This document shows, in pieces, positions 1-33,181 of a stretch of 33,181 bases of DNA (position 1 is its first letter; each line of letters begins with the position of its first letter). This DNA comes from Caulobacterales bacterium (lineage in GTDB: Bacteria; Pseudomonadota; Alphaproteobacteria; Caulobacterales; Caulobacteraceae): positions 1-33,181 of the forward strand of contig JACRBD010000008.1 of assembly GCA_016234625.1 (NCBI GenBank), read 5' to 3'. The notes below the pieces were generated by a model, which worked only from the letters and a program-made list of their open reading frames with translations, was not told the origin of the DNA and did no database searches. Position numbers and translations under genes: made by a program.

Positions 1-2
1 GG

Positions 3-515
3 GCGGTGTTCCTGCTGCACGACGTGTTCGACCAGGACTACGCCGCCGTCGGCGCGGCCCTGGGCAAGAGCGAGCCGGCCGTCCGCCAGCTGGCCAGCCG
101 TGCGCGCACCCACGTGCGCGACGCGCGGCCAAGGTTCACGGTGTCCGACGACCGGGCCACGCGCCTGGCCGCCGCCTTCCTCGACGCCTCCAACCGCAAC
201 GACACCGCCGCCCTGACCAGCCTGCTGGCCGAGGACGCGGTGCTGATCTCCGACGGCGGCGGCAAGCGGTCGGCGGCCCTGCGGCCGATGATCGGGCGCG
301 ACGACGTGCTGCTGCTGCTGAATGGCCTGGCCAGCCGGGGGACCTTCGCCGTCACCGGCGCCATGCGGCCCGCCCGCGTCAACGGCCTGCCCGGCGTGAT
401 CCTCGAGGCCGCCGACGGCCCGACCATCATCGCCTTCGAACCCGACCAGACCGGCGAGCGCATCGCCGCCATCTACATCATGCGCAATCCGGAGAAGCTG
501 GGGCATGTGCATTAA
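3..515 (+). CDS. ECF41-type (SigJ-like) sigma factor, C-terminal part
   Basis: This is the 3' end of an extracytoplasmic-function sigma factor; the gene starts before the window, and 170 residues are visible in the frame beginning at base 3. The first ~45 residues are the end of sigma region 4, with the helix-turn-helix pattern AALGKSEPAVRQLASRAR that contacts the -35 element. From about residue 50 a SnoaL-like (NTF2-fold) domain follows. It carries DGGGK (about residues 84-88) and NPEKL (about 162-166), two motifs described for the C-terminal extension of the ECF41 group, where the fused domain modulates sigma activity in place of a separate anti-sigma factor. Sigma region 2 and the WLPEP linker lie outside the window. 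Partner genes of this group (carboxymuconolactone decarboxylase or oxidoreductases) cannot be checked here. The family call is firm; the target regulon is unknown. Confidence 0.85.
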   Translation, partial: AVFLLHDVFDQDYAAVGAALGKSEPAVRQLASRARTHVRDARPRFTVSDDRATRLAAAFLDASNRNDTAALTSLLAEDAVLISDGGGKRSAALRPMIGRDDVLLLLNGLASRGTFAVTGAMRPARVNGLPGVILEAADGPTIIAFEPDQTGERIAAIYIMRNPEKLGHVH

Positions 516-521
516 TCGCAC

Positions 522-633
522 TGTCATCCCGGACGGCCGTCAGGCCGATCCGGGACCCAGATCAAATCCCGGCGATCGTGCGTGAAGCCGAATCTGGGTC
601 CCGGCTCTCCGCTTCGCTTCGGCCGGGATGACA
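522..633. repeat. Intergenic dyad repeat element (TGTCATCCCGG type)
   Basis: This 112-bp element has nested inverted repeats. The outer arms are TGTCATCCCGG (522-532) and CCGGGATGACA (623-633). The inner arms CCGGGACCCAGAT (550-562) and ATCTGGGTCCCGG (592-604) match over 13 of 13 bases. It fills most of the space between the sigma-factor stop and dnaG and would fold into a long hairpin in RNA, so it may end sigma-factor transcription. Elements starting TGTCATCCCGG are common intergenic repeats in alphaproteobacteria. No second full copy was found in the window. Confidence 0.75.
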
Positions 634-692
634 ATGGGGTGTGGGGCTACGCCGCTCTGGCATCCAGTCGCGTCATCCGCGATATGTGAGCT

Positions 693-2594
693 ATGCGTTT
701 CGACGACCGCTTCCTGGAAGAGATCAAGTCGCGCCTCCGGCTGTCGGACGTGATCGGCAAGACCGTGAAGCTGAAGCGTCAGGGCCGTGAGTTCGTCGGC
801 CTGTCGCCGTTCACCAAGGAGCGGTCGCCGAGCTTCTTCGTCAACGACGACAAGGGCTTCTTCCATGACTTCTCCAGCGGCAAGCATGGCGATCTGATCA
901 GCTTCCTGCAGGAAACCGAGCGGCTCAGCTTCGTCGAGGCCGTCGAGCGGCTGGCCGGGGAGGCGGGGCTGCAGATGCCGGCCCCCGATCCTCGCGCCGC
1001 CGAACAGGAAAAGCAGCGCCAGGGCCTGGCCGAATTGATCGAACTGGCGGCCAGCTGGTTCGAGGGCGAACTACGCCGGCCGGCCGGGAAGGAGGCCCGC
1101 GAGACCCTGGTCCGCCGGGGCCTGCCCGAGTCCGAATGGAGCCGCTTCCGCCTGGGCTTCGCCCCGTCCGGCCGCACCGCCCTGAAGGACTATCTGATCG
1201 CCAAGGGCGCGCGGCCGGCGGAGCTGGTCGAGACCGGCCTGCTGATCGCGCCGGAGGACGGCGGGGCGCCCTACGACCGGTTCCGCGACCGGATCATCTT
1301 CCCCATCGCCGACCAGCGAGGGCGAACCGTCTCCTTTGGCGGCCGGGCGATGGATCCGCAGGCCCGGGCCAAATACCTCAACGGGCCGGAGACCAGCGTC
1401 TTCTCCAAGGGCCGGCTGCTCTACGGCCTGCCCGAGGCGCGCAGGCTGCTGCACGCCGGCCCGCCGAGCGTCGATGGCGAAGACGCCGCCCTGGTGGTGG
1501 TCGAGGGCTACATGGACGTGATCGCCTGCCAGCGGGCCAATGTCGCCGCCGTGGCGCCCATGGGCACGGCCCTGACCGAGGAGCAGATGGAGGTGCTGTG
1601 GCGCCTGCATCCCGAGCCGACCCTCTGTTTCGACGGCGACGGCGCCGGCCGCCGCGCCGCCAGCCGGGCCATCGACCGGGCCCTGCCGCTGCTCAAGCCG
1701 GGCAAGAGCTTCCGCTTCGCCATCGTCACCGGCGGCAAGGATCCGGACGACGTGTTGCGCGAGCAGGGGCCGGCGGCCCTGCGGGCCCAGCTGTCGCAGA
1801 CAACCCCCTTCGCCGACGCCCTGTTCGTGCGCGAGCGGGACCAGGAGCCGTTGGACAGTCCCGAGCACCGCGCCGGCCTCAAGCAGCGCCTGCGCGAGAA
1901 GGCCAACACGATCGGCGACAAGGACCTGGCCCAGGCCTATCGCGACGATCTGCTGGGCCGGTTCGACCTGCTGTTCCAGCGGCCGCAGCAGGGTCCGAGA
2001 GCGCCTTTTGTTCCGGGCCGTCCGTGGAAGCCCGGCGGCCGTCCGGGACAGCCTTTCGAGGCGACCTTTCCGACGGCGGAGGGCAAGGCGGCGGCCAAAC
2101 GGCTGTCCACGGCGCTCGATCCCCTGGCCGCCGCCCTGGCCAAGGGCGCCCTCGAAGACCCCCACCGGCTCGACGATCATCTGGAGGCGTTCGAGAAGGC
2201 CGGCTTCGGTGATCCGGCGCTCATCGCCTTGGCCGCTGAAATCATTCGTCTTCGTCTGGACGCTGACCACCTTGACTCGGGGGCCCTCGCACGCCATCTG
2301 CGGGAACGTGGATTTGCCGGGCTGCTGACTGACATCGACCGGGCCGCTGCTCAAGCAGGCGCGCCCTTCCTGAAACAGGATGTCACCCTCGCCACCGCCA
2401 GGTCCCAGTGGACGTACGCTTTTGAGGTTCTGAACCGATTGGCTGCGCTCGAGGCTGCGATGTTGTCCGCCAAGGGAAACCTCGGCGGGCGTTCAGACAT
2501 GGCGGCGCTGGAGCGGCTGAAAGCCGAGCGGGACCAGCTCAAGCGATCCGTTCGCTCGGGATCCCTCTGGACGGACGACGATCCTGTTTCCTGA
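693..2594 (+). CDS. dnaG: DNA primase DnaG, with zinc ligands replaced
   Basis: Primase makes the RNA primers for leading- and lagging-strand DNA synthesis and is recruited by the DnaB helicase. The 633 residues are in the family's usual size range. An N-terminal CHC2-type domain spans about 5-95. The TOPRIM catalytic core follows, with EGYMD at 271-275 and DGDGAGR at 314-320 for metal binding. A C-terminal helicase-binding region closes the protein. The four zinc ligands known from E. coli (Cys40, His43, Cys61, Cys64) align with Ser38, Thr41, Asp59 and Ser62, so this domain should not bind zinc as usual. The ATG at 693 begins the conserved MRFDDRFLEEI start; the Shine-Dalgarno is weak. It lies 69 bp upstream of rpoD on the same strand, the classical macromolecular-synthesis arrangement. 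Confidence 0.96.
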   Translation: MRFDDRFLEEIKSRLRLSDVIGKTVKLKRQGREFVGLSPFTKERSPSFFVNDDKGFFHDFSSGKHGDLISFLQETERLSFVEAVERLAGEAGLQMPAPDPRAAEQEKQRQGLAELIELAASWFEGELRRPAGKEARETLVRRGLPESEWSRFRLGFAPSGRTALKDYLIAKGARPAELVETGLLIAPEDGGAPYDRFRDRIIFPIADQRGRTVSFGGRAMDPQARAKYLNGPETSVFSKGRLLYGLPEARRLLHAGPPSVDGEDAALVVVEGYMDVIACQRANVAAVAPMGTALTEEQMEVLWRLHPEPTLCFDGDGAGRRAASRAIDRALPLLKPGKSFRFAIVTGGKDPDDVLREQGPAALRAQLSQTTPFADALFVRERDQEPLDSPEHRAGLKQRLREKANTIGDKDLAQAYRDDLLGRFDLLFQRPQQGPRAPFVPGRPWKPGGRPGQPFEATFPTAEGKAAAKRLSTALDPLAAALAKGALEDPHRLDDHLEAFEKAGFGDPALIALAAEIIRLRLDADHLDSGALARHLRERGFAGLLTDIDRAAAQAGAPFLKQDVTLATARSQWTYAFEVLNRLAALEAAMLSAKGNLGGRSDMAALERLKAERDQLKRSVRSGSLWTDDDPVS

Positions 2595-2663
2595 GACGTT
2601 TCGCCGCGTCCCGACCGATTTATTGGCGCCCCGCTCCTCCCGGGCGGCCCGCCGGAGACTGCC

Positions 2664-4616
<1,953 letters not shown>

Positions 4617-4622
4617 GCCTCA

Positions 4623-4666
4623 GGGGACTGGATTTCGTGTCCCTCGGGACACGATTTCCTGTCCCC
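4623..4666. repeat. GGGGAC palindrome, copy 1 (possible bidirectional terminator)
   Basis: This 44-bp palindrome has outer arms GGGGAC (4623-4628) and GTCCCC (4661-4666), and a core hairpin CGTGTCCC-TC-GGGACACG (4636-4653) of eight perfect pairs. It sits between rpoD (plus) and the antitoxin gene (minus), which converge here. It belongs to the same 43-44 bp family as the palindromes at 26952-27049 and 29210-29306. No transposase gene for such REP-like elements is present in the window. Confidence 0.8.
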
Positions 4667-4675
4667 GAGCCTTAA

Positions 4676-4891
4676 CTAGCCCCTCTTGGGGTCCTGTTCA
4701 GCGGCCTTGGAGGCCGACGCCGAACCGGCATCAGTGACCGGCAATTTCATCCGGGTCCGCGCGCGGGCGATCACCTCGATGGCGTCCGACAGCGCCTCGG
4801 GCCCGTCCGTCCGAGCGTCGGCAAGATAGGCCGCGATGCCCTCCTCGCTATCGAGATAGTCGGCAGGGTCAAAGGGAAATGTTTTGAGCAT
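4676..4891 (-). CDS. Short HigA-like antitoxin (addiction module antidote), C-terminally reduced
   Basis: This gene encodes 71 residues. The N-terminal half (KTFPFDPADYLDSEEGIAAY, then an Ala-rich helix ending IARAR) matches the family of putative addiction-module antidote proteins, which are usually about 95-100 residues with a C-terminal helix-turn-helix. After IARAR the usual DNA-binding helices are not recognisable. The tail TDAGSASASKAAEQDPKRG only faintly resembles the DAGLSR-SLYKALS motif and then stops, so the antitoxin looks truncated or degraded. AAGGAGG lies four bases before the ATG at 4891-4889 and only one base before an upstream ATG at 4894, so 4891 is the preferred start. The upstream ATG overlaps the toxin stop as ATGA, suggesting translational coupling. 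Toxin-first order is normal for this family. Confidence 0.6.
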   Translation of the reverse strand: MLKTFPFDPADYLDSEEGIAAYLADARTDGPEALSDAIEVIARARTRMKLPVTDAGSASASKAAEQDPKRG

Positions 4892-5187
4892 CATACCTCC
4901 TTCGCCAGCGCCTTCGCCTGGGCGATGTCCCGTGTCTGGGAGCCCTTGTCGCCTCCACAGAGTAGCACGATCACGGTGTTTTCGCGCCGCGTGAAGTAGA
5001 CACGGTAGCCGGGGCCGTGATGAACGCGCAGCTCGCTGACGCCGTCGCCCACTGACTGGGCGTCGCCCAGGTTTCCCACTGCCACCCGACGAATGCGTCG
5101 GGCGATAATCGCTGCGGCCGTCCGGTCGGCAAGGCTTTTCAACCATGCTTCGAACACAGCTGTGCGGCGAATATCCCAAGTGGCCAT
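4891..5187 (-). CDS. RelE/ParE-superfamily toxin (HigB-like addiction module killer)
   Basis: This 98-residue protein matches the RelE/ParE superfamily group annotated as addiction module killer proteins, which pair with the antidote encoded just downstream. Visible signatures are an N-terminal helix with FEAWLKSLADR, the central GDAQSVGDGVSELRVHHGPGYRVYF strand region with its Arg and Tyr residues, and the C-terminal IVLLCGGDKGSQTRDIAQAKALA. Related proteins inhibit translation by mRNA cleavage on the ribosome, but that activity is inferred from the family. The ATG at 5187 follows a weak ATAGGT. A small dyad GACATTGTC (5205-5213) lies 18 bp upstream and could be an operator. The protein appears full length although its antitoxin is short. 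Confidence 0.8.
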   Translation of the reverse strand: MATWDIRRTAVFEAWLKSLADRTAAAIIARRIRRVAVGNLGDAQSVGDGVSELRVHHGPGYRVYFTRRENTVIVLLCGGDKGSQTRDIAQAKALAKEV

Positions 5188-5204
5188 TACCTATGGTAGT
5201 ATTT

Positions 5205-5213
5205 GACATTGTC
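5205..5213. promoter_or_regulatory. Small dyad upstream of the toxin gene, possible operator
   Basis: GACATTGTC is a perfect 4+1+4 dyad lying 18-26 bp upstream of the toxin start codon, where autoregulatory antitoxin-toxin complexes usually bind. A short dyad like this can occur by chance, so the assignment rests on position only. Confidence 0.3.
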
Positions 5214-5250
5214 GCTCGGTGCAAGGCGGTCCTTGCTTTGGAGGGCTGTT

Positions 5251-5373
5251 CTAAGCCCCGCGCATCAGCACGCCGGCCGTCAGCACGCCGAACGCCAGCA
5301 CCATGGCGTTGAACTCATTGGCGCTGATCACCGGGATGGCGACGTGGCCGTAGTGCGAGATCACGGCGGCGAA
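5251..5373 (-). pseudogene. C-terminal gene fragment of unknown origin
   Basis: A minus-strand frame ending in TAG at 5251 encodes about 40 residues (VISHYGHVAIPVISANEF, then a hydrophobic stretch ending VLMRGA). Its third codon positions are almost all G or C, as in the real genes here, and it has a membrane-helix-like ending. Upstream of about 5373 the frame turns into Arg/Pro-rich sequence running through the 55-bp repeat at 5430-5484, and no sensible start codon or ribosome site is present. I read it as the 3' remnant of a gene whose 5' part was lost. The family is not recognised. Confidence 0.35.
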
Positions 5374-5429
5374 GCGTCTCCGGCCCCTCCGCAACGCCGG
5401 GCGGGAGGCGTCGTTCCTTGAGGCGAAAG

Positions 5430-5484
5430 CGAGACTCCCGATACCAATAGTCCGGGGACAAGGCGGGACATTCGCGGGACTCTC
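5430..5484 (-). repeat. 55-bp GTCCCGC repeat, copy A
   Basis: Read on the minus strand, this 55-bp segment aligns without gaps to 31926-31980 at 41 of 55 positions. The conserved blocks are AGAGTCCCG, TGTCCCGC, TTGTC, TATT and GAGTCTCG at identical spacing. Its ends form an imperfect dyad: GCGAGACTCCCG (5429-5440) and CGGGACTCTCGC (5475-5486) pair at 11 of 12 positions. Copy B lies upstream of secA. Function is unknown. Confidence 0.65.
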
Positions 5485-5766
5485 GCGCCAAATCGGCGGC
5501 TGTGGGGCGGCATTCGACGCGGCGGGGCGGCGGGCGGCCTTGGACTCTGCACATGGATGTGATGACGCCACGGGGGCGGCGCCCCCAAACCCGTGCCGCG
5601 CAATGGGCGACGGCCATCGCGGGGTCCCAGGCCGACGGGCGGCCGGCCGGCGCTTTCGGGAGCGGGAACCGGCCCCTGGCGCACGGCGCGCGGGCTGACG
5701 GCCCCGGGCGCCTGGCGACGATCGATGTCGAAGGCCTGCTGGCGAGACTTCCGCCCCTTCGGGTCG

Positions 5767-5823
5767 CTAAAGTCAGCCCTTTAGTTTCTGCTTGCGCGGA
5801 GATCCGCCAGGAGATACTAAAGG
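5767..5823. promoter_or_regulatory. Palindromic operator of the ArsR gene, with possible promoter
   Basis: Two inverted arms, CCTTTAGTTTCT (5778-5789) and AGATACTAAAGG (5812-5823), pair at 11 of 12 positions just before the ArsR start codon. A third half-site CTAAAG (5767-5772) forms a further perfect dyad with CTTTAG (5779-5784). A candidate -35 (TTGCGC, 5792-5797) and -10 (GATACT or TACTAA, 5813-5820) lie between or within the arms, so a bound repressor would cover the promoter. ArsR proteins typically autoregulate through such sites. The dyads are seen directly; the binding is inferred. Confidence 0.6.
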
Positions 5824-5825
5824 AA

Positions 5826-6173
5826 ATGCTTCAGCATCAAGCCCCACCCTCTCTCGACCCCGTGTTCCAGGCCCTGGCCGATCCGTCCCGGCGGAGCATG
5901 CTCGAACGCCTGACCCTCGGGCCGGCCTCGGTCAGCCAGCTGGCCGAGCCCCTGCCCATGACCCTCGCCGCCGTCGGCCAGCATATCGCGGTGCTGGAGG
6001 CCGCCGGGCTGGTGAAGAGCCAGAAGGTCGGTCGGGTGCGCACCTGCACCCTGGATACGACCGTGCTCACCCAGGCCGAGAAATGGATCAACGACCTTCG
6101 CGTCGCCGTCGAGCGTCAGCTCGACCGGCTGGGCGTCTACCTGGCTGAAACCAAGCCGGCCGACGAAGCCTGA
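5826..6173 (+). CDS. ArsR-family winged-helix transcriptional regulator
   Basis: This 115-residue protein matches metal-independent ArsR-family regulators that are encoded next to SRPBCC proteins. It has the typical opening (DPVFQALADPSRRSMLERL), a recognition helix in SVSQLAEPLPMTLAAVGQHI, and the wing LEAAGLVKSQKVGRVRTCTL. There are no metal-binding cysteines, so it probably senses something other than arsenite. The ATG at 5826 is preferred because homology starts right after it, although the open frame runs further upstream through GC-rich sequence. AAGGA is only one base from the ATG and CAGGAG is 12 bases away, so initiation may be weak or leaderless. It is followed after 12 bp by an SRPBCC gene in the same orientation, a common two-gene operon. 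Confidence 0.88.
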   Translation: MLQHQAPPSLDPVFQALADPSRRSMLERLTLGPASVSQLAEPLPMTLAAVGQHIAVLEAAGLVKSQKVGRVRTCTLDTTVLTQAEKWINDLRVAVERQLDRLGVYLAETKPADEA

Positions 6174-6185
6174 AAGGACCACGCC

Positions 6186-6644
6186 ATGCCCGCCGCCCTC
6201 ACCCACGCCACCTTCTGCGTCGAGCGGGTCTATGACGCCGCGCTGGCCCGCGTGTTCCACGCCTTCACCGATCCGGACGCCCGGATGCGCTGGTTCTTCC
6301 AGGTCGACGAGTGGACGCTGCACGACCACAGCGGCGGCGAGCTGGGCGTGGGCAAGACCGAGTCCAGCCGCTTCTCGCCGCCGGGAGCGGAGGTGATCAT
6401 CACCAACGACAGCATCTATCTCGACGTCGTTCCGAACGAGCGGGTGATCTTCGCCTACGCCATGACCCTGGGCGGGGCGCCGCTGTCCTCGTCGCTGTCG
6501 ACCGTGGAGTTCCGGGCCGAGGGCAAGACCACGCGGCTGATCTTCACCGAGCAAGGCGTCTACCTGGACGGCAACGTCGACGGCCGGATCGAAGGGACCG
6601 AGGGACTGCTGGTGAGGCTGGAGGAAGAGCTGGCGAGGGGGTGA
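6186..6644 (+). CDS. SRPBCC (AHSA1/START-like) domain protein
   Basis: This 152-residue protein has the AHSA1-type SRPBCC fold, a helix-grip barrel with a deep hydrophobic pocket. The family pattern is visible as FCVERVYDAALARVFHAFTD at the N-terminus, MRWFF, the strand region with SIYLDVVPNERVIFAYAM, and the C-terminal helix GTEGLLVRLEEELARG. Relatives are paired with ArsR regulators and are thought to bind or act on small hydrophobic ligands, but no substrate can be named. It lies 12 bp downstream of the ArsR gene and is probably under the same operator. Confidence 0.87.
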   Translation: MPAALTHATFCVERVYDAALARVFHAFTDPDARMRWFFQVDEWTLHDHSGGELGVGKTESSRFSPPGAEVIITNDSIYLDVVPNERVIFAYAMTLGGAPLSSSLSTVEFRAEGKTTRLIFTEQGVYLDGNVDGRIEGTEGLLVRLEEELARG

Positions 6645-6670
6645 ACCCCATCCTGCCTCGCGGCGGAATT

Positions 6671-6820
6671 CGACCTGATGTCTTGATGAGCATTCTTGCT
6701 CCGGCGGGACCTTCGTCAAGGACGGGCCCGAAGGGCTCGCCGCTGCGCGGCCGCGAAGCGGTCCTTGACCAAGGTCGCCGTCCGGAGCGGACCATTCCAT
6801 CAAGGCCTTCAGGGCGCATC
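6671..6820. repeat. Large imperfect palindrome (MITE-like) element
   Basis: A 150-bp element occupies most of the gap after the SRPBCC gene. The left arm (6671-6723) and right arm (6761-6820) pair over most of their length. The inner portion GTCAAGGAC (6715-6723) with GTCCTTGAC (6761-6769) is perfect. GACCTT with AAGGTC, CTCCGG with CCGGAG, and TTGATG with CATCAA follow in register outward. The 37-bp loop is GC-rich and self-complementary. No coding is supported here. It resembles a non-autonomous palindromic repeat, but no second copy is in the window. Confidence 0.6.
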
Positions 6821-6896
6821 AGCATCCGGACGGGCGACCGGCCTCCAGTCGTCAACCAACCGCGTCTCCCTCTCCACCATGCTCTGCATGGTCCCC

Positions 6897-6914
6897 CTCT
6901 CCCTCGCGGGAGAG
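6897..6914. terminator. Hairpin after the flagellar-rod-like gene
   Basis: CTCTCCC (6897-6903) and GGGAGAG (6908-6914) form a perfect seven-pair stem with a four-base loop. It lies six bases beyond the stop codon of the minus-strand gene at 6920-7129. A U-tract is absent, so it is either a weak intrinsic terminator or an mRNA 3'-end stabiliser. Confidence 0.5.
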
Positions 6915-6919
6915 GACGG

Positions 6920-7129
6920 TTATGCGAACATGTCCAGCACGGTCCCGGTCATCTCGTCGGCGGTGCGGATCACCGCGGCGTTGGCCTGGACCGCCGCCTT
7001 CGCCTCGACGCGGGCGGCGATCTCGCGTTCCGGGTTGTCCAGCGGCGCGTCGGCCGTTCGGCGGGCGCTGGCGTCGAAGCGCATGGCGGCGTCGTTGAGG
7101 CCGGCGGCGGCGATGGTCAGGGCCTGCAT
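6920..7129 (-). CDS. Small protein resembling the C-terminal domain of flagellar rod/hook proteins
   Basis: This 69-residue protein has a C-terminal helix QANAAVIRTADEMTGTVLDM, which closely follows the C-terminal signature of FlgB/C/E/F/G axial proteins (QANAKVI-TADEML-TLL). The N-terminal half is another Ala-rich amphipathic helix. In the full-length flagellar proteins, paired N- and C-terminal helices form the inner coiled-coil tube; here only that part exists. The start at 7129 is supported by GGGAG nine bases upstream. No flagellar genes lie nearby. It may be an orphan assembly factor or regulator, or a remnant; the family resemblance is good, the role unknown. Confidence 0.65.
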   Translation of the reverse strand: MQALTIAAAGLNDAAMRFDASARRTADAPLDNPEREIAARVEAKAAVQANAAVIRTADEMTGTVLDMFA

Positions 7130-7265
7130 GGCGGGTTTCTCCCGTTGCCTGGGCGCATCCTGCGCCCGCCGCCCTTAACGGGCCGTCGGCAAGCGTGGTG
7201 AACAGCAGCTTGCCAGAGCCTCGGGCGTGCCGCAGGTTTCGCAGCCTCAAGCACAGGACAGCCCC

Positions 7266-8048
7266 ATGAGCACCGACCTCTTCTCCCTCAAGGGGCGCAC
7301 CGCCCTGATCACCGGCGGTTCGCGGGGCATCGGCAAGATGATCGCCGCCGGCTTCATCGCCGCCGGGGCGCGGGTCTACATCTCCTCGCGCAAGGCCGGG
7401 GCCTGCGACGCGACGGCCGCGGAGTTGTCGGCCGGCGGCGGGGTGTGCATTTCGCTGCCACAGGACGTCTCGAAGGTGGAGGGCTGCAATCTGCTGGCCC
7501 AGGCCTACGGCAAGTACGAAACCAGCCTCGACATCCTGGTCAACAACGCCGGCGCCGCCTGGCTGGCGGAGTTCGATGAGTTCCCGGAGGCCGGCTGGGA
7601 CAAGGTGATGAACCTGAACCTCAAGTCGCCTTTCTTCCTCACTCAGGCCCTGGCCCCGGCCCTGCGGGCGGCGGCCAGCCACGAGAAGCCCGCCAAGGTG
7701 ATCAACATCGCCTCGATCGACGGCATCCGGCCCAATCCGCAGGAGACCTACAGCTACCAGGCCAGCAAGTCGGGGCTGATCCACCTGACCCGCCGCATGG
7801 CCGGCCGGCTGATCGAGGACAACATCTGCGTCAACGCCATCGCGCCGGGGGCCTTCGCCTCGGAGATGAACACCGTGGCCCGCGACCAGGCCGAGGCCAC
7901 CGCCCGGCGGATCCCGTCAAAGCGGATCGGCACGGACGAGGACATGCAGGGCGTGGCCATATACCTGGCCTCGCGGGCCGGCGACTACTGCGTGGGCATC
8001 ACCATCGCGGTCGATGGCGGCGTCAGCCATGCCGTCGCTGCGGTGTAG
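7266..8048 (+). CDS. SDR-family NAD(P)-dependent oxidoreductase (RhlG/FabG-like)
   Basis: This classical short-chain dehydrogenase/reductase has 260 residues, the usual length. It has the cofactor motif TGGSRGIG (16-23), NNAG (93-96), catalytic Ser150 in INIAS, and Tyr164-x3-Lys168 in YQASK. The Ser-Arg in the glycine-rich motif, with SSRK after the second strand, suggests NADPH. The later part (VNAIAPGAFASEM and the C-terminal VDGG) is also typical. Overall it is closest to the RhlG-type beta-ketoacyl reductases, but the substrate cannot be set from sequence. The ATG at 7266 has AGGA eight bases upstream and starts the homology; a GTG at 7227 would add 13 residues without support. It is followed by a small membrane protein gene. 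Confidence 0.9.
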   Translation: MSTDLFSLKGRTALITGGSRGIGKMIAAGFIAAGARVYISSRKAGACDATAAELSAGGGVCISLPQDVSKVEGCNLLAQAYGKYETSLDILVNNAGAAWLAEFDEFPEAGWDKVMNLNLKSPFFLTQALAPALRAAASHEKPAKVINIASIDGIRPNPQETYSYQASKSGLIHLTRRMAGRLIEDNICVNAIAPGAFASEMNTVARDQAEATARRIPSKRIGTDEDMQGVAIYLASRAGDYCVGITIAVDGGVSHAVAAV

Positions 8049-8057
8049 GGGGGTGTC

Positions 8058-8594
8058 ATGTTCAATACAGCGCTGATCAGGACCCGGCTCGGCCAGTATG
8101 GCGCGGCCTGGCTGCTCGCCTTCGTGCTGTCTATCCTGGCCATTCTGGCCGGCGGCTGGCTGGCGCACATGCCGCTGGTCAAGGTCGCCGACCTGGTGCT
8201 GCCGGTGGCCTTCGCGGGCCTGACTCTGGCCGTGCTGGGGGTGATGATCGTGACGCTCACCGCCGGCCGCGAGACGGTCGCCACGCGGCTGGTCATCATT
8301 CTGCTGGCGCTGTTGCTGTTTCTGCCTCTGCTCTGGGCGCCGGTGGTCGGCGCGGTCGGCGCTGCCTGGATCGGCAGGGTGTCGATCGAATATTCGGCGG
8401 TCTACGCCCAGTTCCGCATCCTGGTCAGCCAGGCGCTGTTCAAACTGGCCGGGCTGATGTTCGCCAATCCGCTGATGGACACGGTCTGGACGCTGTTCCA
8501 GGGCGTTGCGACGGTTATCGGCTTCCTGGCGTCCTTCTTCCAGGTCTGGCCGCGGCTTCTGCGGCTGCTGGGCGCGCGCGAAGTGGAAGCCTGA
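8058..8594 (+). CDS. Hypothetical inner-membrane protein
   Basis: I do not recognise this 178-residue family. Three clear hydrophobic segments are visible at about 16-38, 49-72 and 84-110, with a fourth, more amphipathic one near the C-terminus (about 145-165). Short charged loops separate them (AGRETVATR between the second and third). The middle contains a Gly/Ala-rich stretch (APVVGAVGAAW). It begins 9 bp after the SDR stop codon behind a G-rich stretch, so the two are probably cotranscribed. Its end is followed by a strong hairpin. Codon use matches the neighbours, so the gene is probably real. Confidence 0.65.
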   Translation: MFNTALIRTRLGQYGAAWLLAFVLSILAILAGGWLAHMPLVKVADLVLPVAFAGLTLAVLGVMIVTLTAGRETVATRLVIILLALLLFLPLLWAPVVGAVGAAWIGRVSIEYSAVYAQFRILVSQALFKLAGLMFANPLMDTVWTLFQGVATVIGFLASFFQVWPRLLRLLGAREVEA

Positions 8595-8601
8595 CGCCGA
8601 A

Positions 8602-8625
8602 AGCCCCTCCCCACGGGGAGGGGCT
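8602..8625. terminator. Bidirectional terminator hairpin
   Basis: AGCCCCTCCCC (8602-8612) and GGGGAGGGGCT (8615-8625) are perfectly complementary. The hairpin lies in the short gap between the plus-strand membrane protein gene and the convergent minus-strand secreted protein gene. Position and stem strength support a shared terminator; neither side has a clear U-tract. Confidence 0.65.
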
Positions 8626-8637
8626 CCGGGGCCGGGC

Positions 8638-9333
8638 CTAGTGGCTCCAGGTGGTGTAGCCGAGCTGCAGAATCTTCGGGTAGCCGGGGTTGATCCCGTT
8701 GACCCTGAACTGGCTGATGCGGCCGGCGTTGGTCTTCATGCAGACGTAGCTGCCGACCGGGACCGCCGCGAGCGGCACGGGGGCCGGGCTGAAGGCGGCG
8801 ACGCGGCAGCCGGCGAAGCCGCGGTTGCTGCGGTCGCCCACCGCCATCAGGGCCCCGTTCCGCGGCTGCAGGAACATGTGGGTCGGATCGACCGCGTGGA
8901 ACCACAGGTCCGCGCCGCCGCCAGGGGTCAGATTGCCGTTGTCGAAGTTGACCAGGAAGGTCTGGGGCAGGGCGACGCCGCCGGTGGAATAGGTCGGCGG
9001 GACCGGGGGCGGGGGCGGCGGACCCATCGGATGGCAGCTGAAACCGCCGGGGCGGGCGGTGCAGATCATGCCGCCCGGAGCGTTGCGCTGGATGCTGCCC
9101 GCCGGGCCATACTGGCACTGCAGGGCGGGCGTTCCGCCGATGTTGACCACCGCCGTATTGGTCAGGGAATTGACGATCGGGGTGTTCCACCAGCCGCCAG
9201 GCAGGGGCGTGGTGATCTCCCGGCGCACCTGCGACGCGGGGCAATTGATTTCCGCGGCGCTGGCGATGGCCGGCGCGGCGAGGGTGAGAAGGGCGGCGGC
9301 CGCCCCTGCGATACCAAGCGAAACCTTGTTCAT
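8638..9333 (-). CDS. Hypothetical secreted protein with proline-rich linker
   Basis: This 231-residue protein begins with a Sec signal peptide (MNKVSLGIAGAAAALLTLAA, likely cleaved after ASA or SAA near 25-29). An N-terminal domain with several Cys residues and WWNTPIV follows, then a linker with six consecutive prolines (PMGPPPPPPVPP), then a C-terminal domain with DLWFHAVDPTHMFLQPRNGA and GSYVCMKTNAGRISQFRVNG. The spacing of cysteines suggests disulfides in the periplasm or outside the cell. The C-terminal part looks like a beta-rich domain seen in other secreted bacterial proteins, but I cannot name the family. The start at 9333 is set by GGGAGG six bases upstream; the longer open frame upstream lacks support. 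Confidence 0.7.
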   Translation of the reverse strand: MNKVSLGIAGAAAALLTLAAPAIASAAEINCPASQVRREITTPLPGGWWNTPIVNSLTNTAVVNIGGTPALQCQYGPAGSIQRNAPGGMICTARPGGFSCHPMGPPPPPPVPPTYSTGGVALPQTFLVNFDNGNLTPGGGADLWFHAVDPTHMFLQPRNGALMAVGDRSNRGFAGCRVAAFSPAPVPLAAVPVGSYVCMKTNAGRISQFRVNGINPGYPKILQLGYTTWSH

Positions 9334-9507
9334 TGTTGCCTCCCAACGAGGGGTGAGTCCCTCATGGGCACAGATAACGCCGGTCTCCCTGAACGAAGGC
9401 CGTGAGCCGATTGTCAGCCGTTGTTCACCCAAGGCGGGCATCGCGTTGACGTCGCCGCGTTAGGCTGCGAGCGTCCCCGTCGGGAAAAACATAAGGGGAG
9501 GCCACGA

Positions 9508-10137
9508 ATGCTCGCCTCGTTGCTGCTGCGTCTGGGGGCCCTTGGCCCTCTTATCTTCTACGGGGTGATCGTCGCGGGCGGCTTGATGTCGCCGGGCTAC
9601 AACCACATGACCCAATCCGCCAGCGAGCTCGGCCAGGCTGGCGCGGCCACGGCGAAGATCTTCAACTACGGGATCATGGCCGCGGGGGGCGCGATGATCA
9701 TCGGCGCCCTGGGCCTGCTCATGGGCCTGCCCCGGCTGGGTCGCGGGCTCCTGATGCCGGGTCTGACCGCCATCGCCATCGGCCTGTTTGGCGCCTCGTT
9801 CATTCTCGGCGGCCTGCACCCGATGCCGGACCCGATGCATGACGCCTACCACCTCATCTATGCCGGCATCGCCGCGCCGCTGCTGGCCTTCCTGGCCATG
9901 GGCGACCGCAGCGAACTGTCCGGCGCCAAGACCATGGCGGTGCTGGGCTTCCTCGTCGGCGCCGTGCTGATGGCGATCATGATGAACGTCGGCGGCCTCA
10001 ACCTGGTGCACAAGACGGACGCGGGCCTCTGGGAGCGCGGTCAGTTGCTGGCCACTACCCTGTGGATGCTGTTCGCCTTCACCGCGATCCCGAGCGCCCT
10101 GGCGGCCAAGGAACGCAAGCGGGCCGCCGGTTACTAG
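9508..10137 (+). CDS. DUF998-family integral membrane protein
   Basis: This 209-residue protein has about six hydrophobic segments and the DUF998 hallmark near the N-terminus: GPLIFYGVIVAGGLMSPGYN, then MTQSASELG. Between the later helices lies LGGLHPMPDPMHDAYHLIYAG, with His and Asp residues at a membrane interface, also typical. Function in this family is not established. The ATG at 9508 is set by AGGGGAGG seven bases upstream, which rules out the longer frame from 9421. The stop lies ten bases from the end of the convergent oxygenase gene. Confidence 0.82.
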   Translation: MLASLLLRLGALGPLIFYGVIVAGGLMSPGYNHMTQSASELGQAGAATAKIFNYGIMAAGGAMIIGALGLLMGLPRLGRGLLMPGLTAIAIGLFGASFILGGLHPMPDPMHDAYHLIYAGIAAPLLAFLAMGDRSELSGAKTMAVLGFLVGAVLMAIMMNVGGLNLVHKTDAGLWERGQLLATTLWMLFAFTAIPSALAAKERKRAAGY

Positions 10138-10146
10138 GCGCCTGGG

Positions 10147-10767
10147 CTATTTCCAGGCGTAGTTGAAACTGACGGAGATGCGGTCGCTCCGGGCGCCGTT
10201 GGCCGGCACCTCGTGGCGCAGCCAGCTCTCCCACAGCAGCACGGTCCCGGGCGCCGGAGCGACGTAGACGAAGGTCTGCAGGTCCTCCGGCGCTTCGGCA
10301 TGCCGCCCCGGCGCGGCCATCATCATCGGCAGGCGCGGGTCTTCCAGCTTCAGGGCCGAGGCGCCCGGCGGGGTGGCGACATAGTAGGTGCCGCTGATCA
10401 CGCTGTGCGGGTGGATGTGGCTGGTGTGAGTCCCGCCCGGCTTGAGCACGTTGACCCACAGGCTGTCCATCACCAGCCGACGACCCTTCAGATCGAAGGC
10501 GACCTCGGCGGCGAAGGCGGCGGCCAGCTTGTCGAGCCGGCGCTTCAGGTCGCTAAAGGCGGTGACCCGCGTCGGCAGGTCGTCCAGCGAGGCGTAGGAG
10601 GTGTAGCCGGGATAGGCGTTGGCCTTGCACCAGCGCCGGCCGGCCTGGTCCTCGTCGGCCAGCATGCGGCAGGCGTCCGCCAGGTCGGCGTTGAGGGCGG
10701 CGAAGCCCTTGTCGGCGGCGAGGCTGGTTTCGAACAGGCGGGTGACGAAGAGGGCGCGGCTGGTCAT
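10147..10767 (-). CDS. Putative 2OG-Fe(II) oxygenase family protein
   Basis: This 206-residue protein fits the conserved family of putative 2-oxoglutarate/Fe(II) oxygenases (TIGR02466 type). The central motif HTSHIHPHSVISGTYYV has the candidate iron ligands around His117-His121, and a distal His185 lies in SWLRHEVPAN. Arg196 in RSDRISVSFNY is the likely 2-oxoglutarate anchor. The fold would be a double-stranded beta helix (cupin) in the cytoplasm. The substrate is unknown. The gene stands alone on the minus strand, convergent with the DUF998 gene, with a repeat element upstream of its start. Confidence 0.8.
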   Translation of the reverse strand: MTSRALFVTRLFETSLAADKGFAALNADLADACRMLADEDQAGRRWCKANAYPGYTSYASLDDLPTRVTAFSDLKRRLDKLAAAFAAEVAFDLKGRRLVMDSLWVNVLKPGGTHTSHIHPHSVISGTYYVATPPGASALKLEDPRLPMMMAAPGRHAEAPEDLQTFVYVAPAPGTVLLWESWLRHEVPANGARSDRISVSFNYAWK

Positions 10768-10807
10768 GGACTGGCGTTATGCCGGAGAGCGACGCCTGTC
10801 AAAGACG

Positions 10808-10904
10808 GTGCGTCCTTCGACACGGCCCTCCGGGCCTGCTCAGGATGACGCGCACTGTTCTACGTCATGGTGAGCAGCGCCAAAGGCGCGTGTCGAACCA
10901 CGCA
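10808..10904. repeat. Intergenic dyad repeat (GTGCGTCCTTCGA family), copy 1
   Basis: This 97-bp element runs from GTGCGTCCTTCGA (10808-10820) to CGAACCACGCA (10894-10904), whose ends pair except for a two-base mismatch. An inner pair CTCAGGATGACG / CGTCATGGTGAG pairs in the same imperfect way. The same four blocks in the same order recur at 22969-23102. It lies between the oxygenase start and the carboxylesterase stop, both minus strand. Confidence 0.75.
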
Positions 10905-10907
10905 CGA

Positions 10908-12506
10908 TCACGTCACCGCTTGGCGCGTCGCCGCGTAGAGGTCATCGACCACCCGGCTCTCCAGGTTGAACACCATCACCGGCCGCCTGGCCGCGTCATA
11001 GGCTGGCCATCCGGGCAGGACTGGGGTGTTGGGGCTGCCGGTTCGGGCGAAGGCGACCCAGGCGGCGCTCATCTGTTTGGCCATGACCTCGGGTTCGGGG
11101 CCCGGCCCCACCAGCACCCTGGAGTTGGCCACGTTGTCGAACACCAGCGGGATCTCCAGCGTGTGCGGCGACCGGAACGGCCCCACGGGCGTGCGCCATT
11201 CCAGCAGATACATCCAGGCTTTGGCCCCGCCCTGGGTCGCCTTGCGTTCGGCGATCTGCACCGATCCGGCGAACATCCGGCCGTAGGTCACCAGATGGGT
11301 GGCCCGATAGGTCGGAGAGTCGTTCGGGAAATCCTTCTTCAGGGCCTCCAGCACCGCCGGAGCCCTTGGGCCGAAGATGCCGGTCGCCATGGCCGCCAAC
11401 CCGGCCTCGTCCATCTTCCCGAACCAGGGGGCGGAGGCCATGAACAGGGTCATCTCGTCGTGGTTGATGCCGATCATCACCGGCACGTCGCGGGCCGTGG
11501 CCGGGGCGGCCGGATCCCAGGGCTGGGCCGGCAGGATGTCGCCGTCGACGACCGGCGCGAAGCCCGCGCCCGGCTGTTTGGCCTCGGCGGCGTAGGCGGC
11601 CTTGACCAGGGCCTCGGCCGGGACGGTGCGTAGAGCGGCTACGTCGCCGGGCGTCACGCCAAGGGCGGCGTAGAGATCGGCGGCGAGAGCGGCGGCGCGA
11701 TCGGCCGGAACAGCCCGCACGCCCGGCCCGCTCTGGACCACCGCCTTGTGGAACAACCCCTTGGCCCGGGGCATGGCCAGCAGGTAGCTGACCTTCGCCC
11801 CGCCGCCAGACTCGCCGAAGATGGTCACATTGCCGGGGTCGCCGCCGAACGCGGCGATGTTGTCGCGCACCCATTCGAGCGCGGCGACGATGTCCAGCAT
11901 GCCGGCGTTGCCCGACCCGGCGACCTGCGGCAGGTGCAGATAGCCGAAGACGTTCAGGCGGTGGTTGATGCTGACCACCACCACGTCGTGATCCTTCGCC
12001 AGGTTCGTCCCGTCGTACATCGGCCAGCCGGCCGAGCCGTAGGCGAAGCCGCCGCCGTGCAGCCAGACCATCACCGGTTTCTTTGCCGCGCCCAGCTGTT
12101 TGCTCCAGACGTTGAGGACCAGGCAGTCCTCGCTCTGGTTGGCCACGTCGTCACGCGACGGGAAGACGGTCTGCAGCGCCTTGCCCAGTTCGGAGGTCGG
12201 GTTGGTCGCCGACGGCGAGGGCATCTGAATGGCCGGATGGCCAAGCGCATGGGCGGCCCTGGCATCCGTCCAGGGCTTGACCGGCGCGGGCGGCGCGAAA
12301 CGCAGCTCGTCCAGCGGCGGGGCGGCGTAGGGAATGCCCTTGAAGCTGAAGACGCCGTCCAGGGCGAGGCCACTCACGGGGCCGGAGCGGGTGGTCACGG
12401 TGGATGAAGGCGATGCCGCCGCCCCGGCGATCCGGGGGGCGGCGAGGGACAGACCGGCGAGGGCGGTCATGCCCAGGAGCTGGCGGCGACCGATGTTGAG
12501 CGTCAT
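10908..12506 (-). CDS. Carboxylesterase/lipase family B, Tat-exported
   Basis: This 532-residue alpha/beta hydrolase of the type-B carboxylesterase family hydrolyses carboxylic esters. The N-terminus has a twin-arginine signal (GRRQLLGMTALAGLSLAAP, then AGAAA near residue 30), so a folded protein is probably exported to the periplasm. Visible family marks are GIPYAAPP (58-65), EDCLVLNVW, the oxyanion motif HGGG (150-153) and the nucleophile Ser233 in FGESGGG, with the acid and His expected further on. The start at 12506 has GGGAGGA at good distance. It is divergent from the alcohol dehydrogenase gene, with 144 bp between them. Natural substrate not deducible. Confidence 0.92.
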   Translation of the reverse strand: MTLNIGRRQLLGMTALAGLSLAAPRIAGAAASPSSTVTTRSGPVSGLALDGVFSFKGIPYAAPPLDELRFAPPAPVKPWTDARAAHALGHPAIQMPSPSATNPTSELGKALQTVFPSRDDVANQSEDCLVLNVWSKQLGAAKKPVMVWLHGGGFAYGSAGWPMYDGTNLAKDHDVVVVSINHRLNVFGYLHLPQVAGSGNAGMLDIVAALEWVRDNIAAFGGDPGNVTIFGESGGGAKVSYLLAMPRAKGLFHKAVVQSGPGVRAVPADRAAALAADLYAALGVTPGDVAALRTVPAEALVKAAYAAEAKQPGAGFAPVVDGDILPAQPWDPAAPATARDVPVMIGINHDEMTLFMASAPWFGKMDEAGLAAMATGIFGPRAPAVLEALKKDFPNDSPTYRATHLVTYGRMFAGSVQIAERKATQGGAKAWMYLLEWRTPVGPFRSPHTLEIPLVFDNVANSRVLVGPGPEPEVMAKQMSAAWVAFARTGSPNTPVLPGWPAYDAARRPVMVFNLESRVVDDLYAATRQAVT

Positions 12507-12650
12507 GGCGTCCTCCCTCGTTTTCGAACCATCGGTATCCCAACGGGACCAGTCCGTCGAGATTCTTGCCGGCTTTCCGTGCGGCAGGTCTTTCGCTCAC
12601 AGGGTGAACAGCGATAACGTCGCGCCAAACCAGATCAGGGGAGAGACGTC

Positions 12651-13724
12651 ATGAAGGCCGCAGTGCTTCGCGAGGTGGGCAAGCCGCTTCAGATCGAGAA
12701 CGTCACGATCAACAAACCGGGCCCGCATGAGGTGTTGATCCGCACCAAGGCCGCCGGCGTCTGCCACTCCGACCTGCATTTCGTCGAAGGCTCCTATCCC
12801 CACCCGCTGCCCGCGGTGCTGGGGCACGAGAGCGCCGGGGTGGTCGAGCAGGTCGGATCCGAAGTGCGTACGGTGAAGGTGGGTGACCACGTGATCACCT
12901 GCCTGTCGGCCTTCTGCGGCCACTGCAATCACTGCGTCACCGGCCACATGGCCCGTTGCGTCAGTGGCGACGTCCGCCGGGGCAAGGACGACGAGCCGCG
13001 CCTGGGCAACGGCCTGAATCAGTTCCTCAACCTGTCGTCCTTCGCCGAGCAGATGCTGATCCACGAGCACGCCTGCGTGGCCATCCGCAAGGACATGCCG
13101 CTGGACCGGGCGGCCCTGATCGGCTGCTCGGTGACCACGGGCGTGGGCGCGGTGGTGCAGACTTCGAGCGTGCGCGCCGGCGAGACCGTTGCGGTCATCG
13201 GCTGCGGCGGCGTGGGCCTGGCGGCGGTTAATGGCGCGGCGATCGCCGGCGCCGGCCGGATCATCGCCATCGACATGCATCCGGGGAAGCTGAATCTGGC
13301 CAAGCACTTCGGCGCCACCGACGTGATCGACGCCAGCCAGGACGACCCGGTCAAGGCGGTCATCGAGCTGACCAAGGGCGGTGTCGACCACAGCTTCGAG
13401 GCCATCGGCCTGAAGAAGACCACCGAGCAGGCCTTCAAGATGCTGGCCCGCGGCGGCACCTGCAACGTCATCGGCATGATCCCGGTCGGCACGATGATCG
13501 AGCTGCATGGCGCCGACTTCCTCGGCGAGAAGCGCATCCAGGGCTCGCTGATGGGCTCCAACCGCTTCCCGGTCGATATGCCCCGTCTGGTGGACTTCTA
13601 CATGTCCGGCCGGCTGAAGCTCGACGAGATGATCGCCCAGCGGATCAAGCTTGAGGAGGTCAATCAGGCCTTCGACGAACTCAAGCGCGGCGAACTGGCC
13701 CGCTCTGTCATCGTCTTCGACTGA
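12651..13724 (+). CDS. Zinc-dependent alcohol dehydrogenase (medium-chain, class-III-like)
   Basis: This 357-residue medium-chain dehydrogenase oxidises alcohols with NAD and two zinc ions per subunit. Catalytic zinc ligands are Cys38, the His59-Glu60 pair (GHE) and a later Cys in LIGCSVTTGVG. Structural zinc ligands are Cys89, Cys92, Cys95 and Cys103. The nucleotide motif GCGGVG (184-189) is followed by an acidic residue in IIAIDMHP, favouring NAD over NADP. The pattern is close to the glutathione-dependent formaldehyde and Zn-dependent alcohol dehydrogenase branch, but the substrate is not certain. GGGGAG seven bases upstream supports the start. The stop TGA directly abuts the stop of the convergent regulator gene. 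Confidence 0.92.
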   Translation: MKAAVLREVGKPLQIENVTINKPGPHEVLIRTKAAGVCHSDLHFVEGSYPHPLPAVLGHESAGVVEQVGSEVRTVKVGDHVITCLSAFCGHCNHCVTGHMARCVSGDVRRGKDDEPRLGNGLNQFLNLSSFAEQMLIHEHACVAIRKDMPLDRAALIGCSVTTGVGAVVQTSSVRAGETVAVIGCGGVGLAAVNGAAIAGAGRIIAIDMHPGKLNLAKHFGATDVIDASQDDPVKAVIELTKGGVDHSFEAIGLKKTTEQAFKMLARGGTCNVIGMIPVGTMIELHGADFLGEKRIQGSLMGSNRFPVDMPRLVDFYMSGRLKLDEMIAQRIKLEEVNQAFDELKRGELARSVIVFD

Positions 13725-14189
13725 TCAGGCCGGCGGCTGGCCGCTGCTTCGCTTCATGGCGGTCGCCAGTCTGTTGAAGCTGGCGAAGCTTTCGCGGTAG
13801 GCGACGGTCATCTCGGGGGTCAGCAGGGCGTGCTCGGGGATGTAGACCCCGCGCCGCCCGTCGCGGACGCAGAGGTTCTCCGCCACCAGCATGTTCACGT
13901 AGCGGCGGGTGGTCTCGTAGGGCACGCCGATGGAATTGGCGATCGACATAACGCTCACCGGCCGTCGCTCGCCTCCGCCTCCGCCGGCGGTGGGCGAAGC
14001 TTCGCCATTGGCGACGGCGATGGCGGTGAAAATGATCCCGCGCAGGAGGTCGCCGCCGTGAGCCCGGGCGACGATTTCCACCCCACGCACAAAGAACTCG
14101 CCGGCCAGCCTGACGGCCACCGCCACGGCCAGGTCGTCGGCGGGCGCGCTCGCCGCTGGCGCTTCACCCATGCTTCGTCCAGTGGCCAA
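13725..14189 (-). CDS. Helix-turn-helix regulator, paralogue 1
   Basis: This 154-residue protein has a helical block (GGDLLRGIIFTAIAVAN, from residue 45), then a Gly-rich insert, then a winged-helix-like part: RPVSVMSIANSIGVPYETTRR (77-96), LVAENLCV and GVYIP as a wing. It is clearly paralogous to the gene at 14901-15371, sharing GGD-LRG-IFTA and IPYETTRR-N-L. I do not recognise a named family; a DNA-binding regulator is the best reading. The start is probably the TTG at 14189, because GGGGAGG lies about six bases upstream. The ATG at 14171 has only a poor site. Its end abuts the alcohol dehydrogenase stop, and its upstream region is shared with the divergent gene at 14327. Confidence 0.7.
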   Translation of the reverse strand: MATGRSMGEAPAASAPADDLAVAVAVRLAGEFFVRGVEIVARAHGGDLLRGIIFTAIAVANGEASPTAGGGGGERRPVSVMSIANSIGVPYETTRRYVNMLVAENLCVRDGRRGVYIPEHALLTPEMTVAYRESFASFNRLATAMKRSSGQPPA

Positions 14190-14238
14190 GGTCCCCCCTC
14201 CCCTTGAATCTCATCTGGTCGCTATTGACGCGCCGCCC

Positions 14239-14261
14239 TGATTCCCCATTTTGAGGAATCA
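14239..14261. promoter_or_regulatory. Palindrome with two GANTC sites between divergent genes
   Basis: TGATTCC (14239-14245) and GGAATCA (14255-14261) are a perfect seven-base dyad with nine bases between. Each arm contains a GANTC site (14240-14244 and 14256-14260), the target of the CcrM cell-cycle methylase in Caulobacterales. The dyad lies between regulator 1 (minus) and the gene at 14327 (plus). A related block, CCC-N3-TTGAGGA, occurs upstream of paralogue 2 at 15450-15464, matching 14245-14259 at 11 of 15 positions. Operator function is inferred. Confidence 0.5.
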
Positions 14262-14326
14262 AATTCCGCCTCGCCGACGCCGGCTGCCTATCCTTTCGGC
14301 AACGAAGAGAAGGCGGGAGGCGCGGA

Positions 14327-14806
14327 ATGTTGAGGCCGGCTGGTCGCATGGAGTCAGATGGGCGGGCGCCCGCCGCAGCAGCGACGGAGACACGGCGGAA
14401 ACGATCGTCCATTCGAGCAGGCGATACAGCCGACATTCTCGATTACATGGCTCAAGTGCGGCGGAAGGCAAGACGCAACGCTAACGCCGATCCGCTGGTG
14501 GCTGAAATCGTCGAGGCCCTGCTGATCCTTGGCGGCCAGGGACACAGGAACGCGGTGGCCGAGCGGATCGCTTCGGCCCGGGCCGGAGAGCCCGCGAAGC
14601 CGACCGAGGCGTTGATTGTCCACGTGCGGGCCGCTTTCGAGGAACGGCTGAAGCTGGACCGCGCGATGCGCCGACCGCGGGCCCTGTTCGACCTGCCGTT
14701 CGGGGACGGATCTCACCGATGGGCTCTGGCGCGGGAAGCAGAGAACTTCCTGCGATGGGGTCGGGGGTCGCGCCGCTCTCCGCCCTGGCGAAGACGACCC
14801 GCGTGA
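14327..14806 (+). CDS. Hypothetical protein between two paralogous regulators
   Basis: I do not recognise this 159-residue protein. Residues about 1-35 are basic and disordered-looking. The middle (DPLVAEIVEALLILGGQGHRNAVAERI and on) looks like a helical, winged-helix-type fold, followed by RALFDLPFGDGSHRWALA and a last helix AREAENFLRW. The PFG-GS-RWAL segment resembles the wing region of other bacterial DNA-binding proteins, but this is a weak impression. The C-terminal 12 residues are Arg/Pro-rich. The ATG at 14327 is supported by GGGAGG six bases upstream. It is divergent from regulator 1 and convergent with regulator 2, with a terminator hairpin after it. Confidence 0.6.
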   Translation: MLRPAGRMESDGRAPAAAATETRRKRSSIRAGDTADILDYMAQVRRKARRNANADPLVAEIVEALLILGGQGHRNAVAERIASARAGEPAKPTEALIVHVRAAFEERLKLDRAMRRPRALFDLPFGDGSHRWALAREAENFLRWGRGSRRSPPWRRRPA

Positions 14807-14858
14807 CAACCGACGACGGCGGCCGCCTGCCCCCCGACAGGGTCGCCGACGGGACGCC

Positions 14859-14884
14859 CCCTGACCCTTTCCGAGGGGTCAGGG
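14859..14884. terminator. Bidirectional terminator hairpin
   Basis: CCCTGACCC (14859-14867) and GGGTCAGGG (14876-14884) are a perfect nine-pair stem with an eight-base loop, in the gap between the convergent gene at 14327 (plus) and regulator 2 (minus). TTT occurs in the loop, not as a tail. Position favours a shared terminator. Confidence 0.6.
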
Positions 14885-14900
14885 CGCGCATCCGCCTGCC

Positions 14901-15362
14901 TCAGGCCGCGAACTCCACGCCGCCTTCGCGCAGATCCGTCATCAGACGCCGCAGGTTTTCGTAGTTGCGACGCAGGGCCGTGACCATCTGGTCCCGGCCG
15001 ATGACGGTCGCGGGCACAATGATCCCCGTCTCGGCCCGCACACAGAGGCCATCGGTGATCAAGGCGTTGATGTGCCGCCGCGTGGTTTCGTAAGGAATGT
15101 CCAGTTCGAGCGCCAGGGCGTGGACGCTGATGGGTTTGCGTAGCTCGTCCGGCACCTGGTCGCTGGCTTCCGAATAGGCCTGGGAGACGACATCGGAGGG
15201 CCGCAGATGCCGCACATTGGCATCGACGACGGCGGTGAAGATCACGCCGCGCAGGATGTCGCCGCCGACGACGCGCGACATGAGATCGACGGAGTGAAGG
15301 AAGTAGGTGGTGGACGCTCGAAGCGCCAATCGTTCATGTCGTTTGTCTGGTCTGTTCGGCAC
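14901..15362 (-). CDS. Helix-turn-helix regulator, paralogue 2
   Basis: This protein of about 153 residues has the same plan as the gene at 13725-14189: GGDILRGVIFTAVVDAN, then a variable linker, then KPISVHALALELDIPYETTRRHINALITDGLCV with the wing ETGIIVP, then a C-terminal helix of Arg/Asn/Leu residues. No named family is recognised; a winged-helix regulator is the best reading. The longest frame starts at a GTG at 15371, but GGGGA touches that codon. The next in-frame GTG, at 15362, has GGGGAG eight bases upstream and is preferred. Its promoter must lie in the AT-richer stretch 15372-15490, which contains the CCCGAATTGAGGATT block shared with paralogue 1. Confidence 0.7.
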   Translation of the reverse strand: MPNRPDKRHERLALRASTTYFLHSVDLMSRVVGGDILRGVIFTAVVDANVRHLRPSDVVSQAYSEASDQVPDELRKPISVHALALELDIPYETTRRHINALITDGLCVRAETGIIVPATVIGRDQMVTALRRNYENLRRLMTDLREGGVEFAA

Positions 15363-15490
15363 GAATTGCACTCCCCGATCCGGGCAACCCGCAGGTAACC
15401 GGAAATGGGTTTTCGCCGTTATAACCCTACTGATCCAAGGGCTAAATTACCCGAATTGAGGATTTCCCGCGCGACGTGGTGACGCAGCGC

Positions 15491-16636
15491 TTACTCGGCG
15501 GCCTGGAGGTCGGCGGCGGCCGTCTCAGCCTCGATCCGCGCCGCGTGGGCTTCGACGAGCCCGACGATGTGGTCGACCATGTGCTCGTTGTCCATCTTGT
15601 GGTCCGGTCGGCCGGTCACATAGACCATGCCCGAGCCCTTGCCGCCGCCGGTGAAGCCCAGGTCGGTCATCAGGGCTTCGCCCGGGCCGTTGACCACACA
15701 GCCGATGATCGACAGCGACAACGGGGTCGAGATATGCGCCAGCCGGGCCTCGAGAGCCTCGACGGTCTTGATCACATTGAAGCCCTGCCGGGCGCAGGAC
15801 GGGCAGGCGATGATGTTCACGCCGCGATGGCGCAGGCCCAGCGACTTGAGCAGGTCGAAGCCGACCTTGATCTCCTCTACCGGGTCGGCGGCCAGGCTGA
15901 CGCGGATCGTGTCGCCGATACCGGCCCACAGCAGGCTGCCCATGCCGATGGCCGATTTGACCGTGCCGGTGCGCAGGGCGCCGGCCTCGGTAATGCCCAG
16001 ATGCAGCGGGCAGTCGATGGCTTCGGAAAGCTGCTGATAAGCGGCCACGGTCATGAAGATGTCCGAGGCCTTCACGCTGATCTTGAAGTCGTGGAAGTCG
16101 TGGTCCTGCAGGATGCGGGCGTGGCTGAGCGCGCTCTCGACCATCGCGTCCGGGCAGGGCTCGCCGTACTTCTCCAGCAGGTCGCGCTCCAGCGAGCCGG
16201 CGTTGACGCCGATGCGCATGGAACATCCGTGGTCACGGGCGGCCTGGATGACCTCGCGGACGCGATCGGGACTGCCGATGTTGCCGGGATTGATACGCAG
16301 GCAGGCCGCGCCGGCCTTGGCGGCCTCGATGCCGCGTTTGTAGTGGAAGTGGATGTCGGCGACGATCGGGACCTTCGACTCCCGCACAATGGTCGGCAGG
16401 GCCGCGGTCGACTCCACGTCGGGGCAGGAGACCCGCACGATGTCGGCGCCGGCCTCCTCAAGTTGCCGGATCTGGTCGATGGTCGCGGCCGCGTCGGCGG
16501 TCAGCGTGTTGGTCATCGACTGGACGGTGATCGGCGCATCGCCGCCGACCGGAACGTTCCCGACATGAATCTGGCGGGACTTGCGCCGGTCGATGTGGCG
16601 CCAGGGGCGGAGATGGGTGTGGTCGTCGTGGCTCAT
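15491..16636 (-). CDS. ispG: 4-hydroxy-3-methylbut-2-enyl diphosphate synthase (flavodoxin/ferredoxin) IspG
   Basis: IspG (GcpE) reductively opens methylerythritol cyclodiphosphate to HMBPP in the MEP isoprenoid pathway, using a [4Fe-4S] cluster in the cytoplasm. The 381 residues are the normal bacterial length. The TIM-barrel part has [13 protein letters not shown] (36-48) and [13 protein letters not shown]. The cluster cysteines are Cys278 and Cys281 (CPSC) and Cys313 in GCVVNGPGE, where Glu320 supplies the additional ligand. An N-terminal His-rich leader ([12 protein letters not shown]) precedes the domain. It lies downstream of the RodZ-like gene on the same strand, 58 bp apart, a common alphaproteobacterial arrangement. 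Confidence 0.97.
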
Positions 16637-16694
16637 GCGAAGGCCAAGGTAAGCCCGAGCGGGGCGTTTCCCAAGTCCGTCATGGAAGTTTCGC

Positions 16695-17657
16695 TTATGG
16701 CAGGAACGAGGTGACCGAGGCCGTCGGGGTGGTCATCGACCCCTTCAGCTTGCCGCCGACGAACACGTCCACCGCGGCGGGATCGGAGACCTCGACCGAC
16801 ACGCCCTTGAAGCTGGGCGCGCGATAGGCCTCGCCGGCCGGCAGGATGCGCGAGAAATAGACGGAACCATCCGTGCCGCGAACGATCAGGCTGGTGGACT
16901 TGCGCGCCTGGAAGGTGACCAGAGACGAGGCCGCGTCGGCGCCATGAACCGGTCCCCTGGCGACGAACGGCGTGCCGGGCGAAACCACCGGTCCGGCGTT
17001 CAGAGCGGCGGCGATCTCGGCGTCCTTGCGGATCTTGGCGGCGGCCGCGGCGGCGTCAGCCGATCCGTCAGCGGCGGCGGCGGCTTCCAGACCAGGCGTC
17101 TTGTAGACCTCCGGCGTCGAAGCCTCGACAGGGGCGGGCAGGGGCTCGCCGACGCTCATCGGGCCGCTGGGACCGCCTGAACCGCCCGGGGTCACGCCGG
17201 CGACCGAGGTCGGGGCGGTGGGCGGCGGCGGGGCCTCATCGGAGATGGCGCGCTGGGCGATGTTCCACAGCACGATGGCGGAGACGATCAGCACGCCGCT
17301 GGCGATGATCGCGCCCATGCGCGGATCGCGCTCGCGGTGAACGCCCACCGGCGCGCGCAGGGGCTCGTCGGGATCGGGCGAGGATTCCTTGAAGCGGTTG
17401 ATCGCCTCTTCGGGATCGAGCCCCAGATGTTTGGCGTAGGCCTTGATGTAGCCCAGCGTGAACGGCCGCGACGGCAGTTCGTCCAGCCGCATGTCCTCGA
17501 CGGCGGCCAGATAGGTGCGGCGGATGCGGGTGGCGTCCGAGACGTCCTGCAGCGACAGGCCGCGGAACTCACGCGCCGACTTCAGGGCCGCGCCGATGTC
17601 GGGTCCGTACTGCAGGGAAGGCTCCTCGGTCGGCGCGAACGTGTCGGCCGGGTCCAT
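16695..17657 (-). CDS. RodZ-like protein: cytoplasmic HTH, one membrane helix, periplasmic DUF4115
   Basis: This 320-residue protein has the RodZ layout. A cytoplasmic helix-turn-helix domain (about 20-90) contains [19 protein letters not shown] and [18 protein letters not shown] single transmembrane helix follows (about 114-134, [17 protein letters not shown]), then a long Pro/Ala/Ser-rich linker, then a DUF4115 beta domain ([20 protein letters not shown] to the C-terminus). RodZ links MreB to the membrane in rod-shape control; whether this protein does so or mainly regulates transcription is open. The ATG at 17657 was chosen because conservation begins soon after; an ATG at 17705 in the same frame is possible, and neither has a strong ribosome site. 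ispG follows on the same strand. Confidence 0.85.
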
Positions 17658-17850
17658 ATCGCCCGAACGGTACAAGTGCGTAACCCCGCCAGAATCGAGC
17701 GGCATGGCTACCGACGCCCCCAAATACTCGCGTCACGCGCGAACGCGACGCATCCTTGTTCCCTTAGGCAGGGAATTCTTAATGCAGGGTTGTGGATATC
17801 AAAATAACGCCCGGAATTCAATGCGCTAATCCGTCGCTGGTGGTTAACCG

Positions 17851-20115
17851 TCAGACAGCGACATACAATTTCCGGGCCAGGGTCTCGATCTCATTGCGCA
17901 CCGAACCGGAGGTTCCTTTGAGCAGGGACTCGACGCCGCGGCGCGCGGCCTCGCGATCACAGGAAAGCACCATCTGCTTGACGGGGCCGATGCCGGCGGG
18001 CGGCATCGACAGTCGATCGAAACCCAGCGCGACGAGGGTGAAGGCCTCCAGCGGCCGCCCGGCCATTTCGCCACAAACCGAGACAGGGGTTCCCGTTTCG
18101 GCACAGGCGTTCTGGATCTGCTTCAGGGCGCGCAGGGCGGGCGGCGACAGCGGGTCGTAGCGGTCGGCTACCCTCGGGTTCCCCCGGTCAGCGGCGAACA
18201 GGTACTGCATCAGGTCGTTGGTGCCGACCGAGACGAAATCGGTCATCGGCAGCAGGGCGTCCAGGTGCCACAGCAGCGACGGCGCTTCGATCATCGCGCC
18301 GACGTCCAGCCGCGATGGGGCGGCCCGGCCGCGGCGCTGCGCCCAGGCCAGCTCGGCGTCGACGAAGGCCCGGGCGGCGCGGAACTCGTCCACGCTGGCC
18401 ACCAGCGGGAACATGATGCGCAGGGGCCGGCCGTGCGCGGCCCAGATCAGGGCCCGCAGCTGCAGGCGCAAGAGGGCCGGACGGTCCAGACCCATGCGCA
18501 CCGCGCGCCAGCCCAGGGCCGGGTTCTCCTCCCGCTCCAGCTCCATGTAGGGCAGCAGCTTGTCACCCCCCAGGTCGAGAGTCCGGAAGGTCACCGGCAG
18601 GCCGTCGGCGGCGTCCAGAACCTTTTCGTAGAGCGCCCGCTGGGCGTCGAGGCGCGGCATGTCCTCGGCGACCATGAACTGGAACTCGGTGCGGAACAGG
18701 CCGATGCCCTCCGCCCCGGTCTCGCCGAGAATGTCGAGATCCACGGCCAGGCCGGCGTTCATCAGCAGGGTGACCTTCTGGCCATCCTTGGTGAAGGCCG
18801 GTGTGTCGCGCAGCCTGGCGAATTCGGCCTTGCGCTGGGCGCGCACTTCCAGCCGGCTGTTGAGCGCCTTCACCACGTCCGGGCGCGGCCGCAGGAAGGC
18901 CTCGCCGGTTTCGGCATCGACGATCACCGCGTCGCCCTCTGAGACCTTGTCCCGCAACCCGGCCAGGCGGCCGACGCAGGGGATGTCCAGAGCCCTGGCG
19001 ACGATGGCCGCGTGGCTGGCGGTGGAGCCTTCCTCCAGCAACAAGCCTTTCAGCTTGGTGCGGTCGTACTCCAGCAGGTCGGCAGGGCCCAGGTTGCGGG
19101 CCACCAGAATGGCGTCCTCGGGCAGGATGCGCGGTGCGTGGCCGTCGCCCGACAGGTGCCGCAGCAGCCGGTCGTTCAGGTCTTCCAGATCGTGCAGCCG
19201 CTCGCGCAGATACGGATCGCGGGCCTGGCCCAGCCGAGCGCGGTGCTCGCTGCGCACCCGCTCGACGGCGGCCTCCGCCGTCATGCCGGAGCGGACAGCC
19301 TCCTGCAGAGATCGGTTCCAGCCCCGGTCGTGGGCGAACATGCGGTAGGTCTCGAGCACCTCGTAGGGCGCGCCCACCAGGCCATGATGGCCCTCGAGCA
19401 TCTCGTCGATCTGCTTCTGCAGCGCCTCGATGGCCGCGCTCAGCTTCACTTCCTCGGCCGCCGCGTCGTCGGACAGCAGCTGCTCCGGGGCCACCGGGTG
19501 GTCATGCAGCACGACCGTGCCGTAGGCCAGGCCGTCGGAGAACCTGGCGCCCTTCAGCCGCTCGGGCTTGTGCGGCGCGATCTCGACGTCCTTGAGGGCG
19601 TCCTGGCCGAGCAGCTCACCGGCGCCGACCATCTCGGCCAGCACCATGGCGATGATCCGCAGGTCCTCGACCTCTTCCTCGCCATAGGTGCGCTCGGTGC
19701 GGTTCTGGACCACCAGCACGCCGATCGGTCGCCCCCCGCGCAGCAGCGGCACGCCCAGAAACGAGTGATAGGGGTCTTCGCCGGTCTCCGGCCGGTAGGC
19801 GAAGGCCGGATGGTTTGGCGCGTCGCTGAGATTCAGCGGTCGGCCCAGCCGCACGATCTCACCGACCAGGCCCTCGCCGGCGTTCAGCCTTGTGACGTGC
19901 ACGGCGTCGGGCGACAGGCCCTCGGTGGCGAACAGTTCCAGCTGTCCGCCGGCGCGGCGCAGATAGATCGAACAGACCTCCGCGACCATAGAGGCGGCGA
20001 TGATCCGCACCACCATGTCCAGCTTGGCCTGGGCCGGCGCATCGCCGGCCATGGCTTCGCGAATCTGCTTGAGCAGACTGCGTGGACCGCGAATGGCGAA
20101 GCTCGGCGCGACCAT
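17851..20115 (-). CDS. ptsP: PTS-Ntr phosphoenolpyruvate-protein phosphotransferase PtsP (EI-Ntr)
   Basis: PtsP is the first phosphotransferase of the nitrogen-related PTS; it takes phosphate from PEP and passes it to HPr and EIIA-Ntr. The 754 residues hold an N-terminal GAF domain (about 20-165, with GEGLVGEIVRLGRPLNL), then the PEP-utilising enzyme N-domain with a HPr-binding helical part (about 190-330), then the swivelling His domain with phospho-acceptor His368 in GSTASHAAIVARAL. The PEP-binding TIM barrel follows, with GIGLFRTEFQFM, FRTLDLGGDK and CGEMAG near the end. In Caulobacter the GAF domain binds glutamine, so the PTS reports nitrogen starvation to SpoT and (p)ppGpp; this is established for that genus and inferred here. 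It lies downstream of lysC with a structured gap between. Confidence 0.96.
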   Translation of the reverse strand: MVAPSFAIRGPRSLLKQIREAMAGDAPAQAKLDMVVRIIAASMVAEVCSIYLRRAGGQLELFATEGLSPDAVHVTRLNAGEGLVGEIVRLGRPLNLSDAPNHPAFAYRPETGEDPYHSFLGVPLLRGGRPIGVLVVQNRTERTYGEEEVEDLRIIAMVLAEMVGAGELLGQDALKDVEIAPHKPERLKGARFSDGLAYGTVVLHDHPVAPEQLLSDDAAAEEVKLSAAIEALQKQIDEMLEGHHGLVGAPYEVLETYRMFAHDRGWNRSLQEAVRSGMTAEAAVERVRSEHRARLGQARDPYLRERLHDLEDLNDRLLRHLSGDGHAPRILPEDAILVARNLGPADLLEYDRTKLKGLLLEEGSTASHAAIVARALDIPCVGRLAGLRDKVSEGDAVIVDAETGEAFLRPRPDVVKALNSRLEVRAQRKAEFARLRDTPAFTKDGQKVTLLMNAGLAVDLDILGETGAEGIGLFRTEFQFMVAEDMPRLDAQRALYEKVLDAADGLPVTFRTLDLGGDKLLPYMELEREENPALGWRAVRMGLDRPALLRLQLRALIWAAHGRPLRIMFPLVASVDEFRAARAFVDAELAWAQRRGRAAPSRLDVGAMIEAPSLLWHLDALLPMTDFVSVGTNDLMQYLFAADRGNPRVADRYDPLSPPALRALKQIQNACAETGTPVSVCGEMAGRPLEAFTLVALGFDRLSMPPAGIGPVKQMVLSCDREAARRGVESLLKGTSGSVRNEIETLARKLYVAV

Positions 20116-20190
20116 GCCTGAAGGTGTTCTCCCGTCCTGAACGGCGCCTATAGCAGATTTCCTCTGGGGAACAGTGACGCCGCCCGCGCA

Positions 20191-20252
20191 AACCGCGTCA
20201 ACAGGTCACAATCGTTCGGCGACCCGCCGACCAGCGGGAACTTGACGCGGTT
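20191..20252. repeat. Inverted repeat in the lysC-ptsP gap
   Basis: AACCGCGTCAA (20191-20201) and TTGACGCGGTT (20242-20252) pair perfectly over 11 bases, with an inner CCCGC / GCGGG pair in the loop (about 20224-20238). The structure lies 20 bases after the lysC stop and about 76 bases before the ptsP start, on the same transcript if the two are cotranscribed. It may terminate lysC or shape the ptsP leader; there is no U-tract. Confidence 0.55.
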
Positions 20253-20271
20253 TCAGGCGCTCTGGAGCCGC

Positions 20272-21519
20272 CTAGAGCTGATCCAGACCGTAGGCCGCGT
20301 GCAGGGCCCGCACGGCCAGTTCGGTGTAGGCCGCGTCGATCAGCACGCTGATCTTGATCTCGCTGGTGGAGATCACCTGGATGTTCACGCCCTTCTCGGC
20401 CAGGGCGGTGAACATGGTCTTGGCCACGCCGGCATGGCTGCGCATGCCAACCCCGATGACCGAAACCTTGGCCACGTCCTCGTTGAGCTGGGCGTCCTCG
20501 AAGCCGATCTCGGCCTGGGCGGCGCGCAGAATCTCGATGGTCCGGCCGGCGTCACGCTTGCCGACGGTGAACTCCATGTTGGCCGCGCCCTCGCTGCGGG
20601 CGTGGCTCTGGACAATCATGTCCACGTTCACATTGGCGTCGGCCAGCCGGCCGAAGATCTTCGAGGAGACGCCCGGCGTGTCCGGCAGACCGAACAGGCT
20701 GATCTTGGCTTCGTCGCGGCTGTAGGCCACGCCGCTCACGATGCGCTTTTCCACGATCTCCTCCTCGTCGCAGACGATGGTGCCTTGGCCGGGGGCTTCC
20801 CCGGGCTCGACGAAACTGGACAGCACCCGCAGGGGCACGTGCTGCGACATGGCCAGCTCGACCGAGCGGGTCTGCAGGACCTTGGCGCCCAGCGAAGCCA
20901 TCTCCAGCATTTCCTCGTAGGAAATGCGAGCCAGCTTGCGGGCCTTGCTCTCGATGCGGGGGTCGGTGGTGTAGACCCCGTCCACGTCCGTGTAGATGTC
21001 GCAGGCCGCGTCCAGGGCGGCGGCGATGGCCACGGCGCTGGTGTCCGAGCCGCCCCGGCCCAGGGTGGCGATGCGACCATCGCGGGTGACGCCCTGGAAG
21101 CCGGCGATGACGGCGATCTCGCCGGCGTCCATGGCCGCGGCCAGCTTTTCGGGCGGGACCTCGTCAATGCGGGCTCGGCCGTGGGCGTCGTCGGTGATGA
21201 TCGGGATCTGCCAGCCCAGCCAGGACTTCGCCCGCAGGCCCATGTTGCGCAGGGTCATGGCGAGGAGACCCGCGGTCACCTGTTCGCCGCTGGCCACCAC
21301 CATGTCGTATTCGTCGTCGCTGGCCGGGATGCCCTGGGCGGCCGCGCCGGCGCCGTCGGTCCAGGCGACCAGCTCATTGGTCTTGCCGGCCATGGCCGAA
21401 ACCACCACCGCCACCTGCCTGCCCGAGGCGACCTCGGCCGCGACCAGGCGCCCGACACGGCGGATGCGCTCCAGGTCGGCCACCGAAGTGCCGCCGAATT
21501 TCATCACCAGCCGTGACAC
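20272..21519 (-). CDS. lysC: Aspartate kinase LysC
   Basis: Aspartate kinase phosphorylates aspartate, the committed step toward lysine, threonine, methionine and diaminopimelate. The 415 residues are normal for the monofunctional type. The kinase domain opens with VMKFGGTSVADLERI, continues with VVVSAMAGKTNELV, and ends with the aspartate-site region (TLGRGGSDTSAVAIAAAL). Two ACT domains follow (ISLFGLPDTPGVSSKIF and VSVIGVGMRSHAGVAKTMF), which normally give feedback inhibition by lysine and/or threonine. The start at 21519 is GTG; a methionine five codons later is an alternative. It is divergent from ubiG and upstream of ptsP, a conserved order in alphaproteobacteria. Confidence 0.96.
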   Translation of the reverse strand: MSRLVMKFGGTSVADLERIRRVGRLVAAEVASGRQVAVVVSAMAGKTNELVAWTDGAGAAAQGIPASDDEYDMVVASGEQVTAGLLAMTLRNMGLRAKSWLGWQIPIITDDAHGRARIDEVPPEKLAAAMDAGEIAVIAGFQGVTRDGRIATLGRGGSDTSAVAIAAALDAACDIYTDVDGVYTTDPRIESKARKLARISYEEMLEMASLGAKVLQTRSVELAMSQHVPLRVLSSFVEPGEAPGQGTIVCDEEEIVEKRIVSGVAYSRDEAKISLFGLPDTPGVSSKIFGRLADANVNVDMIVQSHARSEGAANMEFTVGKRDAGRTIEILRAAQAEIGFEDAQLNEDVAKVSVIGVGMRSHAGVAKTMFTALAEKGVNIQVISTSEIKISVLIDAAYTELAVRALHAAYGLDQL

Positions 21520-21648
21520 GTCAGGCCGCTCGCCCCCTCGTTTGGCGGTTTTTTCTTGCCGAAGCGGTGTTTGGAACGCCGCGCCCGCGCAAGAGGTCGC
21601 CTTCTAGCGAGGCTTTCGCGGCGCCGCAATGCGCCAGATGGCTGACCG

Positions 21649-21677
21649 TCGACGGCTCGCCCAAGGCGGACTAGATA
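21649..21677 (+). promoter_or_regulatory. Candidate housekeeping promoter of ubiG
   Basis: TCGACGG (21649-21655) matches the Caulobacter -35 consensus TTGACGS at six of seven positions. After 14 bp, ACTAGATA (21670-21677) matches -10 GCTANAWC well (CTA, A and W positions). The -10 ends six bases before the ubiG ATG, so transcription would begin at or within a base or two of the start codon, predicting a leaderless or nearly leaderless mRNA. Confidence 0.5.
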
Positions 21678-21683
21678 GGGGTC

Positions 21684-22439
21684 ATGGCCCAGTCCGCCGC
21701 AGAGCTCCGCACCAGCGTCGATCCCGAGGATGTCGAACGCTTTTCACGCATCGCCGCCGAATGGTGGGACCCGCGCGGAAAGTTCGCGCCGCTGCACAAA
21801 TTCAATCCGATCCGGCTGGGCTTCATCCGCGAGCAGGCCCTGGCCCGGTTCGGCCGGGACGGCTGCAAGCGCCGGCCGTTCGAGGGGCTGAAGCTGCTCG
21901 ACATCGGCTGCGGCGGCGGCCTGCTCAGCGAGCCGATGAGCCGGCTGGGCTTCACCGTCACCGGAGTCGACGCCTCCGAGCGCAACATCGGCACCGCATC
22001 GGCCCATGCCGCCGAGCAGGGGCTGGAGATCGCCTACCGCGCCTCCACCGCCGAACAGCTGCTGGCCGAGAAGGCCGGGCCGTTCGATGTGATCCTCAAC
22101 ATGGAGGTGATCGAGCACGTGGCCGATCCCGGCGAGTTCCTGCGCACCACGGCGAAACTGCTGGCGCCCGGCGGGATCATGATCGTCGCCACCCTCAACC
22201 GCACGCTCAAGGCCCTGGCCCTGGCCAAGATCGGCGCCGAATACATCCTGCGCTGGGTGCCGGCGGGGACCCATGACTGGAGCCAGTTCCTGACGCCCGA
22301 GGAGCTGCGGTCGTTCCTCGAGGGCCATCCGTTTGACGTCCACGGGCCGTTCGGGCTCTCCTACAACCCCTTGCTGGGCAAGTGGGTGCGGTCGGCGGAC
22401 GCGGATGTGAACTACCTGATGACGGTGACCCGGGGCTGA
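21684..22439 (+). CDS. ubiG: Ubiquinone biosynthesis O-methyltransferase UbiG
   Basis: UbiG carries out the two O-methylations in ubiquinone synthesis using SAM, at the inner face of the membrane. The 251 residues match the family, with the N-terminal signature [20 protein letters not shown], then [17 protein letters not shown]. The SAM-binding motif I is [10 protein letters not shown] (71-80), then VDASERNI, and a methyltransferase post-motif region with [16 protein letters not shown]. The C-terminal [14 protein letters not shown] is also typical. It is divergent from lysC. Its stop codon overlaps the start of the GNAT gene by one base (TGATG), so the two are translationally coupled. Confidence 0.96.
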
Positions 22440-22951
22440 TGGCCATCCGCACGGCTCGCCTGCGACTCGAACCGGCGCTATACAGCGACCTGATGGCCGT
22501 CGGGCTGGGCGACGCGGTGCTGGGGCAGGCGCTGGGGGTGGCCGTGGCGCCCGACTGGGCCGACGCCGACGCCATGGACGCGATCAACCGCACCCGGGAC
22601 ATGCTGGCCAGCGATCCAGACCTGGCCCCCTGGTGGATGCATTTCATCATCCATGAGGGCGACGGGACCCTGATCGGCCTGGGTGGCTTCAAGGGCCGGC
22701 CCGAGGGCGGGCAGGTGGAGATCGGCTACGAGATCGCCCCCGCCTACCGCCTGCGCGGCCTGGCCACCGAAGCGGCGCGGGGGATGGTCGACCACGCCCT
22801 GGCGGACCCTCGGGTGGATCATGTGCTGGCCCACACCCTGCCGGTCGACAGCGCCTCGACGACCATCCTGCAGCGGCTGGGCCTGCGGTTCATCGAGGCG
22901 CTGGACGATCCGGATGACGGGCCGGTGTGGCGGTGGCGGCTGGATCGCTGA
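22439..22951 (+). CDS. GNAT-family N-acetyltransferase
   Basis: This 170-residue protein has the GNAT fold of the RimJ/RimL-like branch. It begins AIRTARLRLEPALYSDL, has LIGLGGFKGRPEGGQVEIGYEI as the central strands, and the acetyl-CoA pyrophosphate loop region in APAYRLRGLATEAARGMVDHAL (R-x-x-G-x-A). The end, STTILQRLGLRFIEALDDPD, is the usual last beta-alpha-beta unit. The acceptor is unknown; this branch acetylates protein N-termini, amino acids or antibiotics. The start ATG shares one base with the ubiG stop, which fixes it and excludes the longer frame from 22382. Confidence 0.88.
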   Translation: MAIRTARLRLEPALYSDLMAVGLGDAVLGQALGVAVAPDWADADAMDAINRTRDMLASDPDLAPWWMHFIIHEGDGTLIGLGGFKGRPEGGQVEIGYEIAPAYRLRGLATEAARGMVDHALADPRVDHVLAHTLPVDSASTTILQRLGLRFIEALDDPDDGPVWRWRLDR

Positions 22952-22968
22952 CCCAAACCGCTCATCCC

Positions 22969-23102
22969 GTGCGTCCTTCGAGACGCGATCCTGAGGGATC
23001 GCTCCTCAGGATGACGTAGAGGGGCGGGCTTCAAAAATGTTCGTCATGGTGAGGAGCGAGCCTCGAGCGACCCCGGACCTGATCCGGGGCTCGAACCACG
23101 CA
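22969..23102. repeat. Intergenic dyad repeat (GTGCGTCCTTCGA family), copy 2
   Basis: This 134-bp copy of the repeat at 10808-10904 starts with GTGCGTCCTTCGA (22969-22981), has CTCAGGATGACG and CGTCATGGTGAG in the middle, and ends CGAACCACGCA (23092-23102). Relative to copy 1 it carries extra hairpins, such as CCCCGGA/TCCGGGG (about 23072-23090). It lies between the convergent GNAT gene (plus) and SUKH gene (minus) and may serve as their terminator. Confidence 0.75.
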
Positions 23103-23109
23103 AGCTGCC

Positions 23110-23706
23110 TCAGCGGTAATCCGCCGCATCGACCATCCGCCGCGACCCGTTGAGCAGATCCGCGATCTGGCCGGACCGGTCGTAGTCCTCGTCGAGGAAC
23201 CCGCCCTTCAGCCGGTAAGCGCCTTCAGTGAAGCAGCGCACGGCCGTGGCCAGCATCATCGAGACGCTGTCGAAGACGATCTCGTGTTCCTCTTCGCCGG
23301 GCAGGAATTCGACCACGCTGCCGTAGTCGGCGCTGTCGGCGTCGCAGATTACCGCCAGATAGCCGCCGCCGCCGTCGGTGAGGATCGGGAACCAGCTGGC
23401 GGGCCACGGGTCGGCGAGGCGCGCGAAACCCTTGTGGTGCTCCAGTGCCTCGGCGATCGGCATCCAGTAGTGGCCGGGGATCACATGGCCGTCGCCCAGG
23501 GTCCGGCCGACCGGCAGGTCGACACCGTCGTGGCGACCGTACATCGAGACCAGGTCCTCCGGCGGAGGACCGGCGATGGCCACCGCGTCCTCGACATCGA
23601 ACGGAGCGATGCCCGGCTGCAGCATGTCGGCGGCCGGCCGGTTCAGGCGGCGCAGCTGGGTCGTCAGGGCGTCGACCTGCTCGAACACCAGCATCATCTC
23701 GCTCAT
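23110..23706 (-). CDS. SUKH (SMI1/KNR4) family protein, possible immunity protein
   Basis: This 198-residue protein has the SUKH pattern: a helical N-terminus, PPPEDLVSMYGRHDGVDLP as the conserved P-x-D-x-x-x-x-Y/L-x-x-H-D-G motif, GHVIPGHYWMPIAEALEHH, then WFPILTDGGGGYLAVICD with the D-G-G-G-Y strand, then VVEFLPGEEEHEIVF. Bacterial SUKH proteins are best known as immunity proteins against polymorphic or contact-dependent toxins, but no toxin gene is seen nearby, so it could be an orphan. The ATG at 23706 and a second at 23697 are both possible. It sits just upstream of the DUF1178 stop, as an extra gene between ubiG-GNAT and the comF operon. Confidence 0.8.
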   Translation of the reverse strand: MSEMMLVFEQVDALTTQLRRLNRPAADMLQPGIAPFDVEDAVAIAGPPPEDLVSMYGRHDGVDLPVGRTLGDGHVIPGHYWMPIAEALEHHKGFARLADPWPASWFPILTDGGGGYLAVICDADSADYGSVVEFLPGEEEHEIVFDSVSMMLATAVRCFTEGAYRLKGGFLDEDYDRSGQIADLLNGSRRMVDAADYR

Positions 23707-23723
23707 CGGATACAGGCCCGCAT

Positions 23724-24158
23724 TTAATTCAGGTCGGTCTTTTTCGGCGCGACCGGCGGCAGGGGCGCGACGGGAACGCCGTCCTCGACCAGGGCCTTCA
23801 CCTCGGCGGGAGACGCTTCGCCGTAGATGCCGCGTTCCTCGCTCCTGCCCTCGTGAATGTCCCGGGCCTCGCGGGCGAAGGCGTCGCCGACGTAGTCGAA
23901 GTTGTCCTCCACATGGGCGCGGACCTTGCCCATGGCCTCCATCATCATCTGGCGGGCTTCAGGCGGCAGGCCGGCGCCGCTGTTCTGCGCCTTGGTCCCG
24001 CCCACGGCCGGCGACATGATCTGCTTGCGCACCGCCTTGCTGCCGCAGACGGGACAGTCCAGCAGCCCGCGCGCGGCCTGGTCGTCGAAGTCGGCGGAGG
24101 CCCCGAACCAGCCCTCGAAGTCGTGGCCGTGCTCACAGGCGAGGGCGTATTTGATCAT
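23724..24158 (-). CDS. DUF1178-family protein
   Basis: This 144-residue protein of the DUF1178 family has an N-terminal zinc-ribbon-like unit: IKYALACEHGHDFEGWFGAS, then CPVCGSKAVRKQIMSPAV. The linker is Ala/Gly-rich, followed by a conserved helical part (KVRAHVEDNFDYVGDAFAREARDIH) and EERGIYGEASPAEVKAL. Two Cys pairs (Cys8 with His10, and CPVC) could hold a zinc ion. Function is unknown. Its ATG overlaps the nitrilase stop as ATGA, so it is the last gene of the comF-grxC-nitrilase-DUF1178 operon, a gene order shared by many alphaproteobacteria. Confidence 0.88.
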   Translation of the reverse strand: MIKYALACEHGHDFEGWFGASADFDDQAARGLLDCPVCGSKAVRKQIMSPAVGGTKAQNSGAGLPPEARQMMMEAMGKVRAHVEDNFDYVGDAFAREARDIHEGRSEERGIYGEASPAEVKALVEDGVPVAPLPPVAPKKTDLN

Positions 24159-24976
24159 GGTCCGACGAACGGTCGGGCGTTGGTCAGGACCGGGATGGCA
24201 GCGCGCGCCTTGTCCGCCTCGGCCAGGTCCAGATCGGCGATCAGCACGCCGGGCTCGTCGTGATCCAGCCTGGCGATCACCTCGCCCCAGGGCGCGACGA
24301 TGGTGGAATGGCCCCAGGTGCCGCGGCCGTCCTCGTGGAAACCGCCTTGGGCCGCCGCCAGCACGAAGCTGCCGGTCTCGATGGCCCGGGCGCGCAGCAG
24401 CACCTCCCAATGGGCCTCGCCGGTGGGGCGGGTGAAGGCGGCGGGGATGGTCATGACCTTGGCGCCGGCTGTCGCCAGGGCCCGGTACACCGCCGGAAAC
24501 CGCATGTCGTAGCAGATGGTCAGGCCCAGCCGCGCACCGTCGATGTCGGCCACCACCGCCCGATTGCCGGGCTCATAGGTAGCCGATTCCCGCGCTGTCT
24601 CGCCGGTCGGCAGGTCGACGTCAAACATGTGCAGCTTGTCGTAGGTGGCGGTGATCTCGCCCCGCGGATTTATCAGCACCTGGCGGTTGGCCGCCTTGCC
24701 GTCCTCGCGCCTGACCAGCGCCGATCCGATGTCGAGCCAGACGCCCAGCTCTGCGGCCAGGGTCCGCAGCCCGTTCACCACCGGATCGTCGGCCAGCAGG
24801 GTCAGCTGAGGCAGCAGCCTGTCCCGGTTCTTCTCGAGGATATTGCTGCCCTCGGGCGTCAGGATGAAGGCCGCACCACCGGCGGCCGCCTCGCGCACAA
24901 GCGGGACGATGTGCGCCAGGGCGGCGGCATGCGTGGCCGGTGTACGGGTCTGAACGAGGGCGACGCGAAAGGTCAT
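24155..24976 (-). CDS. Carbon-nitrogen hydrolase (Nit2-like nitrilase superfamily)
   Basis: This 273-residue protein has the nitrilase fold with the catalytic triad Glu42 (LTPEGSN), Lys114 (YDKLHMFDVDLP) and Cys155 (LTICYDMRFP). The KLHLFDVD-like and CYDMRFPE-like segments match the Nit2/omega-amidase branch, which deamidates alpha-ketoglutaramate or repairs deaminated glutathione. The neighbouring glutaredoxin gene makes the deaminated-glutathione role attractive, but that is inference. The start and stop overlap grxC and the DUF1178 gene by four bases each. Confidence 0.92.
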   Translation of the reverse strand: MTFRVALVQTRTPATHAAALAHIVPLVREAAAGGAAFILTPEGSNILEKNRDRLLPQLTLLADDPVVNGLRTLAAELGVWLDIGSALVRREDGKAANRQVLINPRGEITATYDKLHMFDVDLPTGETARESATYEPGNRAVVADIDGARLGLTICYDMRFPAVYRALATAGAKVMTIPAAFTRPTGEAHWEVLLRARAIETGSFVLAAAQGGFHEDGRGTWGHSTIVAPWGEVIARLDHDEPGVLIADLDLAEADKARAAIPVLTNARPFVGP

Positions 24977-25230
24977 GCGCCGAGCAGGGCGTCCAGCTTG
25001 CCCTCGCGGTCGAGCGCCAGCATGTCATCGCAGCCGCCGATGTGCTCATCGCCGATGAATATTTGTGGGAAGGTCGCCCGGCCGCCGGAGCGCTCCATCA
25101 TCTCACGGCGCAGGGCCGGGTCCATGCCGGCGTCGATTTCGGTGAAGTCGGCGCCCTTCCGGTCGAGCAGGCCGACGGCGCGGGCGCAGTAGCCGCAGAA
25201 GGGGCGGGTGTAGATGGTGACGTGGGCCAT
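24973..25230 (-). CDS. grxC: Glutaredoxin 3 (GrxC)
   Basis: This 85-residue dithiol glutaredoxin reduces disulfides and glutathionylated proteins with glutathione. The active site is Cys12-Gly-Tyr-Cys15 in RPFCGYCARA, where most GrxC proteins have CPYC; the Pro-to-Gly change may alter redox potential. The cis-Pro region ATFPQIFIGDEHIGGCDDM is typical and binds glutathione. The start at 25230 follows weak GAGAT; an upstream frame to 25263 lacks homology. It overlaps the nitrilase gene by four bases (ATGA) and lies 29 bp after comF. Confidence 0.93.
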   Translation of the reverse strand: MAHVTIYTRPFCGYCARAVGLLDRKGADFTEIDAGMDPALRREMMERSGGRATFPQIFIGDEHIGGCDDMLALDREGKLDALLGA

Positions 25231-25259
25231 GATCTCGTAACGCTGACTGTTGCTGGACC

Positions 25260-26042
25260 TCATATAGTGGTGTCCGCGCCGGCGCGCACCTTGGCGATGA
25301 CGGCCAGATCGACGGCGGCGGCGCCGGCGGCCTTCAGGGCCCGCGCGCAGGCATGGGCCGTGGCGCCGGTGGTCAGCACGTCATCGACCAGCAGAACCCG
25401 GCGGCCCCGAACCTGGGCAACCCTTCCGGCCGGAACGGCGAAGGCCCCAGCCATGTTGCGGCGCCGGCCGACGGCGGACTTGCCGCCCTGGGTCTCGGTC
25501 CGCCGGACGCGGGCGAGGGCGTCGGGCGCCACCGGCACTCCCGCCAGCGCCCCCAACGGCCGCGCCATCTCGGCGGCCTGGTTGTAACGCCGCGACAGCA
25601 GCCGCCAGCGGTGCAGCGGGACGGGCACGATCACCTCGGCCTCGTCCAGCAGGTCCCGCGCCGAGCGCAGTAGCCAGCGGGCCAGCACCGGGGCCAGGTC
25701 GGTACGGTCGGCATGCTTGAGCTTGAGGACCAGGTCGCGGCTGTGCTCGTCGTAGAGGCAGGCCGCCCGCGCCCGGTTGAAGGCCAGAGGCCTGGCCGTA
25801 CAGGCCGCGCACCGCACGCCCGGGCCGGGATCGTATTCATACGGCGAACCGCAGCCGTCGCAGACCGGAGCTTCCAGAAAGACGATGCGGCTCCAGGTCT
25901 CGGCCGGCAGGCCGCCGGTCATGGCCGGGGCGCCCTGGGCGTCCATCGGCGGCAGGAACAGGTCGAGCAGCGCCCGCCCGGCGCCGATGACGCGCGGTCC
26001 CGGTTTCAAAACCAGCCGCGACGGGCCATCTTCCGCCCCCAT
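25260..26042 (-). CDS. comF: ComF-family amidophosphoribosyltransferase-like protein
   Basis: This 260-residue ComF family protein has a zinc-ribbon-like N-terminus and a phosphoribosyltransferase domain. The N-terminal helix GRALLDLFLPP is followed by CDGCGSP and CAACTARPLAF as two CxxC pairs. Then come RAACLYDEHSRDLVLKLKHADR, VPVPLHRWRLLSRRYNQAAEMA, and the PRPP loop VLLVDDVLTTGATAHAC. In naturally transformable bacteria ComF takes part in DNA uptake; in alphaproteobacteria its role is open. The ATG at 26042 shares the CATG with the start of the divergent methyltransferase gene. Further in-frame start options are poor (a TTG at Leu12), so this is the best start. Confidence 0.9.
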   Translation of the reverse strand: MGAEDGPSRLVLKPGPRVIGAGRALLDLFLPPMDAQGAPAMTGGLPAETWSRIVFLEAPVCDGCGSPYEYDPGPGVRCAACTARPLAFNRARAACLYDEHSRDLVLKLKHADRTDLAPVLARWLLRSARDLLDEAEVIVPVPLHRWRLLSRRYNQAAEMARPLGALAGVPVAPDALARVRRTETQGGKSAVGRRRNMAGAFAVPAGRVAQVRGRRVLLVDDVLTTGATAHACARALKAAGAAAVDLAVIAKVRAGADTTI

Positions 26043-26946
26043 GACCGCCAGCCCTCCCATCCTGTTCGACCGCGCCCTGCACCGGCGGCGGCTGGACCGC
26101 GCCGCGCCCGGATATGGCGCCGCCGACTTCCTCAAGCAGCGGGCGGCGCGGGACGCGGTGGCGCGGCTGGAAGCGATCATGCGTCGGTTTCCCCTGGCCG
26201 TCGACCTGGGCGCTCGCCATGGCGCCTTCCGGGCGGCGTTGGCGCGGAGCGACGCGGCGGCCAAGGTCGATCTGCTGATCGAGACCGACCTGTCGGGCGC
26301 CATGCTGGCGGACCGGCCGGGGCTCAAGGTGGTCATGGACGAGGAGCTGTCGCCGTTCGCGCCGGGCAGCCTCGACCTGATCGTCTCGACGCTCAATCTG
26401 CATTGGACCAACGACTTGGTGGGGGCATTGGTGCAGATTCGCCGGTCGCTGCGGCCGGACGGGCTGTTCATCGGCTCGGTGCTGGGCGGGGCGACCTTGA
26501 CCGAGCTGCGCCAGTGCCTGCTGGAGGCCGAGGCGGAGCTCAGCGGCGGGGCCGGCCTGCGCATCTCGCCGTTCGCTGACGCCTTCGACGCCGCCGCCCT
26601 GTTGCAGCGGGCGGGTCTCGCCCTGCCGGTGGCTGACGTGGACAGCGTGACCGTACGCTACGCCAACCCCCTCGCGCTGCTGCGCGACCTTCGGGCCATG
26701 GGCGAGACCAATGTCCTGCGCGATCGGCCCAGGCGTCCGCTGACAAAGCGGGTGCTGCTGCGGGCGATGGAACTCTACGGCCAGCGGTTCGGCGGCCCGG
26801 ACGGCAAGGTGACCGCCACCTTCGAGATCGTTACCGTCACCGGCTGGGGCCCGCATGAAAGCCAGCAGAAACCGCTCAAGCCCGGCTCGGCGAAGATGCG
26901 CCTGGCGGACGCGCTGGGGACAGTGGAGCGGAAAGCGCCGCGATAG
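26041..26946 (+). CDS. SAM-dependent methyltransferase, NDUFAF5/BioC-like
   Basis: This 301-residue class-I methyltransferase opens with FDRALHRRRLDRAAP, the typical N-terminus of the alphaproteobacterial relatives of mitochondrial NDUFAF5. Motif I is AVDLGARHGAFRAAL, followed by LIETDLSGAML and FAPGSLDLIVSTLNLHWTNDL. Then ALVQIRRSLRPDGLFIGSVLGGATLTELR follows, shared with BioC and NDUFAF5. NDUFAF5 modifies an arginine in complex I; whether this bacterial protein does so is not shown. The ATG at 26041 overlaps the comF ATG on the other strand. The stop is followed by paired GGGGAC palindromes. Confidence 0.87.
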   Translation: MTASPPILFDRALHRRRLDRAAPGYGAADFLKQRAARDAVARLEAIMRRFPLAVDLGARHGAFRAALARSDAAAKVDLLIETDLSGAMLADRPGLKVVMDEELSPFAPGSLDLIVSTLNLHWTNDLVGALVQIRRSLRPDGLFIGSVLGGATLTELRQCLLEAEAELSGGAGLRISPFADAFDAAALLQRAGLALPVADVDSVTVRYANPLALLRDLRAMGETNVLRDRPRRPLTKRVLLRAMELYGQRFGGPDGKVTATFEIVTVTGWGPHESQQKPLKPGSAKMRLADALGTVERKAPR

Positions 26947-26951
26947 GGCGC

Positions 26952-26995
26952 GGGGACAGGCATAGCTGTCCCTTGGGACTGCTTAGCCTGTCCCT
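26952..26995. repeat. GGGGAC palindrome, copy 2 (type a)
   Basis: A 44-bp palindrome from GGGGACAGGC to GCCTGTCCCT, with inner GCTGTCCC and GGGACTGC. It is nearly the same as 29264-29306, in the same orientation, and is separated by ten bases from the type-b palindrome at 27006-27049. It lies in the gap between the convergent methyltransferase and pilin genes. Confidence 0.8.
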
Positions 26996-27005
26996 GTCAG
27001 TGCAA

Positions 27006-27049
27006 GGGGACTGGACATCAAGTCCCAAGGGACATGAAGTCCAGTCCCC
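27006..27049. repeat. GGGGAC palindrome, copy 3 (type b)
   Basis: A 44-bp palindrome: GGGGACTGGACATCAAGTCC at the left, GTCCAGTCCCC at the right, with CAAGTCCCAAGGGACATG at the centre. It matches 29210-29253 almost base for base in the same orientation. Its end lies four bases beyond the pilin stop codon. Confidence 0.82.
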
Positions 27050-27053
27050 GGTT

Positions 27054-27218
27054 CTAGTTGATCGCCGCCGCGATGGCGTCGCTGACGTACTGCATCTTGG
27101 CGCTGGTCTTGTTGCCGAACACCGTCACCGAGGCGACGATCACCAGGAAGACCAGCGAAGCGATCAGGCCGTATTCGATGGCGGTGGCGCCGGACTGGTC
27201 GCGCCAGAAGCGTTTCAG
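27054..27218 (-). CDS. Flp/Fap-type pilin subunit, apparent CTG start
   Basis: The frame encodes a short Flp-type prepilin of 54 residues, with the class-IVb leader ending KRFWRDQSG, the prepilin peptidase site G|ATAIEYG with Glu at +5, and a hydrophobic helix ([18 protein letters not shown]), then a short polar tail. Flp pilins form adhesive tad pili in Caulobacter and relatives. No ATG, GTG or TTG occurs in a suitable place. The best start is CTG at 27218-27216, which overlaps the mutT stop codon as CTGA, resembling the ATGA overlaps elsewhere in this window. Otherwise the gene has lost its start. No tad assembly genes are nearby. Protein family clear, expression uncertain. Confidence 0.65.
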
Positions 27219-27625
27219 ACGAGATCGCGCAGCCAGGCAACCAGCGGGGCGTCCGCCGGCGGCATCGGGTAGTCCGTGAGCTTTTCGGGCTTCACCCACG
27301 CCAGCGCCTCGTGTTCCAGCGCGGTGACGAACCCGTCCCAGCGCCTGCACAGGTAGAGTGGCATGATCAGGTGAAACGAATCGTAACCGTGGGATGAAAA
27401 AACGAACGGCGCGAGGCAGGCGTGGGTCACGCCGATGCCCAGCTCCTCCCGAAGTTCGCGGATCAGGCAGGCCTCCGGCGTCTCGCCGGCCTCGACCTTG
27501 CCGCCGGGAAACTCCCACAGCCCGGCCAGTTGCTTGCCCTGCGGCCGCTGGCAGATCAGCACCCGGCCGTCGGCGTCGATCAGGGCCGCGGCGGCGACGA
27601 ACAGGATGGGCTTGGCGTCGGACAT
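27215..27625 (-). CDS. mutT: MutT-type (8-oxo-dGTP) NUDIX hydrolase
   Basis: This 136-residue NUDIX hydrolase has an exact NUDIX box at residues 42-64: G-x5-E-x7-REL-x-EE-x-GI, read from [20 protein letters not shown]. The surrounding features ([21 protein letters not shown] and the terminal [23 protein letters not shown]) match bacterial MutT, which removes 8-oxo-dGTP from the nucleotide pool to avoid mutation. In alphaproteobacteria mutT often lies near argJ, as here, but kdsA and an acyltransferase gene intervene. It is divergent from kdsA with 104 bp between the starts, and its stop overlaps the putative pilin start. Confidence 0.93.
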
Positions 27626-27674
27626 GGCGCCCGACCTACCAGCCCCACAATCGCCACGCCAGCCGATCAGGGAG

Positions 27675-27702
27675 GCGACACGGCGTCATCCTCTGCTATG
27701 GA
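27675..27702 (+). promoter_or_regulatory. Candidate housekeeping promoter of kdsA
   Basis: GCGACAC (27675-27681) is a partial match to the -35 TTGACGS and GCTATGGA (27695-27702) matches the first part of -10 GCTANAWC, with a 13-bp spacer. A start site near 27708 would leave a leader of about 22 bases containing the AGGAG of kdsA. Moderate match only. Confidence 0.35.
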
Positions 27703-27729
27703 GCGCCAACCTGTGACAGGAGCCCCCCG

Positions 27730-28581
27730 ATGGCCACGCTGACCCTCGACCGCTGGAACCTCTCGATCGGCGACGGCCAGCCGCTGGCGGTGATCGCCGG
27801 GATCAACGTCATCGAGGACCTTGACCTGGCGCTGACCACGGCCCGGACGCTCAAGGCCATCTGTGCCGATCTCGGCCTGCCCTATGTGTTCAAGGCCAGC
27901 TACGACAAGGCCAACCGCTCCTCGCTGAAGAGCTATCGCGGGCCGGGGCTGGAGAAGGGCCTGGCGATCCTCGCCGAGGTCAAGGCCAAGGTCGATGTGC
28001 CGATCGCCACCGACATCCACACCGTCGAGGAATGCGAGCCGGTCGCCGCCGTGGCCGACCTGGTGCAGATTCCCGCCTTCCTCTGCCGCCAGACCGACCT
28101 GGTGGTCGCCGCCGCCCGCGCCACACAGGCCGCCGGCGGGCTGCTGCATGTGAAGAAGGGCCAGTTTCTCGCCCCCTGGGACTGCAGGAACATCCTCGAT
28201 AAGGTCAAGGAAGCCACCGGCGGGGCGGAGATGACCCTGCTCTGCGAGCGCGGCAACAGCTTCGGCTACAACAACCTGATCGTCGACATGCTGGGCATTG
28301 GCGAGATGAAGAAGCTGGGCGTCCCGGTGACCATCGACGCCACCCACGCCGTGCAGCTGCCCGGCGCCGACCCGCGCACCGGCGGGGCGTCCACGGGAGG
28401 ACGGCGGGACGGCGTGTCGGTGATCGCCAAGGCGGCGGTGGCGGCGGGCGCCGACGGAGTGTTCCTTGAATTCCACCCGGACCCGGACAAGGCGCTGTGC
28501 GATCCGCTCAGCTGCCTGCCGCTGGGCGGCGCGGCGGCGTTGCTTGCGACGCTGAAGGCCGTGCATGAGGCGGTGCGGTAA
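27730..28581 (+). CDS. kdsA: 3-deoxy-8-phosphooctulonate synthase KdsA
   Basis: KdsA condenses arabinose 5-phosphate with PEP to Kdo-8-phosphate, the sugar that links lipid A to the core of LPS. The 283 residues are the usual length. Visible conserved parts are VFKASYDKANRSSLKSYRGPGLEKGL, DIHTVEECEPVA, IPAFLCRQTDLV, VKKGQFLAPWDC and EFHPDPDKALCDPLS. The residue equal to the metal-site Cys of class-II enzymes is Asn26 (AGINVIED), as in E. coli, so this is a metal-independent class-I enzyme. The ATG at 27730 has AGGAG eight bases upstream; the long upstream open frame is not coding. It is convergent with the acyltransferase gene, 18 bp apart. Confidence 0.96.
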   Translation: MATLTLDRWNLSIGDGQPLAVIAGINVIEDLDLALTTARTLKAICADLGLPYVFKASYDKANRSSLKSYRGPGLEKGLAILAEVKAKVDVPIATDIHTVEECEPVAAVADLVQIPAFLCRQTDLVVAAARATQAAGGLLHVKKGQFLAPWDCRNILDKVKEATGGAEMTLLCERGNSFGYNNLIVDMLGIGEMKKLGVPVTIDATHAVQLPGADPRTGGASTGGRRDGVSVIAKAAVAAGADGVFLEFHPDPDKALCDPLSCLPLGGAAALLATLKAVHEAVR

Positions 28582-28599
28582 GCGGATGTGGGGGTGACC

Positions 28600-29163
28600 T
28601 TAGAAAGTGGTGGCTTGCCGTGGATGCTTCGGCGAGCAGGACTGGTAGATGGTCTTCAGCACCGCCATATCGGCCTCATAGTCCCCCGTCGGCATGATCG
28701 CCTGGCCCAGGCTCACGACCTTTCGCCTGTAGTCCATCATCCCACAGACCATCGGCACGCCGGCGCCCATGGCGATGTGATAGAAGCCGCTCTTCCATTG
28801 CCCCGCCTTGCCGCGCGTGCCCTCGGGCGCGATGGTCAGCATGAACTCCTCGCGCGCGGCGAACTGCGCCACCATGGCGCCGACCATGTCCTTCGACCGG
28901 GCGCGATCGATGGGAATGCCGCCCAGGTCGCGCATCATCCGTCCGAACGGCCAGGCGAACAGCGAGGCCTTGCCGATGAAGCTGAGCTTGAGGTTCAGGG
29001 CGTCCGCCCCGCCGACGAACCAGACGAAGTCCCAGTTGCTGGTGTGCGGCGCGGCGATGATCACGAACCTGCGCGGGATCGGCGCCGTGCCCTCGACCCG
29101 CCAGCCTCGCAGCCTGAAAAAGGTCGCCAGAGCCCATCGCACCGTCAGCGCCAGCCAGCTCAT
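28600..29163 (-). CDS. 1-acyl-glycerol-3-phosphate acyltransferase-like (LPLAT) protein
   Basis: This 187-residue protein has the PlsC-like catalytic motif HTSNWD (His40 and Asp45, H-x4-D) near the N-terminus, the glycine-rich FIGKASLFAWPFGRMMRDLGGIPIDR, and APEGTRGKA (PEGTR at 113-117) for phosphate binding. It has an N-terminal hydrophobic helix (about 3-18) suggesting membrane association. It is shorter than PlsC (about 240) and belongs to the small putative acyltransferase group; a role in phospholipid or lipid A acylation is likely but the acceptor is unknown. It shares a short gap with kdsA (convergent) and is followed upstream by palindrome pairs. Confidence 0.88.
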   Translation of the reverse strand: MSWLALTVRWALATFFRLRGWRVEGTAPIPRRFVIIAAPHTSNWDFVWFVGGADALNLKLSFIGKASLFAWPFGRMMRDLGGIPIDRARSKDMVGAMVAQFAAREEFMLTIAPEGTRGKAGQWKSGFYHIAMGAGVPMVCGMMDYRRKVVSLGQAIMPTGDYEADMAVLKTIYQSCSPKHPRQATTF

Positions 29164-29209
29164 CGTGTGACGTCCCCCCCAAGGATTGGAGGAAGCCTAG
29201 CGGAAATCA

Positions 29210-29253
29210 GGGGACAGGACATCAAGTCCCAAGGGACATGAAGTCCAGTCCCC
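29210..29253. repeat. GGGGAC palindrome, copy 4 (type b)
   Basis: A 44-bp palindrome nearly identical to 27006-27049 in the same orientation (GGGGACAGGACATCAAGTCC at the left; GTCCAGTCCCC at the right). It lies between the acyltransferase start and the argJ stop, ten bases from copy 5. Confidence 0.82.
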
Positions 29254-29263
29254 GGACGGGCAA

Positions 29264-29306
29264 GGGGACTGGCTAGCTGTCCTTTGGGACTGCTTAGCCT
29301 GTCCCC
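29264..29306. repeat. GGGGAC palindrome, copy 5 (type a)
   Basis: A 43-bp palindrome from GGGGACTGGCTAGCTGTCC to GACTGCTTAGCCTGTCCCC, almost the same as 26952-26995 and in the same orientation. It ends nine bases beyond the argJ stop codon and may act as its terminator. Confidence 0.8.
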
Positions 29307-29314
29307 GCCAGCCG

Positions 29315-30757
29315 TTAGCTCCGATAGTCCCCGTTGATCGCCACATACTGCTTGGTCAGGTCGCAGGTCCAGATGGTCGCGGAGCCGCGGCCGACGCCGA
29401 CGTCGATGCCGACTTCCAGCTCCTGCTTCTTCATGTAGGCGCTCATCTTCGCCTCGGAGTAGGTCGGGGAGACCAGGCCGTCCTGGGCGGCGACCAGCTT
29501 GCCGAAGGTGACCTTCATCCGGTCGCGGTTGACCGGCTCGTCGGCCCGGCCGACGGCCATGACGATGCGGCCCCAGTTGGCGTCCTCGCCGGCGAAGGCG
29601 GTCTTGACAAGCGGGCTCTCGGCCACGGTGCGGGCGATCTTGCGGGCGCTGGCGGCGCTCTCGGCCCCGGTGACGTTGATCCTGACGAACTTGGTCGCTC
29701 CTTCGCCGTCGCGGACCAGCTGCAGGGCCAGGTCCAGCAGCAGTGCCTCCAGCTTTTCGCGGAAGTCGGCCAGGCGGTGATCGCCGGCCCGGCTGATGCG
29801 CGGGGCGCCGGAGGCGCCGGTGGCGAACAGCAGCAGGGTGTCGTTGGTCGAGCGGTCGCCGTCCACCGTCACCGCGTTGAAGGTGTTGCGGGTGTAGAGG
29901 CTGACCAGGGTCTGCAGGGCCTTGGGGGCGATGGCCGCGTCCGTGGCGACGAAGGCCAGCATGGTGGCCATGTCCGGCGCGATCATGCCCGAGCCCTTGG
30001 CGATGCCGTTGATCCGCACGGTCTTGCCGTCGATCCTGGCCGTGGCGGTGGCGCCCTTGGCGAAGGTGTCGGTGGTCATGATCGCCGTCGCGGCGTCGGC
30101 CCAGGCGTCGTCGGCCATGCGGTGGTCGATCTCGGCCAGCCTGCTGGTGATCTTGCCGTCGTCCAGCAAGACGCCGATGACCCCGGTGGAGGCCATCATC
30201 ACGTCGCGCTGGCGGCAGTCGAAGCGTTTGGCGATGGCCCCGGCCACGCGCCGGGCGGCGTCGGCGCCAGGCTTGCCGGTAAAGCTGTTGGCGCAGCCGG
30301 CGTTGACCACCAGGGCTTGCACGCCTTCGCCGCCGGAGGTCTCCAGCTGTTTCTTGCACCAGTCGACCGGGGCCGAGCCGACGCCGTGGCGGGTGAAGAC
30401 CCCGCCGCAGCTGGTTCCCTTGGCGAAGCGCATGACCAGAACGTCCGGCCGCTCATGCTTGTAGAAGCCGGCCCGGCCGATGCCGATCCGCACCCCGGCG
30501 ATGGACGGCATTTTCGGGAAGGGGACAGCCAGCGGCGAGACCGCCAGGCCGGGCTTGCCGGGCGCGGCCGTCGGCGCGGGCTCGGCGGCCTTGTCCGGGC
30601 GTTTGGCGGTGGCGCGCTTGATCGCCGAGGTCAGCGGGTCGAGGGCGTGCTGCATCGCGTGGCCGACCATCTCGGCGGGCCTGGCGGCGGCTTCGAGCGC
30701 CCGGGCCGGGGTCAGCTTGCCGCTGGCCGCCGGGGAGTTGGACGGAGACTTGCTCAT
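29315..30757 (-). CDS. argJ: Bifunctional ornithine acetyltransferase/N-acetylglutamate synthase ArgJ, extended N-terminus
   Basis: ArgJ transfers the acetyl group between N-acetylornithine and glutamate in cyclic arginine synthesis. The 480 residues are about 70 more than usual. The catalytic body begins at about residue 70 (LAVSPLAVPFPKMPSIAGVR) and has CANSFTGKPG, STGVIGVLLDDGK, KGSGMIAPDMATML (the Thr of AT-ML is the autocleavage and nucleophile residue), and the end TCDLTKQYVAINGDYRS. Residues 1-70 are Ala/Lys/Pro-rich and not part of the enzyme fold. No in-frame ATG or GTG suits the usual start, and the ATG at 30757 overlaps the PPIase stop as ATGA, so the extension appears to be translated. 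It is cotranscribed with the PPIase gene. Confidence 0.94.
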   Translation of the reverse strand: MSKSPSNSPAASGKLTPARALEAAARPAEMVGHAMQHALDPLTSAIKRATAKRPDKAAEPAPTAAPGKPGLAVSPLAVPFPKMPSIAGVRIGIGRAGFYKHERPDVLVMRFAKGTSCGGVFTRHGVGSAPVDWCKKQLETSGGEGVQALVVNAGCANSFTGKPGADAARRVAGAIAKRFDCRQRDVMMASTGVIGVLLDDGKITSRLAEIDHRMADDAWADAATAIMTTDTFAKGATATARIDGKTVRINGIAKGSGMIAPDMATMLAFVATDAAIAPKALQTLVSLYTRNTFNAVTVDGDRSTNDTLLLFATGASGAPRISRAGDHRLADFREKLEALLLDLALQLVRDGEGATKFVRINVTGAESAASARKIARTVAESPLVKTAFAGEDANWGRIVMAVGRADEPVNRDRMKVTFGKLVAAQDGLVSPTYSEAKMSAYMKKQELEVGIDVGVGRGSATIWTCDLTKQYVAINGDYRS

Positions 30758-31785
30758 TTCTTCGCGGGCGCGGCGGGCGTTGCGGGTTTGGCCGCCGGCC
30801 TGGCGGCCGGCGTCCCGGCCTTCTCCGGCGGCGCCACGGCGGCGGCCGCATCGGTCGGCGGCGGGGCGACGGACGGAAGCGGCGCTGGCGGGGCCGAGGC
30901 CGGCTCACGCGGCGTGCCGGGCACCTCCTGCGGCTTGCCCAGCAGCAGCTGCACCTTGGCGGCGCCCCGCAGCTTCTCCAGCAGGTCGCGGACCTTGTCA
31001 TAGGTCAGGAAGCGGACGATCTGCGGCCGCGCGGCCTCGAAGGTGATCGGCGCCTCCTGGCGGGTCTCCTCGACCTTGACCAGGGCCCAGCCGCCCTCGA
31101 CGGCGAACGGACCGATCAGGTCGCCGGACTTGGCGGCCTTGAGGGCCGCCACATAGGGCTCGGGCATCACATCCAGGGTGAAGAAGCCGCCAATGTCGCC
31201 GCCGCTGAAGCGGGTGGCGCTGTCGGTGGACCGCTCCATGGCCAGGGCCTCGAACGAGGCGCCGGCGGCCAGCAGCTTCCTGACCTGCTCGGCCTCGGCC
31301 TGGGTGGCGACGATGATCTGGCGGGCCTTGATCTCCTCCGACTGCTTCGAGAGTTTGAGCTGCTCCTGGTACAGTTCGCGAATGGCGGTGGGCGTCACGG
31401 CCTTCTCGACCACGCTTTCGACCAGCATGTCGCCGAGGATCCGCTCGCGGGCGGCGGCCAGTCGGCGCTGGGCGACCGGGTCGCGGTCCAGCTTGCGCTT
31501 GAGCGCCTCGGCGGCCAGCAGCTTCTGGTCAACCACCTCGTCGAGCACCCGACGGAACAGGTCCGACGACATGTCCAGCGGCTCGCCCTCGCCGATCAGG
31601 CCCTGGGCCACGGCCTCGCGCTTGACGTCGGAGGCCCAGACCGTCTTGCCGTCGATCCGCGCCACCGCGTTGTCCCCGGCCTGCGGCGGCTTCTCGTTGC
31701 CCTCGGGCTGGCCGCAGGCGGCCAGCGTCAGGGCCAGAGTGATGGCGGCGATAACGCCCCACGCGCCGTTGCGTCCGGTCTTCAT
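30754..31785 (-). CDS. Lipoprotein peptidyl-prolyl cis-trans isomerase, parvulin type (SurA/PrsA-like)
   Basis: This 343-residue exported protein has a lipoprotein signal with lipobox LAAC at Cys24, so it is probably anchored in the periplasm. A SurA_N-like helical part (residues about 40-150) is followed by a parvulin domain (about 150-265): KARQIIVATQAEAEQVRKLL, then ALAMERSTDSATRFSGGDIGGFF, then SGDLIGPFAVEGGWALVKVEE. It would assist the folding of exported proteins. The last about 60 residues are a Pro/Ala-rich low-complexity tail. It is divergent from secA across 396 bp, a functionally sensible pairing, and overlaps argJ by four bases. GGAGAA lies nine bases before the start. Confidence 0.9.
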   Translation of the reverse strand: MKTGRNGAWGVIAAITLALTLAACGQPEGNEKPPQAGDNAVARIDGKTVWASDVKREAVAQGLIGEGEPLDMSSDLFRRVLDEVVDQKLLAAEALKRKLDRDPVAQRRLAAARERILGDMLVESVVEKAVTPTAIRELYQEQLKLSKQSEEIKARQIIVATQAEAEQVRKLLAAGASFEALAMERSTDSATRFSGGDIGGFFTLDVMPEPYVAALKAAKSGDLIGPFAVEGGWALVKVEETRQEAPITFEAARPQIVRFLTYDKVRDLLEKLRGAAKVQLLLGKPQEVPGTPREPASAPPAPLPSVAPPPTDAAAAVAPPEKAGTPAARPAAKPATPAAPAKK

Positions 31786-31818
31786 GGCGGGCAGTTCTCC
31801 ACGGGAGCCTTGTGATCG

Positions 31819-31847
31819 GTCCTAGCCCCTGGTCCGGGAGAGGACAA
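31819..31847 (-). promoter_or_regulatory. Candidate promoter of the PPIase-argJ operon
   Basis: On the minus strand, TTGTCCT (31841-31847) serves as a weak -35 and GCTAGGAC (31819-31826) matches -10 GCTANAWC at seven of eight positions, with a 14-bp spacer. A start near 31812 would give a leader of about 27 bases ending at the ribosome site GGAGAA. Confidence 0.45.
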
Positions 31848-31925
31848 GCAGTCGCCTGCGCCGCGCGAGTTGAAGGGGAGTCGGCCGGGGACCGCTTATG
31901 CTATCCCCGCCCATAGCCAGGCAGA

Positions 31926-31980
31926 CGAGACTCGCGGGACAAATACTCTCGCGACAAAGCGGGACAAAACCGGGACTCTT
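31926..31980 (-). repeat. 55-bp GTCCCGC repeat, copy B
   Basis: Read on the minus strand it aligns ungapped with 5430-5484 (41 of 55 positions). On the plus strand it shows spaced GCGGGACA, GCGACA, GCGGGACA and CGGGACT units. It lies 73 bp upstream of the candidate secA promoter. Function is unknown; it may be a mobile repeat or a protein-binding site. Confidence 0.6.
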
Positions 31981-32052
31981 CGGCGGCCGGGCCGCGCTGT
32001 TTCCACCCTGTGGCGCAAAGGTCCCATCGCGGACCGGCGACCGGCCGTCGCG

Positions 32053-32080
32053 TTGACACCGGAGGGGTCGCTGCTTAAGT
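32053..32080 (+). promoter_or_regulatory. Candidate housekeeping promoter of secA
   Basis: TTGACAC (32053-32059) fits the -35 TTGACGS with one mismatch. After 13 bp, GCTTAAGT (32073-32080) is a partial match to -10 GCTANAWC. The mRNA leader would be about 95 bases long. Confidence 0.45.
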
Positions 32081-32181
32081 CTCCCCCGCGCTTAAACGGG
32101 CGGATTTCCGTGCCTCCGAAAGGACTTGCACGAACAGCCAACCGCCGCCGCGCCTGATCGTCTCACCGGATTTCCCAACGC

Positions 32182-33181
<1,000 letters not shown>

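Follow-up and report, generated by a model that had tools for sequence, protein, structure and literature searches.

A candidate autoregulated RtrC-type module with a shared operator and a small predicted winged-helix gene in a Caulobacteraceae genome

The locus and its two related regulators

We analyzed a stretch of 33,181 nucleotides from a Caulobacterales bacterium (contig JACRBD010000008.1), referred to below, in its whole length, as the window. In its middle part, two related regulator genes, R1 and R2, both on the minus strand, bracket a small gene, M, on the plus strand. The features that matter here are the following.

12651..13724, plus strand: zinc-type alcohol dehydrogenase (NCBIfam search), downstream of R1 and convergent with it
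13725..14189, minus strand: R1, probable RtrC-family regulator (open frame, 154 aa, TTG start)
14239..14261: dyad TGATTCC-N9-GGAATCA, an outward extension of O1 (exact match)
14242..14258: O1, the family operator of the R1–M intergenic stretch, TTCCCCATTTTGAGGAA (score 22.8)
14327..14806, plus strand: M, small protein of 159 aa with a predicted winged-helix core (relatives and structure model)
14901..15371, minus strand: R2, probable RtrC-family winged-helix regulator (open frame, 156 aa, GTG start)
15371..15387: O2b, a weaker copy of the operator, CTCCCCGATCCGGGCAA, at the R2 start and immediately upstream of it (motif scan)
15447..15463: O2, family operator TTACCCGAATTGAGGAT, upstream of R2 (score 20.2)
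15469..15487, minus strand: SpdR-like dyad CTGCGTC-N5-GTCGCGC, 24 bp from O2 on its upstream side with respect to R2 (box comparison)
15491..16636, minus strand: open reading frame upstream of R2, which we take to be ispG

An earlier note on this DNA had proposed two paralogous regulators sharing two conserved blocks, and this is borne out. R1 and R2, which are co-directional, align at 36% identity (E 2.1e-19) and both carry the blocks, GGDLLRGIIFTA and GVPYETTRR in R1, GGDILRGVIFTA and DIPYETTRR in R2. The R2 frame given there is real and lies on the minus strand, with its end corrected from 15362 to 15371. The middle gene is real as well, with relatives at 34–51% identity, and reads away from R1 and toward R2. 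The earlier note did not recognize the protein families; in our searches, neither R1, R2 nor M reached the cut-off of any Pfam or NCBIfam model, and M had no match in Pfam up to E 10 or in NCBIfam up to E 1.

R1 and R2 resemble the MarR family (MepR and others; PMC9648850) in their palindromic operators and in a predicted winged helix flanked by long helices at both termini; unlike it, they gave no match to its Pfam models (PF01047/PF12802) up to E 1. When 48 relatives were compared to Pfam at E ≤ 0.01, MarR_2 matched 13 of them and MarR 2 (best 1.2e-4), and generic helix-turn-helix models also matched (best 2.6e-6, HTH_IclR); some relatives may thus be filed under such generic models. An AlphaFold2 model of R2 residues 11–155 (mean pLDDT 93.5, pTM 0.86) has a winged-helix fold with long helices on either side. 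Its Foldseek matches among solved structures were weak, with a best E of 0.028 and none below 0.001, and the top ones included many MarR-type regulators but also methyltransferases and GntR-type proteins. We read R1 and R2 as paralogous winged-helix transcription factors of the RtrC family, probably dimeric.

Caulobacter has an expanded set of these proteins, some with a single domain and others with two domains fused, and up to 13 matched domains occur in one genome. (Below, L-numbers denote fetched loci and G-numbers genomes, G000 being the genome of the window.) A homology search found R2 relatives, several of them fused proteins of about 300–350 aa, in 30 of 61 genomes, that is 30 of the 37 of the same genus and none of the 24 of other genera. 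At E ≤ 0.001, a profile built from 48 members had matches in 102 of 299 Caulobacterales genomes, many of the matches outside the window's family lying near 1e-4 to 1e-3, where they may be generic winged helices. Part of this spread was already known, since one or two rtrC homologs have been reported in select Caulobacter species (PMC10688885). In the tree, R1 sits in a separate paralog clade (7 rows, support 100), while R2 falls outside the clade taken as RtrC (see below), in a separate clade. R2 and R1 occur together in seven of nine R2 loci, with M between them only in the window and in G025, so that the trio R1-M-R2 is not conserved as such.

A 17-bp operator upstream of the family's genes

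We fitted a palindromic motif by expectation–maximization (EM) to the 400 bases upstream of 58 family reading frames, at six widths and again at width 17. The motif found was a 17-bp operator with the core TnCCCAaatTGGGnA. At this width, its log-likelihood was 211.9, against 40.4–50.3 in four dinucleotide shuffles that had 30 restarts rather than 60, a gap that is inflated because the 58 regions include close relatives with shared ancestry. Widths of 14, 16, and 18 returned a GC-rich motif instead (log-likelihood 100–142). Sites of score ≥9 were present in 43 of 60 family upstream regions, 58 of which had served for training, and represent 35 distinct site sequences; by comparison, 19 of 1,318 control stretches had one, these being 400-bp pieces cut from those loci at a distance from any family or M gene. 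The other 17 family regions had no site of score 9, and the R2 site of L043 falls outside the stretch that was cut.

O1, which lies upstream of R1 and starts 85 bp before the M start codon, has the top score in the 673,788 bases of fetched loci scanned, all of them loci picked for family or M genes. Among the 20 best-scoring places in these loci, 19 are upstream of family genes, as read by hand from the coordinates. Second operator copies in a place similar to that of O2b are found in L038, L039, and L041. Our literature search of open-access papers found no family-wide operator for RtrC-type regulators.

The perfect dyad that the earlier note placed between R1 and M is there, exactly, at 14239–14261. 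A bare dyad of this kind is unremarkable (the window has 4 perfect dyads with 7-bp arms and a 9-base spacer, where 10 shuffles average 5.2); this one stands above chance because the family operator lies inside it. The related block CCC-N3-TTGAGGA does recur upstream of R2, occurring on the plus strand only at 14245 and 15450, and it is part of the family operator. As a conserved element the dyad holds up in its center, the TnCCCAaatTGGGnA palindrome, and not in its TGATTCC arms: the outward extension is absent from the four other R1 operators found (L035, L039, L042, and L043).

A degenerate operator pattern matched 15 sites in the whole of G000, three of them at this locus, against 13 for the reversed control, and a stricter pattern matched two sites in G001 and three in G003, against 2 and 0. 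We therefore rejected the idea that the pattern reveals a large regulon; since there is no genome-wide enrichment, the operator may be little more than an autoregulatory site. Two single matches are recorded here as side observations. TGCTCACTTTGAGCA fits the pattern at the start of a nadA-like gene in three genomes (L115, L128, and L131), presumably encoding quinolinate synthase (nadA), and this match may be coding constraint because TGCTCACTTTGAGCA also encodes a conserved MLTLS peptide. An operator-like TCCCCATTCTGAGGA lies at the beginning of a reading frame at L117:1501 (G000:C187:5900) that we take to encode an MHYT-like membrane domain, possibly a cyclic-di-GMP protein.

Relation to RtrC and SpdR

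In C. crescentus, RtrC (CCNA_00551 / CC0517) is a holdfast regulator that represses hfiA. The protein has 146 residues, no known domain and a predicted MepR-like fold, binds a pseudo-palindrome, represses its own promoter and is activated by SpdR (PMC9648850). It is largely restricted to Caulobacterales and Rhodospirillales (PMC9648850, PMC4830024). SpdR binds the CC0517 promoter at a box one position off CTGCGAC-N5-GTCGCAG (PMC4830024), and CC0517 is identified with rtrC because PMC9648850 cites PMC4830024 for SpdR binding of rtrC promoter DNA.

Only three of 463,205 positions of fetched DNA are one base off the published SpdR box, and all three lie upstream of genes of a single clade (9 rows, support 100). 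Three of its members, read over their whole length, are 146 residues long when counted from the likely start. Since these boxes and this size fit published RtrC, we infer, also from the operator and the published data, that the nine-member clade is RtrC. R2 aligns with its nine members at 33–36% identity (E 1.6e-18 to 1.6e-25). Four RtrC-clade-like loci from genomes outside the training set (L161, L162, L164, and L165) all have both operator and SpdR box, those of L162 being identical to those of its training-set relative L065; L051/L166 has a weak operator site only, and L171, RtrC-clade-like by eye, has neither element.

SpdR belongs to the ActR/PrrA/RegA type of response regulators. All seven genomes queried, G000 included, had a kinase of the ActS/PrrB kind, which we take to be the kind of SpdS, over its cut-off. 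The SpdR-like dyad of the window is degenerate, with three mismatches to the published box and two to a relaxed one; equally good dyads occurred in a fraction of 0.006 of 1,000 shuffles. With this relaxed box, which was drawn up once the sites were known and leaves one position per arm free (C/T and A/G), a match with ≤3 mismatches is found at −31/−32 from the operator in eight of nine RtrC-clade promoters, and one with ≤2 mismatches at −24/−25 in four of nine R2-clade promoters (L040, L042, L035, and the window). Elsewhere in the R2 clade, L039 has four mismatches at −24 and L044 three at −40, L038 and L041 have no SpdR-like dyad, and L043, the ninth promoter, gave no score. Among the 26 other family promoters having the operator, none has the relaxed box with ≤3 mismatches. 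Genome-wide occurrence of the SpdR pattern was discarded as evidence: the pattern is rarer than its reversed control in six of six genomes, and therefore only the position of the box was used. Judged by its sequence, the R2 promoter, with a SpdR-like dyad next to an operator, has an rtrC-like arrangement.

R1 and R2 are like RtrC in several respects: they are stand-alone single winged-helix proteins (154 and 156 aa, against about 146 aa) and have a predicted MarR-like fold and a palindromic site in their own promoter (O1 for R1 and O2 for R2). R2 may also share the SpdR box, its degenerate dyad lying close upstream of the operator. They are unlike RtrC in that they sit at another locus, with M, and in that the R1 promoter has no SpdR-like dyad. 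In the RtrC-clade loci read (L062, L065, and L070), rtrC adjoins two genes that we take to be cupin_5 and gloB. R1 and R2 are neither in the RtrC clade nor at the cupin_5/gloB locus. The cupin_5 gene was recovered in 6 of 11 genomes queried, and in G000, G005, G011, G026, and G035 there is no family gene and no LacI-type neighbor match within about 1.5 kb of it. In G019, a fused two-domain family protein (L155:498-1448, minus strand) lies beside cupin_5, in the place that rtrC has elsewhere. Since the usual rtrC place has no family gene in G000, R2 could replace RtrC, and it may stand in for rtrC in this lineage though it belongs to a separate clade. We considered as a further argument that R2 (7 genomes) and RtrC (9 genomes) never overlap; this exclusion tracks kinship and is not significant alone, and it was set aside.

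Gene M and the proposed module

M relatives are present in 12 of 61 genomes, in one of them weakly; among 299 Caulobacterales genomes, 43 have one, and these all belong to one family. The structure model of M has a winged-helix core at about residues 55–147 and is of low confidence outside it (mean pLDDT 75.8, pTM 0.60); in Foldseek it gave weak matches only, winged-helix regulators foremost. Five of the 12 M loci of the first search lie beside RtrC-family genes (the window, G025, G035, G026, and G011), and in the wider search (L172–L191) a family gene is within about 1.5 kb in 3 of 20 (the window, G035, and G270). A second-copy M locus in G140 is also near a family gene; G270 and G140 belong to another genus.

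Across 14 M promoters, with start codons chosen by hand where several were possible and with L192 and L193 fetched because M adjoins a family gene there, the highest mean operator score falls at −83 relative to the start codon. The peak persists when the window and L039 are left out (mean −0.28, against a median of −15.85 with an SD of 3.56 over positions). In seven of these promoters a site of score ≥5 lies at −87 to −79, L094 and L100 have weak sites, and five (L095–L099) have no operator in this interval. In the wider set of 21 distinct M loci, eight have a site of score ≥5, five of them at 81–85 bp from a possible M start (the window, G035, G270, G064, and G140); the sites of L181 and L182 are at 133 bp or more, and the other 13 loci have no site of score 5. 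Since many M loci lack this spacing, only some members of the M family can be linked to the operator.

Three side observations concern the DNA around M. A variant operator near GCGCCCATTTCNGGCGC lies at −81/−83 from M in L092, L093, and L094, the cassettes of G035, G026, and G011 in which M precedes a fused two-domain family member, and here site and binder may have changed together. Four M genes without the operator (L095, L096, L097, and L098) share a motif near GGTCAATGTAACGCATTGTAAAA, about 75–100 bp upstream, which suggests a second regulator. Finally, a CTTGCCTT block is shared by the window, at about 14440–14480, and the R2–R1 intergenic stretches of L035, L036, L037, and L043. We set it aside as a promoter, for it reads by hand in the M frame as an RRKA stretch, and it may be a remnant of a lost M in those four loci.

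The best competitor of a module that regulates itself is a shared master: some other regulator would bind the palindrome and control the family genes and M, with the family proteins binding elsewhere. One common binder suits an operator that is common to deeply diverged paralogs, and the unrelated motif borne by some M promoters also speaks for this reading, which we nevertheless judge unlikely. The operator follows the family's own genes (43/60 against 19/1,318), the variant site at the same place in the fused-member cassettes fits a joint change of site and binder, and RtrC, as published, regulates itself negatively, binding its own promoter and a pseudo-palindrome (PMC9648850). Less likely still is that M and R1 are a repressor/antirepressor or toxin–antitoxin-like pair of mobile origin rather than part of a regulatory cascade; both are small and adjacent, their presence is patchy and M stands beside different family members in different genomes, but the core of M is a predicted winged helix, and M is distributed across one bacterial family (43/299 genomes of the order) and is usually apart from any RtrC-family gene. 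The earlier note's idea that CcrM methylation gates binding through the cell cycle is very improbable: both arms of the window dyad do contain GANTC, as in CcrM/GANTC-controlled Caulobacter promoters, but GANTC (44 in the 33,181 bases of the window, about one every 750) is found in or within 4 bp of only 3 of 43 operator sites of score ≥9, which leaves such gating unsupported, is absent from the four other R1 operators found, and lies in the window at the operator edges, outside the conserved core.

We therefore favor, with a probability of roughly 0.7, a module of RtrC type that regulates itself, is probably linked to SpdR and has the small winged-helix gene M under the same operator. The regulatory module with a shared operator and a middle gene behind it, as first suggested, is indeed present as a sequence pattern. 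What was computed is the sequence homology, the operator with its positions, a SpdR-like dyad, the spacing to M in some M loci and a kinase of the SpdS kind; we infer that family proteins would bind the family operator, as well as the direction of regulation, the control by SpdR and the role of M. SpdR would probably switch on R2 through the dyad at 15469–15487, and R2, by analogy with RtrC, would bind O2/O2b and shut its own promoter. R1, or R1 and R2 together, would bind O1 and through this single operator control both R1 and the divergent M. M would be a downstream target and a possible partner of R1/R2. R2 may take the rtrC role in this lineage, where rtrC is absent from its usual place.

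RtrC has been published as a cryptic stand-alone factor. A broader picture, which we put forward tentatively and at somewhat less than even odds, is that Caulobacteraceae have undergone a radiation of RtrC-type regulators, with up to 13 matched domains per genome and fused forms, in which most members keep one operator and can cross-regulate, M is in part under this operator at 81–85 bp, and lineages swap the paralog that is under SpdR, moving the stationary-phase/holdfast input. If RtrC is one branch of a larger set of paralogs that have an operator in common, the binding and overexpression data published for it may reflect cross-talk. The M family, which matched neither Pfam nor NCBIfam, would gain a candidate control site, and natural Caulobacter lineages would offer a test of how SpdR input is handed from one paralog to another.
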